Of a DNA stretch of 64,000 nt, positions 1 to 64,000 are shown piece by piece. Origin of the DNA: Aureimonas mangrovi (GTDB lineage Bacteria; Pseudomonadota; Alphaproteobacteria; Rhizobiales; Rhizobiaceae). Both the position numbers and the translations under genes were made by a program. Numbering within the stretch: position 1 is the first letter of the stretch; the number at the start of each line of letters is the position of its first letter. Below the pieces are notes generated by a model. That model searched no databases. It saw only the letters and a program-made list of their open reading frames with translations, and was not told the origin of the DNA. The stretch is from the NCBI RefSeq assembly GCF_014058705.1, contig NZ_CP059692.1:2299001-2363000 (forward strand). The letters run 5' to 3'.

Positions 1-644
1 TCGATCAAGCGATCGGGCAGGTTCACCCTGCACGCCTCGCCAACACCGCGCGCATGGGCAAGCCATTCCTGCCGTATATCGGAAAAGCCGCGTCCACGAT
101 CCCAAAGGCGCAGCGCGTCCTCCACACCGCCGGCGAGCGCGACGAAGGCTTCTTCGACGCCCGCATTCGCGCCGCGCTCGCGCAGCGAGGTCACGGCATA
201 GGGCTGGCCCTGTGGCGCATGCTCCAGGTTCACGCCGCAGCCGATCACGACTGCATTCGCACCGCTGGCAAGCCGCTCGCTCTCGATGAGGATGCCGACG
301 CATTTGGCACCGTCGGCCAGCACGTCATTCGGCCATTTGATGCCGATCGTCGTCGATTCAAGGCCCGGCAGCGCGGCGAGGCCGTTGCGCACGCCGACGG
401 CGACCACCAGCGGAAGATTGCCGAGATGCTCCATCGGCGATGGCTCGATGACGAGGAGCGAGGCAAAGAGGTTTCCCGGCGGCGAGGACCAGCCCCGGCC
501 GCGCCGCCCCCTGCCCTCGCTCTGCTCGTCGGCCGTGACCCAGAGCGAGCCCGGATCGCCGGCACGCGCCGCCTCCATCGCACGATTGTTCGTCGAGCCG
601 ACGGTTTCGAACGCCATGCGCCGGCGGGCAGGCGAAGCGGGCAT
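1..644 (-). CDS. birA: Biotin--[acetyl-CoA-carboxylase] ligase, partial (runs off left edge)
   Basis: This is the N-terminal ~214 residues of a biotin protein ligase, which adenylates biotin and transfers it to the biotin carboxyl carrier protein in the cytoplasm. The reading frame starts at the ATG at 644 and has no stop before the window edge. The signature biotin-binding loop GRGRRGRGW is visible, followed by NLFASLL and the IKWPNDVL motif of the catalytic domain. There is no N-terminal HTH domain, so it is a ligase-only (group I) BirA and not a repressor. The start lies 8 bases after the nuoN stop, so it is probably co-transcribed with nuo, as is common in rhizobia. An internal ATG at 617 is an alternative start. 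Confidence 0.9.
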   Translation of the reverse strand, partial: MPASPARRRMAFETVGSTNNRAMEAARAGDPGSLWVTADEQSEGRGRRGRGWSSPPGNLFASLLVIEPSPMEHLGNLPLVVAVGVRNGLAALPGLESTTIGIKWPNDVLADGAKCVGILIESERLASGANAVVIGCGVNLEHAPQGQPYAVTSLRERGANAGVEEAFVALAGGVEDALRLWDRGRGFSDIRQEWLAHARGVGEACRVNLPDRLI

Positions 645-652
645 GCCGGGCC

Positions 653-2101
653 TCAGAAGAAGGACGCCGCCGCCGCCTGCGCTGCCGCGAAAAGCGGGCC
701 GGCGATGAAGATGTAGGCCGGGAAGATGAAGACCGTCGACACGCCGAGGACGACGCGCAGCTCCGCCGCCATCGGCTGGAAGCCGCCCGCCGGCTCATCG
801 AACCACATCACCTTGACGACGCGCAGATAGTAGAAGAGCCCGACTGCGCTCGCGACGACGCCGATGACGGCGAGCGGGATGAGTCCGGCGCCGACGGCCG
901 CGACGAAGACGAAGTACTTGCCCCAGAAGCCGAGCAGCGGCGGCAGGCCGGCAAGCGAGAGCATCAGCACCGTCAGCGCCAGGGCCATCACCGGATTGGT
1001 GCGCGCAAGGCCCGAGAGCTCGGAGATCTCCTCGACATGACCTTCCTTGCGGCGCATCGCCAGGATGACCGCGAAGGTGCCGAGCGTCATCGCCATGTAG
1101 GACGCCATGTAGATCAGGACGCCCGTCACACCGGCGCTGTCAGCGGCCGCGAGACCGACGAGCGCATAGCCCATGTGGCTGATCGACGAATAGGCCATCA
1201 GCCGCTTGATGTTGCGCTGGCCGATCGCGGCGAAGGCGCCGAGCACCATCGAGGCGATCGAGATGAAGACGACGATCTGCTGCCAGTCCACGCTGAGCGG
1301 CTGGAAGCCCTCGACCGCGAAGCGCACGAGAAGCGCCATCGCCGCGACCTTTGGAGCGCCCGCGAAGAACGCGGTCACCGGCGTCGGTGAGCCCTCGTAG
1401 ACGTCCGGCGTCCACATGTGGAACGGCACGGCCGAAATCTTGAAGGCAAGGCCGGCTATCACGAAGACGAGGCCGACGAGGAGGCCGAAGGAGCGCCCTT
1501 CTGCCGCAAGCTCGGCCGCGATGGCGGTGAACTCGATCTGGCCGGTGAAGCCGTAGACCAGCGAGGCGCCATAGAGCAGCATGCCCGAGGACAGCGCGCC
1601 GAGGACGAAATATTTCAGGCCCGCCTCCGTGGAGCGCACGCTGTCACGGTTGATGGCGGCGATCACGTAGGCCGCCAGCGACTGCAGCTCGAGGCCCATG
1701 TAGAGGGAGATGAGATCGCCCGCCGAGACCATTACCATCATGCCGACGGTCGCGAGCACGATGAGGACCGGGAACTCGAAGCGGTCGAAGCGCTCGGTGC
1801 GCGCGAAGCCGATCGTCATCAGGATAGCGGCGGCCGAGCCGATCAGCACCAGCACCTTGGCGAAGCGCGCGAAGGGATCGAGCACGAAGGAGCCGCCGAA
1901 GGCGACGCCCTCGGGTGCAACGAAAGCCAGCCAGAAGCCCGCGAAGACGAGGAGCCCGACCGAGAGCGAGGTGACGAGCCCGGTGCTCCTGTCGCCGCCC
2001 TGAAAGGTGCCGATCATCAGGATGATCATGGCGCCGACGCTCAGGATCAGCTCGGGCCCGACGATGGGCAGGCTCTCGGAAATGAATTGCGAGAAGATCA
2101 C
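653..2101 (-). CDS. nuoN: NADH-quinone oxidoreductase subunit N
   Basis: This 482-residue polytopic membrane protein is one of the three antiporter-like proton-pumping subunits of complex I. It starts [18 protein letters not shown] and is almost entirely hydrophobic, with about 14 predicted membrane helices. It contains the conserved [34 protein letters not shown] and [14 protein letters not shown] segments, which include the lysine/histidine residues of the antiporter fold. Length is normal for the family. It lies 19 bases downstream of nuoM, and its stop is followed almost directly by birA. Confidence 0.97.
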
Positions 2102-2120
2102 GACCGTCCGTCCGCCTCGT

Positions 2121-3632
2121 TCACTGCGCCTGCGCGACCGCCGAAGCGGCCTCGATCGCGGCGGTGTAGCTGTTCAGGATGGAATCGACCGAAGCGGCCG
2201 TCACATCGAAGACCGGCATCGGATAGACGCCGTAGAAGACCACCAGCACCGCCAGCGGGTAGAGAAGCAGCTTCTCGCGGCCCGAAAGGTCCGTGAGCGC
2301 CTTCAGGCTCTCCTTCTCAAGCGGGCCGAAGATCACGCGGCGATAAAGCCACAGCGCATAAGCTGCCGAGAGGATGACGCCAGTCGTGGCAATGATCGCG
2401 ACCCATGTGTTGACGCGGAAGGCGCCCAGAAGCGTCAGGAACTCGCCGACGAAGCCGCTCGTACCCGGAAGGCCGACATTCGCCATGGTGAAGAGCAGCA
2501 TCATCGTGGCGTAGGCCGGCATGCGCGAGACGAGGCCGCCATAGGCCGAAATCTCGCGGGTGTGCATGCGGTCGTAGACGACGCCGACGCAGAGGAACAG
2601 CGCGCCCGAAATCAGGCCGTGCGAAAGCATCTGGAAGATCGCGCCCTGCACGCCCTGCTCATTGGCGGCGAAGATGCCCATCGTCACGAAGCCCATATGT
2701 GCGACAGACGAGTAGGCGATCAGCTTCTTGATGTCCTCCTGCATCAGCGCCACTAGCGAGGTGTAGACGATGGCGATGACGGAAAGCGCGAAGACCATCG
2801 GCGCGAAGTAGTCGGAGGCCAGCGGGAACATCGGCAGCGAGAAGCGGATGAAGCCGTAGCCGCCGAGCTTCAGGAGGATGCCTGCCAGGATCACCGAGCC
2901 AGCCGTGGGCGCCTCGACGTGCGCATCCGGCAGCCAGGTGTGGACCGGCCACATGGGCATCTTCACCGCGAAGGAGGCAAAGAAGGCGAGCCAGAGCCAG
3001 GTCTGTATCCCGGCCGGGAAATCGTGGGCCAGAAGCTCGGGGATCGAGGTCGTACCCGCCTCCCAGTACATCGCCATGATGGCGACGAGCATCAGCACCG
3101 AGCCGAGGAAGGTGTAGAGGAAGAACTTGTAGGAGGCGTAGACGCGCCGCTTGCCGCCCCAGATGCCGATGATCAGGAACATCGGGATCAGCGAGCCTTC
3201 GAAGAAGACGTAGAAGAGCACGATGTCGAGCGCACAGAACACGCCGACGACGAGCGTCTCCAGCACCAGGAAGGCGATCATGTACTCCTTGACGCGCACC
3301 GTGATCGTGTCGCGGCTCGCCAGGATGCAGATCGGCAGCAGGAAGGTCGTCAGGATGACGAAGAGCATCGACACGCCGTCGACGCCCATGTGGTAGCTGA
3401 TGCCGCCGATGCCGATCCAGTCCACCTGCTCGACCATCTGGAAGCCGGGCAGCGTGTTGTCGAAGCCGATCCAGATGCCGAGCGACAGGACGAAGGTGAA
3501 CACCGCCGTCAGCAGCGCCACGTTGAAGACGTTGCGGCGCGCCTGCTCGTTGTCGTCGCGGATGAACAGGATGATCAGCGCGCCGACGAGCGGAAGGAAG
3601 GTGACGGTCGATAGGATCGGCCAGCCGGTCAT
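2121..3632 (-). CDS. nuoM: NADH-quinone oxidoreductase subunit M
   Basis: This 503-residue antiporter-like proton-pumping membrane subunit of complex I has about 14 membrane helices. Recognisable segments are the [18 protein letters not shown] glutamate-containing helix, the [19 protein letters not shown] loop and [15 protein letters not shown]. The start ATG at 3632 shares its first base with the end of the nuoL stop codon, so the two genes are translationally coupled. Confidence 0.97.
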
Positions 3633-5596
3633 CAGTTCATTCCCCCGAACATCATGAACGTGACGAGCGCCGCGACGCCGATCAGCATGACGAAGGCGTA
3701 GTGGTAGAGGTAGCCCGTCTGCAGCGCGACCACCCGGTTGGCGACGTCGACGACACGCGCCGAGACCCCGTCAGGCCCCATCCTGTCGATCACCGCGCCG
3801 TCGCCCTTCTTCCACAGGAAGCGGCCGAGCCACTTGGCCGAGCGCACGAACAGGAAGTCGTAGAGCTCGTCGAAGTACCACTTGTTGAGCAGGAACCTGT
3901 AGAGGCCGGGATTGCGCGCGGCGAGGCGCGCCGGGCTCTGCGGCGAGCGGATGTAATAAATGTAGGCCACCACGAAGCCGAGCACCATGGCGATGGTGGG
4001 CGACCAGACAACGATCGCGGGAACCTCGTGATACTCGTGAAGGATGTGGTTCTCCGGCCCGGCAAAGAGCGCGCCGTTCCAGAAGCCCTCGTAGCTGTAG
4101 CCGAGGAAGTACGGGTAGAAGACCATGCCGGCGAGCAGCGCGCCGACGCCCAGGATGTAGAGCGGCACCAGCATGACGTTCGGCGATTCATGCACGTGGT
4201 GCATCACCTCGTGGCTCGCGCGGGGCTTGCCGTGGAACGTCAGGAAGATCAGGCGCCAGGAGTAGAAGCTCGTCAGGGCGGCGGCGATCACCGTCATGAT
4301 GTAGCCGTACATGGCGAAGGCGTTATCTCCCGCGAACGCGCTCTCGATGATGGCGTCCTTGGAATAGTAGCCCGCCGTGAACGGGAAGCCCGTCAGCGCC
4401 AGCGTGCCGATCACCATCATCCAGTAGGTCTTGGGGATGTGCCTGCGCAGCCCGCCCATGTTGCGCATGTCCTGCTCGTCCGAGACGGCATGGATCACCG
4501 AGCCGGCGCCCAGGAACAGGAGCGCTTTGAAGAAAGCGTGCGTGAACAGGTGGAACACCGCCGCGCCGTAGGCGCCGACGCCCAGTGCCACGAACATGTA
4601 GCCGAGCTGCGAGCAGGTCGAATAGGCGATGACGCGCTTGATGTCGTTCTGGACGAGGCCGATCGTCGCCGCGAAGAAGGCCGTCGTCGCGCCGATGAAG
4701 GTGACGAAGGTCAGCGCCGTGTGGCTCGTCTCGAAGACCGGCGACATGCGTGCCAGCATGAAGACACCCGCCGTCACCATCGTCGCCGCGTGGATCAGCG
4801 CGGAGACAGGCGTCGGGCCTTCCATCGCGTCCGGCAGCCAGGTGTGCAGGCCGATCTGGGCGGACTTGCCCATCGCACCCATGAAGAGAAGCAGGCAGAT
4901 CGCGGTGAGCGCGCCGCCGGTCGTCAGCGTCCAGTTGGCGAACTGGAAGACAGGCTCGGCCGCCGCCTCGCCGCCCTCGAAGGTGGCGATCGCCGCTGCG
5001 AAGATCTGGTCGAACTCGACAGAGCCGAACAGCGCAAAGAGGCCGAAGATGCCAAGGAGGAAGCCGAAGTCGCCGACGCGGTTGACGACGAACGCCTTCA
5101 TCGCAGCCGCGTTCGCGGAAGGCTTCTGGTACCAGAAGCCGATCAGGAGGTAGGAGGCGAGGCCCACGCCCTCCCAGCCGAAGAACATCTGGATGAGGTT
5201 GTCCGCCGTCACCAGCATCAGCATGGCGAAGGTGAAGAGCGAGAGATAGGCGAAGAAGCGCGGGCGTGCCGGATCGTGGTGCATGTACCCGATCGAGTAG
5301 ACGTGCACGAGCGCCGAGACGGTGTTCACGACCACCAGCATGACGAGCGTCAGCCGGTCGATCCGCAGCATCCAGGAAGCGTTGAGATCGCCGGACTGGA
5401 TCCAGGTCAGCATGGCGATGCGCAGCGTCTCCCCTTCCCCGCCCGAGAAGGTGAGGAAGGCGATCCACGACAGGACGGCCGAGACAATGAGAAGGCCGGA
5501 CGTGACGTATTCCGACGCCTTGGCGCCGATGGACTTGCCGAAGAGCCCGGCGATGATGAAGCCGAGAAGCGGCAGAAGGACGATCAGCTGGTACAT
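3632..5596 (-). CDS. nuoL: NADH-quinone oxidoreductase subunit L
   Basis: This 654-residue protein is the largest and most distal antiporter-like subunit of complex I. It carries the [32 protein letters not shown] and [31 protein letters not shown] signatures. The C-terminal ~100 residues form the lateral amphipathic helix and the final membrane anchor that run along the membrane arm. It starts [13 protein letters not shown], eleven bases after the nuoK stop. Confidence 0.98.
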
Positions 5597-5606
5597 CGAA
5601 GCGCCT

Positions 5607-5915
5607 TCAGCCCCTCATCGTGTTGACGTCGTCGACGGCGATCGAGCCGCGATTGCGGAAGAAGACGACGAGGATGGCGAGACCGATCGCGGCCTCCGCC
5701 GCCGCCACCGTGAGAATGAACAGCGCGAAGATCTGGCCGGCCAGGTCGTTCAGGAAGGCCGAGAACGCCACGAGGTTGATGTTGACCGCGAGCAGGATGA
5801 GCTCGACCGACATCAGAATCGTGATGATGTTCTTGCGGCGCATGAAGATGCCGAAGACGCCCGTGACGAACAGGATGGCGCCGACGGTGAGGTAATGTCC
5901 GAGACCGACTTCCAT
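5607..5915 (-). CDS. nuoK: NADH-quinone oxidoreductase subunit K
   Basis: This 102-residue protein has three membrane helices and is a core subunit of the complex I membrane arm. The motif [19 protein letters not shown] contains the conserved glutamate of the proton pathway, and a second conserved glutamate sits in [15 protein letters not shown]. Length is exactly that expected for the family. It lies between nuoJ and nuoL with short spacers. Confidence 0.97.
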
Positions 5916-5924
5916 GGCGTTTTC

Positions 5925-6542
5925 CTATAGGCCCTTTCCGCTCTCGACCTTGACGATCTCGATCGCCGTGGCCGGGTCGCGCGTCACCTGTGCAGTGATC
6001 GACTGGCGCTTGGGGTTCTCCCTGTGGCGCAGCGTCAGGACGATCGCGCCGATCATGGCGACGAACAGGATGAGGCCGGCAAGCTGGAAGAAGAAGACGT
6101 AGCGCGTGTACAGGACGAGGCCGATCGCCTCGATATTGGAGACTTCCTCGAGCGGCGGCATCGGCATGACCGTGCCAGTCGAGAGCGTCGGATCGTAGTA
6201 GTTGCCCGAGACGGCAATGATGAGCTGCAGGAGAAGGACGCCCGCGATGACCGCCCCGATCGGCGCGTAGCCGACCGCCTGGCGCTTCATCTTGCCCACG
6301 TCGAGATCGATCATCATCACAACGAAGAGGAACAGGATCGCAACCGCGCCGACATAGACCACGATGAGGATCAGCGCGAGGAACTCAGCGCCCGTCAGCA
6401 GGAACAGTCCCGCCGAGGCGACGAAGGTGAGGATCAGGAACAGCACCGAGTGGACCGGGTTGCTCGACAAGACGACCATCAGGGCCCCGCTGACCGAGAT
6501 CAGCGCGAAGACGTAGAAGAAGAATGCCTGAAGGCCCAGCAT
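5925..6542 (-). CDS. nuoJ: NADH-quinone oxidoreductase subunit J
   Basis: This 205-residue protein has five membrane helices and is a core complex I membrane subunit. The family segments NPVHSVLFLILTFVASAGLFLL and LIVVYVGAVAILFLFVVMM, which includes the conserved pi-bulge helix, are present. The hydrophilic C-terminal ~35 residues are typical of alphaproteobacterial NuoJ. A 93-base GC-rich spacer separates it from nuoI, the longest gap in the nuoI-N part of the operon. Nothing clear was recognised in that spacer. Confidence 0.96.
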   Translation of the reverse strand: MLGLQAFFFYVFALISVSGALMVVLSSNPVHSVLFLILTFVASAGLFLLTGAEFLALILIVVYVGAVAILFLFVVMMIDLDVGKMKRQAVGYAPIGAVIAGVLLLQLIIAVSGNYYDPTLSTGTVMPMPPLEEVSNIEAIGLVLYTRYVFFFQLAGLILFVAMIGAIVLTLRHRENPKRQSITAQVTRDPATAIEIVKVESGKGL

Positions 6543-6635
6543 GAAGGGCTCCCTTGGTCGATGCGGCTGGGCGGGGATCAGCCCGCGCCCGTCTGTTTCG
6601 TGCGGCGCGAGGCGGGCGCGCGGCCCGCGCTCGCC

Positions 6636-7127
6636 TTAGCGGTAGGGCGCGTCCAGCGCAATGTTGCGGGCGATCTCCCGCTCCCAGCGATCACCGTTCG
6701 CGAGAAGTTTGTCCTTGTCGTAGTAGAGCTCTTCACGCGTCTCGGTGGAGAACTCGAAGTTCGGCCCCTCCACGATGGCGTCCACCGGACACGCCTCCTG
6801 GCAGAAGCCGCAATAGATGCACTTCACCATGTCGATGTCGTAACGCACCGTGCGGCGGGTGCCGTCGTTGCGGCGCGGGCCGGCCTCGATGGTGATGGCC
6901 TGAGCGGGGCAGATCGCCTCGCACAGCTTGCACGCGATGCAGCGCTCCTCGCCGTTCGGGTAGCGGCGCAATGCGTGCTCGCCGCGAAAGCGCGGCGACA
7001 CCGGCCCCTTCTCGAACGGGTAGTTCAGCGTCTCCTTCGGCGCGAAGAAGTAGCGCATGGAGAGGCCGAACGCCTTCACGAACTCGATCAGGAAGAGCGA
7101 CTTAAAGGTCTGTGCGATGGCGCTCAT
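6636..7127 (-). CDS. nuoI: NADH-quinone oxidoreductase subunit I (2 x 4Fe-4S)
   Basis: This 163-residue ferredoxin-like subunit carries clusters N6a and N6b and passes electrons from NuoG towards NuoB in the peripheral arm. Both 4Fe-4S motifs are intact: [16 protein letters not shown] and [16 protein letters not shown]. The length and the N-terminal amphipathic segment are normal for the alphaproteobacterial subunit. Confidence 0.98.
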
Positions 7128-7167
7128 AGACGGCCTCGACGGAACTTGGAGAGGTTGAGGGCGGCTA

Positions 7168-8229
7168 TCACGAGAAGGCCTGCCCCCAGCCGGTGAGCTG
7201 CAGCACGAAGGCGACCACGACGACCATCGCCAGCGAGATCGGCAGGAAGACCTTCCAGCCGAGGCGCATGAGCTGGTCGTAGCGGTAGCGCGGCACGAAG
7301 GCCTTCACCATCGCGAAGAGGAAGAAGCAGAAGGCGACCTTGGCGAGGAACCAGATGACGCCCGGCACCCAGGTGAACGGCGCGAAGCCGAAGGGCGGAA
7401 GCCAGCCGCCGAGGAACAGGATCGTCATCAGGCAGCACATCAGGGTGATGGCCGCGTACTCGCCCAGCATGAACATCATGTACGGAGTGGAGCCGTACTC
7501 GACCATGAAGCCGGCGACGAGTTCGGATTCCGCTTCCGGCAGGTCGAAGGGCGGCCGGTTCGTCTCGGCCAGCGCCGAGATGAAGAAGATCACGAACATC
7601 GGGAACAGGGCCAGCCAGTGCCAGTCGAGGAAGGTCGAGGGCAGGCCGACCATCGTGCCGGGGCCGGTGGCCTGGGCGAGCACGATGTCCGTCAGGTTGA
7701 GCGAGCCGACGCACAGGAGGACGGTGACGATGACGAAGCCGATCGAGACTTCGTAGGACACCATCTGCGCCGCCGAGCGCAGAGCGCCGAGGAAAGCGTA
7801 TTTCGAGTTCGACGCCCAGCCGCCCATGATGACGCCGTAGACCTCCAGCGAGGAGATCGCGAAGACGTAGAGGATACCGATATTGATGTCGGCGATCACC
7901 CAGCCGTCGGCGACCGGCACCACCGCGAAGGTAGCGAGCGCCAGCGTCACCGCCACGAGCGGGGCGAGCAGGAAGACCGTCTTGTCGGCCGAGGCCGGTA
8001 GCACCGGCTCCTTGAGGACGAACTTCAAGAGGTCGGCGAAGGACTGGAAGAGGCCGAAGGGGCCTACAACGTTCGGGCCGCGGCGCAACTGCACCGCCGC
8101 CCAGACCTTGCGGTCCGCGAGCAGGATGTAGGCGATCAGCACGAGCAGAACGACGAGGAAGAGCAAGCTCTGCCCCACGATCACGAGAGCCGGCCAGATA
8201 TAAGCCCAGAAGAATTCCATCGGTCCCAA
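7168..8229 (-). CDS. nuoH: NADH-quinone oxidoreductase subunit H
   Basis: This 353-residue membrane subunit forms much of the quinone-binding chamber at the junction of the two arms of complex I. It has eight or more membrane helices. The conserved loops [22 protein letters not shown] and [21 protein letters not shown] (the acidic quinone-site loop) are present. A longer overlapping frame at 7124-8281 is out of frame and is not a gene. nuoH begins 7 bases after nuoG ends. Confidence 0.97.
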
Positions 8230-8235
8230 GGGCTC

Positions 8236-10311
8236 CTATTCGGCCGCTTCGAGATGCTCGGCCTTTGCCAGGCGCGAGCACTCTGCCATCACCTTCGAGG
8301 CGCGGGCGATCGGGTTGGTCAGGTAGAAGTCGCCAAGCGCCGAGACGAAACTCTCGCCGCTCGGCGTGCCGGCGCGATCGGCCAGCGTGGTGACGACGCC
8401 CGCGTCGGCCGGAGCGATGCCGCCCCTGGCCAAATGCGGAATCGCTTCATGCACTTCGCGGCGAAGGCTCACAAGCGAATCGAAGGGCAGCGTGTGCCCG
8501 AGGACAGCCGAAAGGGCGCGGATCACGGCCCAGTCCTCGCGCGCGTCCCCCGGCGGGAAGGCTCCGCGCGCACCGGTCTGCACCCGCCCCTCGGTGTTCA
8601 CCCAGGTTCCCGACTTCTCGGTATAGGCGGCGCCCGGCAGGATGACGTCGGCGCGGTGCGCGCCGCGGTCGCCGTGCGTGCCGAGATAGACGACGAACGG
8701 CCCCGGCGCGATCTCGATCTCGTCGGCGGAAAGGTTGAACAGGACGTCCACCGCGCCGCCGGCCATCTCGGCCGCCGTCTTGCCGCCCTCCCCCGGCACG
8801 AAGCCGATATCGAGCGCGCCGACGCGCGAGGCCGCCGTGTGCAACACGTTGAAGCCGTTCCAGCCTTCGCTCACCGCGCCGACCTCGCGGGCGAGCGCAG
8901 CGGCGGCGGCAAGCACCTCGGCGCCGTTGGCGCCGGTCAGCGCGCCCTGGCCGACGATGATCATCGGCCGCTCGGCCCTCTTCAGCGCCTCGTAGAAGCC
9001 GCCGTTCGCGCCCTCGATGTCCGAGAGCGTCTGCGGGCCGGCGCCGAGATAGGCGACCGGGTAGCGCAGATCCGCGTTCTCGCCGACCATGCCGATGGCG
9101 AAGCCGCCCTGGCGCCAGCGCTTGCGGATGCGCGCGTTCAGAACCGGCGCCTCGAAGCGCGGGTTGGCGCCGATGATGAGGAGCGCGTCCGCGTCCTCGA
9201 TGCCGGCGATGGTGGTGTTGAAGAGATACGAGCCGCGACCGTCCGCCGGATCGAGCTTCGCCCCGTCCTGGCGCGCATCCAGGTTCGTCGAGCCGAGCGC
9301 GCCCATCAGGCGCTTCATGGCCCACATCTCCTCGACGGCCGACAGGTCGCCGGCGATCGCGCCGACGCGCGAGCCCTCGACGCCCTCGAGCCTTGCGCGG
9401 ATTGCCTCGAAGGCCTCCGCCCAGCTCGCCGGCTGCAGGCGCCCGTCGCGGCGCACATAGGGCCGGTCGAGGCGCTGCGTGCGCAGGCCGTCCCAGACGA
9501 AGCGCGTCTTGTCGGAGATCCACTCCTCATTCACCGCGTCGTTCACGCGCGGCAGGATGCGCATGACCTCGCGGCCGCGCGTGTCGACGCGGATTGCCGA
9601 GCCGACGGCGTCCATCACGTCGATCGTCTCGGTCTTGGTCAGTTCCCACGGCCGGGCCTGGAAGGCATAGGGACGCGAGGTCAGCGCGCCGACCGGGCAC
9701 AGGTCGATGACGTTGCCCTGCAGCTCGGACGTCATCGCATGCTCGAGATAGGTCGTGATCTCGGCGTCCTCGCCGCGCCCGACCAGGCCAAGCTCGGAGA
9801 TGCCGGCGACCTCGGTCGTGAAGCGGACGCAGCGCGTGCAGTGGATGCAGCGCGTCATGATCGTCTTGACCAGCGGGCCGATATACTTGTCCTCGACGGC
9901 GCGCTTGTTCTCCGCATAGCGCGAGCTGTCGACACCGTAGGCCATCGCCTGGTCCTGCAGGTCGCACTCGCCACCCTGGTCGCAGATCGGGCAATCCAGC
10001 GGATGGTTGATGAGGAGGAACTCCATCACCCCCTCGCGCGCCTTCTTCACCATCGGCGTGTTGGTGAAGATTTCGGGCGCCTCGCCGTTCGGACCGGGCC
10101 GCAGATCGCGCACGCCCATGGCGCAGGAGGCTGCCGGCTTCGGCGGGCCGCCCTTCACCTCGACCAGGCACATGCGGCAGTTGCCGGCGATCGACAGACG
10201 CTCGTGGAAGCAGAAGCGCGGGATCTCGGCGCCCGCCTCCTCCGCCGCCTGCAGCAGCGTGTAGTGATCGGGAACCTCGATCTCGGTGCCGTCGACTTTG
10301 ATCTTTGCCAT
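8236..10311 (-). CDS. nuoG: NADH-quinone oxidoreductase subunit G
   Basis: This 691-residue iron-sulfur subunit of the complex I peripheral arm carries clusters N1b, N4 and N5, followed by a degenerate molybdopterin-oxidoreductase-like domain. The N-terminal cysteine motifs [30 protein letters not shown] and [10 protein letters not shown] are complete. The ATG at 10311 ([17 protein letters not shown]) was chosen because it aligns with the start of the ferredoxin domain. The frame is open 70 codons further upstream but those residues are Arg/Ser-rich noise that would run into nuoF. Confidence 0.97.
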
Positions 10312-10366
10312 GTCGATTACTTTCCGGTCACGACGTGTTCTGGGCGGCGGGCGAGCGCGCGCATGT

Positions 10367-11674
<1,308 letters not shown>

Positions 11675-11684
11675 CGTCTCGTCC

Positions 11685-12866
11685 TCACGCGCCCTTCGAG
11701 CCGTCGGAATCGTCCGCCGGCTTCTTGGTGGTCCGGCGTGGCTTGGCCTTCGCCGCTGCCTTGTCCGCGCCGGCGTCCGACGCCTCCGCCGTATCGGCAG
11801 CAGCAGACGTCTTCCTGCGGGTCGGAGCCTTGGCGGCGGGCTTTGTCGCCTTGGCCGTTCCCGCATCGTCCTTCACGCGGCGCTTGTCGTCGACAACCGC
11901 GGCTTCGTCGCGCGCCTCCCTGGTGGGAAGATCGCCCTGGTTCGCAGCGCCGCCCTTCTTGGCCGCCTCGTCCGCCTGCGCATCCTTCTCGGCAGCACCC
12001 GTCGGCCCCATCTCCGTGCCGCCTGTCGTGCCCGTGCCGACGCTGGCGCCTGCATCCGGATCCGAACTCGTCGCTTCCTCCGCCGCTGGGCTCGCGGTGA
12101 CGCCGGCCTTTTCGCCCGGCCCCTTCAGCGAAGGATCGGTCTCTTCGGCGTGCGTGTCCACCCGAGCGGCCTCGGACGGCGCGACATCGACGGCCTCCCC
12201 CGCACCGGACTGCGTCGCCGCTCCGTTCGCCGGGCCACCGCCTTCAGCGGCGCCGTCCTCATCCACCTGCGTCAGCGTCGTCGGACCGCCAAAGGGTACG
12301 GAAAGATGCCGGTCGATCTGCGGGCCGGGCTCGACATGCTCTCCCCTCTCGAAGGCGTCGATGATCTCTTCCAGCCGCTCGGGCGTCAGATCCTCGTAGG
12401 TGTCCTTGAAAACCATGACCATCGGCGCGTTGACGCAGGCACCGAGGCACTCGACCTCCTCCCACGAGAGGCTGCCGGACTCGTTCAGATGGAACGGCTG
12501 CGGATGGATGCGGCGCGCGCAGACCGCCTTCAATTCGTCCGAGCCGCGCAGCATGCAGGGCGTCGTGCCGCAGACCTGGATATGCGCCTTGCGACCGACC
12601 GGAGCGAGCTGGAACTGCGTGTAGAAGGTCGCGACTTCGAGCACGCGGATGAGCGGCATGGCGAGGCGCTCGGCGACATGCTCGATCGCGGCACGCGTCA
12701 CCCAGCCGTCCTGTTCCTGGGCGCGCATGAGGAGAGGAATCACGGCAGACTGCTGGCGGCCTGCGGGGTACTTGGCGACGGTCTTCTCTGCCCAGCCCTC
12801 GTTCACGCTCGTGAAGGCGAAAGTGGCGGGCTGAACGCTATCGTCTGCAAGACGTCTGACGGACAT
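11685..12866 (-). CDS. nuoE: NADH-quinone oxidoreductase subunit E with long low-complexity C-terminal tail
   Basis: This thioredoxin-fold 2Fe-2S subunit (cluster N1a) of complex I is 393 residues long. The catalytic domain takes up about the first 200 residues. Its cysteine ligands lie in [10 protein letters not shown] and [10 protein letters not shown]. The remaining ~190 residues are Ala/Glu/Lys/Thr-rich, probably disordered, ending in a basic [11 protein letters not shown] segment. Such tails are known in rhizobial NuoE, while the core family is only ~160-230 residues. The start ATG at 12866 gives [10 protein letters not shown]. The 156-base gap to nuoD is the widest between peripheral-arm genes and contains a 6-bp GC hairpin near 12990-13007 without a T-run. 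Confidence 0.95.
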
Positions 12867-13022
12867 CGGACCCTGACTTTTTGAACGGTTACAACGTTCG
12901 CGTTGCGCCGCTTCTAACACAGTGCTCGCGAAAGGCCAGCGCCACAGGGACGCCCCTTTTCGAGCACACTCCAACCCTCCCGGAATGCCCGGCCCGAAAG
13001 GCCGGACGCTTGCCTTTGCGGC

Positions 13023-14213
13023 TTACCGGTCGACCTCGCCGAACACGATGTCGCACGATCCGAGGATCGCCGAGACGTCGGCCAGCATGTGATCGCGGCA
13101 CAGGAAGTCCATCGCCTGAAGATGCGCAAAGCCGGGGGCCTTGATCTTACAGCGGTAGGGCTTGTTGGTCCCGTCCGAGACCAGATAGACGCCGAACTCC
13201 CCCTTCGGCGCCTCGACCGCGCAGTACACCTCACCTTCCGGCACACGGAAGCCTTCAGTGTAGAGCTTGAAATGATGGATCAATGCTTCCATCGACCGCT
13301 TCATCTGCGGGCGCTTGGGCGGCACGACCTTGCCTTCGACGGACGAGACCGGCCCGATGCGCTCCTTGCCCTGAAGCCGCTCAACGCACTGCTTCATGAT
13401 GGCCGTCGACTGGCGCATCTCTTCCATGCGGATGAGATAGCGGTCGTAGCAGTCGCCGTTCTTGCCGATCGGGATGTCGAAGTCGAGCTGATCGTAGCAC
13501 TCGTACGGCTCGGCCTTGCGCAGGTCCCAGGCCGCGCCCGAACCACGCACCATCACGCCCGAGAAGCCGAGCGCCCACGCGTCCGCGATATCGACGACAC
13601 CGATATCGACATTGCGCTGCTTGAAGATGCGGTTGCCCGTGAGAAGCTCGTCGATGTCGGCGAGAGATTTCAGGAAGCCGTCACACCACTCGCCGATATC
13701 GTCGACAAGCTCGGGCGTCAGGTCCTGATGGACGCCGCCCGGCCGGAAGTAGGCCGCGTGCAGGCGCGCGCCCGAAGCTCGCTCGTAGAACACCATCAAG
13801 CGCTCGCGCTCGGTGAAGCCCCAGAGCGGCGGCGTCAGCGCGCCCACGTCCATCGCCTGCGTCGTGACGTTGAGGAGATGGGAGAGGATGCGCCCGATCT
13901 CGGAATAGAGAACGCGGATAAGCTGACCGCGGATCGGCACCTCGATGCCGGCGAGCTTCTCGACCGCGAGGCAGAACGCGTGCTCCTGATTCATCGGCGC
14001 GACATAGTCGAGCCGGTCGAAATAGGGCATCGCCTGCAGATAGGTCTTCTGCTCGATCAGCTTTTCGGTGCCGCGATGCAGGAGGCCGATATGAGGATCG
14101 ATGCGCTCGACATTCTCGCCGTCGAGTTCCACCACGAGACGCAGGACGCCGTGAGCCGCAGGGTGCTGCGGCCCGAAGTTGATGTTAAAGTTGCGGACGT
14201 CGATCTCAGCCAT
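13023..14213 (-). CDS. nuoD: NADH-quinone oxidoreductase subunit D (49-kDa type)
   Basis: This 396-residue hydrogenase-like subunit forms the quinone-reduction site together with NuoB. The conserved [32 protein letters not shown] and [12 protein letters not shown] motifs are present, and the C-terminus contains [12 protein letters not shown] 14213 (MAEIDVRNF) gives the 396-residue length usual in rhizobia. An upstream in-frame GTG at 14225 is possible. The start lies inside the last codons of the small broken reading frame 14206-14396. Confidence 0.96.
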
Positions 14214-14396
14214 TGCGGTACTCACGGTCCATAGGCCAAGCCGTGAAGGCGAGCACCCAGACGAGAATGATATTGATGGGGGTGACCACCATCAGAAGCG
14301 ACCACCAGCGCGCGGAAAGATCTTCCAGAACGGCACGATCACCGCCGCGAAGGCGACGATGACGATCAGCCAATGCCAGACCGAGATGCCGTCCAT
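14206..14396 (-). pseudogene. Frameshifted small two-helix membrane protein between GFA gene and nuoD
   Basis: Two short frames lie end to end. The first, 14292-14396, encodes 34 residues beginning MDGISVWHWLIVIVAF and ending KIFPRAGGRF, and is a single hydrophobic helix. The second, 14206-14292, starts at an ATG overlapping the first stop (TGATG). Read upstream of its ATG, this frame gives [18 protein letters not shown], a second helix ending LAFTAWP. I recall small proteobacterial membrane proteins with a first helix, then a Gly-Trp-Trp segment and a second helix ending FxxWP. On that recollection the two frames look like one ancestral gene with a net loss of 3n+1 bases near 14305-14310. 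They could instead be two genuine micro-genes. No function is known. Confidence 0.45.
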
Positions 14397-14413
14397 AAAC
14401 CTGCCCTCTCCTC

Positions 14414-14842
14414 TCAGCCGTTCACCGAAGGCGCACCGAACTGGGCGAAGACCTCCGCCCCGGTCATCTTGTGCGTCTTTTCGGCGAAGGAGTAGATCGC
14501 GGGCTTCTCGTCGATGAAGATCTCGCCGGTGAAGGCGAATCCCGAGATGTCGTCGAAGGCCTGCATCGAGACGGCGGTCATCGAACCGTCGAGCATGCGC
14601 CAGGCGAGCGTCGAGCCGCACTCCGTGCAGAACAGACGTTCACCATAGTCCGATGAGCGGAAGGCTCCGACCGCCCCCTCGAAGGACGCATCGGCCTCGC
14701 ACGGGATCGTCATGAAGACTCCGCCGCTCCAGCGCCGGCAGCGCGAGCAATGGCAGACGTCCATCTCCAGCCGGCTCGGCGTCGCCGTCATCCGCACGGC
14801 GCCGCAGAGACAGCCGCCGGACCGGGGTGCGTGATCCGCCAT
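14414..14842 (-). CDS. GFA-family (glutathione-dependent formaldehyde-activating-like) zinc protein
   Basis: This 142-residue protein has the GFA/CENP-V fold. The zinc-binding cysteines are visible as GGCLCGAVRM near the N-terminus, CHCSRCRRW around residue 31, and FCTECGSTL around residue 75. Members of this family bind zinc, and the prototype was reported to accelerate S-hydroxymethylglutathione formation; the actual role of most members is unknown. It sits inside the complex I operon between nuoC and nuoD, which is not its usual place. It is probably a passenger insertion, co-transcribed with nuo. No evidence links it to complex I assembly. Confidence 0.85.
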   Translation of the reverse strand: MADHAPRSGGCLCGAVRMTATPSRLEMDVCHCSRCRRWSGGVFMTIPCEADASFEGAVGAFRSSDYGERLFCTECGSTLAWRMLDGSMTAVSMQAFDDISGFAFTGEIFIDEKPAIYSFAEKTHKMTGAEVFAQFGAPSVNG

Positions 14843-14852
14843 CGGCCCGGCC

Positions 14853-15449
14853 TCAGCTCGCCTTCGCCTTCTCGTCGCCGGGGAGCACGTAGTCCGTGCC
14901 CTCCCACGGCGAGAGAAAGTCGAAGTTGCGGAATTCCTGGCGCAGCTCCACCGGTTCGTAGACGACGCGCTTCAGATGCTCGTCGTAGTGAACCTCGACG
15001 AAACCGGTGAGCGGGAAGTCCTTGCGCAGCGGATGTCCCTCGAAACCGTAATCGGTGAGGATGCGGCGCAGATCGGGGTGGCCGGTGAAGATGATGCCGT
15101 AGAGATCGTAGGCCTCGCGCTCGAACCAGTCGACGCCCGGGAAGACGCCGTGGATCGAAGGAACGGGCTCGTCCTCCCCCGCCTTCATCTTCAAGCGGAT
15201 GCGCATGTTGAGCGAGGGCGACAGGAGATGCGTGACGACCTCGAAGCGCTTGGCGCGCTCGGGAAAGTCAACGCCGCACAGGTCCACGAAGGACTTGAAC
15301 TGGCAGTTGGCATCATCGCGCAGGAAGGTCGTCACCTCGACGATGTCGGCGGGAGCGACCTCGAGGGTCAGCTCGCCATAGGCCAGCGAAGCGTTCTGGA
15401 GCTTTGCGCCGACGGCCGATTCGCGAAGATAGGAGAGAAGCTCGTCCAT
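14853..15449 (-). CDS. nuoC: NADH-quinone oxidoreductase subunit C (30-kDa type)
   Basis: This 198-residue peripheral-arm subunit of complex I contains no cofactor. The signature [42 protein letters not shown] is complete, as is the preceding [10 protein letters not shown] segment. It starts [10 protein letters not shown], ten bases after the end of nuoB. NuoC and NuoD are separate here, as usual in alphaproteobacteria. Confidence 0.97.
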
Positions 15450-15458
15450 CGCCCCGCC

Positions 15459-16016
15459 TCAGCGCTCGATCGTTCCGGTGCGGCGGATTTTCTTCTGGAG
15501 AAGAAGAACGCCGTAGAGCAGCGCCTCGGCCGTCGGCGGGCAGCCCGGAACGTAGATGTCGACCGGCACGACGCGATCGCAGCCGCGCACCACCGAATAG
15601 GAATAGTGATAGTAGCCGCCGCCATTGGCGCATGAGCCCATGGAGATGACGTAGCGCGGCTCGGGCATCTGGTCATAGACCTTGCGCAGCGCGGGGGCCA
15701 TCTTGTTGGTCAGCGTTCCGGCGACGATCATCACGTCCGACTGGCGCGGTGAGGCCCGCGGCGCGAAGCCGAAGCGCTCGCCGTCATAGCGTGGCATTGA
15801 CATCTGCATCATCTCGATGGCGCAGCACGCGAGGCCGAAAGTCATCCACATGAGCGAGCCGGTGCGCGCCCACTGGATGAGGTCTTCGGTGGAGGTGACA
15901 AGAAAACCCTTGTCGGCAAGCTGGTTGTCGACGTCGGTCACGAAGGGGTCGGCGGCGGCAGGCACCACCAGGTTCGACCGCTCGCGCAGACCGGCCGCGG
16001 GCTCGGTCAATCCCAT
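15459..16016 (-). CDS. nuoB: NADH-quinone oxidoreductase subunit B (PSST type)
   Basis: This 185-residue subunit carries cluster N2, the immediate electron donor to quinone. The ligands are seen as the tandem cysteines of [11 protein letters not shown], then [10 protein letters not shown] and [11 protein letters not shown]. The start ATG at 16016 ([10 protein letters not shown]) overlaps the last codons of nuoA by ten bases. The longer upstream frame is the nuoA shadow. Confidence 0.97.
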
Positions 16017-16372
16017 TCGAGAGCTCCCTTGTTCCATTCGTAGACGAAGCCGACGGTCAGGACCGCCAGGAAGACCATCATCGACCAGAGGCCGGCCCAG
16101 CCGAGATCGCCGAAGGCGGCGGCCCAGGGGAAGAGGAAGGCGACCTCGAGGTCGAAGATGATGAAGAGGATGGCGACGAGGTAGAAGCGCACGTCGAACT
16201 TCATGCGCGAATCGTCGAAGGCGTTGAAGCCGCACTCGTAGGCCGACAGCTTCTCGTCGTCCGGCGCCTTGAAGGCGAGGAGGAACGGCGAGACCAGCAG
16301 CGCGAGGCCGATGAAGAGAGCGACCCCGACGAAGATCACGATCGGCAAGTAGGAGGCTAGGAGCTCGTTCAC
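16007..16372 (-). CDS. nuoA: NADH-quinone oxidoreductase subunit A
   Basis: This 121-residue protein has three membrane helices and is the first gene of the complex I operon. The conserved loop [43 protein letters not shown] is present. The start is taken as GTG at 16372 (codon for the V in [11 protein letters not shown]), with a GGGATCGGA stretch upstream. The frame extends further upstream, but that part reads as non-membrane noise. The operon promoter should lie in 16373-16681. Confidence 0.95.
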
Positions 16373-16681
16373 AGTGTTCCGATCCCGTGGCGCCCGCCAG
16401 GAGCGGGATGAAGGCCGAAGCCCTTGAACCACGTCTTCGTTCCAGTTCGATGAAGCGGGCGGCCAAGGCCACCCAGCACGCGAAGACACACCCCGAACGA
16501 GGCCCCCTTCGCAGGCGCGAGAATTAGACCCTTCCCAAACTGGACGCAAGGCGAAGGCCGGCGCGCGGGACGCGGTTTTTGATCGCAGGTGAATGTAAAG
16601 TGCCCGGCCCCGCATCGCACCGCAGTCCCGATGCTTCGCATGAAATGCGGCTTGCAATACGCTGACACGATTTGGAAAAAG
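16373..16681. other. Intergenic region upstream of the nuo operon
   Basis: These 309 bases separate nuoA from tRNA-Asp, both on the minus strand. No gene was recognised. The region should hold the nuo promoter, but no convincing -35/-10 pair could be assigned. On the minus strand a T-run (CTTTTTCC) lies just after the tRNA 3' end at about 16675-16681 and may help terminate the tRNA transcript. Confidence 0.4.
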
Positions 16682-16758
16682 TGGCGCGAGTGACGGGGCT
16701 CGAACCCGCGACCTCCGGCGTGACAGGCCGGCACTCTAACCGACTGAGCTACACCCGC
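16682..16758 (-). tRNA. tRNA-Asp (anticodon GTC)
   Basis: This is a 77-nt cloverleaf with encoded CCA. The acceptor stem GCGGGTG pairs with CACTCGC, with one G-U pair. The D-loop contains AGCTCAGTCGGTTAGAG. The anticodon stem-loop is CCGGCCTGTCACGCCGG with GTC, and the T arm contains GGTTCGAGCC. It is transcribed in the same direction as nuo. Confidence 0.97.
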
Positions 16759-16977
16759 GCTTGGCGCCGACCGGTTATCCCGGCGGCGTGAGCGGTCGTT
16801 TACGGGAGGCCCTGATCGGTGTCAAGCAAGCTCGCGCGGTTTTCCGACACGCTCTCGCAGGGCGCCTTCGCAGGCACCTGACCGGCTGCGGCGGAAGAGG
16901 TCCTTCGCGCCCTGCCCCGACGGGAGATGGACGCCGCGCCGGCAATGGCACCTCTCCACTAGCAGGCGAGGATAACG

Positions 16978-17427
16978 GTGCGTTATGCAGCATTCATGAC
17001 GAAGCCGACGCCCGACCAGATCTTCACCCTTCGCAATGCGTTCGAAGCGTTCACGCGGCGTCACAAGCTCGTCGACGCGCAGGGTGCGGCCAAGACCTTC
17101 AACGAAGTCGACAACCAGACGCTTCTTTACGTGAACCGGCACCCCGGCTGTGGGCCGGGGGATGTGGCGCGATTCCTGAACGTTCCCGCAACCACCATCT
17201 CGTCGGCGTGCGACCGTCTCGTGCGGCGCCAGCTTCTTTCGCGCCATCGCCCGGATGGCGACCGACGCGCTGTCGCCCTCTCGCTGACCCCCGACGGCGA
17301 GGCGCATGTAACCGCATATCTGAAGGCTCATGACGACATTCTGCGTCTTATGTTAGAATCACTCTCGTCTGGCGAGCGGGACACGTTCATCCGACTGATC
17401 TCGAAAATCGCGTTCGACGAACGTTGA
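16978..17427 (+). CDS. MarR-family transcriptional regulator
   Basis: This 149-residue winged-helix protein has the MarR layout: an N-terminal helix, then FNEVDNQTLLYVNRHPGCGPGDVARFLNVPATTISSACDRLVRRQLLSRHRPDGDRRAVALSLTPDG. The last part is the wing, with the conserved DxRxxxxxLT pattern. The GTG at 16978 follows GCGAGG with good spacing; the ATG at 16996 is an alternative. It lies 69 bases upstream of the molybdenum hydroxylase operon, on the same strand, and is the likely local regulator, perhaps responding to an aromatic or aldehyde ligand (inference). Confidence 0.88.
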   Translation: MRYAAFMTKPTPDQIFTLRNAFEAFTRRHKLVDAQGAAKTFNEVDNQTLLYVNRHPGCGPGDVARFLNVPATTISSACDRLVRRQLLSRHRPDGDRRAVALSLTPDGEAHVTAYLKAHDDILRLMLESLSSGERDTFIRLISKIAFDER

Positions 17428-17442
17428 ATAGTACGAAGTTCG
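17411..17442. promoter_or_regulatory. Candidate MarR operator palindromes
   Basis: Two small palindromes share the half-site CGAA/TTCG: CGTTCGACGAACG at 17411-17423, overlapping the end of the regulator gene, and CGAAGTTCG at 17434-17442. They lie just upstream of the 2Fe-2S subunit gene. Short near-palindromes in such gaps are typical MarR sites, but this assignment rests only on symmetry and position. Confidence 0.35.
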
Positions 17443-17496
17443 CATTAAATTCCGTTTGCATTGAAGCCCATCCGCAACCCGCGAGGAGGACGAGCG

Positions 17497-18003
17497 ATGG
17501 CGATTCGGGTCAACGGAGAGGATGCGGCGGCGCCTGAAGACGCGCGTGTTTCGCTTCTCGACTTCCTGCGCGAACATCTTCACCTGACCGGCACGAAGGT
17601 AGGCTGCAACCAGGGCGCCTGCGGTGCCTGCACCGTCCTCGTGGACGGCGAACGCGTCCTGTCCTGCCTCACACTCGCCGCGCAGGCGGACGGTCATGCC
17701 GTCACCACCATCGAAGGGTTGGCAATGGGAGGCGACCTGCACCCGCTGCAGGCCGCCTTCATCGAGCATGACGGCTTCCAGTGCGGCTACTGCACGCCGG
17801 GCCAGATCTGCGCGGCGAGCGCGATGCTGGAGGAAGTCGCGCGCGGCACGCCGAGCTACGTGACCGCTGATCTCTCGAACGAGCGCATCACGCTCACCTC
17901 CGAGGAGATCCGCGAGCGCATGAGCGGCAATCTGTGCCGGTGCGGCGCGCATAACGGGATCGTCGACGCGATTCTTCAGGTCGCGGGAGGAGACGCACGA
18001 TGA
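17497..18003 (+). CDS. Molybdenum hydroxylase 2Fe-2S subunit (PaoA/YagT-like, no Tat signal)
   Basis: This 168-residue protein has an N-terminal plant-type 2Fe-2S domain, with ligands in GCNQGACGACTVLVDGERVLSC. A C-terminal helical 2Fe-2S domain follows, with CGYCTPGQ and NLCRCGAHNGI. It passes electrons from the molybdenum centre to FAD in xanthine dehydrogenase-family enzymes. The ATG at 17497 follows GAGGAGGAC at good spacing. E. coli PaoA carries a Tat signal; this protein starts directly at MAIRVNGED and lacks one, so the complex is predicted to be cytoplasmic. Confidence 0.93.
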   Translation: MAIRVNGEDAAAPEDARVSLLDFLREHLHLTGTKVGCNQGACGACTVLVDGERVLSCLTLAAQADGHAVTTIEGLAMGGDLHPLQAAFIEHDGFQCGYCTPGQICAASAMLEEVARGTPSYVTADLSNERITLTSEEIRERMSGNLCRCGAHNGIVDAILQVAGGDAR

Positions 18004-18986
18004 CACCCTTCTCCTACGCGCGCGCGGCAAGCACCGCCGACGCGATCCGCATGGCGGGCGAGGACGGTCGCCGCTTTCTCGGCGGCGGCACCAATCTCGT
18101 GGACCTGATGCGGCGCTCAGTCGAACACCCCGCCGCCCTCGTCGACGTGAGCGCCCTGCCCGGCACGATCGCGGCACGCGATGACGGCGCGCTCGTCATC
18201 GGCGCCTCGGCCCGCAACGGCGTGGTGGCGGCGCATCCGCTGGTGCGCACGCGCTATCCGGCGCTGTCCCGCGCACTTCTGGCAGGCGCCTCGGCTCAGA
18301 TCCGCAACATGGCGACGGTGGGCGGAAACCTCATGCAGCGCACGCGCTGCGCCTATTTCTACGACGCCGCCGCCTCACGCTGCAACAAACGCGAGCCGGG
18401 CTCAGGCTGCGACGCGATCGGTGGCAGCAACCGCTACCATGCGATCCTCGGAGCCTCGCCGAGCTGCATCGCAACGCACCCTTCCGACATGTGCGTCGCG
18501 CTCGCCGCTCTCGACGCGAAGGTACAGATAGAGGGACCGGGCGGCCCGCGCACGATCTCCGTCCTCGATTTCCACCGCCTGCCGGGCGAACGGCCGGACA
18601 TCGAGACCGCCCTCGAGCCGGGCGAACTGATCGTCGCGGTGGAACTTCGCCCCTCCCCGCTCGCCGCCCGCATGGCTTATCGCAAGGTGCGGGACCGGGC
18701 GAGCTACGCCTTTGCGCTCGTCTCGGTGGCGGCCGGGATCACGTTCTCCAACGGGCGGATCGACGACGCCCGCATCGCCTTCGGCGGCCTCGCCCCCAGA
18801 CCCTGGCGCGCGCACCGCGCCGAGGAGGCGCTGATCGGGGCCGAACCTTCGCTCGCCGCCTTCGAAGCGGCCGCAGAAGCCGAGCTTGCTGCCGCCGCGC
18901 CGCAACCCGGCAACGCCTTTAAGGTAGATCTCGCGCGGCGCACGCTCGCCGCCGTCCTCGGCGAGCTGACGGGAGACGTGCGATGA
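18000..18986 (+). CDS. Molybdenum hydroxylase FAD subunit with extra Fe-S loop (PaoB/YagS-like)
   Basis: This 328-residue FAD-binding subunit of the xanthine dehydrogenase family has the FAD motifs RRFLGGGTNLVDLM and NMATVGGNLMQRTRC. Directly after them comes CAYFYDAAASRCNKREPGSGC, the four-cysteine loop that in PaoB, 4-hydroxybenzoyl-CoA reductase and relatives holds an additional 4Fe-4S cluster. This supports a PaoABC-type aldehyde oxidoreductase over a classical xanthine dehydrogenase. The start overlaps the previous stop by 4 bases (ATGA). Confidence 0.92.
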   Translation: MTPFSYARAASTADAIRMAGEDGRRFLGGGTNLVDLMRRSVEHPAALVDVSALPGTIAARDDGALVIGASARNGVVAAHPLVRTRYPALSRALLAGASAQIRNMATVGGNLMQRTRCAYFYDAAASRCNKREPGSGCDAIGGSNRYHAILGASPSCIATHPSDMCVALAALDAKVQIEGPGGPRTISVLDFHRLPGERPDIETALEPGELIVAVELRPSPLAARMAYRKVRDRASYAFALVSVAAGITFSNGRIDDARIAFGGLAPRPWRAHRAEEALIGAEPSLAAFEAAAEAELAAAAPQPGNAFKVDLARRTLAAVLGELTGDVR

Positions 18987-21295
18987 GCAAGGTGCAGAAC
19001 GTCGTCATCGGCTCGGTGCGCACGGCGCTGCGCTTCGTACCGTCCGGCTGGCTGCCTGGCGGCTCGCCGGACCCGCTGATCCAGCGCCGTGTCGAGGTCG
19101 GGCGCCAGACCTCCCGGCTCGACGGGCCAGACAAGGTGCGCGGCGATGTGCGGTTCGCCGCCGAGATCCCCTTTGAGGGCCTTCTCTACACCGCGCTCGT
19201 CCACAGCCCAGTGACACGCGGACGCATCACCCGCGTCGACACGAAAGCGGCGGAAGCAGCTCCCGGCGTCGCCCTCGTCGTCACGCACGAGAACATGCCG
19301 CGCCTCAGGAACCCACCTCTGATGGGCGGGCTCGACATGACGGCCGCCAGCGGCAGCGCGCTGCCGATCCTGCAGGACAAGGACATTCGCTATAACGGGC
19401 AGGTCGTTGCCGCCGTCCTCGCCGACAGCCAGGAGCGCGCGGACCATGCCGCCTCGCTTATCGAGGTGGAGATCGCTTCGCAGCTGGCGAAGACGCGCTT
19501 CGACGACGCCAAGGTTTCCGCCACGACGCCGCCCTCGATCCTGATCGACAAGAACGAACTGTCCATCGGTAATGCCGGGCGTGAACTCGGGCGCGCGGCC
19601 CATCGCGTCGACAACGTCTACCGGACGCCCGGGCACAACCACAACGCCCTCGAGCTGCATACCGTTACGGCCTTCTGGGAGGGCGAGCACCTTCTCGTCA
19701 ACGACACGACGCAGGCGGTGGTGCCGACGAAGCTGACGCTCGCAAAGATCTTCGGCATCGAGGCCGAGAAGGTCCGGGTGATCTCGCCCTTCGTCGGCGG
19801 CGGCTTCGGCGCCAAGGGGATGTGGGATCACCATGTGATCGCCGTCGCCGCAGCGCGCTTGAGCGGCCGCCCCGTCCGCGTGACGTTGACGCGCGAAAGC
19901 GTCTACCGCATCGTCGGCGGGCGCAGCCCGACCGAGCAGCGCGTGGCGATCGGCGCCGATGCCCAAGGGCGCTTCACTGCCATCCTCCACACCGGATATT
20001 CCGTGAAGCCTCCCTATGCCAGCTGCCCCGAGCCCTACACAGGCGGGACGCGCGCCGCCTATGCCGCCAGGAGCTTCGAGATCGTGCAGCGCCATCTCGA
20101 TCTCGACATCGTACCCAACACCTTCATGCGCGCGCCGGGTGAAGCGATCGGCACCTTCGCGCTCGAGAGCGCCATCGACGAGTTGGCACACGACATGGGG
20201 ATGGACCCGATCGCGCTGCGCCTCCTCAATCAGCCGGAGCGGCACCCGACGTCCGGACGGCCCTTTTCGCAGCATGGGTTGCGCCAGGCCTTCGAGGACG
20301 GGGCCGATCGTTTCAGTTGGGGTCGGCGCGTAGCCGAGCCCGGAACACTTTCGGACGGGGAATGGCGGATCGGCATCGGCTGCGCGGCGGGCAGCTTTCC
20401 CTATGCGCGAATGCCCGGCGCCAACATCCGCATCACATTGCGCGCGGACGGATCGGCGGTCCTTGCCTGTTCGGCGCAAGACATGGGCATGGGCACCTCC
20501 ACGGTGCAGGGCCAGCATGCGGCGGACCGTCTCGGCCTGCCGATGGAGAAGATCAGCTTCGAGTACGGCGACTCGGCCTTCCCGGCCTCGCCGATGGCGG
20601 GCGGCTCGTCCCAGACAGTGTCGATCGCCGCAGCGATCGCGGCCGGTGCCGAGAAGCTGGCGGGCGAGCTCGTGCGCCTTGCCGGCAACGACAGCCCGCT
20701 GGCGGGCCTGCGCGTGGGTGACGTGCGCTTCGAAGACGAAGGCCTCGTCGCGGTCGAAGACCCAAAACGGTGGGAGAGCTTCGTCTCGATCCTGACGAGA
20801 GCCGGCCGCGAGGAATTCGCTATCACGGCCGCGGCGAGCGCACCGCTCGAGATGCTGAAATACGCCATGCACTCGTCCTGCGCCGTGTTCTGCGAACTGC
20901 GCGTCAGTTCGGTGACGGGCGAGGTGCGCATCGACCGCATTCTCGGCTCATACGACTGCGGCACGATCCTCAACCCGAAGACGGCCACGAGCCAGTTCCG
21001 GGGCGGCATCATCATGGGGATCGGCGCGGCGCTCACCGAGGAGACGGATTTCGACGAGCGCTCGGGCCGTATCATGAACGCCACCCTCGCCGACTACCAC
21101 GTCCCCGCCCATCTCGACGTTCCGCAGATTGACGTCATCTGGACCGGCATCCCGGACCCACGCGCCCCGCTCGGTGCGCGCGGCATCGGCGAGATCGGCA
21201 TCACGGGCGTGGCGGCGGCGATCGCCAACGCGATCTTCAACGCGACGGGCAAGCGCGTGCGCGACCTGCCGATCACGCTCGACAAGCTGCTCTGA
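18983..21295 (+). CDS. Molybdenum hydroxylase molybdopterin subunit (PaoC/YagR-like)
   Basis: This 770-residue catalytic subunit should carry the molybdenum cofactor and oxidise aldehydes or related substrates. Cofactor-contact motifs FVGGGFGAKGMWDHH and MRAPGEAIGTFALESAIDE are present. The GARGIGEIGITGVAAAIANA segment near the C-terminus carries the conserved catalytic glutamate. The gene overlaps the FAD subunit by four bases (ATGA). No xdhC/paoD-type cofactor-insertion chaperone is present in the window. The substrate cannot be told from sequence. Confidence 0.92.
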   Translation: MSKVQNVVIGSVRTALRFVPSGWLPGGSPDPLIQRRVEVGRQTSRLDGPDKVRGDVRFAAEIPFEGLLYTALVHSPVTRGRITRVDTKAAEAAPGVALVVTHENMPRLRNPPLMGGLDMTAASGSALPILQDKDIRYNGQVVAAVLADSQERADHAASLIEVEIASQLAKTRFDDAKVSATTPPSILIDKNELSIGNAGRELGRAAHRVDNVYRTPGHNHNALELHTVTAFWEGEHLLVNDTTQAVVPTKLTLAKIFGIEAEKVRVISPFVGGGFGAKGMWDHHVIAVAAARLSGRPVRVTLTRESVYRIVGGRSPTEQRVAIGADAQGRFTAILHTGYSVKPPYASCPEPYTGGTRAAYAARSFEIVQRHLDLDIVPNTFMRAPGEAIGTFALESAIDELAHDMGMDPIALRLLNQPERHPTSGRPFSQHGLRQAFEDGADRFSWGRRVAEPGTLSDGEWRIGIGCAAGSFPYARMPGANIRITLRADGSAVLACSAQDMGMGTSTVQGQHAADRLGLPMEKISFEYGDSAFPASPMAGGSSQTVSIAAAIAAGAEKLAGELVRLAGNDSPLAGLRVGDVRFEDEGLVAVEDPKRWESFVSILTRAGREEFAITAAASAPLEMLKYAMHSSCAVFCELRVSSVTGEVRIDRILGSYDCGTILNPKTATSQFRGGIIMGIGAALTEETDFDERSGRIMNATLADYHVPAHLDVPQIDVIWTGIPDPRAPLGARGIGEIGITGVAAAIANAIFNATGKRVRDLPITLDKLL

Positions 21296-21716
21296 CGGTC
21301 AGGTTCAGCGGCGCAGGAACGTCAGGCGGAACGCGCGGCTGCCGACGGCCCGTCGCGACTTACTCTTACGCACTTCCAGCGCTTCGGTTCGGCATGGACC
21401 GTATCGCCGTGCAAGCCCGGCGCAGTCAGCTCGATTGTCCCAGTCGAGATTGGCGACGGCCTTGCCTGACCTCCGGCACCGTCATGCTCTGTGTCAGAAG
21501 ATGCGGCATGCGCTATCGTCAGCTCACATAAAAGACGACGCTCACGACAGCGTCGGCGCGCCGCGGCGGGAAACCTCGCGTGACGCGGCGCCGACCGAGA
21601 CGGCGACGTAAGCAGCGCCGTTCGTGGTAACGCTCCGTTTTCGTCCGCCCCACGCGCTGCGGCTTCACGGCGCCTCTTGCGCGAAAGTCTTGCGAACTAT
21701 AGGAAATCCGCCGGTC
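21296..21716. other. Intergenic region between molybdenum hydroxylase and tRNA-Val
   Basis: These 421 bases contain only short open frames with no recognisable product. No convincing terminator or promoter was identified, although the tRNA-Val promoter must lie in its right part. Confidence 0.4.
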
Positions 21717-21792
21717 GGGCGATTAGCTCAGTTGGTAGAGCGCCTCGTTTACACCGAGGATGTCGGCAGTTCGAGCCTGTCATCGCCCACCA
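21717..21792 (+). tRNA. tRNA-Val (anticodon TAC); prophage integration site
   Basis: This is a 76-nt cloverleaf with encoded CCA. The acceptor GGGCGAT pairs with ATCGCCC, the D arm is TAGCTCAGTTGGTAGAGC, the anticodon loop CGTTTACACCG contains TAC, and the T arm is CAGTTCGAGCCTG. The gene remains intact: the prophage is inserted so that the 48-bp core, from the anticodon stem to one base past CCA, is shared with attR at 63511-63558. Confidence 0.97.
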
Positions 21793-21793
21793 T
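21746..21793 (+). repeat. attL core (48-bp direct repeat)
   Basis: The 48 bases from the anticodon stem of tRNA-Val to one base past its CCA end are identical to 63511-63558. They mark the left prophage boundary. A further 17 bases to the right are similar but imperfect (TTTCA and GGGTTAGC shared), suggesting that the phage att site derives from a tRNA-Val locus with related flanking sequence. Confidence 0.95.
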
Positions 21794-22048
21794 GTTTTCA
21801 ACGGGTTAGCTTCTCCGCCGTGTTTGGCGCCCATGAAACTGCCCAAGAAACCCGGCCTTTCGCGGCGGGCGCCGACACGCTCCTGCTGTATCGAATCTGC
21901 GACGGTCAGCCGCTCATACCTTTTGCGCGCGCGGCCGTTGTCCGGCATGGACAGGTTCACGCTTCCCGTCGTTCTCGCCATCTGTGGTGTGGTTATCGTT
22001 TGCGCCGCGGCAGCCACGATGGCTCCCTAGGCCAAGCTGTCGAGGCTG

Positions 22049-22360
22049 TTAGGCTCCACGCCGCGCGCTTCCGACGGAACGCACCGCCGCCTCGGCCGGG
22101 TTGTCCGGCACGACAAAGCCGACGCGCACACGCCGGCTGCCACAGGTCGGGCAGCGCAAGCGCTCCTGCAGAAGCGACAGCGGGAAGTCCCTGCCCCGCG
22201 TCCAGATCAGCGTTTCGAGATCGACATCGTGCCGGCGCCCACACTCACGCACGCTCTTGAGCCCGTCGCGGGTGCCCCAGGCGCACGCGACCTTCAGCCG
22301 CCACCCGGCCGACCATGCTTCTCCAAGCGTCTCGATCATGCGAACATATGGAGAACGCAT
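22049..22360 (-). CDS. Hypothetical protein with C-terminal zinc ribbon
   Basis: This 103-residue protein has a CPTCGSRRVRVGF motif near residue 70, half of a zinc ribbon. It is preceded by a helical region containing CGRRHDVDLETLIWTRG, so a second Cys/His pair may come from there. It is the last prophage gene at the left end, beyond the lysis operon terminator, and probably has its own promoter. Similar small proteins are common in rhizobial genomes and prophages. Function is unknown. Confidence 0.6.
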   Translation of the reverse strand: MRSPYVRMIETLGEAWSAGWRLKVACAWGTRDGLKSVRECGRRHDVDLETLIWTRGRDFPLSLLQERLRCPTCGSRRVRVGFVVPDNPAEAAVRSVGSARRGA

Positions 22361-22385
22361 AGGCGATTTGGCAAGCGGTGCAGCG

Positions 22386-22772
22386 ATGGATGATGAGCGG
22401 CCGTTCCGCTTCAGATGGCGAGCTCGGGAGGGCTGGGGCGACGGCTATTTCGATGGCTGGCTTGCTGGCTGGCGGGTTGCGCAAATCACGCCACATACCA
22501 ACCGTGGGTACGACACGCGAAAGGCGTTCATGTGGAGCTTCCCGATCGCCTGCCATTGGAGGATCGATTGGCCGAAGACGTACCTGGGCGAGGGTGACGG
22601 GCCGAGGGAGGCCGCAAGAGACGCCGAGGCCGCCTTCCCCTCTTTCGTCCTGTCGCACCCCCGCTTCTCCATGCGCATCGAGGACGAGGTCGTGTTCCGC
22701 GGCGTTCTCGGCCTGCCCCTGCCGGAGATGTCGACGAGGGATCACGACCAGCAGAGGCCGTGGATCCGCTGA
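22386..22772 (+). CDS. Hypothetical aromatic-rich protein
   Basis: This 128-residue frame starts MDDERPFRFRW. It is unusually rich in Trp, Phe and Tyr in its first half (for example GWGDGYFDGWLAGWRV and HWRIDWPKTYLG), which argues for a folded domain over chance translation. It is divergent from 22049-22360, with only 25 bases between the two starts. No family was recognised. The overlapping minus-strand frame at 22245-22790 is judged a shadow. Confidence 0.5.
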   Translation: MDDERPFRFRWRAREGWGDGYFDGWLAGWRVAQITPHTNRGYDTRKAFMWSFPIACHWRIDWPKTYLGEGDGPREAARDAEAAFPSFVLSHPRFSMRIEDEVVFRGVLGLPLPEMSTRDHDQQRPWIR

Positions 22773-22819
22773 CCACGAAACTCCGAACACCAGATGCGCG
22801 ATCGGTCGGCTTGAAAACG

Positions 22820-22854
22820 AAAAAAGCCCGCCGCCTCCGTGGAGACGACGGGCT
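22820..22854 (-). terminator. Rho-independent terminator of the prophage late operon
   Basis: On the minus strand a 9-bp stem (AGCCCGTCG paired with CGGCGGGCT, one wobble) is followed by TTTTTTCG. It lies 52 bases after the stop of the last lysis-region gene and fits as the end of the late transcript. Confidence 0.85.
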
Positions 22855-22906
22855 GGGGATCACCATGACTGTCTATGCAATGCTGCGATAGGGCCGGTTG
22901 TTCCGC

Positions 22907-23242
22907 CTACCGCCCCATCGCCTTGACCATCGCGAGACGGTCGGTCGAGTCGCGCACGCGGTTCAGGGCGTGCCGGACCTCCTCCAGCTCTTCTGTCTGC
23001 GCCTCCATCGCCGCCGTCTGCGCCGTGAGCGCCAGAGTGTGACCGTGCATCTCCCCGGCCAACAACTTCACGCTCGAGCTATCGACGAGCGCGCCCGCGA
23101 TCTCGACCGAGCCAGCAGCTTCCTTCGGTGCCGGCGCCTGCTTCCCGCCCCGAAAGCCGAATGCGACGAGTATGCCTGTGATCAGGATGACGAGAGCGTT
23201 TGCGGCCTTTTCCAGATCAATGCCTGCCAGCCATTCCCACAT
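22907..23242 (-). CDS. Small phage membrane protein, lysis region
   Basis: This 111-residue protein starts MWEWLAGIDLEKAAN. One membrane helix (ALVILITGILVAFGF, residues ~16-30) is followed by a polar helical region with heptad-like EAQTEELEEVRHALNRVRDS. The topology, a short N-terminus then one helix then a coiled-coil-like tail, resembles Rz-type spanins or class III holins. Position next to holin-like and endolysin genes supports a lysis role, but identity is inferred. The start overlaps the upstream stop (TGATG). Confidence 0.6.
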   Translation of the reverse strand: MWEWLAGIDLEKAANALVILITGILVAFGFRGGKQAPAPKEAAGSVEIAGALVDSSSVKLLAGEMHGHTLALTAQTAAMEAQTEELEEVRHALNRVRDSTDRLAMVKAMGR

Positions 23243-23697
23243 CAGCCCCGCTCCGCTGCATTCTTGCCGATGTCCGAGAAGGACCGATAGGTGTTGGCGA
23301 ACTCGAGGATCACCATCGTCGACCAGGCGATGACGCCGGACGGCGCGCCCCCGGCCGAGACGTAAGCGACGAGGAAGCCAAGCGAGATCTGCGACCACAC
23401 GACGACCCCGACGAGCGAGGCGAAGCCCCGGATATGCGGCGAGAAGGCGAAGCCCTTGAATGTGCCGTTGATCGTCAGCGCCATGAGCCGGCAGAGGCCG
23501 GCCAGCGCCACGATCGCCGCCCATGTGTTCTGCGTCGCCCACGCCTCGAGGTAGGCATAGGACGGGCTCTTGCTGAACATCTCCGGGTCCACCTGGAAGG
23601 CGAGCCACAGGCCGAAGGACGGCCAGAGCATCATCCATTCCGAAAGCCGGATCTGGAAGTGATCCGCGACGCCGCGGTAGACGCGAAGTACGATCAT
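23242..23697 (-). CDS. Phage membrane protein, lysis region
   Basis: This 151-residue hydrophobic protein has about four membrane helices and starts MIVLRVYRGVADHFQIRLSEW. It contains the hydrophobic segment LVGVVVWSQISLGFLVAYV. It lies between the holin-like gene and a one-helix membrane protein, and is coupled to the latter by TGATG. Its role is unknown; it may take part in lysis or superinfection exclusion. Length and hydrophobicity do not match a classical small holin. Confidence 0.6.
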   Translation of the reverse strand: MIVLRVYRGVADHFQIRLSEWMMLWPSFGLWLAFQVDPEMFSKSPSYAYLEAWATQNTWAAIVALAGLCRLMALTINGTFKGFAFSPHIRGFASLVGVVVWSQISLGFLVAYVSAGGAPSGVIAWSTMVILEFANTYRSFSDIGKNAAERG

Positions 23698-23700
23698 CGA

Positions 23701-24063
23701 TCAGGCGCCGATCGGCTTCTTCGCGATGTATCGGCCATACAGCGTCAGACCGAAACCGAAGAGCTGGCCGCCCGACGTCAGCGCATCGACGATCTCGACC
23801 GTCTGCGCCGCGTCGAAGAGTTCGCCGGTCACGGGCTTCACCAGCGTGCAGACGGCGGCGACGAGGACACCCCATGTCACGCGCGAGCGATACCACGCCT
23901 CGTTATTCGTCAGGTGGTCGACGATCGGCGTGAGCTCCGCAGCGACGCGGTTGGCGACTGGGGCGATGGCCGGGTAGTCGATCTGGATCGAGGGCGACGA
24001 TGCGGCCTTCTGCACGCCGTCCATCGCGGCTTGGAGGACGATGCTGCGGGTGTTCTTGGGCAT
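23701..24063 (-). CDS. Putative holin
   Basis: This 120-residue protein has a polar N-terminal half containing AAELTPIVDHLTNNEAWYRSRVTWGVLVAAVCTLV, then a second hydrophobic segment QLFGFGLTLYGRYIAKK. The pattern NNEAWYRSRVTWG before a helix is reminiscent of holin-like proteins of alphaproteobacterial phages. It follows the endolysin by 44 bases and has a GGAGAAG ribosome site. Assignment is by position and topology. Confidence 0.6.
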   Translation of the reverse strand: MPKNTRSIVLQAAMDGVQKAASSPSIQIDYPAIAPVANRVAAELTPIVDHLTNNEAWYRSRVTWGVLVAAVCTLVKPVTGELFDAAQTVEIVDALTSGGQLFGFGLTLYGRYIAKKPIGA

Positions 24064-24107
24064 GGCTTCTCCTTCGGCCGTGCGGCCGTTTCTGGCAGGT
24101 TTCAGGG

Positions 24108-24881
24108 TCAGGCGAGTGCGACGTAGCGGGCGGCCACGAAGCCGCGATAGCCGGCGGGCGATCGCACCTCGTACCAGCCGCGATCATGGTCGAGGATGTC
24201 GACGGCCGTGCCGCGCGGCAGGCTTCCGGTGATCTCGCCATCCGGCGCGCGGCGGAAGTTCAGGCTGGTCGCCGTGACGACGCCCGACATCTCCATCATC
24301 TTCGGCGGCGGCGCCTTGCCGTTCTCGGGCTCGACGAGCTTCGGCGCACTCGGCCCCTTCCCGTCGAGGACGGCAGAGACGTCGCGACGCAGACGGTCGC
24401 CGACGACCTTCGCGCCGAAGACGGAAGCATCGAACGCCAGGCGCGCGATGTCCCACTTGCCGCGCTGCGCGATGCCAAGCGTCGCCTGCACCTCCGCATG
24501 CGTCAGCACCGTCTTCGGCGAGACCTTGATGCCGTACCGCCGGCAGAGTTCGGCGACGATCTCGACACCGGCGCGCCACTGCGCCTCGGTCATCGGATAG
24601 GAGCCCGCGCGGAACGGGTTCTCCTGCGCGCCCGCCATGCAGGCGAGCGACACACCGATCGCGCCGGCGTTGGCGCCAAGCGTGTGAGCGGCGTAGTTGC
24701 CGCGGATCGGCTTCTGGTTGGCCGTGACGGGCAGATCGCCTCGCACGAGATTGCCGTCGCCCTCGACGATGAAGTGATAGTGGCGGCGGTCGAGGACGCT
24801 GGCGGTCAGCGCGCCACCAGTCCAGTGCAGATGGACGCGGTCCATCACCGCGGCGGGAAGCCACGAGGCCGGGATAGGCAT
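24108..24881 (-). CDS. Endolysin: N-acetylmuramoyl-L-alanine amidase with C-terminal SH3 domain
   Basis: This 257-residue protein has an N-terminal amidase_2/PGRP-type domain, with histidines in VHLHWTGG and RRHYHFIVEGDG and LTHAEVQ. A bacterial SH3 domain follows from about residue 196 (ATSLNFRRAPDG, RGWYEVRSPAGYRGFVAARYV). It cleaves the amide between MurNAc and the stem peptide during lysis. The start is placed at 24881 (MPIPASWLPA), with GGAG eight bases upstream. The earlier ATG at 24899 directly abuts the terminator T-run and has no ribosome site. Confidence 0.9.
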   Translation of the reverse strand: MPIPASWLPAAVMDRVHLHWTGGALTASVLDRRHYHFIVEGDGNLVRGDLPVTANQKPIRGNYAAHTLGANAGAIGVSLACMAGAQENPFRAGSYPMTEAQWRAGVEIVAELCRRYGIKVSPKTVLTHAEVQATLGIAQRGKWDIARLAFDASVFGAKVVGDRLRRDVSAVLDGKGPSAPKLVEPENGKAPPPKMMEMSGVVTATSLNFRRAPDGEITGSLPRGTAVDILDHDRGWYEVRSPAGYRGFVAARYVALA

Positions 24882-24900
24882 GACGATGTCTCCGGACATG

Positions 24901-24922
24901 AAAAAGGCGCCTCGCGGGCGCC
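24901..24922 (-). terminator. Rho-independent terminator directly upstream of endolysin
   Basis: On the minus strand a perfect 6-bp stem GGCGCC/GGCGCC with a 5-base loop is followed by TTTTTC. It lies within the late operon, between gene 24951-25388 and the endolysin, so lysis gene expression would need read-through or antitermination. Confidence 0.85.
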
Positions 24923-24950
24923 GGTGTCGGTCAGGTTGTGGGGGCGGCCG

Positions 24951-25388
24951 TCAGGCGGTCGGGTGATCCGGGAAGAAGCCCTTGCCGACCTCCTCGCCGA
25001 AGACGTGGACGAACAGCGCCTGCACAGTCGGCCAGGCGTCATCGGTGCTGGCGAAGGTCGAGCCGTTGTTCCAGGTCACGCGCTGGCGAGCCGGCGCCGT
25101 GCGGAAGCGCTCGTCCCAGAGTTCGAACTGATCGTCAGTGAAGCTGTTGATGACGGCCATGCGCTCGCGCATATGCGGCTGCACAGGTTCAGGGTCCGGC
25201 AGCATGTCGTCCGGCAGCGGCGGGATGTCGCCCTCGGCGATCCGCGCCTCGACCAGCTCGCGCAGATCTGCCGGCGCGTAGGGATCGTCGGAGCGGTAGG
25301 TGTAGGGCACGATGTCGCCGCCTTCCACCAACCGCACGCGCAAGACGTAGTAATCTTCGTGGGCGTAGATTTCGAGGAGTTCCATCAT
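24951..25388 (-). CDS. Hypothetical phage protein downstream of tail fibre
   Basis: This protein is 145 residues from ATG 25388 (MMELLEIYAHEDYYVLRVRL). It has an acidic N-terminal half and a compact C-terminal half with EEVGKGFFPDH. The start overlaps the tail fibre stop and follows AGAGG. No family was recognised. Its position directly after a tail fibre suggests a fibre assembly or host-range accessory role, as many such genes have. That is inference only. Confidence 0.65.
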   Translation of the reverse strand: MMELLEIYAHEDYYVLRVRLVEGGDIVPYTYRSDDPYAPADLRELVEARIAEGDIPPLPDDMLPDPEPVQPHMRERMAVINSFTDDQFELWDERFRTAPARQRVTWNNGSTFASTDDAWPTVQALFVHVFGEEVGKGFFPDHPTA

Positions 25389-26710
25389 GCGATCCTCTGA
25401 CACAGGTAAACAGGGCTGGCGCTATTAGGTGACAGAAAGCCGGTCAGCCCGAGAACGACCCATGTCCCCGCCAAAGGTACGGGACCGTTGACTTGGTAGT
25501 AGGCTCCAGTCCCCGCCCCCTTCCCCATCGAAATGTACTGACGAATGGTCAGACCGCCTGGCGAGTGGAGTGCAATAAGAACCGTCCCAATCGGAAAGCT
25601 GGTCACGTCCGGATTGTTGGAGGTTTCAGGATACGGCATCTTCGCATCGACTTCGGACTTGTAAGCCAGCCGTGCCGCCGCACTGTTATCGACGCTGAAG
25701 ACCAGATGCGAGTTGTCCCAGCCGAACGCAATGCGGCCCCCGGATACATCGCGAACAGGGATGTAACCGATAGCGGTCTGAAGGTAGATGACGTCCCCGT
25801 CAGTGTGCGCGAAGTACGGCAGCCCCTTGTTGCCGCTCGCGAACCCTGCGACCGTCGCTGCCGCTCCTGTGAGCTTCGACACGGGGTTGAAGTTGCCCGA
25901 GTGCCAAATCACTTGCTCGCCGTCTGCGGTCCCGAGCGTGTAGCTGGCGCCGTTCCAATAGATGTATCGGCTGTCGGCGTCGTTCAGGAACACAGCGCCG
26001 GTAGTGCCGCGAGACGCACGAACATCGCCGGCAAACAGCTTGCCGCGCGCGATGTCGATGTTGCCGCCTGCGGTCTGGATGCTTTTCCCATGCGTGCGCA
26101 GCCCGCCCCCGGCAGGGATGGTGATCTCTGCCGCCCCGGTTCCGTTGTCTGCCAGGACCATGTCGCCGTTCGATCCGAGCGACCAGCGGGACGTCTTCAC
26201 GCCGGGGCGATGGAAGATGAGCGAGACCGTCCCCTCATTGGAAATGGTCACACTGGTGGCGACCGTCAGAGCGCCGATGTTGCCGCCGGCGCGATCCATC
26301 TTGGCGGCCAGCGCAGCATTGACGTTCTCACGCAGCGCAATCGGAAAGCGCGAGATGTCGACGGTGACGACGATCTCGGACCCGTCCCATTCCATGCTGA
26401 GGCGACCGGGCGACAGGGACCGAACATAGTTGTTCGGGTTGAATGTCGCCGCCGCCTCCGCGCTCGCGGCTGCGGCAGCCCGGTCCTCGCCCGTCTGACG
26501 GCGATCGTCGGACGTCGCCTGTCGCAACTGCCAGACCTCGTCGGCGGTCGTGGCGACGAAGGTGCCGACGACGCTGAAGTCCTGCAGCGCCTTCGGGAAC
26601 ACCTGCCGGTGGCCGCCATTGCCGAGGCCGAACGGGTTCGCCGTCGCATCGTAGAACTCGCCGTTGACGCGCGAGAGCCGATCCAGCTCGGCAGTCGGTT
26701 TCGTGGCCAT
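25385..26710 (-). CDS. Tail fibre protein
   Basis: This 441-residue protein begins MATKPTAELDRLSRVNGEFYDA. A short alanine-rich segment follows (AAAAASAEAAATF). A long beta-rich, Gly/Asn/Ser-rich shaft contains repeats of the type found in phage fibres (LFHRPGVKTSRWSLGSNGDMVL, DGEQVIWHSGNFNP). The C-terminal region (IGTVLIALHSPGG onwards) resembles receptor-binding tips. The start at 26710 lies two bases after the upstream stop. The gene lies at the distal end of the tail operon, as expected. No reverse transcriptase or variable repeat of a diversity-generating element was seen. Confidence 0.85.
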   Translation of the reverse strand: MATKPTAELDRLSRVNGEFYDATANPFGLGNGGHRQVFPKALQDFSVVGTFVATTADEVWQLRQATSDDRRQTGEDRAAAAASAEAAATFNPNNYVRSLSPGRLSMEWDGSEIVVTVDISRFPIALRENVNAALAAKMDRAGGNIGALTVATSVTISNEGTVSLIFHRPGVKTSRWSLGSNGDMVLADNGTGAAEITIPAGGGLRTHGKSIQTAGGNIDIARGKLFAGDVRASRGTTGAVFLNDADSRYIYWNGASYTLGTADGEQVIWHSGNFNPVSKLTGAAATVAGFASGNKGLPYFAHTDGDVIYLQTAIGYIPVRDVSGGRIAFGWDNSHLVFSVDNSAAARLAYKSEVDAKMPYPETSNNPDVTSFPIGTVLIALHSPGGLTIRQYISMGKGAGTGAYYQVNGPVPLAGTWVVLGLTGFLSPNSASPVYLCQRIA

Positions 26711-26711
26711 G

Positions 26712-27602
26712 TCAGCGAAGCTCCTCAATCTCGAAAGCCATTGAATGGGCCGAGCCGCCGTCCATCCATGTCACCTGCTCGAGCGGCGAGAGCTGGCGCA
26801 GACTGCCCATGAAGTTGCGGCGAAGGCCCTGGTAGAGGTCGGTCGGGTCCGGGATCACCATCAGCTCGCCGTGGATGCCGGCGCGCCGCACGATCTCCTG
26901 AAAGGTGCCGAAGGCTTCCTCGTCGTTCATGTGCTCGAGCGTGAAGCGGAACACGCGCACAGGCTCGCGGACGTCGAAGAACTTCGCCCCGCCGAGCGCC
27001 CGCTCGACCTGCGTGCCGGTCTCGTAGGCGGCGCCCGCCCCCCAGGAATAGTTGATGCGCGGCTGCACGCCTTCGCCGATGAAGACGCGGCCGATCTGGA
27101 TGAAGCCCGCCGGGTTGCGCGCGTCCTGAACCGATAGGCGCCAGAAGCGCGCGAACACCGGAGCATCGAGCACATGCACCGAGACGGCGGTGAAGCCCTC
27201 GACCTGCTCACGGCTATAGGTGCCGTACCAGTAGTTGTCGGACTCCCACTCCAGCTCTTCGATCATCCACGGCGCGCCGATCAGGCCGCCCCAGACGTCG
27301 CGATACCCCGTGTCGTGGACGAGGGTCCGGAAGTCGGAGAACTGCGAGGCCTCGATGCGCAGGCGCCCCTGCAGGGTGATCGTGTGAGCGATGAGCCCGA
27401 GGATGCGGATGGACTTCGGGTCGCCGAGGTCGAGCACCATCTGCGTCGCGCTCTCGGCAGCGCTCGTCGATCGCGCGACGCGGCTGAACAGGCGGTTGCG
27501 CAGATTGGCAAGCGGCAGGCTCTCCACCCATGCGCCGCCCGTGATCTCGCACTGGTCGATCCGGTTCGGAAAGCCCAGCATGATGTTGTGCGCTCGCGCC
27601 AT
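26712..27602 (-). CDS. Phage tail tip protein, uncharacterised
   Basis: This 296-residue protein starts MARAHNIMLGFPNRIDQCEITGG. It has discoidin-like beta-rich sequence (ATQMVLDLGDPKSIRILGLIAHTITLQGRLRIEAS) in its first third, which may be a carbohydrate-binding fold. The rest has mixed composition with an EEAFGTFQEIVRRAGIHGELMVIPDP segment typical of tail-tip proteins of rhizobial siphophages. It sits between the tail hub and the fibre. The exact role is not known. Confidence 0.7.
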   Translation of the reverse strand: MARAHNIMLGFPNRIDQCEITGGAWVESLPLANLRNRLFSRVARSTSAAESATQMVLDLGDPKSIRILGLIAHTITLQGRLRIEASQFSDFRTLVHDTGYRDVWGGLIGAPWMIEELEWESDNYWYGTYSREQVEGFTAVSVHVLDAPVFARFWRLSVQDARNPAGFIQIGRVFIGEGVQPRINYSWGAGAAYETGTQVERALGGAKFFDVREPVRVFRFTLEHMNDEEAFGTFQEIVRRAGIHGELMVIPDPTDLYQGLRRNFMGSLRQLSPLEQVTWMDGGSAHSMAFEIEELR

Positions 27603-27605
27603 GTC

Positions 27606-29162
27606 TTACCCGTAGAGATCGAGGACGGTCGTTCCCGTCACCAGCGTGACGTCCTCGCCGAGGACGACGAAGGGCTTGCCGCCGGCGAGGTCGAAGCGGT
27701 CGACGGCGAGCGTGACGACGTCGCCGAGATCGATGTCTGGCAGCTCGGCGCGCGGCACCGGCACGCGGTAGCGGTCGCGCCGCACGCCGTAGATGCCGAG
27801 CCGCCGCTGTGCTTCTGCCTGCGCATCGGCGAGGTTGACGAAGGCGCTGTCGAAGCTCGGCTCGGTCGCGAGGAGATGGCGCTCGCGGACTGCGGCATCC
27901 TCGGCCAGCGCGTTGCGATACTCCTCGGCGGCGAACGCCTTCATCGCCGCCGTTGCCGCGGTGGCGTCAAGCGTCGCCTTGGACTGGATCGTCCAGTTGC
28001 GGGCGTAGCGCATCGTCACCTTGGCCGCCGGCACGCCGGAGCCGTCATCCGCTGTCGCCAGTCGCTCGATGCCGTCACCGCGATCAAGCACCAGGGCACG
28101 ATCGAGGACGGGGGCATCGGCGTCGAACACCGGCGCGTCGAGGCGGCGCACACGGAAGCGGCCGAGACGATCGGGCACGATCCACGCGCCGACACTGGCG
28201 AGGACCGACGAAAGGACGGCCGAGACGTCGCGGCGGTCGAGCCCTGTCCACGTCCCGACCTCGGCGGGGTTCACCGCATGCAGGGTGTCGAAGTCGGACG
28301 CGACGAAGTCAGCGCCTGCAACGAAGCCCGCCGCCTCGAGAATGCGTCGGGAAACGAGCGCCGCCGAACGCTGGCCCGCCGCCCCCTCTGTCACGTCGAC
28401 AGTGAGGTCTCCGCTCGGCACCGAACCCGTGCGCAGGAGCCCGAGCGACAGGCACGTTCCGTAGCGCCCGGCCGGGATCGCCGCGGCGCGCAAGGTGGCG
28501 ATGCTGGCATAGTCCGCCTGGAAGCTGATCGGCACGCCATTGTCGCGCACCGCCTCGACCGAGGCGAGCGGTCGCGAGGAGGCCTGCCAGATGAGATCGA
28601 AGCGGTTGGCGAGGATCGGCGAGACGTTCAGCACCCTGCCCCACAGCGTCGGCTTGGGCTTGTCCTTCAGGTCGTCCTCTGCACCCTCGGCCTCGTCCAT
28701 GCCGCCGGCGACCGTCGTGCCGGCATAGACCACCTTCTGCAGCGGCTCGTTCAGCGCCGCCATGCGGTCGCGCAGGCGCACCGTCGCGCGCCGCCAGCCG
28801 AACTCCATCTGCTGCATCGTGCCGGCCAGCACGCCGACACGCGAGGCGAAGGGCGAACGCTCGTCGGCCAGCGCCGTGATGCGCAGCGCCCGCCCATCGA
28901 CGGCGTAGCGTGCCATCCGGTCGATGCCGCCGTCCGCGTTCGCCAGCTCGATCAAGCCGAAACCGGCCGAGGCCGCACCGTTCGTGCGCCCGGCTTCGAA
29001 CACCGACCGCTGGAAGTTGCCGGGGTCCTGCACCCGCTCCTCAAAATGCGTGTGCGCGGGCGTGTCGTTCGGCCCGGTCGTGTAGCCCTGCGTGGCGAAG
29101 CGTTCGACCACGACGGCGCCGGCCAGCGGATCGTAGGCCTCGATCTCGACGAGATAGATCAC
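27606..29162 (-). CDS. Tail hub / baseplate-like protein
   Basis: This 518-residue protein starts MIYLVEIEAYDPLAGAVVVERFATQGY, the usual opening of tail-hub proteins that follow a tape measure in alphaproteobacterial siphophages. The middle holds beta-rich domains. The C-terminal part contains KVTMRYARNWTIQSKATLD and PDIDLGDVVTLAVDRFDL, typical of hub proteins. It lies between the tape measure and tail-tip genes. Family assignment is by architecture and context. Confidence 0.75.
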   Translation of the reverse strand: MIYLVEIEAYDPLAGAVVVERFATQGYTTGPNDTPAHTHFEERVQDPGNFQRSVFEAGRTNGAASAGFGLIELANADGGIDRMARYAVDGRALRITALADERSPFASRVGVLAGTMQQMEFGWRRATVRLRDRMAALNEPLQKVVYAGTTVAGGMDEAEGAEDDLKDKPKPTLWGRVLNVSPILANRFDLIWQASSRPLASVEAVRDNGVPISFQADYASIATLRAAAIPAGRYGTCLSLGLLRTGSVPSGDLTVDVTEGAAGQRSAALVSRRILEAAGFVAGADFVASDFDTLHAVNPAEVGTWTGLDRRDVSAVLSSVLASVGAWIVPDRLGRFRVRRLDAPVFDADAPVLDRALVLDRGDGIERLATADDGSGVPAAKVTMRYARNWTIQSKATLDATAATAAMKAFAAEEYRNALAEDAAVRERHLLATEPSFDSAFVNLADAQAEAQRRLGIYGVRRDRYRVPVPRAELPDIDLGDVVTLAVDRFDLAGGKPFVVLGEDVTLVTGTTVLDLYG

Positions 29163-29164
29163 CG

Positions 29165-29362
29165 TCAGAAAGCTCCTCGCCGCTTATGGGACAGAGCCGC
29201 AATAGCAACGGCCCGTCTTAGTTCGCGGATTTCGGCGCGCAGACCCCGCAGTTCCTGAAGGATGGCATCGTCACCCATCCCAGCGCAGTCGCCGAGCGCC
29301 GACGCGAGATTCGTGCGGTGCCCCGGCTCACAGCTTTCAGGTCCGATGTTCTGATCGGTCAC
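29165..29362 (-). CDS. Small hypothetical protein after tape measure
   Basis: This 65-residue protein starts at GTG 29362, overlapping the tape measure stop (GTGA). It ends with an amphipathic helix (LQELRGLRAEIRELRRAVAIAAL), probably a coiled coil. The arrangement suggests translational coupling to the tape measure. Function is unknown. Confidence 0.6.
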   Translation of the reverse strand: MTDQNIGPESCEPGHRTNLASALGDCAGMGDDAILQELRGLRAEIRELRRAVAIAALSHKRRGAF

Positions 29363-32300
29363 GCCGCGTTCCTCCTCTTCGATGCGCTGACGCCCTCCCG
29401 CGCGACCGCGTTGCCGCGCTCGACGGCCGCGACCGTCTCCTGTGCGCCCATGCCGACGGCCTGGCGCAGCGTGCGAACCTCGTCGCGCAGCGCGCGAACC
29501 TCGGCGACGAGCGCGGCCTCGCCGCCGCCACCCGTCGCCCGCACGACTGGCATGCGAAGGTCCGGCAGCCGGCGGGCGTTGGCTGCCTCCATGAAGGCCC
29601 GCACGCCGGGCATCTGCATCGCGGGCGCCGTGAGGATGCCCTCGCCGCCGGCCAGAGCGATGTTGCCGCCGCCGGCATAGCGAGCGAGCACGCTGTCGCG
29701 GTTCCACTCGCCGTTGCCGACGATGCCGCCGGTCTGCATGCCTCCCAGGAAGCGGTCCTTGATCCACTTGCCGTTGATCCACCGGCCGCCCTGCCCCTCC
29801 TGCGGCAGCTGATTGGCGAAGTTCAGCCCCGCCTCATACGGCGTTCGCGGGCCGAGGATCGTCGTCTGCCAACCGTTCTGGTCGCTCGCACGCTCAACGC
29901 GCGGGCTCCAGTACTGGCCCTCGCTGGATCGCCATGCCCCCGTCTCGTCATTTCCGATCTTCTTCCACGTCAGCGCCTTCGGGCCGGTGGCCGCGTCGCC
30001 GGCGCCGCCGTCGGCCGGGTTCACCGCAACCCCCGGCGGCTGATAGGACGGGATCGCCGCCTCCGGGTTCAGCGCCCGGACATAGTCCTCCAGCGCCTTC
30101 GCCTGCGCTGTGTCGCGAGCCGCCTGCGCCGCGTTGAAGGCGTCGATGGCGTCGGCGACGGAGAGGACGCTGTCGTTGATGTCGATCAGCGCGCCGACCT
30201 GGATATCGAGAAGGTCGAGCTGCAACTTGGCGGCGTCGATCTCCTCCTTCGCGCTCGCCTCGGTGCGGGCGAGGATGCCGGACACCTCGTCGAAGATCGA
30301 GAAGTAGTGCTCGCTCGATGCGTAGTAGCTCTTGGCCTCGTCGAGATAGGACCGCGACAGGTCGATGAGCTGGCCCTGCGCCTCCTCGTCGCCGGCGGCC
30401 GCCTTCGCGGCGGTCTGCCGGAACTTCTCCTGCGCCTCGGTGAGCTTGGCGAAGGGCGCCAGCGGCGAGAGGTTGCGATCGAGGCGGATGTCGTCCCGAT
30501 ACTTCGCCAGCGCCGCCGAGAAGCTCTCCAGCCGCGACACGCTCTGTTCCAGCTCGCCCTTCTGCTTGTTGTAGGCGGAACGCAGGTCGCTCTCGGCACG
30601 CGAGAGGGCGTTCTCGATCGTCGCCATGCTCTCCTCGAGAACGCCGGCGAGCTGCGGGAAGAGATCGATGAGCGGATCGAGCGCGTCGCCGACGAGGCCG
30701 GTGCCGTCGACGACGTTCTGCACCTGCACCTGAAACCAGCGCTCGATCAGAGCGGGATCGACGCCGAGCGAGCGGGCATCGGCGCGCATCTCGTCACGAC
30801 GTTCGATCAGCGAGCGGATCTGGTTGAGGTAGCCGAGCCCCTGCGCGTCTGCGATCTCGCCGCGGATGCCCTGGGCGAAGTCGTCGCGCAGCTTGTCGAT
30901 GCCGCGCGTCAGATGATCGGCGATGGCGCGCGCCGCATCCTCGGCCGACATGCCGAGCTTCTGCAGCTCGTCGCCGAGCGCGGCGGCCATGCCGTGCATC
31001 GTGTCGAGGGCCTTGTAGATCTCGGTCAGCTCCTCCGGCCCGGAAATCTGGCGCAGAAGCTGCTCGCGCCCGGCCGTCTGCGCGATGGCGATATCAGGCG
31101 AGCCCTCGCCGACGGCTGCCGTCAGGTCGGCGATGTAGTTGCGGATGGCGAGCGAGCTTTCGCGCACCTCGGCCGCCGCCTTGGCGAACTCCGGCTCCAG
31201 CCCGCGCCCGGCCATCATGGAGGTGACGATCGCGTCTTTCGTCAGGCGCACCTGGTCGAACAACCGCTCCATGTAGTCGGAGAGCGCGTCCTGCATCTCG
31301 TTCAGGCGCTGGATCTCGGCCTTGTTCTTCGCCGTCTTCGCCAGCTGCTGGTACTGCTTCAGCTGCGCGGAGATGCGGGCGCGCTCCTTCTCAAGCGTGC
31401 CGGACGCGCGGTCGAGAAGCGTGTCCTGCAGCTCCAGGATCGCCGGCATCTGCGCGTCGAGCTGCTGCTGCGCCTGCATGCGCTGCTGGCGCTCCTGCTC
31501 CTCTCGCTGGCGCCGCTCCTCGCGCTTGCGCTTCGAACGCCCGAACAGGCCGCCGAGGAGGCCGAGCGCGGCTCCACCGATCAGGCCGATCGGCGTCGCC
31601 ATCGCACCCAAGGCCGGGAATGCGGTCGCGATGGAACCTGCCGCTCCGAAGCCGGACATCGCTCCGCCCATGAGACCGCCGAGCGGCGAGCCGGACTGCA
31701 TGCCGCCGGCAAAGGCGCCGAACGCCGCCCCTCCGACACCAAGCATCGCCTGCCCCTGCGGCCCGAAGATGCCGCCCTGCACGGTCTGTCCGCCTGTCGC
31801 GCCCGCCTGCGGACCAACGCCGGGAACCGAGCCCTGCGCGATCGCGCGCTGCGCATCGAGCGAGCCGTCGCGCACGGCTTCTCGGAGGCCGGGTCCGGTG
31901 CGATAGCCGCGCACCTGATCGAGCCCGAAACTCTTTGTGTTCGCCCCGTGCGATTGGTTTCCGCCGAACACCTGCACGGTGCCGTCGCCGAAGCCCGCCA
32001 CGAAGCCGACATGGCCGGACGTTCCTTGCGCCTGCGGCTTCAGGACAACGATGTCGCCGACCTGCGGCGCATTCGTTCCCGATCCCCATCCCATGAACGA
32101 TGACGCGAGGTTCGATCCGGTGCCCTGCCCGCCCGTCCTCGCGATCGCGGCATTGGCAAATGCCGCGCACCATGCCGTGTCGGCCGCCGACAGGTTGTTC
32201 CAGTTGCCGGACGCCTGCATGAAGCCGTCGAGCACCTTGGAGTCCGCGCGCTCGTTCAGGCCATCGAACTGCCGCGCGACTGCGAGGGCCGACCGCGCCG

Positions 32301-35166
32301 AACGGTCGAGATTGTCGTTGAGAGCCCGCATCTCACGCGAGCCGCCGAAGGGCAGCTCGTATCCCGCCGGGAACCCAGGCGGCGAAACGGAACGGCGGTT
32401 GTCGTTCGCCGCCGTATAGGCTGCGTCCTTACCGAACAGGAGCTCCAGCGTATTCTTCTTCCCGATCTCGGCGAACTGACGTCCGATATCGGCAAAGCCC
32501 TTCAGGACGCGGTCGAAGAAGCTGTCGGTCGAGCTCGGATCGAAGATGTCGAGAAGCGTTGAGCCGATGTTGTTCGCGAGCGCCTGGCCGACATCTTCAG
32601 CGGACTTGACGCCGCGCTTGCGGAACTCGTCCACCTTCGGCAAGGCGTCTTCGAAATTCTTCGCGATCTGTAGGCGCAGCGCGGCGCGCTGCATGTCGTC
32701 GAGGCCATTCGTCGTGTCGTTGATGGCGGCGAGAAGCCGCTCGGCATCCTGCTCTGCGGCATACCACGGGAAGAAGGTTCGGATGGCCGCATCGGCTTCG
32801 CCCGCCAGCGCCCGGTTGGCGGCCTCAAGCTCACGAGCCGCCTTCTCGGCTTCCTTCATGCCGGTGGAGGCGCGCCGCGCCGCCGCGTCCTGCTCGTCGA
32901 AACGCGCATTCACCGTCGCAAGCGTCTGGGTATGCGCGGCCTGCGCCCGCTCCAGTTCGGCCGTGTCGGCACCCGCGGCCTCGAGTTCCTTGCGGAGTTT
33001 CTCGTAGACGCCCGCCTCTCGCGCGACAGCCTGCGCGCGCGCATCCATTGCCCCGACACGCGCACCGTTTTCGTATTCGTCGAGCTGACGGCGAGCGGTG
33101 GCAAGCCCCGTGATCTCATCTCGAGCGCGCGCGCCCCACTCCTCGAGCCGCTTGAACTCCTCGCCGCGCGCATGTGGCGACATGATCATCTGGTTGATGC
33201 GGCCCTGCGCCGTCGCGATCTCCTCATTCAAGGATACGAGGTCGGCCTCTGCCTTCATCTGCTTGGCGACTTCCGGGATGCGCTGCCCGATCGCGTCCCA
33301 CGCCGACTTGTAGGCAGCAAGCGCGTCTGTGCCGCCAGCGACCGCGCTCGTCGTTCGATTGATGTGACCCGTGACGTCCATCAAAGCTGCGGATGCATTG
33401 GCGACGCTGTTTTCCGCATTCGTCACCTCAGATGCCAGAGCGGCGAAGGCATCAATACCGCCGTCGATCTGCGCGATGTACTCGGCGAAGCCGGGGTCGG
33501 TGCGGGCGAGCGTGCGCAAGCTCGTGACGAAAGCGTCGGCGCTGCCGGCGGCGCCGTCGTAACCAGCAGCGATGTCGAGCAACTGGCGAGCATGCTGATC
33601 GTCATACCCTTCGAGGAAGTCGAGGCCTGACACCGCGCGCTCGAATCGCTGCACCGCCGCGTCGAGAATGGCCGCTCGCTCGTCAACCGCCGACTGCGCG
33701 GCAGAATGATCGACCTCCAGTTCGCTGCGCGTCATCTGTCGACGCGCGGCGTCGGCTTCGGCGTAGCGGTCACGGATCTCGCCGACGATACGCTCGTGCT
33801 CCTCCATCGTCCGGTTGGCCTCTTCGCCGTTCCGCGACCACATGAGCAACCCGGTCGCGATGGCCGTGACGGTCGTGATCCCGATGCCGACCGGTCCGCC
33901 GAGGAGCGCCATCGCCGCCGATGCCGCGCCGGCTCGCGTCGTGATGGTCGCGAGCGTCGCGTTGAACGCGTTTGCGGCGACTGTGGAGGTGACGAACGAC
34001 GTGGCGAGGCGCGACCCGACCAGCGCCGTCAAGGCGCCGGCCACCGGCAGGATCGTGTCCATGTTGTCGGCGACGAAGCGCATCGTGTCGGCATAGGCCT
34101 TCGTCGATGCGATACGGGCATCGGCCGCGCCGCTCGCGCGATTGAAGGCATCGATGGCGTCTTCGGTCGCCTTCGTCGCATCGCCCTGCGCTTTCGTCAG
34201 CCCATCGTAAGCGCGCACGGCGGCACCGCCGACCTGCCCTTCGAGGTTGCGGAGAATGACATCCTGCGCACGAGCCTGATCGCCGACGGCCATGAACGCC
34301 TCGACGAGCTTCAGCTCCTGCTCTTCGAGTGCGAAGCCGCGCTGGCGAAGATTGGCGAACCCCTTGATCGGATCGTCCAAAGCTCGGGCGATGGCGTCGA
34401 GCGAGGATTGCAGCGATCCCCCGAACACTTCCGACAGGTCGTTCGCCACGACGATCGTGCGCTGGAACTCCTCGCGTCCGATGGAGGTAAAGGTGGAGAG
34501 CTGCGCGGCCACGGCCATGACTTCCTCGGCCGCACGCCCCGTGCCGGCCTCAATGCCGTCCGCAAAGGTCTGGATCTCTCGCGCCGAGAGCCCGGCCGCC
34601 TGGCCGGTCGCCTCCAGCACGCCTTGCAACCGGCGCCCGGCCCGCTCGGCTTCCTCCATACGCCGCGACGATTCCGTCAGCATCATCACGGCACCCCCGC
34701 CTCCGACGAGGCCGCCGACGCCGAGCGCCGCCGTCATCGGAGAGATCCGGGCAGCAAGCGCCGATAGACGCGAAAAAGCACCCTCCGACTGACGGGCCGA
34801 TCGCGTCAGCTGATCGTTCGCGGTCGCCGCCCCGACCGTCCGAGCGCGAAGCTGTTCCAGCACACGCGCATGCTCCTGCGCCGTGATGATCCCCTGCCGC
34901 TCGGCGCGCTCCAGGTCGCGCTGCCCGCGTTCAAGTTGGAGCTGTGCACGGTACGTCTGATCGATCCGCGAGCGCAGGCGATCGTAGGCGCCCTGCGCCG
35001 ACGTCTGCCGGCGGGACGTGGTTTCGGTAGACCGGGCGACGCCGTCGCTCGATTTTGCGAGCTTCTCGTTCGCTGCCGATTGCGCATCCAGTTCGCGACG
35101 GACCTTCTCCGCGCCTTCGGAGGTATGCCGAACGACGATCTCGCGAATTGCACGTAGTGTTGACAT
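29359..35166 (-). CDS. Tail tape measure protein with embedded peptidoglycan hydrolase-like domain
   Basis: This 1935-residue protein sets tail length. The N-terminal ~250 residues are coiled coil (RRELDAQSAANEKLAKS onwards). Hydrophobic Gly/Ala stretches follow around residues 140-160 and 375-450. Around residues 985-1095 lies a CHAP/NlpC-like module of the TIGR02594 type, with candidate catalytic Cys1000 in DTAWCAAFAN and His1052 in SGHVGFVAG. The module probably opens the cell wall during DNA entry. A Gly-rich hydrophobic segment (~1160-1215) and more coiled coil follow. The C-terminus has the GGEGILTAPAMQMPG motif common in tape measures. It begins MSTLRAIREIVVRHTSEGAEKV. Confidence 0.93.
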   Translation of the reverse strand: MSTLRAIREIVVRHTSEGAEKVRRELDAQSAANEKLAKSSDGVARSTETTSRRQTSAQGAYDRLRSRIDQTYRAQLQLERGQRDLERAERQGIITAQEHARVLEQLRARTVGAATANDQLTRSARQSEGAFSRLSALAARISPMTAALGVGGLVGGGGAVMMLTESSRRMEEAERAGRRLQGVLEATGQAAGLSAREIQTFADGIEAGTGRAAEEVMAVAAQLSTFTSIGREEFQRTIVVANDLSEVFGGSLQSSLDAIARALDDPIKGFANLRQRGFALEEQELKLVEAFMAVGDQARAQDVILRNLEGQVGGAAVRAYDGLTKAQGDATKATEDAIDAFNRASGAADARIASTKAYADTMRFVADNMDTILPVAGALTALVGSRLATSFVTSTVAANAFNATLATITTRAGAASAAMALLGGPVGIGITTVTAIATGLLMWSRNGEEANRTMEEHERIVGEIRDRYAEADAARRQMTRSELEVDHSAAQSAVDERAAILDAAVQRFERAVSGLDFLEGYDDQHARQLLDIAAGYDGAAGSADAFVTSLRTLARTDPGFAEYIAQIDGGIDAFAALASEVTNAENSVANASAALMDVTGHINRTTSAVAGGTDALAAYKSAWDAIGQRIPEVAKQMKAEADLVSLNEEIATAQGRINQMIMSPHARGEEFKRLEEWGARARDEITGLATARRQLDEYENGARVGAMDARAQAVAREAGVYEKLRKELEAAGADTAELERAQAAHTQTLATVNARFDEQDAAARRASTGMKEAEKAARELEAANRALAGEADAAIRTFFPWYAAEQDAERLLAAINDTTNGLDDMQRAALRLQIAKNFEDALPKVDEFRKRGVKSAEDVGQALANNIGSTLLDIFDPSSTDSFFDRVLKGFADIGRQFAEIGKKNTLELLFGKDAAYTAANDNRRSVSPPGFPAGYELPFGGSREMRALNDNLDRSARSALAVARQFDGLNERADSKVLDGFMQASGNWNNLSAADTAWCAAFANAAIARTGGQGTGSNLASSFMGWGSGTNAPQVGDIVVLKPQAQGTSGHVGFVAGFGDGTVQVFGGNQSHGANTKSFGLDQVRGYRTGPGLREAVRDGSLDAQRAIAQGSVPGVGPQAGATGGQTVQGGIFGPQGQAMLGVGGAAFGAFAGGMQSGSPLGGLMGGAMSGFGAAGSIATAFPALGAMATPIGLIGGAALGLLGGLFGRSKRKREERRQREEQERQQRMQAQQQLDAQMPAILELQDTLLDRASGTLEKERARISAQLKQYQQLAKTAKNKAEIQRLNEMQDALSDYMERLFDQVRLTKDAIVTSMMAGRGLEPEFAKAAAEVRESSLAIRNYIADLTAAVGEGSPDIAIAQTAGREQLLRQISGPEELTEIYKALDTMHGMAAALGDELQKLGMSAEDAARAIADHLTRGIDKLRDDFAQGIRGEIADAQGLGYLNQIRSLIERRDEMRADARSLGVDPALIERWFQVQVQNVVDGTGLVGDALDPLIDLFPQLAGVLEESMATIENALSRAESDLRSAYNKQKGELEQSVSRLESFSAALAKYRDDIRLDRNLSPLAPFAKLTEAQEKFRQTAAKAAAGDEEAQGQLIDLSRSYLDEAKSYYASSEHYFSIFDEVSGILARTEASAKEEIDAAKLQLDLLDIQVGALIDINDSVLSVADAIDAFNAAQAARDTAQAKALEDYVRALNPEAAIPSYQPPGVAVNPADGGAGDAATGPKALTWKKIGNDETGAWRSSEGQYWSPRVERASDQNGWQTTILGPRTPYEAGLNFANQLPQEGQGGRWINGKWIKDRFLGGMQTGGIVGNGEWNRDSVLARYAGGGNIALAGGEGILTAPAMQMPGVRAFMEAANARRLPDLRMPVVRATGGGGEAALVAEVRALRDEVRTLRQAVGMGAQETVAAVERGNAVAREGVSASKRRNAA

Positions 35167-35231
35167 GGCAAGCCCTACCGCCTGAGAAACGGTTTACGAA
35201 TGCGTCGCGCTAAGAAACGGAGTCATCAGAA

Positions 35232-35576
35232 TTGAAACTACTGGCAGGTGATTGGAAGTCTGAAATTAACGTTCTACTCAACAACCGAGAGTTCGCGTTT
35301 CAGAACTCGTTACTCAAATTTGAGCGCATCGCCTTGGAAGAAGTGGCTGAATTCGATGTAGTGACGGAAGAGAACAAAGCATCCATCGCCGGCAAATTAG
35401 GATGGGGAGCTTTGGGCGCGATTGCGCTAGGACCGCTGGGGTTACTTGCTGGCGTTCTCGGCGGTGGCAATCGTCAAGAGCGAATTATATCTGTAAGTTT
35501 TAAGGACGGCAGAAAAGCACTGCTTAAGGGCACGTCGAAAGAGGTTCAAATACTCACAGCGTCCACATTTAAATGA
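35232..35576 (+). CDS. Moron: small plus-strand protein with glycine-zipper helix inside late operon
   Basis: This 114-residue protein starts at TTG 35232, nine bases after a GGAG site. It has an N-terminal alpha/beta part (AGDWKSEINVLLNNREFAF), a hydrophobic glycine-zipper hairpin (GKLGWGALGAIALGPLGLLAGVLGGG, residues ~53-78) and a beta C-terminus (ISVSFKDGRKALLKGTS). It runs against the late operon, is visibly AT-richer than its neighbours and uses A/T-ending codons freely. It is therefore a recently acquired moron, probably expressed in the lysogen. The helix suggests membrane association. The function is unknown; superinfection exclusion or host modification is a guess. Confidence 0.75.
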   Translation: MKLLAGDWKSEINVLLNNREFAFQNSLLKFERIALEEVAEFDVVTEENKASIAGKLGWGALGAIALGPLGLLAGVLGGGNRQERIISVSFKDGRKALLKGTSKEVQILTASTFK

Positions 35577-35586
35577 AGACTTGTCT

Positions 35587-36323
35587 TCACTGATCAGATG
35601 GCCTCTTGTTCGAAAGATACTCCTGATCCATCGCCCGGATCATGCGCAGTAGGCGGTCGAACTCGTTCGCGTCGTCGAAGCCGAAGCGTGAGGCGTATCG
35701 GTCGATCGACGTGAACGGGATCGGACCTGCGCCGGCCATGCCGATGGGTCGATCCGTCGAGAGTTCGTGAAACGCCTCCCAGAATGGCAGGAGATGCGGC
35801 TCGACCGACGGACGGTCGAGGAGGGCTTGCGGTTCGTCGCCCTCCTCCGCTAGCATCTCCAGCCATTCGAGCTTGGAGCCCCATTTGAGGCTCCAGCTCA
35901 GGCAGAGGGTGAGTTTCCCGCGTCGTCCTTCGCACCCTCTTCTTCCGTCTGGGCGACGATCGCCGCAGCGAACGCGACGCCATCGCGGAACGGGCGCAGG
36001 CTCGGGTCCGAGAGATAGGCGAGCGCCGCCTCCGCAGAGAACGGGATCGGCTGATCGTTGTCGTCGAGGAGGCCGTCCCAATCGAGCAGCACCGTCTGCG
36101 CGAGGCACTTGTTGGTGATCTGGTCCATCACGTCGCTGTCGACCGATCCGCGCTGGCGCTGTGAGCGCGGCGTGGCCTCGATCAATCTGGACTGGAGGCG
36201 ACGATAATGTGCGTTGCCGTGGCCGCGGACCTTGAGGCGGATGCCGCCGAGTTCGGGAATGTTGTCGACCCAGGCGCCCTCTTCGACGGCCGTGGCGTTG
36301 ATCTTCAGAGCGGAGAGCTTCAT
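35587..36323 (-). CDS. Tail assembly chaperone gpGT fusion (by -1 frameshift)
   Basis: This is the frameshift product joining gpG (36323 to the slippery site) with the -1 frame that ends at 35587. The T part reads LTLCLSWSLKWG, then GPIPFTSIDRYASRFGFDDANEFDRLLRMIRAMDQEYL. This is the typical C-terminus of such chaperones in HK97-like phages. The combined protein is about 245 residues. The -1 frame is open from 36108 through to 35587 and has no ribosome site or convincing start of its own. Position between tail tube and tape measure is canonical. Confidence 0.85.
35898..36323 (-). CDS. Tail assembly chaperone gpG (unshifted product)
   Basis: This 141-residue protein starts MKLSALKINATAVEEGAWVDNIPELGG and includes KCLAQTVLLDWDGLLDDNDQPIPFS. 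The unshifted product ends GNSPSA. Chaperones of this type coat the tape measure before tube polymerisation and are made in excess over gpGT. The RGHGNAHYRRL and LLDWDGL motifs are common in this family in alphaproteobacterial phages. Confidence 0.87.
   Translation of the reverse strand: MKLSALKINATAVEEGAWVDNIPELGGIRLKVRGHGNAHYRRLQSRLIEATPRSQRQRGSVDSDVMDQITNKCLAQTVLLDWDGLLDDNDQPIPFSAEAALAYLSDPSLRPFRDGVAFAAAIVAQTEEEGAKDDAGNSPSA
35913..35919 (-). promoter_or_regulatory. -1 ribosomal frameshift slippery heptamer GGGAAAC
   Basis: On the minus strand the heptamer is G GGA AAC in the gpG frame, matching the X XXY YYZ rule. It is located five codons before the gpG stop. A -1 slip there continues directly into the conserved gpT frame. 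Confidence 0.88.
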
Positions 36324-36399
36324 TGCGATGTCCTTCGGGTTGTCGGGATGGTGGCCGCAGGCGTCCCGACGAGCACCTGCGGCCGTGCTGCGCGCAGTC

Positions 36400-36636
36400 T
36401 CAGTCGGCCACTTGGGCCGGTTCGGGATCGCTGTCCGACGCGGATTGCGCGCCGGGTTCGGTCGCGGCGGCCTTTGCGCCACCACGAGATGGTTTCGCCA
36501 CAACGTCGACGAGGCCCTTGGCCTCCATCGTCTCGGCGAGAGCGTTGGACACCTCCTGCGGTGTCCCGGCCGGGAAGTGCGCCTTCTTCCCGTTCGGATA
36601 GGCCGTGAAGCCGCGCGTCGGCGTGACCGTCCGCAT
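36400..36636 (-). CDS. Small phage protein between tail tube and chaperone
   Basis: This 78-residue protein starts MRTVTPTRGFTAYPNGKKAHF, with ATG overlapping the tail tube stop (TGATG). The N-terminal half looks like a small beta domain. The C-terminal half is Ala/Glu/Ser-rich and probably disordered. No function was recognised. Similar short genes lie at this place in related rhizobial siphophages. Confidence 0.65.
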   Translation of the reverse strand: MRTVTPTRGFTAYPNGKKAHFPAGTPQEVSNALAETMEAKGLVDVVAKPSRGGAKAAATEPGAQSASDSDPEPAQVAD

Positions 36637-37562
36637 CAGACGCCGCGCTCGATCTTGATCGAACAGCCCTCGGCCGACTCCAGGACGGCGCGGATCGGGA
36701 TGTTGACCATGACGTCGTCATCATTGCCGCCGGCGGTCACTTCGCCATCGCCGAAGATGATCTTCGGCAGGGTGATCCGGTAGCCGGCGCCGGGCGCATT
36801 GCCGATCACGAAGGACAGCGCGCCGGACCCGTGATCGAGAACCTTCTGATAGAGCGCGTTGCTCTGGAAGTAGCACTCGATCGAGCCCGTGACCTCGCAG
36901 CGACCTTCACCGAACTCTTCGGAGAGCGGGGATCCGACCACCGGACGAGTGCGAAGGTTGTTCGCCAGCTGCAGGCTCATATTGCTGATCTTCGGCGCCG
37001 GCACGACACCATCGACGTTCAGCTGCGCGATGTTGGCCGAGGAGGTCGAGACGGGCGTCGTCAGCGGGTCGGCATAGGTCGCGTCGGCCACCGGGGCTTC
37101 CGCAAGCGTCTCTTCGATCCCCATGACGTCGAGGGAGACGGTCACGACCGCTCGCGCAGCGATCGCGAGCGAGATCGTGTTGAGCATCACGCCGCGAAAG
37201 CGCGAATAGCTCTCGGCCGCGCCGATGGTCCGCGTTTCCTCGACGGTCAGCGAATGACGGGTCACGCCATTCTTCAGAACGTCGTCCGTCCAGTCGCCGA
37301 ACAGCGCCATCTCGAGCAGCGTGTCGAATGAGCCGTAGCTCATTTCGGCCTGGTAGGAACCGGTCGCGTCCTTCCCGAGCATGAACTCGTCACGGACGTT
37401 GCGATCGGGCTGACGCTCGTTCGAAGTGCCGGTGGCCTTGGTCGTGCGCATGCCCCCGGAGGTGACGCGGATGGTTTCGAAGGAAGGAGCCGGCGGCGTC
37501 ACGCCGAACGTCTCCTCCTTCACGACGGCCACGCGGACGCCGCTCCCAGAAGCGAATGCCAT
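36636..37562 (-). CDS. Phage tail tube protein
   Basis: This 308-residue beta-rich protein starts MAFASGSGVRVAVVKEETFG. Its length, the segments SFETIRVTSGGMRTTKATGTS and NIAQLNVDGVVPAPKISNMSLQLANNLR, and its position before the gpG/gpGT chaperones fit the tail tube family of siphophages with ~300-residue tube proteins. It polymerises around the tape measure to form the tail. Confidence 0.87.
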   Translation of the reverse strand: MAFASGSGVRVAVVKEETFGVTPPAPSFETIRVTSGGMRTTKATGTSNERQPDRNVRDEFMLGKDATGSYQAEMSYGSFDTLLEMALFGDWTDDVLKNGVTRHSLTVEETRTIGAAESYSRFRGVMLNTISLAIAARAVVTVSLDVMGIEETLAEAPVADATYADPLTTPVSTSSANIAQLNVDGVVPAPKISNMSLQLANNLRTRPVVGSPLSEEFGEGRCEVTGSIECYFQSNALYQKVLDHGSGALSFVIGNAPGAGYRITLPKIIFGDGEVTAGGNDDDVMVNIPIRAVLESAEGCSIKIERGV

Positions 37563-37593
37563 GGGTTTCTCCTGACGATGATGGTTTCGTGGA

Positions 37594-38007
37594 TCAGCCG
37601 ACGATGTCGAACTGATAGGGAACGGCGAAGGAGAGGGCGTAGTAGTTGCCGTCCTCGTTCGCGTCGTCGACGACGGGCGATGTGGGCGCGAAGGTCTGCA
37701 CGCCGTCGAACTCTTTGCCGCGGAAGATCGCGGCGATCTCGGCAGCCCAGTTCAAGCCCTGCGCGGCGCCCGAACCACGCTCGACATGGATGACGAAGCG
37801 GACTGCCCCCTCTTCGCGCCAGACGTTGAAGCCGGGCGCGCCGAAGGTGAGCTGGCGAGCAGTGCTGTACGGATACTGCAGGACGACAAAGGCCGTCCCG
37901 TCTTCCGGCGTATCGCCATCGGTGCCGTTGATGCCGTAGACGTCCGCTCCGGCCCAGCCGCTCGCGAGCCGCGCCTCGATGGCGTTGATCACCTCTTTCT
38001 GTGCCAT
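37594..38007 (-). CDS. Putative tail terminator / tail completion protein
   Basis: This 137-residue protein starts MAQKEVINAIEARLASGW. The N-terminal helix is followed by beta strands (FVVLQYPYSTARQLTFG and GAVRFVIHVERGSG). This is the fold and gene position, directly upstream of the tail tube, of DUF4128/gpU-like tail terminators. The start overlaps the upstream stop. Confidence 0.72.
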   Translation of the reverse strand: MAQKEVINAIEARLASGWAGADVYGINGTDGDTPEDGTAFVVLQYPYSTARQLTFGAPGFNVWREEGAVRFVIHVERGSGAAQGLNWAAEIAAIFRGKEFDGVQTFAPTSPVVDDANEDGNYYALSFAVPYQFDIVG

Positions 38008-38681
38008 CAGCCGAACGTCCTTACGATGATGGCGGGCACGCGCGTTGTGCGCTCCATCGCCATCGCCGACCGTCTCGCCGGCTGGTGGCGCAGTCGGGCG
38101 CGCTCCTCGCGGTTGGCTCCTCCGGCCACGTAGCCCATCAGCGGCGAGCGATAGCTAAAGCCGATCCTGCCGATATTGCCGAAGCGCCGGGAGGCCATCG
38201 CGGCCACGGCCTCGTACACGCCATCCGGAGCAAGCGACGACTGCCCGCGCTCGATCTTGCGCGCATAAGGTTGCGTGTTGAGGAAGATGAACTCGCTTGC
38301 GTCCGCCGGCGGGTTGGCCGTGTCGATCTCGACACCGTCCGCTAGAAGGACGTGCGATTTCGAGAAGCGCCCCGTGAGTACGGGAGACGCCTTCACCAGC
38401 TGCTCGCCGATCCATTCGAGCATCTGGTCGAACAGCTCGAACTTAGCCGAGATCACGCCGCCGGCACTGACGCTGTCCAGCGGCGCACCCTCTCGACCAT
38501 CGACGAAGACGCGACGGCCTGGCGTGCGGCCGAGAACCTTCCTGTTTTCCTCTGCCGCCTTATCGATCTCCTCGGCGGCGAAGGCTGCGAACTGCCGGCT
38601 CCGCTGCGCGGGGTCGAGCTCATCGCGCAGCGCCAGTTCGAATTCGCGGTCGATGGGCTCGATGCGGGTGCGCGTTGCCAT
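38007..38681 (-). CDS. HK97 gp10-like / minor tail protein
   Basis: This 224-residue protein starts MATRTRIEPIDREFELALRDEL. The central region (KASPVLTGRFSKSHVLLADG, AYARKIERG) is typical of gp10-like head-tail or minor tail proteins. ATG 38681 overlaps the upstream stop (TGATG). It probably contributes to the head-tail interface. Confidence 0.75.
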   Translation of the reverse strand: MATRTRIEPIDREFELALRDELDPAQRSRQFAAFAAEEIDKAAEENRKVLGRTPGRRVFVDGREGAPLDSVSAGGVISAKFELFDQMLEWIGEQLVKASPVLTGRFSKSHVLLADGVEIDTANPPADASEFIFLNTQPYARKIERGQSSLAPDGVYEAVAAMASRRFGNIGRIGFSYRSPLMGYVAGGANREERARLRHQPARRSAMAMERTTRVPAIIVRTFG

Positions 38682-39019
38682 CACCCGCGAACCTGAAGAT
38701 TGATGCGCACGAGGTGATCGTCGATCATCACGGGATTGACGCTCTCCACGTTGCGAAGCCGTCCCGCCACTCGAAGCCGATCGTTGCGGAGTGGCAGCCC
38801 TTCGATCTCGATCTGCGACCAGTCGGTCGGTGAGATGACGACGAGGCTGTCGCCTTGCTGGATTCCGCCGACGAGTTCCTTCGCCCCGTAACCTCGAAAG
38901 AACACGCGCACCGAACGCTCCAGCGCTTCCGCGTTCGGCACGACGCGCCGCAGGACAGCGCTCTGTCCGGACTTGGCGATCTGCCGATCCAGCATCCGAA
39001 TGGCACGCGACGGCGTCAT
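38681..39019 (-). CDS. Putative head-tail adaptor protein
   Basis: This 112-residue protein starts MTPSRAIRMLDRQIAKSGQSAVLRRVV. The small beta-barrel-like composition and position between the gp6-like connector and the gp10-like gene fit the adaptor (gpFII/SPP1 gp16-like) class. Recognition is by context more than by motif. Confidence 0.65.
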   Translation of the reverse strand: MTPSRAIRMLDRQIAKSGQSAVLRRVVPNAEALERSVRVFFRGYGAKELVGGIQQGDSLVVISPTDWSQIEIEGLPLRNDRLRVAGRLRNVESVNPVMIDDHLVRINLQVRG

Positions 39020-39618
39020 GCGAAGACTCGAAGAGGCGAGAGCAGGTTTCCGACGGCGCGCTCTATGGCTTGTGAGATGTATGGCGAGACCGTTCGACGG
39101 GTCGAGCCAACGCCGTCGACGTCCTCTTGCTGGAGGAAGACGTCTTCCGATCCCATCGAGATCAGCAGGCCGGTCGCGAGGATGATCGCCGCCTTCGCGT
39201 TCGCCGGCGGGTCGTTGACCAAGCGCCGAGCGTCACCCTCCCCCTGCCACTTCCCGTAGCCGGCGCGGTATCGGATGCGAACATCACCCATGCGTCCGCG
39301 CACGGCCGGGAGACGATCGCGATGCATCGGCTCGGGGATAGGCCACTCGTGCTCAACCCCGGCGGCGTCCGTGTACCAGATGCCGACGATGTCGATCTCT
39401 GGCGGATAGGGAAGCCAGAACGGGTCCGGCCAGGCATCGGCCTGCAGCTCCAGCGTCTGAATGCCGAGAGCGCGGCCGAGCCAGCCCGCCGGACCGTCGA
39501 TTTCCGCCGTCGCCGCGGCGATCATCGACACGACGAAGGCATCGTCGGCGGCGTGATCTCCGCGAATGTCCGCCGGAACCACGATGGGCTCCGGTGGCGC
39601 GATGACGACGACGCGCAC
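39016..39618 (-). CDS. Head-tail connector (gp6-like)
   Basis: This 200-residue protein starts at GTG 39618 (VRVVVIAPPEPIVVPADIRGDHAADD). It has the helix-rich layout of HK97 gp6-like connectors, with IAAATAEIDGPAGWLGRALGIQTLEL, then a beta insert RMGDVRIRYRAGYG and a C-terminal AIILATGLLISMG helix. It sits between capsid and adaptor genes and should form the dodecameric ring below the portal. Confidence 0.82.
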   Translation of the reverse strand: MRVVVIAPPEPIVVPADIRGDHAADDAFVVSMIAAATAEIDGPAGWLGRALGIQTLELQADAWPDPFWLPYPPEIDIVGIWYTDAAGVEHEWPIPEPMHRDRLPAVRGRMGDVRIRYRAGYGKWQGEGDARRLVNDPPANAKAAIILATGLLISMGSEDVFLQQEDVDGVGSTRRTVSPYISQAIERAVGNLLSPLRVFA

Positions 39619-39619
39619 C

Positions 39620-40090
39620 TTACTTCGCCTTAGCCTTCGAAGCCTTCTCAGCCTCGTCGGCCGCAGCCTTCGCCTTCGCCGCACGTTCCTCGTGCTCGGC
39701 AACGGCCTTGTCGGCATCACTGCCGGCAGTCGTGACGCGTTCGGCATGTGCTGTGATCGCCTTCTCGGCGTCGTCACCAGCGGCGTTCGCGCGAGCCTGA
39801 TGCGCGGCGATCGCCGAATCGGCTTCCTTCTGCGCGTCGATGACCGTCTGCCGGATGGCTTCGATCTGGCCGGCAGCCTCGCGCGACACGCGCTCGACAT
39901 CCTCGCGCTTCAGGGCTGGAATGTCGGCCTTCGGGACCGACGCGTTGTCGTCCTCGCTTTCGAAGACACAGCCCGACGCGGCGAGCTTCTTCAGCTGGAT
40001 CGCATCGATGGTGACGACCTGTCCGGCGCGAACCGGCTTGCCTCCGAGATTGAAAGCGGCGCGAGCGGTGCGCTCGATGAGAGCAGGCAT
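39620..40090 (-). CDS. Small phage protein with three-fold heptad-like repeat
   Basis: This 156-residue protein has an N-terminal small domain (RAGQVVTIDAIQLKKLAASG) resembling domains found after phage capsid genes. An alanine-rich helical tail follows, with three imperfect ~17-residue repeats centred on AIAAHQARANAAG, AITAHAERVTTAG and AVAEHEERAAKAK. The tail ends in lysine-rich sequence. It is probably a coiled coil. It lies between two terminator-like hairpins and the connector. The role is unknown. Confidence 0.65.
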   Translation of the reverse strand: MPALIERTARAAFNLGGKPVRAGQVVTIDAIQLKKLAASGCVFESEDDNASVPKADIPALKREDVERVSREAAGQIEAIRQTVIDAQKEADSAIAAHQARANAAGDDAEKAITAHAERVTTAGSDADKAVAEHEERAAKAKAAADEAEKASKAKAK

Positions 40091-40120
40091 GGGAACCTCC
40101 TACGAGTTGTGGACGGGGGA

Positions 40121-40151
40121 AAATGGCAGGCGCCGACGAAGGCGGCGCCTG
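40121..40151 (-). terminator. Terminator-like hairpin after major capsid gene
   Basis: On the minus strand an 8-bp perfect stem CAGGCGCC/GGCGCCTG with a nine-base loop is followed by CCATTTTCC. It starts 9 bases after the capsid stop. The T-run is short, so it may act as a partial terminator or as an mRNA 3' end stabiliser. Confidence 0.65.
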
Positions 40152-40160
40152 CGAGAGCGA

Positions 40161-41597
40161 TCAGGCGCCGGGAACGTCGAGGGCGACGAAGGGCGAGACC
40201 TGATAGCCGTTCTCGAGCGGGAACGGGGCGGTGAGCCAGGGCTTGCCGTCGACGTTCCAGAAAATCTTGATCATCGTCTTGTTCTGCTTGAACAGGACAT
40301 GCTCGGACGCGGCGACGAACGGGCCGGAGCCGTCCTTGATCAGGTACATGGACAGATCGCCGTACCAGATGTCGCCGAGGGCACCGAGCAGCGGGTTGCG
40401 GTCCGACATGATCGCCGGTCGGCCCGCGAGGGATGCAGGCTCGCCCTCGCGCGCCGACGCCACCCAGATGTAGTTCCCGGCGGGATCGCGGAGCTTCATC
40501 AGCGACGGCAGCGCCGAACGGCTGAAGACGAACACGCCGTTGCCGTGTCCACGCGCCACCATCTCGACCACGTCATCATAGGTGATGACGTTGGCCGTGC
40601 CGCGCGGCACCTTGAAGAGCGCCGGCGAGTTGAGAATGCCGAGCGGCTTGTTGATGCCATTGCCGTGGATGAAGGCGAAGTCCTCGGACTGGCGCACCGC
40701 CCCGCGCATCTGCGCCTCAATGAAGGCCGAGGAGCCCTGCCAGTTGCGCAGGAGCTTGTCGGTGATGGTGATCGTGCCCGCGACCTCGTGCGGCTCGAGG
40801 CTCACCTCGCGCAGCTTCAGATCGGTGTCCGGCTTCTCCTCGCCCTCCCCGATCCACTGCACCTCGACACCGCCGAACATATTGCCGGGCGCGGCGCCGC
40901 GCTGGTCGAGCGCCGTCAGCGTCACCTTGGCGTCCGGTGCGTTGCCGGGCTCCAACACCTGTGCGCGAGGCCGCACGATGGCGTCCTGTGGCTGGACGCG
41001 CAGGAGAGTGTTGCGGAACTCGGGCGGAATGGCGAAGCCGCCGGACGGGCCGTCATCCATGCGCATCTCGGCGGACAGGCCTTCGCCGTCCCCCTCGGCG
41101 CCAACGTTCTCGACGTAGTTCAGGCGCTGGTCGTTCGGGTTGAAGCGAACGGCATGCATGAACTCGCCGACGCTTTCGAATTCGCGTCGCGCGCCCGCCG
41201 CGGGCGGATGCACGATCGAACCGCGTCGGGCAGCCGCTGGGATGACGACGGGGGCCGTCGATGCCTGGAGGCTTTCGAGACGGCCGATGCGCTTCTCGAC
41301 GCTCTCCTTCTCAGCCTTCAGCTTGTCGAAGGCCTCCTCCTCCTCGGCCGTCAGATCGCGGTCCTCGGACTCGGAAGCTTCGACGAGGGCCTGCATCTGG
41401 GCACCGAGATCGGCGCGCTTGTCGCGAAGAGCGACGAGGAGCGGGGATGCGACGACGACCGCGAAGGGATCGAACGCCTGCGCGACATGGGCGTGAGCGG
41501 AGATGTCCGGCGCCGAGAGGCCGACGAACAGGGCGGCGGTGAGGAGGCAAAGCACCGGGACTGCGAAGAGCAGAGCGGCGTGTCGCTTGGTGGTCAT
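40161..41597 (-). CDS. HK97-family major capsid protein with N-terminal hydrophobic segment
   Basis: This 478-residue protein has a delta/scaffold region (~residues 55-115; LRDKRADLGAQMQALVEA and LTAEEEEAFDKLKAEKESVEKRIGRLE). The HK97 fold follows, with MDDGPSGGFAIPPEFRNTLL, then the LRNWQGSSAFIEAQMRGAVRQSEDFAFIHGNG segment and a C-terminal KPWLTAPFPLENGYQVSPFVAL. The start ATG 41597 has a strong AAAGGACGG site. Residues 7-27 are strongly hydrophobic and are followed by SAHAHVAQA, which looks like a signal peptide. This is unusual for a capsid protein. It would be lost with the delta domain if the S49 protease cleaves. Confidence 0.93.
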   Translation of the reverse strand: MTTKRHAALLFAVPVLCLLTAALFVGLSAPDISAHAHVAQAFDPFAVVVASPLLVALRDKRADLGAQMQALVEASESEDRDLTAEEEEAFDKLKAEKESVEKRIGRLESLQASTAPVVIPAAARRGSIVHPPAAGARREFESVGEFMHAVRFNPNDQRLNYVENVGAEGDGEGLSAEMRMDDGPSGGFAIPPEFRNTLLRVQPQDAIVRPRAQVLEPGNAPDAKVTLTALDQRGAAPGNMFGGVEVQWIGEGEEKPDTDLKLREVSLEPHEVAGTITITDKLLRNWQGSSAFIEAQMRGAVRQSEDFAFIHGNGINKPLGILNSPALFKVPRGTANVITYDDVVEMVARGHGNGVFVFSRSALPSLMKLRDPAGNYIWVASAREGEPASLAGRPAIMSDRNPLLGALGDIWYGDLSMYLIKDGSGPFVAASEHVLFKQNKTMIKIFWNVDGKPWLTAPFPLENGYQVSPFVALDVPGA

Positions 41598-41623
41598 GGT
41601 ATCCGTCCTTTCTGGTGGACATG

Positions 41624-41656
41624 AAAAAGCCCGTCGCGGCGATGGCCGGGACGGGC
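41624..41656 (-). terminator. Rho-independent terminator between prohead protease and capsid genes
   Basis: On the minus strand a perfect 7-bp stem GCCCGTC/GACGGGC with a 14-base GC-rich loop is followed by TTTTTCATG. It lies 26 bases downstream of the protease stop and 27 bases upstream of the capsid start, inside the head operon. Confidence 0.85.
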
Positions 41657-41682
41657 GGGCGATTCGCCGCTGGCGAATGGGG

Positions 41683-42573
41683 TTAGAGGGCGGCGCGCGC
41701 CCTGTTGCGGCGTGGCGTGGAGCCGCGCGGCACGGTCGTTGAGGCACCGAGACGCTGAAGAGTTTCGACCATCGTGCCGACGCGGTCGGCCATGCCGCGC
41801 GAGACGGCGTGTTCGCCGATCACCATGCGACCCCGGCCGAAGTCGGCACGGATGCGATCGGACGGGATGTTCCGGTTCGCAGCGATGCGATCGACGAACA
41901 TGCCGTCGATGTAGCGGACCTGCTCTTCCAGATGCGCCCTCGCCGTATCGGACAGCGGAAGGTGCGACGACGCCTCGTTCTTGAACTCGGACGAGGAGAT
42001 GAGCGTGCGCTTGATCCCCGCTTTCTCCAAGGCAGCGCTGATGTCCTGATGCGCCGTCATGGCGCCGATCGAGCCAACCCAGCCCGTCGGCGTGATGACG
42101 ATCTCGTCGGCGGAACTCGCGATCCAGTAGGCGGCGCTCGCGGCTGTCGCATCGACCTGCGCGATGATCGGCTTGCTGCCTCGCGCGCTGGAGATGAGGC
42201 GCGCCAGTTCCTCGGTGCCCTGGACGTTTCCGCCGGGAGAATCGATGTCGAGGACGATCGCCTTCACGCCGTCATCATCGACGAGCTGACGGAAGGCCGC
42301 CGACAGTGCCTCGTTGCTCGTGCCGCCGGAGATCGCCGACATCATGTTCATCCGGTTCGCGATGACACCGCGCACGGGCAGGATACCGATTGAGCCCTGC
42401 CGAGCCGAGCCGCCCTCCTCGCTTCGCCCTCCGATGCGGGCCTCGATCTCCGAGGCATCGAACTTGATGCCGTCGGCCTGGAGGGCGAGCAGGTCGATCA
42501 TCGCTTCCAGCTTGTCCGGATGCATCGCCCAGATCTCCGAAGCGACCGCCATCAGAATGCGCGCGTATTTCAT
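41683..42573 (-). CDS. S49-family prohead maturation protease
   Basis: This 296-residue SppA-like serine protease is predicted to process the prohead. The ClpP-fold pattern is clear: GVIANRMNMMS, AIVLDIDSPGGNVQG (oxyanion region), DATAASAAYWIAS with nucleophile Ser146, and ISSSEFKNEASSHLPL with general base Lys198. It has no signal peptide or membrane anchor, consistent with a phage and not a cellular SppA. It lies between portal and capsid in the standard HK97 order and overlaps portal by ATGA. Confidence 0.92.
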   Translation of the reverse strand: MKYARILMAVASEIWAMHPDKLEAMIDLLALQADGIKFDASEIEARIGGRSEEGGSARQGSIGILPVRGVIANRMNMMSAISGGTSNEALSAAFRQLVDDDGVKAIVLDIDSPGGNVQGTEELARLISSARGSKPIIAQVDATAASAAYWIASSADEIVITPTGWVGSIGAMTAHQDISAALEKAGIKRTLISSSEFKNEASSHLPLSDTARAHLEEQVRYIDGMFVDRIAANRNIPSDRIRADFGRGRMVIGEHAVSRGMADRVGTMVETLQRLGASTTVPRGSTPRRNRARAAL

Positions 42574-43919
42574 CGGTCGGTCTCCTCGGTTCGCGTCGCA
42601 GGGACCGGCGGCGCCGCCGTCTCGCCGGCAATGGCGCGACTGATCGGGATGAAGCCGGCCTGCACGAAGTGATGGTCGCCGTCCGGGCCGATCCCGTCCT
42701 CGTCCTCGAGGTCGAGGATGCGGTTCGGCGAGTAGGCGCCGATCCCGAACAGCGTCGAGTAGAAGTCCTTACGCGCCGCCATGTCGCCGCGAAGGAGCGC
42801 GTTCATGTTCATCTTCACGACGTAGCCGGCGCGCCGCTCTTCCTCGGTGAAGAGCTTCCAGTTGCACTCGCTCTCGATCGCCGAAACCCACGGCGCGATC
42901 GTCTGCATGACGAAGCCGATCATCAGCTGCTCGATGCCGCTGCCCCAAGTGGTCGTGCCCTGGTGGCTTTGCAGCATGATCAGCGGCACGTCGTACATGC
43001 GCGCCACCTCGGCGATCTGGAACTCGCGACTGCCGAGGAACTGAGCGTCCTCGGGTGGGATGGTGGTCTGAACCCACTTCATCCCCTCTTCGAGCACCTT
43101 CACCCGATGAGCGTTGTCGAGGCCGCCTTGCTTCTCCAGCGCGGCAGAAGGGTTCTCAGGGGCGGCCCGTGTTTCGCCGTTCGCGCCGCGGATGTTGCTC
43201 TTCGCGGCCACGCCGAGTTTGCCCGGATGCATCAGGAAGCCGCCCGACTTCATGTCGTTGGCGAAGAACTTCCCGCCGAACTCCTCCATCGCCAACGCCA
43301 TGCCGATCGCCTGGCGCGCGACCGCGATGGGCGAGATGCCGACATAGCCGTTGAACGACTGGTCCATGATGTGCAGGACGTCGCTATGCTCGATCCGGAA
43401 CTGCTGCCCGTCGATGGTCGTGCGGTAGAACAGATCGCCGTTCTCGCGATGGGGCGCCGTGCGATCCGGCATGAGCGGCCAGAGGCCCACCGCCTGCCCA
43501 TCCGAGTTGCGCTCGATCTCGTTGTACCCGTTGCCCCAGCGAAGCGCGTGGCCCATCAGCGTCTTGCGATGGGTACGGCCCGACATGAACTCGTTCGGCC
43601 GAGTGCCGAGGAGGCCGTACAGCGGATGGTCCTTCGCCTCCTGCATGCCGCCGCTGCTCGTCGGCTTCATGACGCGAAACGGGAAGGTCGCGATGGGGTT
43701 CGCGATCCGGTTGATGGCGGCGTAGACTGCCGGCAGGTTGAGAGCCAGATGCTCGTTGACGTTGACGCCGGCGTTCGTCTTGCCGCCACCGATCAGCCGG
43801 ACGAACCAACCGTCTTTCGCCGTGACGGACTGAGACGCGCTCGTCGCGACCGCTTCGACGGCAGGCGTCTCGACGACGCTGGCCTCGGCGGACCGTCGGA
43901 TGCTCGGCACGTGCATCAT
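42570..43919 (-). CDS. HK97-family portal protein
   Basis: This 449-residue protein starts at ATG 43919, overlapping the terminase stop. Signature segments include LNLPAVYAAINRIANPIATFPF, HPLYGLLGTRPNEFMSGRTHRKTLMGHALRWGNGYNEIERN and EVARMYDVPLIMLQSHQGTTTWGSGIEQLMIGFVMQTIAPW. The dodecamer forms the DNA entry channel and docks the terminase. An upstream extension of the open frame is not part of the gene. Confidence 0.95.
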   Translation of the reverse strand: MMHVPSIRRSAEASVVETPAVEAVATSASQSVTAKDGWFVRLIGGGKTNAGVNVNEHLALNLPAVYAAINRIANPIATFPFRVMKPTSSGGMQEAKDHPLYGLLGTRPNEFMSGRTHRKTLMGHALRWGNGYNEIERNSDGQAVGLWPLMPDRTAPHRENGDLFYRTTIDGQQFRIEHSDVLHIMDQSFNGYVGISPIAVARQAIGMALAMEEFGGKFFANDMKSGGFLMHPGKLGVAAKSNIRGANGETRAAPENPSAALEKQGGLDNAHRVKVLEEGMKWVQTTIPPEDAQFLGSREFQIAEVARMYDVPLIMLQSHQGTTTWGSGIEQLMIGFVMQTIAPWVSAIESECNWKLFTEEERRAGYVVKMNMNALLRGDMAARKDFYSTLFGIGAYSPNRILDLEDEDGIGPDGDHHFVQAGFIPISRAIAGETAAPPVPATRTEETDR

Positions 43920-45658
43920 CAGATCTCGATCTCCAGAATGCCCCGCGTTTCGTAGACGGACACTTCGGGCTCCAGCCCGCTCATCGCCAACGCTCGCGCC
44001 ATGACGGCAGCGACAATGCCGTCGATCTTGTCGAGGCTTCGCTTTTTGGCCGGCACATAGTTCAGGTTCTCGTCGAAGCGGACTTGGCAATGACCGGCCA
44101 TCCAGGCGAGCACAGGATGTCCGCCATGGTCGTACTCGCCGGCGAACACCATGCGCTCAAAGCTCTTCGTGGCCTCGCCGAGCGATGACGTTCCCTGACG
44201 CATCTCATGGAAGAGCTCGATGTCGAGACCGTCGGCCTCGAGATCGGTGATCAGCTTCCGCGCGTTCCACGGATCGAACCCGGCGGCCTCGACGTCGAAG
44301 TCCTCGAAGGCCTGCTTGATCGCTGCGCCGACGAAGTTCTGATCGACGCTGTCGCCGGGTGTTGCGATCAGCGCTCCATCCTTGACCCATCGACGCCAGT
44401 CGACACGACGGTCCTCGATGGCCCTCTCTTCGAGCGTTCCTTCCGGTATCCAGAACAGCGGCAGAAGCGTCCAGCTCTCCCCGTCGCCCTCCGGCTCGAA
44501 TTCTAGGACCAGCGCTGTCAGGTCGCGCGTCGCCGACACGTCGAGGGCGAGGCGGCACCGCCGCCCCTTCATCCTCTGCCATGTCGTCTTCCAAGCCTTG
44601 GGACCGGACGAGCAGGCGGACCATTTCGCCTTCGGCAGCCAACCGCCGACCTGATCGACCCACCGATTGAGGTGGTAGCACTGGAAGATCGCCTCCGGGA
44701 CGGGGCGCCCCTTCGCGTTCCGAAACTCGGTCCGCAGATAATCGAGCGTCGGCGTCAGCCCCAACGATGGGTTCGCCTTCCGCCAGACCGCCTCGTCTGT
44801 CCAGTCGTCCTCTTCATCGATCGCGAAATGCACGACCAGCGCACGAGGATTGTCGATGTCGCCGGACATGATGCCGAGCGATTCCTGATACCACTCCCAC
44901 CCGACGCGAGAGGACTTGCGCCCGGCCGTCGAGGCGTAGAGCTCGATTGGCTGCAGGCGCGAGCCCGTTCCCTGCCTCAGCGTATCGGCCAGCTCGCGCG
45001 TCAGCCACTCATGGATCTCGTCGCCGAGGATGACTGTCGGCGAGCGGCCGTGCTTGCCGTCCGGCTTGCCGGTCAGAAGCTCGCAGAGCGCGCCGGTCTC
45101 GCGGACGAAGATCGACTTCTTGTTGAGGACGACCCGGACGTTGCCGGCAGCGTCTTCCTTGATGCCGTTCCCGACCTCGATGATGGCCTGCATCTTGCGG
45201 AACGGTACGAAGCCCTGATCTTCGTTCCGCCCGAACACGAAGGCCTGCCCGCCGGCCACCTTCTCGAGCACGAAGAACAGAACGCCGAGCGCGGCCAGGA
45301 ACTCGCTCTTGCCGTTCTTTCGCGGGATCCAGAGATCGAGCCGCCGAAAGAGGCGAACATGCTCGACGATCGGTCGATGCGTTTCCGGGTCGAGCGCTTC
45401 CGTCGGCAGCTTCCACCCGACGAGAAGCCGGACGGTGATCTCCTGCCACGGCAGAAGCCGGAACGCCTTCCCGCGGAACCGGTCGTCGGTCAGCCGAAAG
45501 ATGCGCGGCCAACGCTCGGCGACCGCGTCGGCCTTGGCATGGTCGAACCACGCCCCCTCGACCGAACACGCTCGCGACCATGCCGAGATCGCCCACCCAT
45601 ACGCGGGGTCCTCCGAGACCTTCTCCAGCCACGCCGGCAGTGCGACCGAATAGGGCAC
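43919..45658 (-). CDS. Terminase large subunit (Terminase_1 family)
   Basis: This 579-residue DNA packaging motor has Walker A IPRKNGKS at ~residues 111-118 and Walker B VILGDEIHEW with Asp213-Glu214. The C-terminal nuclease domain has acidic residues in CRLALDVSATRDLTALVLEF and FDPWNARKLITDLEADG. It follows the small subunit by three bases and overlaps portal by one base. This is consistent with an HK97-type packaging module. Confidence 0.95.
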   Translation of the reverse strand: MPYSVALPAWLEKVSEDPAYGWAISAWSRACSVEGAWFDHAKADAVAERWPRIFRLTDDRFRGKAFRLLPWQEITVRLLVGWKLPTEALDPETHRPIVEHVRLFRRLDLWIPRKNGKSEFLAALGVLFFVLEKVAGGQAFVFGRNEDQGFVPFRKMQAIIEVGNGIKEDAAGNVRVVLNKKSIFVRETGALCELLTGKPDGKHGRSPTVILGDEIHEWLTRELADTLRQGTGSRLQPIELYASTAGRKSSRVGWEWYQESLGIMSGDIDNPRALVVHFAIDEEDDWTDEAVWRKANPSLGLTPTLDYLRTEFRNAKGRPVPEAIFQCYHLNRWVDQVGGWLPKAKWSACSSGPKAWKTTWQRMKGRRCRLALDVSATRDLTALVLEFEPEGDGESWTLLPLFWIPEGTLEERAIEDRRVDWRRWVKDGALIATPGDSVDQNFVGAAIKQAFEDFDVEAAGFDPWNARKLITDLEADGLDIELFHEMRQGTSSLGEATKSFERMVFAGEYDHGGHPVLAWMAGHCQVRFDENLNYVPAKKRSLDKIDGIVAAVMARALAMSGLEPEVSVYETRGILEIEI

Positions 45659-45661
45659 GGT

Positions 45662-46285
45662 TCAGTTCAGTCGTGCCGGCGGCGCTGAATCGGTCTCCGT
45701 CATCAGGTCGTGCGGGTCGCCGTCCCGCTGATCTGCCTCCGCCCCCCGTGCGTTCGGGGATGCTGGCGTGAAGAGATCGGCCTGCTGCGAACGGTTGAAG
45801 GTCTCGACACGCACGAGGTTGATGTCGGCGCGTGGGGTGAAGCCGAAGTCATCCTCCAGAGCGCGGAGCTTCAGCTCGATATCCCCCATGATCTTGATCG
45901 ACGGATGCGGGATGATCCGGACGGTTCCGTTGACCGGGGTCCACTCGACCGTCAGCTGACCCTTCGGGCAGTCCTTGCGCAGCCGCTCGGCCGCAGCCTC
46001 GTACATCTGCGACCAGATGCAGTATCGCGTCAGCGCATGCCGGTATCCCGGACGACGACGCCCGGCGGCGCGAAGCGTGTCGGCCTGGCCGCCCCAGATT
46101 TCCGTTGCCCGCCGATAGTAGGCCGGCGCGGCGCGGAAGATCGACGGGACCGCGAACGGATCGGCCGGGGCCTCGCGCTCGGCCGAATCGGCGGCGGCTT
46201 CGATCTCGTGATCCGTCCGGCGCTTCCGGCGACCGGGATAGCCCTGCGCCTTCTGCAGGCTCGGGTCCTGTTTGCGCCTGCCCAT
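45662..46285 (-). CDS. Terminase small subunit (P27 family)
   Basis: This 207-residue protein starts MGRRKQDPSLQKAQGYPGRRKRRTDHEIEAA, the basic opening typical of P27-type small terminases. A helical core follows (FRAAPAYYRRATEIWGGQADTL, ALTRYCIWSQMYEAAAERL), then a beta region HPSIKIMGDIELKLRALEDDFGFTP. It recognises the packaging start site and recruits the large subunit. The frame extends far upstream, but only this ATG fits the family. Confidence 0.87.
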   Translation of the reverse strand: MGRRKQDPSLQKAQGYPGRRKRRTDHEIEAAADSAEREAPADPFAVPSIFRAAPAYYRRATEIWGGQADTLRAAGRRRPGYRHALTRYCIWSQMYEAAAERLRKDCPKGQLTVEWTPVNGTVRIIPHPSIKIMGDIELKLRALEDDFGFTPRADINLVRVETFNRSQQADLFTPASPNARGAEADQRDGDPHDLMTETDSAPPARLN

Positions 46286-46374
46286 GGAAACACCGGCGCA
46301 GCGAACCGCACCGCCCTTCAAAGTCGTCAAAGAAAAAAGTTGGCGGCTGAAATTTCGCGCCGCCGAACACCGAC

Positions 46375-46554
46375 TTACCCCGCCGGTCCCGCCCCCTGAG
46401 GCCCCCGACTTTCGACCCACCCTCCCCCTCGGCGTGACATTTCGGCCACATCGGCGGAAGGCGCGACCTCCTCGACGATCGGACGACCAGGTCGCGGCGA
46501 CCACGTCTCCTCGGGCAGGAGCTTGCCGACGTACCGCGAGAGGTCGAGCGTCAT
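46375..46554 (-). CDS. Small hypothetical protein between HNH nuclease and terminase
   Basis: This 59-residue frame starts at ATG 46554 and overlaps the HNH stop (ATGA), with AGAGGGC upstream. The product begins MTLDLSRYVGKLLPEETWSPRPGRP. No family was recognised. Translational coupling supports expression, but the gene could be spurious. The 89 bases between its stop and the terminase small subunit hold no other feature. Confidence 0.4.
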   Translation of the reverse strand: MTLDLSRYVGKLLPEETWSPRPGRPIVEEVAPSADVAEMSRRGGGWVESRGPQGAGPAG

Positions 46555-46892
46555 TGGCATGCCCTCTCGGCGGCGCGCTCCTCGCGCTGCACGTCGCGGT
46601 CGTGATGCGGCTTGCAGATGGCCTCGAAGGGGCCGGCGAAGAACTTGGCCGCGTCGCCGTGGTGGCGCTCGACGTGGTTGACCACAGTGGACGGCTCGAC
46701 GACGCCCTCGGCGAGGCACCGAGCGCAGAGCGGTTCGTCAGCCAGCACCTGCGCTCGGATCGCAGCCCATCGGGGCGTCTTGTAGAGCGCGCGCCAAGGC
46801 TGGGCAGATCGACGCTGCGCATCATAGGCGCGGCGTTGCTGTTGCCGGTTCGGTCGGCCCTTCGGTCGGAAGGTTGCGGGGCGGGTTGCCAT
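46551..46892 (-). CDS. Phage HNH endonuclease
   Basis: This 113-residue protein starts MATRPATFRPKGRPNRQQQRRAYDAQR. The HNH core is LCARCLAEGVVEPSTVVNHVERHHGD, then FEAICKPHHDR, with zinc cysteines, the catalytic histidine and the final HH pair all visible. HNH proteins next to terminase genes assist cos-type DNA cleavage and packaging in HK97-like phages, so a cos mechanism is likely. An upstream ATG at 46931 would add a basic 13-residue extension overlapping a terminator hairpin and is less likely. Confidence 0.9.
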   Translation of the reverse strand: MATRPATFRPKGRPNRQQQRRAYDAQRRSAQPWRALYKTPRWAAIRAQVLADEPLCARCLAEGVVEPSTVVNHVERHHGDAAKFFAGPFEAICKPHHDRDVQREERAAERACQ

Positions 46893-46899
46893 ACCCCTA

Positions 46900-46929
46900 G
46901 AACGACGAAGGGCCCGCTTGCGCGAGCCC
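46900..46929 (-). terminator. Terminator-like hairpin between NusG-like and HNH genes
   Basis: On the minus strand an 8-bp stem (GGGCTCGC/GCGGGCCC, one U-G pair) closes on a GCAA tetraloop and is followed by TTCGTCGTTCT. The tail is only moderately T-rich. It lies just upstream of the head and packaging genes. Confidence 0.6.
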
Positions 46930-47029
46930 ATAGGTATCCATGGCGCCGGGTGACGATCTCCCCGACTATTTGCCCCGGCGTGTCACGTGGCCGCTCAGAA
47001 CAGGCATGCATTCTCCGTCGCCGAGGAAG

Positions 47030-47695
47030 CTATGCGACTTGCTCGATGGCGTCAACGGGCACGCAGACCTCGTTCATGCCGCCGAACACGGAAATCAACA
47101 GGCGAATGGCACGGCGGCTCGCAGCGTCCACCACCTGTCCGATGAAGCCGGAGAACGGCCCGACGACGATGCGCACGTCCTCGCCTGCCTTGAACGCCTC
47201 CACCCCCATCGCCTGCCTGCGCCGCACGCTCGCGAAGCGCAGGCGCTCCTCGACCTCGGCGAGGCGCAGCGCATCCACCTCGGCGAAGGGCAGCGCCTGC
47301 GGTGCGCCTTCCACGCCCAGCACCGCCTTCACGCCCTGGCACTCGCGCACCACACCCCAGTGCCGCATCGTCGGGTCGGCAGGCATGGCGAGGAAGATGT
47401 AGCCGACGAGAAGGGGGAAGGTCCGCTCGATCTCCTTCTTCGAGCGATGATGCACGATCACCTTGCGGCCCATCGGCAGCCAGGCGTCGAAGCCCTTCTC
47501 TCCGAGCGTGGCGAGGGCCCGGCCCTCGCACTGCGGGTTCGTCCGCACGGCGTACCACTCGACGCCGGCCTCGTAATCCACCACCAGAGCCCGCCGAACC
47601 GGGGCGCTCCACTGCCGTTCGCCCCGCATCCAAGCGTTTTGGGCAGCTAGGGAAGGAAGCGCCCGGCCGTTTTCGCTTGCTGCCCACTTATCCAT
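47030..47695 (-). CDS. NusG/RfaH-family transcription antitermination protein (phage-encoded)
   Basis: This 221-residue protein has an NGN domain (VEWYAVRTNPQCEGRALATLGEKGFDAWLPMG, then LLVGYIFLAM), residues ~46-110. A C-terminal KOW motif follows (AGEDVRIVVGPFSGFIGQVVD, ~residue 175). NusG paralogs bind RNA polymerase and suppress pausing and termination, or couple transcription to translation. The start is ATG 47695, with AGAGGG eight bases upstream. It is the first gene of the leftward late transcript, immediately ahead of several terminators, so it probably acts as the phage's late antiterminator (inference). Its first codons lie within an inverted repeat block. Confidence 0.9.
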   Translation of the reverse strand: MDKWAASENGRALPSLAAQNAWMRGERQWSAPVRRALVVDYEAGVEWYAVRTNPQCEGRALATLGEKGFDAWLPMGRKVIVHHRSKKEIERTFPLLVGYIFLAMPADPTMRHWGVVRECQGVKAVLGVEGAPQALPFAEVDALRLAEVEERLRFASVRRRQAMGVEAFKAGEDVRIVVGPFSGFIGQVVDAASRRAIRLLISVFGGMNEVCVPVDAIEQVA

Positions 47696-47956
47696 TTTCA
47701 TAACCCTCTGTATATCAATGCTTATTTTCGAAGTTGGGCAGCTAGGGAGGCTAGGGAGGCAAGCTTTCACCCTACGTATGAGAGAGGTCCCCTTCTCTCT
47801 CGTCGTTCTTCATGGGTCGCGCGCGCATATGCGGAAGGCGCGGGCTTGCCTCCCTAGCCTCCCTAGCTGCCCAAACCCCTGCGCCGCCGGCCTCCCACAC
47901 CCTCGCGGTTTGGGCAGCAAGCGGTTTCGCCAGCGCGCTTGCGTCCCTAGCTGCCC
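47641..47956. repeat. Nested inverted-repeat cluster (six GGGCAGC...AAGC motifs)
   Basis: Six copies of a motif GGGCAGC-(TAGGGAxGx)n-AAGC alternate in orientation. They are 47641-47660 (n=1, +), 47674-47685 (n=0, -), 47736-47764 (n=2, +), 47844-47872 (n=2, -), 47912-47923 (n=0, +) and 47936-47956 (n=1, -). The n=2 pair is part of a perfect 31-bp inverted repeat, 47734-47764 and 47844-47874. The outer 45-bp blocks 47641-47685 and 47912-47956 are inverted copies of each other, so the whole is symmetrical about ~47800. The non-coding stretch 47696-48033 holds no gene. It lies between the NusG-like gene and the replicative helicase; an origin, operator array or leader RNA are candidate roles. Confidence 0.85.
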
Positions 47957-48033
47957 ATTTCCGGGCGCCGGGCGCGCCTGCCCTGTCGTCGGCTTGGCCG
48001 GTCGCAGAGGTGCGGAGAGGCGGCGCGTGGGCA

Positions 48034-49809
48034 TCATTCGTCTCTCGGCGCGAACTCGCGGTCGGGCGGCGTGGGCCCGCTACCGGGCGCGCCACCACGG
48101 AAGGCGTCCTTGATGCGGATGCCGGCATAGACGGTGCCGCCGCTCTTCATGCGCACGAACTGGCGCATGCGCCCGTCCGGCCCCTTCCATGCCTGCTTCG
48201 CCTTGTCGGGCAGCCGGCGGTTGAAGGTGGCGGCGGCGAAGGGCGTCAGGCCCTCGCGCTGGGAGAAGCGGATATAGGCCTCGTGCAGCTCGCCGGGCGA
48301 GACGCGGTCGCTCGGGTCGCCCGTCACATCGCAGCCGCCACGGATGAACGCGCCGACAGGGTCCGAATCCTCGCGGTGCTCCTGCACGGCCGCGAGCAGC
48401 TCCTCGGGCGGCGCCAGCCCGCCGATCGTCAGATATTCCAGCGTCCCGGCCAGCATCCAGGCGAGGATGCCGTCGCGCTCGGCGAGCAGCTTGTCGGGCA
48501 GGTGCCGGTCGCGCTCGGCGGCGGGGATCTGCACCGGCCATTCGAAGAGGTGGACGCGCCGCCAGATGCCGTCGTCGTCGCCGCGGATGATCGGCTTGTG
48601 GTTGCCGGTGATGACGAACTTCGCCTTGATGGTGATCTCGACGAAGTCCTGATGCAGCTTGCGCACGGCGATCTTGTCGTCGCCGGTCAGGAGCTTGATC
48701 AGCCCTTCCTTCAGGCGCGCCGTCTCGTCGCCTTCGGAGGCGAAGCACGCATAGGCGCCGTTGAGGCGGGCGAGGTCGGGCGTCGCGTCCGCGCCGCCGC
48801 GCCGCACGTCGCCGGTGAAGCTCTCGATGCCCAGCGTCACCGCATAGTCCGAGAGGATTTTGCCGAGGACGTCGGTGAAGGTGGATTTGCCGTTGGCGCC
48901 GATGCCGTAGAAGAAGGCGATGATCTGCTCGCCCGTCAGCCCGGTCAGCATGTAGCCGGCGAGGCGTCGCAGATAGGCCCGCATGCGGATGTCGGGCTGC
49001 ACGCGGTGCAGGAACTCGATGAAGGTCGGCGCCAGCCGGTGCGCCATCGCGTCGAGCGCGTCCTCGGTGAACAGCGCCTCCCCCGGTTCGGCCGGGTTGA
49101 TGCCCGATGGTCCGGAAGACGGGTCGCACAGGCTCGCCTCGGCCAGCTTGGTGATGAAGTCCTCGCGCCGGTGCGCGTCCAGGCGCGCCCGCCAGAGAAA
49201 GCGTGGCTCCTCCGGGTCGCTCTCCTCGTCCTCGATGCGCACGAAGCGAATCGTTCCGTTGCGGCAGTTCAGCGCCATCGGGTCGGTGTTCATCGCGTCG
49301 ACGGTGCGGGCGAGGTAGGGCTGCGCCTCCTTCAGCATGTTGTCGAGCTTGGCCGAGTTGCAGGAGGATTTGCCGTGCGCCCGGCGCGTCTGCCGGCGTT
49401 TCTCCAGCTTCTCCTTCAGCCGCTCGGCCTCCTTCACAGCCGCTTCCAGCTTCTCCCACGGCCGCCGCGCGCCACCTTCCGCGTCGGCCTTCGGCCGCTC
49501 GCGCCCGGCCATCTCCTTCGCGGCATCGTCGCCCGCTTCGATCAGGAGGATCTCGCCCTCCTCGAGCATGATCTCGGTGCATTCGAAGCGGATTTCCTCG
49601 GCCGTCTTGTGCGCCAGCGGGCGCACGACGCTGCCGTCCTCATCCTCGCGCCAGCGCAGGCCGTCGAAGCCGTGCCAGCCGATCTTGGCGATGGCGAGCA
49701 GGTCGGAGCCGTGGCGGTGGCGCAGGCGGCGGCCGTTGCCGATATCGGTTTCAGCCTCGGCCGCGCAGAGCGCGATCAGCGAGACGCTGGCTTTCGGGTC
49801 GTCTGTCAT
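48034..49809 (-). CDS. P4/D5-type phage replicative helicase-primase
   Basis: This 591-residue protein starts MTDDPKASVSLIALCAAEAETDIGNGRRLRHRHG. The middle carries the D5_N-type region (NTDPMALNCRNGTIRF). The SF3/D5 helicase ATPase follows, with Walker A FYGIGANGKSTF and sensor KFVITGNHKPIIRGDDDGIWRRVHLFEWPV. The end has a C-terminal winged-helix-like region. It unwinds phage DNA and is found next to a separate CHC2/Toprim primase gene here. The start at 49809 is 22 bases from the left arm of the HicAB operator, so its expression may also respond to HicB. Confidence 0.92.
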   Translation of the reverse strand: MTDDPKASVSLIALCAAEAETDIGNGRRLRHRHGSDLLAIAKIGWHGFDGLRWREDEDGSVVRPLAHKTAEEIRFECTEIMLEEGEILLIEAGDDAAKEMAGRERPKADAEGGARRPWEKLEAAVKEAERLKEKLEKRRQTRRAHGKSSCNSAKLDNMLKEAQPYLARTVDAMNTDPMALNCRNGTIRFVRIEDEESDPEEPRFLWRARLDAHRREDFITKLAEASLCDPSSGPSGINPAEPGEALFTEDALDAMAHRLAPTFIEFLHRVQPDIRMRAYLRRLAGYMLTGLTGEQIIAFFYGIGANGKSTFTDVLGKILSDYAVTLGIESFTGDVRRGGADATPDLARLNGAYACFASEGDETARLKEGLIKLLTGDDKIAVRKLHQDFVEITIKAKFVITGNHKPIIRGDDDGIWRRVHLFEWPVQIPAAERDRHLPDKLLAERDGILAWMLAGTLEYLTIGGLAPPEELLAAVQEHREDSDPVGAFIRGGCDVTGDPSDRVSPGELHEAYIRFSQREGLTPFAAATFNRRLPDKAKQAWKGPDGRMRQFVRMKSGGTVYAGIRIKDAFRGGAPGSGPTPPDREFAPRDE

Positions 49810-49830
49810 TGCGGAGCGGCCTTGCAAAAC

Positions 49831-49892
49831 ATACGTAGTTTATACGTAATGCCGCTTGCGTTCCTCCTGAAAATTACGTATAAAATACGTAA
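49831..49892 (+). promoter_or_regulatory. HicAB operator pair and hicA promoter
   Basis: Two 20-base arms, 49831-49850 and 49873-49892, are inverted copies (18 of 20 identical). Each contains two TACGTA hexamers 11 bases apart, so four hexamers are presented on the helix. A promoter TTGCGT (49856-49861), 17-base spacer, TATAAA (49879-49884) reads towards hicA, and its -10 lies inside the right arm. This is classic autoregulation geometry. The mirrored TATAAA in the left arm points at the helicase gene. Confidence 0.75.
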
Positions 49893-49907
49893 CAGAGAGG
49901 GAAGGAC

Positions 49908-50111
49908 ATGAGCCCGAAGCGACAGGTTGAACGCCCCAAGGACATCATCAAGCGATTGCTCGGCGATGGCTGGACGGAGCGGAAGGGAAAGGGGGACCAC
50001 CGCAATTTCACCAAGCCCGGTCACGGGGTGGTCACGGTGGACACGGGAGTGAAGGAGATACCGATCGGCACCCTTCGCAACATCTACAGAACGGCGGGCT
50101 GGGGCTGGTAG
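49908..50111 (+). CDS. hicA: HicA-type mRNA interferase toxin
   Basis: This 67-residue protein has a dsRBD-like fold. The sequence KDIIKRLLGDGWTERKGKGDHRNFTKPGHGVVTVD contains the catalytic histidine of HicA in GDHRNF. It ends EIPIGTLRNIYRTAGW, the conserved HicA C-terminus. HicA cleaves mRNA when freed from HicB. The start ATG follows AGGGAAGGAC. It lies on the plus strand against the surrounding leftward genes. Confidence 0.93.
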   Translation: MSPKRQVERPKDIIKRLLGDGWTERKGKGDHRNFTKPGHGVVTVDTGVKEIPIGTLRNIYRTAGWGW

Positions 50112-50150
50112 CCCCGGCCCCTTCGCCTCACACGAAGACAGGAACGAGAC

Positions 50151-50558
50151 ATGACCAACGTCGTCGCATTGATCCACGGAGAGGCCGGCACCTACGGCAT
50201 CTCCTTCCCAGACTTCCCCGGCGCGGCGTCCGGCGGCGCCACCGTTGACGAGGCGCTGGCGCGCGGCCGCGCGTTGCTCGCCACCCATATCGAGGCACTG
50301 ACGGAAGAGAAGGTCGCCCTTCCCGCCCTGCGCACGCTGGAGGAGGTCCGCGCCGATCCCGCGCTCGCGGAGGACTTCGCCGATGCCGTCGCCGTCACCC
50401 TGGTGCCGGCGGACCTGCCCGGCCGCGCACGGCAGTTCACGATCTCGATGGACGAGAACCTGATGGCTCGCATCGACGTGCAGGCCAAGGCCCTCGGCGA
50501 GAACCGCTCGCGCTATCTCGCCAACGCCGCGCGCAATCGCCTGCGGGAGGATGCCTGA
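50151..50558 (+). CDS. hicB: HicB-type antitoxin
   Basis: This 135-residue antitoxin has the HicB partial RNase H fold (IHGEAGTYGISFPDFPGAASGGATVDEALARGRALLATHIEAL). A C-terminal ribbon-helix-helix-like DNA-binding region follows (FTISMDENLMARIDVQAKALGENRSRYLANAARNRL). It neutralises HicA and should bind the TACGTA arms upstream. It follows hicA by 39 bases with a GACAGGAACGAG leader. Its stop is only 9 bases from the stop of the convergent methyltransferase gene. Confidence 0.93.
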   Translation: MTNVVALIHGEAGTYGISFPDFPGAASGGATVDEALARGRALLATHIEALTEEKVALPALRTLEEVRADPALAEDFADAVAVTLVPADLPGRARQFTISMDENLMARIDVQAKALGENRSRYLANAARNRLREDA

Positions 50559-50566
50559 CGAGGCGG

Positions 50567-51154
50567 TCATTCGGCCGCCCCGAACTTGTCGGCCTCGTTG
50601 CCGAACGCGTCCCAGCCGGCGCGGCGCTGGCGCGAGAAGATGTCCGCGCGGCGCCCGGTCGGGACGAGGGTTTCGACGAGCTGGTAGAATTCTTCCGGCT
50701 TGCGGGAATGCTCGCGGGCAAGGCCGTCGAGCGCGGCGTCGGTCAGCGTCTCGACGAGGTTCGGCACCTTGCCGCGCGCGATGGCCGCGCCCTCGAGGCG
50801 GCCGATCAGGAACGGTTCGCAGACGGAGCGCAGCACGTAGCCCGTGCCCCAGCGCAACTTGCCGCCGCTGGTGCGCTTCGCCCACACGCCGCCCGTCACG
50901 GTCGGCAGGCCCCAGCCGCGCATGATCGCCGCCTGTTGCTCGATCAGCGGCCAGGTCGCCCACATCACGAGGACGCCGCCGGGCGCGAGGAGATCGCCGA
51001 CGCGCATGGCCGCGATGTCGGCCATCGACATCGTCGTGTATTGCGCTTCGGGGCTCTTCTCGAGGCCCTTGTCGGAATAGGCCCGCCACGGCCACGGCGG
51101 ATCGATGACGACGACATCGTAGGAGAACAACGGCAGGCCGAGGTCGGCACTCAC
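50567..51154 (-). CDS. MT-A70-family adenine-N6 DNA methyltransferase
   Basis: This 195-residue protein has the catalytic DPPW motif in VVVIDPPWPWRAYS and the SAM region around LLAPGGVLVMWATWP. The C-terminal KPEEFYQLVETLVP segment is common in phage MT-A70 proteins. It methylates adenine in DNA, probably protecting phage DNA from host restriction or altering methylation-dependent transcription. It is the last gene of the leftward early operon and starts at GTG 51154, overlapping the primase stop. Confidence 0.9.
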   Translation of the reverse strand: MSADLGLPLFSYDVVVIDPPWPWRAYSDKGLEKSPEAQYTTMSMADIAAMRVGDLLAPGGVLVMWATWPLIEQQAAIMRGWGLPTVTGGVWAKRTSGGKLRWGTGYVLRSVCEPFLIGRLEGAAIARGKVPNLVETLTDAALDGLAREHSRKPEEFYQLVETLVPTGRRADIFSRQRRAGWDAFGNEADKFGAAE

Positions 51155-52398
51155 GCCGCCACCCCTTGCGCCATCTCGGCGAAGTCCATGCCTGCCGGTG
51201 CCATCTCCACGCGCACCGTGCGGCCGTCGCGCGCATGGCGTCGCGCGCCGCGCTTCATCGCCGCCCGCGTCATCACCGCGTCGCTGTCGCCGTCGCCGAG
51301 GAGGACGAGCTCGTCGACATGGTCGGGCACCGGCATCGCCACGCTGTCGAGATCTGGCGCCTCGCCAGGCACGAACACGGGCAAGCGCCGCCCGCCCTTA
51401 CCGATATTCACCTTCTGCGGGTGGCGGATGCGGCTGTCCTTCGTCGCCTTGCCGCACAAATTCCCGAGGTCGCCGGCAGCGCAGTAGAACGTGCCCTCCG
51501 GAAAGCCTTCGCGCTGGCCGAAGCCGAGAACGGTCTCGATCCCCTCGCCGGCCACCATGCGGCGCGCCGAGGAGAGACGGCCGACGAGCGGGATCAGCCC
51601 GCCGGCCTTGGAGCCGCGCATCTTCTTCGAGGGCAGCGTCTCGCCCGCGTTCTGCGGGTCGGTGATCGTCGGCCGCCCCTTGCCGGGCACGTCTAGGTCG
51701 ATCCACGTCTGATGAATGCCGATGATCTTAGCGCTGCCGCCGTCGGGCCGCACGAACAGCGCCAGCATGGCGGGGCCGCGGTGCAGCTGCGCGTTGCGCC
51801 CGCCCGCATCCCGGCCCCAGAACGGCAGATCGGCCGCGCAGCGCAGGAAGGCCGGGTCGATCCGCGAAGGGTCGAGCCCGCGCAGCGCGAGATACCGCTC
51901 GGCCTGGCTGCCGGGGAACGGCCGCCCCTCGGCCCAGATGTCGAGGCAGCGCTCCAGCTCGCGGCGGCGATAATGCGCGCTCTCGTCGGCCTGCCGGGCG
52001 GCGCGCTCTTCGCTCTCGGCGCGGGCGGCGGCGTTGCGGGCCTCGGCCTCGCGTCGGCGCGCGGCACTGTCGCGAAGCTCCTCGGCGCTCTTCGCAGGCC
52101 CCGGCCGGTCGCGGCCGAGCAGCGTCTCGCAGGCGTCGAGGAAGCTCTCGCCCGTCAGATACTCGACGAGCGCGATGCCGTCGCCGCCCGCCCCGCCCTG
52201 CCGGCAGAGGAAGACGTTCTTCGAGGGGTTGAGCTGGAACCGATCCTTGCCGCCGCAGCGCGGGCACGGGCCGACATACTCATGGCTGGCGCGGCGCAGC
52301 GTCGAGAGCGAGAAGCCGCAGCGCTCGAAGGCCGCCTCGATCGAGATCGCGCGCGCCTCCTCGACGAAGGCGTCCATTTCCGGCGATCGGGCGGTCAT
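51151..52398 (-). CDS. Phage DNA primase with CHC2 zinc finger and Toprim domain
   Basis: This 415-residue protein has an N-terminal CHC2-type zinc ribbon (GPCPRCGGKDRFQLNPSKNVFLC), then GGDGIALVEYLTG. A helical Arg/Glu/Ala-rich linker (residues ~105-145) follows. The Toprim core has acidic residues in VAGEGIETVLG and LVLLGDGDSDAVM. It synthesises RNA primers for phage replication together with the D5-type helicase at 48034-49809. It overlaps the CtrA-like gene by four bases. Confidence 0.9.
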   Translation of the reverse strand: MTARSPEMDAFVEEARAISIEAAFERCGFSLSTLRRASHEYVGPCPRCGGKDRFQLNPSKNVFLCRQGGAGGDGIALVEYLTGESFLDACETLLGRDRPGPAKSAEELRDSAARRREAEARNAAARAESEERAARQADESAHYRRRELERCLDIWAEGRPFPGSQAERYLALRGLDPSRIDPAFLRCAADLPFWGRDAGGRNAQLHRGPAMLALFVRPDGGSAKIIGIHQTWIDLDVPGKGRPTITDPQNAGETLPSKKMRGSKAGGLIPLVGRLSSARRMVAGEGIETVLGFGQREGFPEGTFYCAAGDLGNLCGKATKDSRIRHPQKVNIGKGGRRLPVFVPGEAPDLDSVAMPVPDHVDELVLLGDGDSDAVMTRAAMKRGARRHARDGRTVRVEMAPAGMDFAEMAQGVAA

Positions 52399-52769
52399 GC
52401 AGCCACCCCGAGGAGATCGCGCACCGCCTTGCGGTCTTCGAGCCAGTAGCCATCGAAGCGGCGCGAGATGATTGCGATGCCGTAGGGCTTGAGCTTCCGC
52501 CGCAGTTTCGAGACATGCGACTCGATCACCACCGCAGGGTTCTCGACTTCCTCTTCCCGCGCGAGGCCGTATACGATCGTCGCGACGGCCTCGCGTGTCG
52601 CCCTCGGTCGAGCGACGAGAACGGAGAGAACCTGTCGCTCACGGCGCGTTAGACACCACTCGGCAGGAACGTCGAATTCGGGGGCGAGGATGGCCTCCAG
52701 TTCCTCGACACGGTCGCGCAGCGCACAGACCTGCCGCTCGAGCGCGTCGATTATTGCGGCGTCATCCAT
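52395..52769 (-). CDS. CtrA-like winged-helix regulator lacking receiver domain
   Basis: This 124-residue protein has a short N-terminal coiled coil (IIDALERQVCALRDRVEELEAIL). A winged-helix domain of the OmpR/CtrA type follows (EWCLTRRERQVLSVLVARPRATREAVATIVY, then VVIESHVSKLRRKLKPYGI, and the wing SRRFDGYWL). There is no phosphoreceiver domain, so it cannot be regulated by phosphorelay in the usual way. Such stand-alone CtrA-like proteins occur in rhizobial phages. It may compete for or mimic host CtrA sites (inference). Confidence 0.82.
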   Translation of the reverse strand: MDDAAIIDALERQVCALRDRVEELEAILAPEFDVPAEWCLTRRERQVLSVLVARPRATREAVATIVYGLAREEEVENPAVVIESHVSKLRRKLKPYGIAIISRRFDGYWLEDRKAVRDLLGVAA

Positions 52770-53571
52770 TGCGACGCCCTCGCCCTTGGAAGATCACGGA
52801 CGCCAAGCCGCGCCAGATCGGCACCCGGTGCTCTGCAGCGAAGCGGGCGGCATCCCTTTCGATCCGCGAGAGATCGCCGAGAGCGGCCTTGATCGTGGCT
52901 TCGCTGATTGTGCCGGCGTATTCCTTGGCGAAGAGCAGGCGCTCGACGGCCTTGATATGACCGGCGGCGATCGGGGCGAGTCCGGCCTCGACGCAAAGCT
53001 GCAACACACGGCGCGCACCCATCGCGTGCCGCCGTTCGACGAGGCTGCGGATCGATCCGACCGCCATCGTATCCCCGACGCGATATCGCCCGTTCGGCGG
53101 ATGCCGGAGGATGGTCGCACCAGCCCGCTCGCAGACCTGCGCGATCGTCTGCGCGTCCTCGTCGCCGGCCAAGACCATCGCATGGTGCAGATGCATCGGC
53201 GTCACTGCGATGCGGTCGCGGTTGTGGCGAACGAAAGCATCGGCGCGCGCATTTGCGGCGGCAGCCTCGATCACCATCACCGGAATGGTGACGATCTCCG
53301 GATGGCTGGCCGCGGCGATGGCCGTGTGCTGCCCGTCGACAACGTGCAGGGAGCCTTCCACGTCTACCACCACGGGCGGCTTGAAGGCCGCAAAACTCCA
53401 CTGCCCGACGACGCGGCGGATCAACGAGACCGATCGGGAGGAGAGACCGCGCTGGTAGGCATCGTCGACCAGCAGGATACGGGGATCGACCCAGCGAAAC
53501 TCCGGGCGCCATTCTGGCACCGCCGCAGGCGCCAAATCCGGCAGGCTCATCGGTTCGATGGCACGCATCAT
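52762..53571 (-). CDS. ParB/Srx-fold nuclease-like protein (DUF6551-like)
   Basis: This 269-residue protein has the ParB/Srx core in LLVDDAYQRGLSSRSVSLIRRVVGQWSFAAFKPPVVVDVEGSLHVVDGQHTAIAA. The DGQHT motif corresponds to the catalytic/nucleotide-binding DGxHR of the fold. A helical C-terminal domain follows (HIKAVERLLFAKEYAGTISEATIKAALGDLSR). ParB-like phage proteins can be CTP-binding partition proteins or nucleases; this one lacks a clear HTH pair next to the core. It is coupled to neighbours by short overlaps. Confidence 0.75.
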   Translation of the reverse strand: MMRAIEPMSLPDLAPAAVPEWRPEFRWVDPRILLVDDAYQRGLSSRSVSLIRRVVGQWSFAAFKPPVVVDVEGSLHVVDGQHTAIAAASHPEIVTIPVMVIEAAAANARADAFVRHNRDRIAVTPMHLHHAMVLAGDEDAQTIAQVCERAGATILRHPPNGRYRVGDTMAVGSIRSLVERRHAMGARRVLQLCVEAGLAPIAAGHIKAVERLLFAKEYAGTISEATIKAALGDLSRIERDAARFAAEHRVPIWRGLASVIFQGRGRRNG

Positions 53572-53861
53572 CGCTTGAACCTCCGCAGGTCATACTCCGC
53601 AGGCACGCCACGACGCTCGGCGGGCGTGCCGGTGCCAGCGGCCATACGGGTGTGGGTCGCGCAGTAGGAGCCGCCGTCGCGAGGCGCGTCGCAGCACAGG
53701 CGCGCAACCTCCCGCATCGGATTGCCGGCGAGATGCACCGGCCAGCGGCAGCCTTTGGCATGCTCGAGCGCGGCAGGCGCTTGCCCCGGCAGGGGCCGAA
53801 AGGCATCCGCCTTCGGGTCGCGAACAACCGGCGCGCGCGGCATGTCGATCACGGTGCTCAT
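53568..53861 (-). CDS. GcrA-like cell-cycle regulator domain protein
   Basis: This 97-residue protein contains GCRWPVHLAGNPMREVARLCCDAPRDGGSYCATHTRMA. The pattern CRWPx...CCxxxxxxGxxYCxxH is the C-terminal, RNA polymerase sigma-factor-binding part of the GcrA family. The N-terminal HTH that reads GANTC-methylated promoters is missing, since only ~38 residues precede the motif. It might therefore bind sigma70 and interfere with host GcrA, or serve as an adaptor. It overlaps genes on both sides (ATGA). Confidence 0.82.
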   Translation of the reverse strand: MSTVIDMPRAPVVRDPKADAFRPLPGQAPAALEHAKGCRWPVHLAGNPMREVARLCCDAPRDGGSYCATHTRMAAGTGTPAERRGVPAEYDLRRFKR

Positions 53862-54358
53862 TCACCCGCCCCCTTTGCTGGCAGCGCGTTGCGCATCAGC
53901 CGGGCGCGCATGTCCGCGACCTTCCGCTCGACGACCGCGAGGAGAGCGTCGGCGGTCAGCGCTTCCGTGGCGCTGATCTCGCCGTCATCGTTCGCCTGGT
54001 AGAGGCAGGCCTCGGCCTCCGAGACGGCACGACCCAGCCGGGCAATCGTGCGATCGCAGACCGGCAGGTCGGAGATCGGGGCGTCCATCGGCTCGAGGCG
54101 ATAGTTCTGCGCGCCGGCAAGCGCTCGCGCGTGGATCGGCTCCCCAGCCGCGAAGTCGAGATCGAGCGCGGTGTCGAGCGCGACGAAGCGGTCGGCGTGC
54201 TCTTCCTTCGCCGAGTGGCAGTAGGACAGAGCGGTCTCGCCGACGCGCACGATCTTGTCCCGCACGAGCGCGGCGGCGTCGCCGGCGGCGAACAGCGCGG
54301 ATCGCGTGGCGAACTTCAGCGCGTTACGCATCTGGAGGGTCGAGGGACGGCCGATCAT
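53858..54358 (-). CDS. Hypothetical protein in leftward early operon
   Basis: This 166-residue mostly helical protein starts MIGRPSTLQMRNALKFATRSALF. It contains VRVGETALSYCHSAKEEHADRFVALDTALDLDF. Single-gene overlaps on both sides place it firmly in the early operon. No family was recognised. Confidence 0.65.
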   Translation of the reverse strand: MIGRPSTLQMRNALKFATRSALFAAGDAAALVRDKIVRVGETALSYCHSAKEEHADRFVALDTALDLDFAAGEPIHARALAGAQNYRLEPMDAPISDLPVCDRTIARLGRAVSEAEACLYQANDDGEISATEALTADALLAVVERKVADMRARLMRNALPAKGAGE

Positions 54359-54690
54359 CGCGCCGTCTCCGCATGTGAACCGGCGGCCTCGTCGTTCACG
54401 TGACGCGACGCCGCCTCAGCCCCATTCTTGCCGTCATCGGACGAGGTGAAGGCCTGACCATGATCACGGAGATAAGCCGCGCGGGTAGCGGCCATGCTTC
54501 CCGGCGTGACGGCGCCCTCAGTAAGCGTCTGGATCGCAACCGCGAGATCAAGCGGACACGCTCGCGATCCGTTCTCGTAACGCTGAAGCGTTCGGCCGGG
54601 GTTGGCCCCGCCGATGCCAAGCGCCTCCGCAATCTCGCGGAGGTTCTTACCGGCGGTAATCCGCCACGTGGAAAGGTCGACCGTGCTCAT
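54355..54690 (-). CDS. Cro-like HTH repressor, first gene of leftward early operon
   Basis: This 111-residue protein starts MSTVDLSTWRITAG. An HTH of the Cro/CI class lies in LREIAEALGIGGANPGRTLQRYENGSRACPLDLAVAIQTLTEG. A long, probably disordered C-terminus follows. The start ATG at 54690 lies only ~3-10 bases from the expected transcription start of the promoter at 54700-54728 and has no Shine-Dalgarno sequence, so the mRNA is probably leaderless. An upstream in-frame ATG at 54708 would lie inside the promoter and is rejected. Confidence 0.82.
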   Translation of the reverse strand: MSTVDLSTWRITAGKNLREIAEALGIGGANPGRTLQRYENGSRACPLDLAVAIQTLTEGAVTPGSMAATRAAYLRDHGQAFTSSDDGKNGAEAASRHVNDEAAGSHAETAR

Positions 54691-54699
54691 AGCGACGGA

Positions 54700-54728
54700 A
54701 GTAGCCATATCGGCTACCCCCATGTCAA
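54700..54728 (-). promoter_or_regulatory. Leftward early promoter (pL-like)
   Basis: On the minus strand there is TTGACA (54728-54723), a 17-base spacer and GCTACT (54705-54700). Operator 54701-54717 covers the spacer end and the -10. The rightward promoter at 55444-55472 has the same TTGACA-N17-GCTACT layout with the same operator placement. Confidence 0.8.
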
Positions 54729-54775
54729 GCAAAAGTAGCCGATACGGCTCTTTCGCGCGTAGCCGCATTGGCTAC
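54701..54775. promoter_or_regulatory. Left operator group: three 17-bp CI/Cro operators
   Basis: There are three copies of the palindrome GTAGCC-N5-GGCTAC. They are 54701-54717 (N5 ATATC), 54735-54751 (N5 GATAC, last two bases degenerate) and 54759-54775 (N5 GCATT). Centre-to-centre spacings are 34 and 24 bases. The first overlaps the leftward promoter, and the third ends nine bases before the CI start codon. Confidence 0.9.
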
Positions 54776-54784
54776 GGTCACGCC

Positions 54785-55423
54785 ATGCAGAACCGCCTCT
54801 CCGAAATCATGCGCCAACGCGGCTTCTCTCGCGAGAAGCTGGCCGAAGCTGTCGATGCTCATCCGATAACCATTTCTAAGCTCGCGTCGGGAACGATGGG
54901 CATGACGACGAAATGGATGGAGAAACTTGGATCTGCACTTGGCGTCTCACCGATCGAAATTCTCATCCCGCCCGCACGCACGCGGAGCGTCCAAGTCCGC
55001 GGCGCCGTACAAGCTGGCGCGTTCGTTGAATCGCTGGACTGGCCGGACCGTGACGACTGGTATGACGTAGCCGTGCCGGACGACGAGCGCTTCCGGCACC
55101 TGCCGCTGTACGCCCGCGAAGCTCGCGGCACGTCCATGAACAAGCGATATCCGGACGGCACCGTCCTGATATTTACGGCACCGTGGGATGACCACGCTAC
55201 GCCGGAGCCAGGCGCGCGATACGTCGTCGAACGCCAGCGACCGGACGGGACTATTGAAGGCACTGTGAAGCGCCTCCATCGCGACCCCGAAGGTGGGCTT
55301 TGGCTGATTGCCGAGTCGGACGACCCACGCTGGCAGAAGCCAATCTCACTCGACGGCGAAGTCGAAGATGAGATCGTCCGCATAGTCGGACGAGTTCGCT
55401 ACGCGGTCACCAGGGAGGAGTAG
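54785..55423 (+). CDS. CI-type repressor with HTH and S24 (LexA-like) self-cleavage domain
   Basis: This 212-residue protein starts MQNRLSEIMRQRGFSREKLAEAVDAHPITISKLASG, an HTH_3 domain. The C-terminal peptidase S24 domain has a predicted cleavage bond Ala77-Gly78 in AVQAGAF, nucleophile Ser117 in RGTSMN and base Lys162 in GTVKRL. It should maintain lysogeny and be inactivated by RecA-stimulated self-cleavage after DNA damage. Operators flank the gene on both sides, and its TAG stop is inside operator 55420-55436, so binding there could also affect its own transcription. Confidence 0.93.
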   Translation: MQNRLSEIMRQRGFSREKLAEAVDAHPITISKLASGTMGMTTKWMEKLGSALGVSPIEILIPPARTRSVQVRGAVQAGAFVESLDWPDRDDWYDVAVPDDERFRHLPLYAREARGTSMNKRYPDGTVLIFTAPWDDHATPEPGARYVVERQRPDGTIEGTVKRLHRDPEGGLWLIAESDDPRWQKPISLDGEVEDEIVRIVGRVRYAVTREE

Positions 55424-55471
55424 CCAATACGGCTACGACCCTATTGACAATGCCGTAGCCGATATGGCTAC
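55420..55471. promoter_or_regulatory. Right operator group: two 17-bp operators
   Basis: Two palindromes GTAGCC-N5-GGCTAC lie at 55420-55436 (N5 AATAC) and 55455-55471 (N5 GATAT), with centres 35 bases apart. The first contains the CI stop codon; the second overlaps the rightward promoter -10. Together with the three on the left they bracket the repressor gene. Confidence 0.9.
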
Positions 55472-55472
55472 T
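55444..55472 (+). promoter_or_regulatory. Rightward early promoter (pR-like)
   Basis: TTGACA (55444-55449), a 17-base spacer and GCTACT (55467-55472) form the promoter, with operator 55455-55471 in the spacer and -10. It should drive genes from 55505 to the integrase. The expected start near 55479 leaves a short leader with GGAG before GTG 55505. Confidence 0.8.
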
Positions 55473-55504
55473 TGCTTCAATCCCGACCCGGATTGGAGTT
55501 TTCG

Positions 55505-55825
55505 GTGTTGTACCATTCCCTTCCCCATACCGGCCGCGTTTCCTCCCGCGCTGCCGGTGGCGCGGCGCCCCTGATCGGAGGGGCCTTGTCCGCCCTCCCG
55601 TCGGGGGCGCGCGCCTTCCGTGACGACCGCTCGCTCGAGGAGCGGCTGACGGATGCGAGCCAGACCGGCATGGCCGTCTGGCTCGACCCGGCGCCGGCCA
55701 GCGGCGAGGTCATGTGGCCCGCCCGCACCGTCCTCGTGGCGCTGGTCGGCGCGGCCTGCGTCGGCATGTTGGCCGGCGCGGCGCTGATCCATGCCCACGG
55801 CACGCTCGCGAGGGCGTTCTCATGA
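55505..55825 (+). CDS. Small membrane protein, first gene of rightward early operon
   Basis: This is a 106-residue protein from GTG 55505, with GGAG six bases upstream. The first ~70 residues are polar; a single membrane helix (TVLVALVGAACVGMLAGAALI) lies at ~75-96. No family was recognised. Being the first product after induction, it might alter the membrane or exclude other phages, but there is no direct evidence. Confidence 0.6.
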   Translation: MLYHSLPHTGRVSSRAAGGAAPLIGGALSALPSGARAFRDDRSLEERLTDASQTGMAVWLDPAPASGEVMWPARTVLVALVGAACVGMLAGAALIHAHGTLARAFS

Positions 55826-55962
55826 TCGAGTGGCTGTTCCCGAACCCTCAGGACGGCAGCGTCGAGACCGGCGGCTGGCTTCACGCCCTCGCCTCTCTCG
55901 CCAGCCTCCCGCTCGGCGGCCTCGGCGCCGTCGTCATCCTCATCGCGATGGGGGTGATCTGA
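55822..55962 (+). CDS. Small membrane protein
   Basis: This 46-residue protein starts MIEWLFPNPQDGSVETGGWL and ends in a single hydrophobic helix (LGGLGAVVILIAMGVI). ATG overlaps the upstream stop (ATGA), and its own stop overlaps the next start (TGATG). Function is unknown; the frame is too short for family recognition. Confidence 0.55.
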   Translation: MIEWLFPNPQDGSVETGGWLHALASLASLPLGGLGAVVILIAMGVI

Positions 55963-56630
55963 TGCGAGACCACCAGACACGCGTCGGGGCGTGGATGATC
56001 GACTGCTTCGGCGAGGAGGTCAGTGCCGACAAAACCGAGCGGGCGGACCGGTTCATCGAAGAGGCGTTGGAACTGGCGCAGGCGACTGGTTGGACGGCCG
56101 ATCGCGGACACGCACTCGTCGATTACGTCTTCGGTCGTCCTGTCGGAGAGCCCGGGCAGGAAGTGGGCGGCGTGATGGTGACGCTCGCCGCCTTGTGCAA
56201 CGTGCACGGGATCGACATCGATGCTGAGGCGCGCCGGGAAGTCGATCGCATCACGCAGCCCGATATCGTCCTCAAGATCCGCGCCAAGCAAGCGGCAAAG
56301 CCGACGGGGTCAGCCTTGCCGGTTGCCACAGCTTCGGCAGTTGCCGCGACCGCGCTCTCGCCCGCTCAGCGTGAGATCGCGCGTCATGCCCTCGGCCTCG
56401 ATGGTCGCCGCCGCCAGTCCTACCGCAACCACTACGTCGCCGGCGAAGGCGGCGACGATTTCGTCACACTGCGCGAAATGGTTGAGGCTGGCTTCGCGCG
56501 GCAGCACCGCGCCTCGCCGCTCTCCGGCGGCGACCCGATCTTCACGCTCACCCGCGCCGGCGCCGAACGCGCTCTCGATCCGGGCGAGAACCTGAAGCCT
56601 GAGCACTTCCCGATCATCGGAGCCGACTGA
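55962..56630 (+). CDS. MazG-like nucleotide pyrophosphohydrolase fused to C-terminal phage domain
   Basis: This 222-residue protein has an N-terminal all-helical NTP-PPase domain (ADRFIEEALELAQATGW with the conserved EExxE-like acidic helix, then VDYVFGRPVGEPGQEVGGVMVTLAALCNVHGIDID). It probably hydrolyses (d)NTPs or alarmones. After a short Ala-rich linker, a second domain (LSPAQREIARHALGLDG to TLTRAGAERAL, residues ~130-205) looks like a small winged-helix or ribosomal-like module found alone in other phages. The fusion is notable. Confidence 0.8.
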   Translation: MRDHQTRVGAWMIDCFGEEVSADKTERADRFIEEALELAQATGWTADRGHALVDYVFGRPVGEPGQEVGGVMVTLAALCNVHGIDIDAEARREVDRITQPDIVLKIRAKQAAKPTGSALPVATASAVAATALSPAQREIARHALGLDGRRRQSYRNHYVAGEGGDDFVTLREMVEAGFARQHRASPLSGGDPIFTLTRAGAERALDPGENLKPEHFPIIGAD

Positions 56631-56815
56631 TGGCTGGCTTCCGCGTCCACTTCGACGGGCGCGGACCCGTTTTCGTCACGGCCGAGACACCGGACGCCGC
56701 CCGCAAGCTCGCCGTCCAGCGCGAGCCCGGTGCCCGCATCACCAAGATCAAGCTCGACCGGGTTTCGCCCGGCCCGCGCGGCACCCGCCGCATCACCAGA
56801 GGAGACCTCGCATGA
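56630..56815 (+). CDS. Small hypothetical protein
   Basis: This 61-residue protein starts MAGFRVHFDGRGPVFVTAETPDAARKLA and ends in a basic stretch. The pattern resembles small phage proteins with one beta-hairpin and a helix. It overlaps both neighbours by 1-4 bases, which supports expression. Function is unknown. Confidence 0.6.
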   Translation: MAGFRVHFDGRGPVFVTAETPDAARKLAVQREPGARITKIKLDRVSPGPRGTRRITRGDLA

Positions 56816-57099
56816 ACATCGACGCCGCGACCCTCGTCGCCAACGCCCAGGCGCGCAAGGCTGCGCTCGCCGCTGCCAACGCGCCCACGGCCCGCCGCAA
56901 GGCCGCGCCCGGCCCCGTCACCGCGGAAGACGCCGTCGTGCGCCGGCTGTCCGACGACATGATCGACATCGCGGCGGCCAAGGGCTGCGCGGAAGAGGTC
57001 GATCTCCTCAACCGCGGCCATTCGCTCGCGGCGCTGCGCAAGTACGGCGACCGCGCCCGCGAGATCGCCAACCGCGCGGTGGTGCGGAGGGTCGCATGA
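56812..57099 (+). CDS. Small hypothetical protein
   Basis: This 95-residue helical protein starts MNIDAATLVANAQARKAALAAAN, with a core ALRKYGDRAREIANRAVVRR. It overlaps the next start by ATGA. No family was recognised. Confidence 0.6.
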   Translation: MNIDAATLVANAQARKAALAAANAPTARRKAAPGPVTAEDAVVRRLSDDMIDIAAAKGCAEEVDLLNRGHSLAALRKYGDRAREIANRAVVRRVA

Positions 57100-57434
57100 A
57101 GATCGTGCGCGAGCCGCAGGTTCTCCTCGGCATGCTGGAGGGCGGCGAATTCGTCGGCAAGCTCCAGAACGAAATGAACGCGGCTCTGACCGCGCTCAAC
57201 GAGGCAGCCGGGCCCAAGGGTAAGGCCGCCGGCCACGTCACCGTGAAGTTCGGCCTCAAGGTCGAGGCCGGCATGGTGACGATCACCCCCGACATCACGG
57301 CCAAGAAGCCGAAGGAGGAGTTCGGCTCCTCTGTCTTCTGGGTCACGGAAGACGGCGACCTCTCCACCCAGCACCCGCGCCAGTCCGACATGTTCGACGG
57401 CCCGCGCGAAATCCGCGACCGCGACGCCGGCTGA
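57096..57434 (+). CDS. Hypothetical phage protein
   Basis: This 112-residue protein starts MKIVREPQVLLGMLEGGEFVGKLQNEM. A beta-rich middle (GHVTVKFGLKVEAGMVTITPDITAKKPKE) is followed by an acidic tail with FDGPREI. Proteins of this pattern often precede DUF2303 genes in alphaproteobacterial phages. Function is unknown. Confidence 0.65.
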   Translation: MKIVREPQVLLGMLEGGEFVGKLQNEMNAALTALNEAAGPKGKAAGHVTVKFGLKVEAGMVTITPDITAKKPKEEFGSSVFWVTEDGDLSTQHPRQSDMFDGPREIRDRDAG

Positions 57435-57479
57435 CGGCGCCGCACCCTTTTCCTGCCATCCGCTCAACAGGAGGACGCC

Positions 57480-58502
57480 ATGTCCGACACCGCAACGCAT
57501 ACCTCTGCCGAACCGCAGGTCTTCAACTCGACCACGTCCGTCGGCGAGGCCTTCAGTCTGGACGGCGACGCCGTCGAGAAGCTGGCGACACTCGGCGCGC
57601 GCGCCACCGGCATCGACATCGTCGAGGTCAAGGACACCGCCGGCGACGCTGGCCTGCCGGACTCCTTCCCTGTCGCTGTCATTCACGGCGACAATCCCAA
57701 GCTCGCCAGCGTGAAGAGCTTCGCCGAGGAGTGGCGCGAATACCCCGAGCACCGCCGCGGCATCGCGCATGTCGGCGATGTCGAGAGCTTCATTGAGCTG
57801 ACGAACCGCCACAAGACGGACCATTCCGTCGTCTTCGCGCAGTCGGACTGGCGCAAGCCATCGCTCACGTCGGTGATCGACTATCACGACATCGAGCCCG
57901 ATGCCCGCGCCGGCTTTGGCCGCCACCGGGTTCACTACGCCTTCCCGTTCTCGGACGAGTGGAAGACCTGGCTGGAGCATGACGGCAAGCCGATGGACCA
58001 GCGCGAGTTCGCCGAGTTCATCGAGGAGCGTGCGCCGGACATGACGACGCTCACGGGGGGCGAGGCCGCGCAGCACGCGAGCGAAATGCAGGTGTCGGCG
58101 ATCGGCACGCCGGCGCAGATCTTCGAACTCGCACGCGGCCTCGAGATCAACGTCGGCGGCAAGGTGAAGCAGAACGTCAAGCTGCAGAGCGGCGAGGCGA
58201 AGATCGCCTTCGAGGAGGAGCACACCGGCAAGGACGGTCAGCCGCTCACCGTGCCCGGTGCCTTCGCCCTGATGATCCCGCTCTTCTACAACGAGGACCC
58301 GATCGTCATCCCCGTGCGCCTGCGCTACCGCATGGTCGGCGGCTCGATCGTCTGGCTCTACAAGCTCTTCCGCGTCGACCGGCTCGTCGCCGAGGCGGTG
58401 CGCAACGCCAAGAACGACGTCGCGGCGCAGACCGGTCTCGAGGTCTACGAGGGCGCCCCGGAAATGTCGGCGTCTGGCACGCCTGTCGGCGCGGCGGGCT
58501 GA
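57480..58502 (+). CDS. DUF2303 family phage protein
   Basis: This 340-residue protein starts MSDTATHTSAEPQVFNSTTSVGEAF. Segments AEEWREYPEHRRGIAHVGDVESFIELTNRHKTDHSVVFAQ, VIDYH and GFGRHRVHYAFPFSDEWKTWLEHDGKPMDQREFAEFIEE match the DUF2303 (YfdQ-like) family. It is widespread in phage early or recombination regions but of unknown function. A GGAGGAC site precedes the ATG. Confidence 0.88.
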   Translation: MSDTATHTSAEPQVFNSTTSVGEAFSLDGDAVEKLATLGARATGIDIVEVKDTAGDAGLPDSFPVAVIHGDNPKLASVKSFAEEWREYPEHRRGIAHVGDVESFIELTNRHKTDHSVVFAQSDWRKPSLTSVIDYHDIEPDARAGFGRHRVHYAFPFSDEWKTWLEHDGKPMDQREFAEFIEERAPDMTTLTGGEAAQHASEMQVSAIGTPAQIFELARGLEINVGGKVKQNVKLQSGEAKIAFEEEHTGKDGQPLTVPGAFALMIPLFYNEDPIVIPVRLRYRMVGGSIVWLYKLFRVDRLVAEAVRNAKNDVAAQTGLEVYEGAPEMSASGTPVGAAG

Positions 58503-58507
58503 TCGCC

Positions 58508-59644
58508 ATGCCCGTCGCCTTCACCGTCCGCGTCGAGGTCCTGCGCGCGCTCGTCGAGCGCGTCGAGAAGATCGTGGAGCGCCGCAACACGATCCCGATC
58601 CTGTCGAACCTCGCGCTGGCGGTGGAGGCGGACGGGCGCATCCGCGTCACCGGGACCGATCTCGACATCTGGGCCATTGCCACCGCGCCGGAAGCGTCTG
58701 CGACAGTCGGCGAGGCCGGCGAGACGACGGTCCCGGCCGCGCTCCTCAAAGACATCTGCGGCAAGCTCGACAAGGGCGCCGAGCTGCGCTTCGCATCCAG
58801 CGGCACGCAGGTGACGCTCTCCTCGGGTCGCTCGCGCTTCAAGCTCAACGAGCTGCCGACGGCGGACTTCCCCGACCCGGCCGAGCGCGAGGCCGCCTGC
58901 ACCTTCCAGCTCTCGGCCGAGCAGTTGACGGCCGTGCGCTCGCGCTGCGGCTTCGCGATCTCCACCGAGGAGACGCGCTATTACCTCAACGGGGTCTTCT
59001 GGCACCGCGACGAGCAGCACCCCGAATGCCTGACGAGCGTGGCGACGGACGGGCACCGCCTGGCGCTCCTGCGCATCCCGATCGCGGCAGACATCGCGGA
59101 GCTGCCCGGTGTCATCATCCCGCGCAAGACGGTCGAGCGCGCCTTCGATCTTCTCGCCTCGTCGTGCGGCGAGGAAGAGCTCGTCGAGATTGATGTCGAA
59201 GAGAACGGGATCGTTCTGGAGACGCAGGCGCTGCGCATCGTCTCCAAGGTGATCGACGGCAAGTTCCCGGACTATGTCCGCGTCATACCCACCGCTAATG
59301 ACAAGATCGTCGAGGTCGAGAGCGTCGCGCTGAAAGCGGCGGTCGATCGCGTGCGCACGGTCTCGGCCGAGCGCGGGCGCGGCGTGCGCTGCGCCTTCGC
59401 CGGCGAAACGCTGACGCTCTCGATGGCCTCGCCAGACGCCGGCGACGCCACCGACGAGGTCACGCTCTACGGCGCGCCGGTCGAACTCGAGATCGGCTTC
59501 AACGGCCAGTACATCCTGCAGGCGCTCGACACCTTCGACGGCGCGCGTGTGCGCCTGGCCATGAACGACGCGGGCTCGCCCGCCGTCCTCTCCAACCCCA
59601 GCGACGCCGACCGCCTCGTCGTCCTGATGCCGATGAGGGTGTGA
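58508..59644 (+). CDS. Phage-encoded DNA polymerase III beta (sliding clamp)
   Basis: This 378-residue protein has three repeats of the beta-clamp fold. Landmarks are RNTIPILSNLALAVEADGRIRVTGTDLDIWA, LPTADFPDPAE, TSVATDGHRLALLRI, VIDGKFPDYVRVIPT and the C-terminal RLVVLMPMRV with MPMR, as in bacterial DnaN. Length is normal. The clamp tethers polymerase. The phage brings no DNA polymerase, so the clamp presumably recruits host Pol III to phage forks. It lies far from any dnaA or recF context, confirming a phage copy. Confidence 0.93.
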   Translation: MPVAFTVRVEVLRALVERVEKIVERRNTIPILSNLALAVEADGRIRVTGTDLDIWAIATAPEASATVGEAGETTVPAALLKDICGKLDKGAELRFASSGTQVTLSSGRSRFKLNELPTADFPDPAEREAACTFQLSAEQLTAVRSRCGFAISTEETRYYLNGVFWHRDEQHPECLTSVATDGHRLALLRIPIAADIAELPGVIIPRKTVERAFDLLASSCGEEELVEIDVEENGIVLETQALRIVSKVIDGKFPDYVRVIPTANDKIVEVESVALKAAVDRVRTVSAERGRGVRCAFAGETLTLSMASPDAGDATDEVTLYGAPVELEIGFNGQYILQALDTFDGARVRLAMNDAGSPAVLSNPSDADRLVVLMPMRV

Positions 59645-59646
59645 CG

Positions 59647-59901
59647 ATGGCTGACGAACTCCCCATCACCGCGCAGATGCTGAAGGACCTGCGCAAGCTC
59701 GAGGAATCGGGCTGGATCGGCTGCGCGCGCGGCCGGGGCGCCTGGCGCGGCACGGGCGGCAACATCGGCCTGCACGATGCGCCGATGCTCACGCAGGCCC
59801 GCCTCGCCCGCAAGGTCTACAAGGGCCGCGCTCCGCGGATCGTCATCACCGAACGGGGCCGCAAGCTGCTCGCCAGCCGTGAACGGAGGAGCGACGCATG
59901 A
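59647..59901 (+). CDS. Small hypothetical protein upstream of cytosine methyltransferase
   Basis: This 84-residue protein starts MADELPITAQMLKDLRKLEESGWIG. It ends with a winged-helix-like APRIVITERGRKLLASRERR. The pattern (R-x-x-I-T-x-x-G-R-x-L-L) is typical of the C-terminal strand-helix of small DNA-binding domains, and the C-terminal domain of 55962-56630 looks similar. It overlaps the methyltransferase start. Confidence 0.6.
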   Translation: MADELPITAQMLKDLRKLEESGWIGCARGRGAWRGTGGNIGLHDAPMLTQARLARKVYKGRAPRIVITERGRKLLASRERRSDA

Positions 59902-61958
59902 ACGCGCACACCTTCCCGCATTCCTTGCCGCTCATCGTCGACAGCTTCGCCGGCGGCGGCGGCGCCTCGACCGGGATCGAGACGGCGCTCGGCCGCTCGC
60001 CGGACGTGGCGATCAACCACTCGGCCGACGCGCTCGCGATGCACGAGGTCAACCACCCCGATACGATCCACCTGGACAGCAACATCTGGGACGTGTCGCC
60101 GCTGGAGGTGACGAAGGGTCGGCACCTCGGCCTCTTCTGGGCCTCGCCGGACTGCAAGCACTTCTCGAAGGCCAAGGGCGGAAAGCCGATGGACCGCAAC
60201 ATCCGCGATCTCGCGTGGATCGTGGTGCGCTGGGCCGAGGAGGCGAAGCCCGATGTCATCATCCTCGAGAACGTCGAGGAGTTCCGCACGTGGGGCCCGC
60301 TCTGCAACGAGGGCAAGCCCATCCCCGAAATGCGCGGGCTGATCTTCGAGCAGTGGATGAAGCGTCTGCGCAAGGCCGGCTATCGCTGCCAGTGGCGCGA
60401 GCTGCGCGCCTGCGACTATGGCGCGCCGACCATCCGCAAGCGCTTCTTCATGATCGCCCGGCGCGACGGCCAGCGGATCGTGTGGCCCCAGCGCACGCAC
60501 GGCGACCCGAAGAACGCCGCCGACGCGAAGCTGATCCGTAAGGGCAAGCTCCTGCCGTGGCGCACGGCCGCCGAAATCATCGACTGGTCGCTGCCATGCC
60601 CGTCGATCTTCGACACAGCCGAGGAGATCAAGGCGAAGCACGGTGTGCGCGCGGTGCGCCCGCTGGCCGATGCGACCATGCGCCGGATCGCGCGCGGCGT
60701 GTCGCGCTACGTGCTGGAGGCGGCCAAGCCCTACATCGTGAAGTTCCAGACCGGCGCGACCGGCCACGCGATCGACGAACCGCTGGCGACCGTGACGGCC
60801 AACAGCTTCGTTAAGCGTCCCGGCGGCGCGGCGCCGCTCGGCGTCGTGGTGCCGTCGATCGTCCGAACCGACATGGCAAGCGCGGCGGATCGCAACGGCG
60901 TCCACTCTCTTGAGGATCCTCTCAACACCGTGACGACATCGGGCTCGTTTGCCCTTGTCACGCCCGTCATCACCGCCGCCCAGCATGGAGGCTCGGTGCG
61001 CGCGGCCGACGAACCCATCCACACCATCACCGCCAGCCCGAAGGATCAGAACGCCGTCATCGTGCCGACGCTGGTCGGCTGCGGCGGACGCGCGGGCCAG
61101 AGCGCACCGCGCGGCGGCGACGAACCCCTCGGCACGATGACGGCCAAGGCTGATGGATGCGTCGCGGCTGTGCATCTTTCCCGGTTCACGCAGAACGGCG
61201 TCGGATCGAGCATGGATGAGCCGGTCGACACCGTCATGGCGGGCGCGCCGAAGTTCGGCGTCGTCGCGGCGACGATGGTGCAGACCGGCTACGGCGAGCG
61301 CGAGGGGCAGGCGCCGCGCGCGCTCGACATCGATCGCCCCATCGGCACGCAGGTCGGCGGCGCGGCCAAGCACGCCGTGGTGTCCGCCTTCCTCGCGCAG
61401 CACAACAGCGACAGCCGGCGCATCGGCGGCGTGAACCCCGGCCGCCCGGCCGATGAGCCTCTCGCGACACTCACTACGGCGGGCGCTCAGCAGGCCGTCG
61501 TCGCCGCGCACATTCAGAACATGCGAGGCAGCGACCGGCGCGATGCGCCAGCCGATGGCCCGCTGCCGACGCTCTCGGCGCAGGGTACGCACGCCGCTCT
61601 GATCTCGGGCTTCCTGACGAAATACTACGGCGAGGCGCTGCCGAACCAGGCGATCGATGAGCCGGTGCACACCGTAACGACGAAGCCGAGGCACGGGCTC
61701 GTCACGGTCGACATCGACGGCGAGACTTATGCCATCGCCGATATCGGCATGCGGATGCTGACGCCGCGCGAGCGCTTCCGCGCCCAGGGCTTCCCCGACA
61801 GCTACATCATCGACCGGCGTCCGGACGGCTCGCCGATCTCGGCGACGGTGCAGGGATCATGCTGCGGCAACTCGGTATGCCCGCCGCTTGCCGCGGCGCT
61901 CGTCTCGGCCAACTGCGCGCATCTCGCCGTCGCGCCGACGATGGAGGCTGCGGAGTAA
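59898..61958 (+). CDS. DNA cytosine-C5 methyltransferase with ~9 internal repeats
   Basis: This 686-residue enzyme transfers methyl to cytosine C5. Motif I is SFAGGGGAS (~16-24). The catalytic loop is SPDCKHFS with Cys86, where PDC replaces the usual PCQ. ENVEEF is at ~124, motif VIII is RKRFFMIARR (~180-189), and motifs IX/X lie in LTPRERFRAQGFP (~621) and GNSVCPP. Between motif VIII and IX, at ~291-606 where the target recognition domain belongs, there are about nine imperfect repeats of the form DEPLxTVT followed by a beta strand. Usual Dcm proteins are ~330-450 residues. This may protect phage DNA from several restriction enzymes. Confidence 0.92.
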   Translation: MNAHTFPHSLPLIVDSFAGGGGASTGIETALGRSPDVAINHSADALAMHEVNHPDTIHLDSNIWDVSPLEVTKGRHLGLFWASPDCKHFSKAKGGKPMDRNIRDLAWIVVRWAEEAKPDVIILENVEEFRTWGPLCNEGKPIPEMRGLIFEQWMKRLRKAGYRCQWRELRACDYGAPTIRKRFFMIARRDGQRIVWPQRTHGDPKNAADAKLIRKGKLLPWRTAAEIIDWSLPCPSIFDTAEEIKAKHGVRAVRPLADATMRRIARGVSRYVLEAAKPYIVKFQTGATGHAIDEPLATVTANSFVKRPGGAAPLGVVVPSIVRTDMASAADRNGVHSLEDPLNTVTTSGSFALVTPVITAAQHGGSVRAADEPIHTITASPKDQNAVIVPTLVGCGGRAGQSAPRGGDEPLGTMTAKADGCVAAVHLSRFTQNGVGSSMDEPVDTVMAGAPKFGVVAATMVQTGYGEREGQAPRALDIDRPIGTQVGGAAKHAVVSAFLAQHNSDSRRIGGVNPGRPADEPLATLTTAGAQQAVVAAHIQNMRGSDRRDAPADGPLPTLSAQGTHAALISGFLTKYYGEALPNQAIDEPVHTVTTKPRHGLVTVDIDGETYAIADIGMRMLTPRERFRAQGFPDSYIIDRRPDGSPISATVQGSCCGNSVCPPLAAALVSANCAHLAVAPTMEAAE

Positions 61959-62413
61959 TGGCGAAGGACCCGCTGATGCGCGCCCGCGCGCGACCTGATC
62001 CGGCCGAGTGGCACGACGACGAGCTGATGACGCTCTTCGAAGCCGTTGGCGTCTTCTGGCCCGAAGGCCCGCTCACCGTCGCTTCGCTGCGCACGGAGAT
62101 CCGCAACGGCTCGTTGACCGCCGAACGCATCGCGGGCAAGGATTTGGTCACGCCGAGATCCCTGAAGGAGATGCGCCAGCGATGCCGAGGCCAACGAAGC
62201 CCCCGCGCCTCTACCTCCGCCAGAGACGGGGCCGCGAAGGATCATGGGTCATCCTCGACGGCGGTGATGAAATCGGCACAGGCTGCGGCGCTGGAGACCG
62301 TCAAGGCGCTGAGAGAGAGCTCGCGCGCCACCTCACGCGAAAATACACGCCGAAGGTCGGCGGATCGAACCCCTCCGCGCTGCGCGTCGCGGACATCCTC
62401 ACCCACCATCTGA
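61958..62413 (+). CDS. Excisionase-like winged-helix protein overlapping integrase
   Basis: This 151-residue frame starts at ATG 61958, overlapping the methyltransferase stop (TAATG). Residues ~25-75 (MTLFEAVGVFWPEGPLTVASLRTEIRNGSLTAERIAGKDLVTPRSLKEM) are an excisionase/MerR-like HTH typical of small genes upstream of phage integrases. Residues ~76-151 are Ser/Arg/Ala-rich and encoded out of frame within the integrase N-terminus (232-base overlap), so the functional part is probably the first ~75 residues. Confidence 0.75.
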   Translation: MAKDPLMRARARPDPAEWHDDELMTLFEAVGVFWPEGPLTVASLRTEIRNGSLTAERIAGKDLVTPRSLKEMRQRCRGQRSPRASTSARDGAAKDHGSSSTAVMKSAQAAALETVKALRESSRATSRENTRRRSADRTPPRCASRTSSPTI

Positions 62414-63480
62414 AAGAGCGAACGCCGAAGGCGAGCGCCGATGCGCGGGCCTTCAAGAGCTTCGAAGACCTTTCGATTAACGTCCAGCGCCTTCTCGAAT
62501 GGTGGGGCGACAAGCACCTCAACGAGGTGAAGGGCGCGACGTGTCGCGGCTATGCCGCTCATCGGATGACGCAGCCGGATCGCCGCATCAAAGACCCTGC
62601 GAAGCTGCGCACCGTGACGGCCGCCACCGCCCGCCGCGAACTGGAAGACCTCTCGGCCGCCATCGGCGCCTATCACAAAGAGTATACGCTCGACGCCGTC
62701 CCGCACGTCACGTTGCCGGAGAAGGCCGAGCGCCGCGACCGGTGGCTGACGCGTTCGGAGGTCGCCCGTCTGTTGTGGGCCTGCCTCGGATGGAACTGGG
62801 ATGCGAAGACGAACTCGTTGCGCCGGACGCACCGCGAGCGCGCGCAGACGCGGGCTCGCCGGCGGCACCTCGCCCGCTTCATTCTGATCGGCATCTACTC
62901 GGGCACTCGCCATTCACCGATCGTGCAGGCCCGTTGGATCGAGAGCCTCGAGGCGCCTTACGTCGATGTTGCGCGCGGGGTGCTCTACCGGCGCGGCGCG
63001 CGCGAGCGCAAGACCAACAAGCGACAGCCGCCGGTTCGAATCGTCCCCCGCCTGCTGGCGCACATGCGCCGATGGGAACGGCTCGACCTGGCACGCACCA
63101 ACGCGGATGGGCAGAAGGCGCCGGCGACCCACGTCGTCCATTTCCTCGGCCGCCCCATCGCCGGCACGATTCGCACCGCGTGGGTGAAAGCGTGCCAGGA
63201 TGCAGGCCTTGGTCCGGAGGTTGTGCCGCACATCATGCGCCACTCGGCCGCCACTTGGTTAATGCACGGCGCTGCGCCGATCGGCGAGGCAGCCGGATAC
63301 CTTGGCATGTCGGAACAGACGCTGCGCACCCACTACCAGCACCACCATCCGGACTACCAGGACGGAATGGACCAAGCCTTCGAGCGTGCCCGCGAACGAA
63401 CGGGCAACCGGCCCAAGATTGCCCAAGAAACCCACGAAACGAGGCGAACGAAACGTGGTGAAACCAAGGGTCAGGGCTAG
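62182..63480 (+). CDS. int: Tyrosine-type phage integrase
   Basis: This is a 432-residue recombinase. The N-terminus (MPRPTKPPRLYLRQRRGREGSW, then TGCGAGDRQGAERELARHL) is an arm-binding or AP2-like domain. The catalytic domain has the first Arg in GIYSGTRHSPIVQARW (~243), the HxxR box in VPHIMRHSAATWLMHG (~349) and the nucleophile Tyr in LRTHYQHHHPDYQ (~383). It recombines tRNA-Val attB with attP. The gene ends 30 bases before attR, the standard location. The ATG at 62182 is chosen; the frame upstream is a shadow of the excisionase-like gene. Confidence 0.94.
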   Translation: MPRPTKPPRLYLRQRRGREGSWVILDGGDEIGTGCGAGDRQGAERELARHLTRKYTPKVGGSNPSALRVADILTHHLKERTPKASADARAFKSFEDLSINVQRLLEWWGDKHLNEVKGATCRGYAAHRMTQPDRRIKDPAKLRTVTAATARRELEDLSAAIGAYHKEYTLDAVPHVTLPEKAERRDRWLTRSEVARLLWACLGWNWDAKTNSLRRTHRERAQTRARRRHLARFILIGIYSGTRHSPIVQARWIESLEAPYVDVARGVLYRRGARERKTNKRQPPVRIVPRLLAHMRRWERLDLARTNADGQKAPATHVVHFLGRPIAGTIRTAWVKACQDAGLGPEVVPHIMRHSAATWLMHGAAPIGEAAGYLGMSEQTLRTHYQHHHPDYQDGMDQAFERARERTGNRPKIAQETHETRRTKRGETKGQG

Positions 63481-63510
63481 GAATATCAGCCACTTATAGG
63501 AAGGACATCC

Positions 63511-63558
63511 CGTTTACACCGAGGATGTCGGCAGTTCGAGCCTGTCATCGCCCACCAT
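63511..63558 (+). repeat. attR core (48-bp direct repeat)
   Basis: This is identical over 48 bases to 21746-21793 and contains the 3' half of tRNA-Val from the anticodon stem to one base past CCA. No 5' half is present, so this copy is not a functional tRNA. It marks the right prophage boundary. Confidence 0.95.
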
Positions 63559-63966
63559 CATTTCAGTGGGTTAGCCGCTGCACTTTCGCCGCAGGCCATG
63601 AGCCGACCCCTGAAATTTTCGCCAATCGCAGCTTTACAATACGATTCTCGCGTGGTTGTCCGCCGCAGCCGGATGCCTTTCATCGCCCAACCGATTGGCA
63701 ACACAGTGGACGCGTCGCACCCGCCATCGTCGACGCAAGACCGCCCCGTCGCGCCGCGTTTCGACGGATCGCGAAAGATATGACGCGAGGGTATGGACAA
63801 CCGCCCGGAAACGGTTGCAAGCTCCTGTTGCTGAAGTTTTCAACAGACGGCTTTCCCGCTCACAGAGCGGGCAGTCGCAACGGTTCGACGCGGGCTGAAC
63901 CGCGCCGGATCGAACGTTAACCACGCCTATCGAAGCCGGATTTTAGCCACAGATAAGGATCGCGAA
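63559..63966. other. Intergenic host region right of prophage
   Basis: These 408 bases contain only short frames on both strands with no recognisable product. The right part should hold the promoter of the gene starting at 63967, but none could be assigned with confidence. Confidence 0.4.
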
Positions 63967-64000
63967 ATGAAGCATCGCACGCTCAAGGCCGCCTGTGTCT
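63967..64000 (+). CDS. Start of an unidentified gene, partial (runs off right edge)
   Basis: ATG at 63967 follows AAGGATCGCGAA (AAGGA eight bases upstream) and opens MKHRTLKAACV, a basic N-terminus that could begin a signal peptide. Only 11 codons are visible, so the product cannot be identified. Confidence 0.5.
   Translation, partial: MKHRTLKAACV

Follow-up and report, generated by a model that had tools for sequence, protein, structure and literature searches.

Origins beside initiator helicases and a probable one in a prophage

PICI origins are located immediately 3' of rep, where two iteron sets flank an AT-rich region, and their function has been established by a plasmid test (excerpt of PMC6092414). 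In the case of the SCCmec protein Cch2, a helicase of the D5_N group, the isolated C-terminal domain has been reported to bind direct repeats downstream of its own gene, and SaPI Rep is described as acting like Cch2 (excerpt of PMC7581432). In phage P4, according to its database record, crr lies just 3' of alpha and contains type 1 repeats that are 9 bp apart and occur in both orientations. Origin work on the Streptococcus thermophilus phage DT1 is cited in the excerpted part of PMC3952083, and hence phage origins are not new as such.

The window analysed here, 64,000 nucleotides of Aureimonas mangrovi (contig NZ_CP059692.1, positions 2,299,001 to 2,363,000), contains a temperate prophage in which an inverted-repeat element follows the gene for a D5-type helicase. 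We think it likely that this element is the replication origin of the prophage and that it works like the SaPI/PICI and P4 origins. What was observed is the anatomy of the element, its recurrence after related helicase genes, its independence of the adjacent NusG-like gene and, in the helicase C-terminus, a predicted fold of a DNA-binding type; we infer that the helicase binds, is loaded, melts the DNA and initiates replication at the element. A sequence-only reading of the same DNA had named a replication origin among several candidate roles, and this candidate is now supported by the position, the iterons, the AT-rich stretch and the recurrence beside related helicases. Among the titles and abstract openings listed for open-licence PMC papers, none describes such an array in alphaproteobacterial phages. 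The main text of PMC5492332, which cites the genome paper of Aurantimonas phage AmM-1 (Yoshida et al. 2015), contains neither 'iteron' nor 'origin of replication', and in the AmM-1 record genes are the sole features listed for the region after gp64.

Anatomy of the element

The element and its neighbouring genes are arranged as follows (positions in the window).

47640..47957, no strand: whole element, proposed replication origin; inverted-repeat layout, unique in the genome, position and layout recurring in relatives
47640..47686, no strand: left outer block, iterons in both orientations; inside the first codons of the NusG-like gene
47688..47732: AT-rich stretch, candidate unwinding region; 71% AT, flanked by a central arm and the left block
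47734..47764, plus strand: central arm with iterons TTGGGCAGC, TAGGGAGGC, TAGGGAGGC, then AAGC; perfect inverted copy of 47844-47874
47765..47843, no strand: 79-nt core between the central arms; contains CATACGTA and the alternating purine-pyrimidine tract CGCATATGCGCGCGCG
47844..47874, minus strand: central arm, the same three iterons opposed; inverted copy of 47734-47764
47911..47957, no strand: right outer block, by sequence comparison an inverted copy of the left block
47030..47695, minus strand: NusG-like gene, a neighbour on the downstream side that varies among relatives; start codon at 47701 or 47695, Pfam NusG 1e-15, phrog_6386 transcription antiterminator
48034..49827, minus strand: D5_N/DUF5906 helicase gene, proposed initiator; Pfam D5_N 2.4e-15, DUF5906 9.7e-12, C-terminal winged-helix-like model
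51151..52398, minus strand: primase-type gene, separate but in the same module; DUF7146 and CHC2 zinc finger

On the minus strand the order is primase-type gene, MT-A70 methylase, D5_N/DUF5906 helicase, element, NusG-like gene, HNH, and small and large terminase; terminase, portal, protease and capsid-type genes are found downstream of the element. The element is immediately 3' of the helicase gene, with 76 nt between the helicase stop at 48034 and the right block. A HicA/HicB toxin-antitoxin pair (49908-50558, plus) is encoded on the opposite strand between the methylase and the helicase, and its position is occupied in AmM-1 by a gene with a DnaA C-terminal domain.

The motif GGGCAGC[T/A]AG is present in the element at 47641(+), 47685(-), 47736(+), 47872(-), 47912(+) and 47956(-), with a separate copy at 34749. 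These seven copies compare with 1.06 expected in the 64-kb window, and seven were reached in 0/100 dinucleotide shuffles. When a second iteron region was sought, clusters of GGGCAGC[T/A]AG were found in the window only at the element, and CTAGGGAGG with one mismatch gave scattered single matches elsewhere in the window. The six GGGCAGC motifs in alternating orientation and the perfect 31-bp inverted repeat with a 79-base spacer, both described in the sequence-only reading, are present as stated (arms 47734-47764 and 47844-47874). The same holds for its inverted outer 45-bp blocks, for which it gave at least 31 identical positions: 47641-47685 and 47912-47956 match at 36/45 positions, or at 38/47 (81%) if one extra base per side is included. 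It had further treated the motifs as constant hairpins carrying a variable 9-base insert. This can be refined: the 'constant' GGGCAGC is a form of the variable unit, (T/A)(T/A)GGGNNGC, so the element is better described as 9-bp iterons arrayed in either orientation. TTGGGCAGC, ATGGGCAGC, TAGGGAGGC and TAGGGACGC are forms of this one iteron.

In the whole 3,485,124-base genome, GGGCAGCTAGGGA has four sites, all within the element. Among 151 genomes drawn from the family it is found in three, the window's own included, and the other two have a single copy each. The stretch 47688-47732 has the highest AT content of all 45-mers starting in 30000-60000, and the purine-pyrimidine tract in the core spans 16 nt (47818-47833). 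The left block overlaps the opening codons of the minus-strand NusG-like gene (ATG candidates at 47701 and 47695), as had been noted before. At 47640-47701 (minus), and likewise in L011, L070 and L072, the reading frame of the next protein runs through the 9-bp iterons, which there encode N-terminal residues (SLAAQ, ASLASL); such in-frame iteron codons occur whether that protein is NusG-like or of the gp65 type.

Comparison with described origins

The SaPI/PICI plan, in which the initiator-helicase gene is directly followed on its 3' side by an origin with iteron sets around an AT-rich region (excerpt of PMC6092414), has a likeness in the window, where a central arm and the left block stand on either side of the 71% AT stretch. 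In contrast to these helper-dependent islands, the window holds a temperate phage of full size that carries terminase genes itself. Its opposed 9-bp iterons surround a purine-pyrimidine core. The likeness to P4 lies in the position and the 9-bp spacing of the crr repeats and in a match between alpha and the window helicase over 119 residues (BLASTP E 1e-6, single comparison). However, the type 1 iteron of P4 is GGTGAACA-like and the iterons of the element are TTGGGCAGC/TAGGGAGGC; P4 also has separate crr and ori repeat regions, combines primase and helicase in one protein and lacks a long purine-pyrimidine tract in crr. Cch2 is similar as a D5_N-group helicase with repeats downstream of its gene, but its iterons are three in number and 5 nt long, it is not a phage protein, and replication is not demonstrated in the excerpt of PMC7581432. 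We have not filed the element as a P4 or PICI member, since defining features of these groups were looked for and not found. The dyad symmetry, the 9-bp unit and the purine-pyrimidine core set the element apart as a variant of SaPI/PICI- and P4-like origins.

Another counterpart is in AmM-1, where a homologous element with TAGGGAGGC iterons follows gp64, the gene for a helicase that is 58% identical. Here, in contrast to the window, the next gene is gp65 (phrog_9306) and not NusG-like, and the helicase gene comes after one with a DnaA_C domain.

Recurrence after related helicase genes

A first set of relatives was obtained by scanning viral contigs with a 14-bp pattern (64 stretches) and by DNA comparison with phages. 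This located the element in L070, L011 and AmM-1; L078 belongs to Aurantimonas sp. 22II-16-19i, the L011 sequence is the same in L079 (Aureimonas sp. Leaf324), and the other pattern matches in viral contigs were mostly single copies. Helicase alignment then gave 79 genome loci (from the best 80 of 90) and 80 viral loci (the best 80 of 89), with L075 and L076 added to the set and L131 (partial match) and L140 (too short) omitted. Loci with identical first 150 nt past the helicase stop were merged into 131 downstream regions, among which near-duplicates persist, so that 131 is not a number of independent events. One locus among the alphaproteobacterial matches, L092, with a helicase 48% identical to the query, is on a contig labelled Bacillus subtilis SK6B4, a label that is perhaps due to contamination.

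Among periods of 6-15, the best was 9 in 92/131 regions, compared with 344/1577 other tiles of the same loci and 41/393 mononucleotide shuffles. With at least 18/27 matches required, period 9 was found in 71/131 regions, 67/1577 tiles and 2/393 shuffles. A 7-mer with at least six copies was present in 50/131 regions, 30/1577 tiles and 2/655 dinucleotide shuffles, and the commonest 7-mers vary by locus (AGGGACG in 26, AGGGAGG in 12, ACGGACA in 4, and others). A looser test, requiring one adjacent pair of 9-mers, was positive within 800 nt in 102 of the 131 loci; another 23 had such a pair at greater distance alone, and in six none was found; the last 800 nt of the helicase gene gave 14/131 and tiles more than 1500 nt downstream gave 115/349, a high background that makes this test weak alone.

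Periodic opposed 27-nt arms with a spacer of 60-124 nt were found in 55 distinct loci, chosen by score, spacer and periodicity. In-register arm identity in these loci is 0.865, compared with 0.76 when shifted, a value biased upward because of that selection. An alternating purine-pyrimidine run of at least 12 is present in 40/55 cores, 12/1122 coding tiles and 17/1100 shuffles, and the 45 nt that flank the 3' arm on its outer side have a mean AT content of 57-71%, as against 38% for the loci. Absence of the repeats from related prophages, which the sequence-only reading would have taken as a sign of chance insertion, is not what was seen: position and layout recur after related helicase genes and, as judged from sequence comparison, the layout recurs in many temperate phages.

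The array and its neighbouring genes

Within 3.5 kb downstream, a gp65-type gene (phrog_9306) is present in 92 of the 131 regions, a NusG-like gene in five and neither in 34. The TAGGGAGGC iterons are retained in AmM-1 despite a next gene unrelated to NusG. Pairs whose helicase C-termini share 55% identity or more have an arm identity of 0.828 if their next genes are related (555 pairs), and unrelated next genes give 0.842 (11 pairs). Over 1275 pairs, arm identity correlates with the helicase C-terminus at 0.54, the AAA+ part at 0.51, the primase at 0.46 and the helicase N-terminus at 0.43. Its correlation with the next gene is 0.295; for this value and for the 555 and 11 pairs, the next gene is a crude pick of a long open frame. 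These values favour the view that the arms go with the replication genes rather than with the next gene; they do not single out the helicase from the primase, the differences being too small to decide.

The helicase as candidate initiator

The C-terminal 160 residues of the helicase were modelled from 40 sequences (mean pLDDT 86.0, pTM 0.64). Among PDB folds, 1dp7, the winged helix of RFX, comes nearest (E 4e-3). African swine fever virus PrimPol chains come next, and further down the list, at rank 26, stands 1ka8, the origin-binding domain of P4 (E 0.31, target TM 0.54). No match at E 0.001 was returned by this PDB structure search, and a profile comparison between the helicase C-terminus and the P4 alpha C-terminus was negative. 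From the model, the C-terminus is predicted to adopt a winged-helix-like fold of a DNA-binding type. With a profile of the whole helicase, the best match is ASFV C962R (1.7e-9), and 7ola, which we take to be SaPI5 Rep, is also matched (3.4e-6).

We propose that the D5-type helicase, encoded just upstream, would bind the iterons via its C-terminal winged-helix-like domain and that the opposed iteron sets would assemble two helicase complexes face to face. The AT-rich stretch would subsequently open, perhaps aided by the purine-pyrimidine core, and the phage primase together with the host polymerase would begin replication.

Alternative functions

The repeats could instead be terminase-binding sites, forming a pac or cos-associated packaging site where the replication genes give way to the packaging genes. 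HNH and the small and large terminase genes do come after the NusG-like gene, and the RcapNL iteron copies stop about 25 nt short of the cohesive overhang annotated there. However, the AmM-1 array is about 3 kb from the end of the database record, and the layout resembles helicase-linked origins and was found via helicase relatedness. We regard packaging as unlikely.

Even less probable, in our view, is an operator or enhancer array on which a phage regulator would control a late operon starting here. The location between early (replication) and late (packaging) genes, overlapping the start of the next gene, would suit such a role, but a search of 47500-48200 limited to sigma-70-type patterns gave no promoter match and the array stays while the next gene differs between relatives.

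A structured leader RNA, which the sequence-only reading had considered for the control of late transcription, or an antitermination site, either working together with the NusG-like protein, fares worse and appears very improbable. The minus-strand RNA of the element does fold strongly (z -10.6), as expected of such repeats; the pairing, however, is poorly kept between disjoint close relatives. In the window versus L078, 3/3 changes in one arm have a counterpart in the opposite arm, and across all 242 overlapping pairs 253 changes coincide where 85 are expected, but in the 19 disjoint close pairs, with 33 and 38 arm changes, six coincide compared with 3.2 expected. Some coupling between the arms thus exists, and copying between the inverted arms could be its cause; close relatives do not show a strictly kept stem. 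An Rfam scan of 47400-48300 found no family at gathering score, its three matches being microRNA families far below it. A NusG-specific leader as the general function is ruled out, since a NusG-like gene comes next in only 5/131 regions.

A MITE-like insertion without phage function, suggested by the appearance of terminal inverted repeats, deserves next to no credence, as there is one locus in the genome and relatives keep its place and layout with diverged letters.

GC skew, another check put forward for initiation, did not bear it out: there is no lasting switch at the element, and a one-window change occurs at 47-49 kb.

Breadth among phages and plasmids

If the element is an origin as proposed, 9-bp iteron arrays soon after a D5-type helicase gene would predict lytic origins in many temperate phages. 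Full-size phages would then appear to share the satellite-type origin plan, which bears on the source of satellite replicons, and lineages with diverged iterons would provide initiator-origin pairs for studying DNA recognition and loading by the helicase.

In 14/19 named phage or plasmid records, a repeated 7-mer exceeded all 50 shuffles. The positive records are roseobacter phage-plasmids, rhizobial and Methylobacterium plasmids, and rhizobial, Paracoccus and Rhodobacter phages, together with two cyanophages, Listeria phage PSA, a Staphylococcus phage, AcaML1 and a Methanoculleus virus. In the other five (two small plasmids, two actinophages and RcRhea) no repeated 7-mer rose above the shuffles. 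The best period is 9 in nine of the 14 positive records and 10 to 14 in the other five, which shows that a 9-bp unit is not found throughout. The repeated-7-mer test is also positive for P4 crr, with period 9. For L242 and L249 the regions were taken past intervening genes: Rhizobium phage RR1-A (L242:5656-7882) and a plasmid of Mesorhizobium (L249:4260-5381) have genes of the Ant or BRO-N type between helicase and array, which indicates that the array may also stand apart from the helicase gene.

A purine-pyrimidine tract rare by chance (0-2/200 shuffles) is present in 4/15 named records, namely pP88_h, RcapNL, AcaML1 and Sc-Yong805-1. Tracts as long arose in 16/200 shuffles for RR1-A, in at least 45/200 for the other ten records and in 191/200 for P4 crr; P4 crr and the two Firmicute phages examined lack the tract. 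More tentatively, D5-type-helicase phages of proteobacteria and cyanobacteria may possess one origin design, in which 9-bp iterons in opposed sets, changing in sequence from lineage to lineage but constant in length and symmetry, would surround a Z-DNA-prone alternating purine-pyrimidine core that takes part in melting, with two helicase rings loading head to head. This generalization is a possibility about which we are rather doubtful. Of this opposed-iteron design, the element in the window would be a nearly palindromic case.

The phage-plasmids were considered as proof of origin function and are not decisive, as plasmid-type partition and putative replication genes are also aboard: pP88_h carries repA, repB and a helix-turn-helix gene, and p5 carries AAA ATPase, ParB-like and helix-turn-helix genes.

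A compact version of the array is found in the Acidithiobacillus phage AcaML1 (L253:2568-2690), where opposed 9-bp repeats around a 20-nt purine-pyrimidine tract span about 120 nt after the primase gene. The Phaeobacter phage-plasmid pP88_h is annotated with an autoinducer-binding regulator and an acyl-homoserine-lactone synthase (L250:35384-36617), and a 46-kb Methylobacterium currus plasmid with a P4-family primase encodes type I-E cas1 and cas2 (L239:8928-9506).
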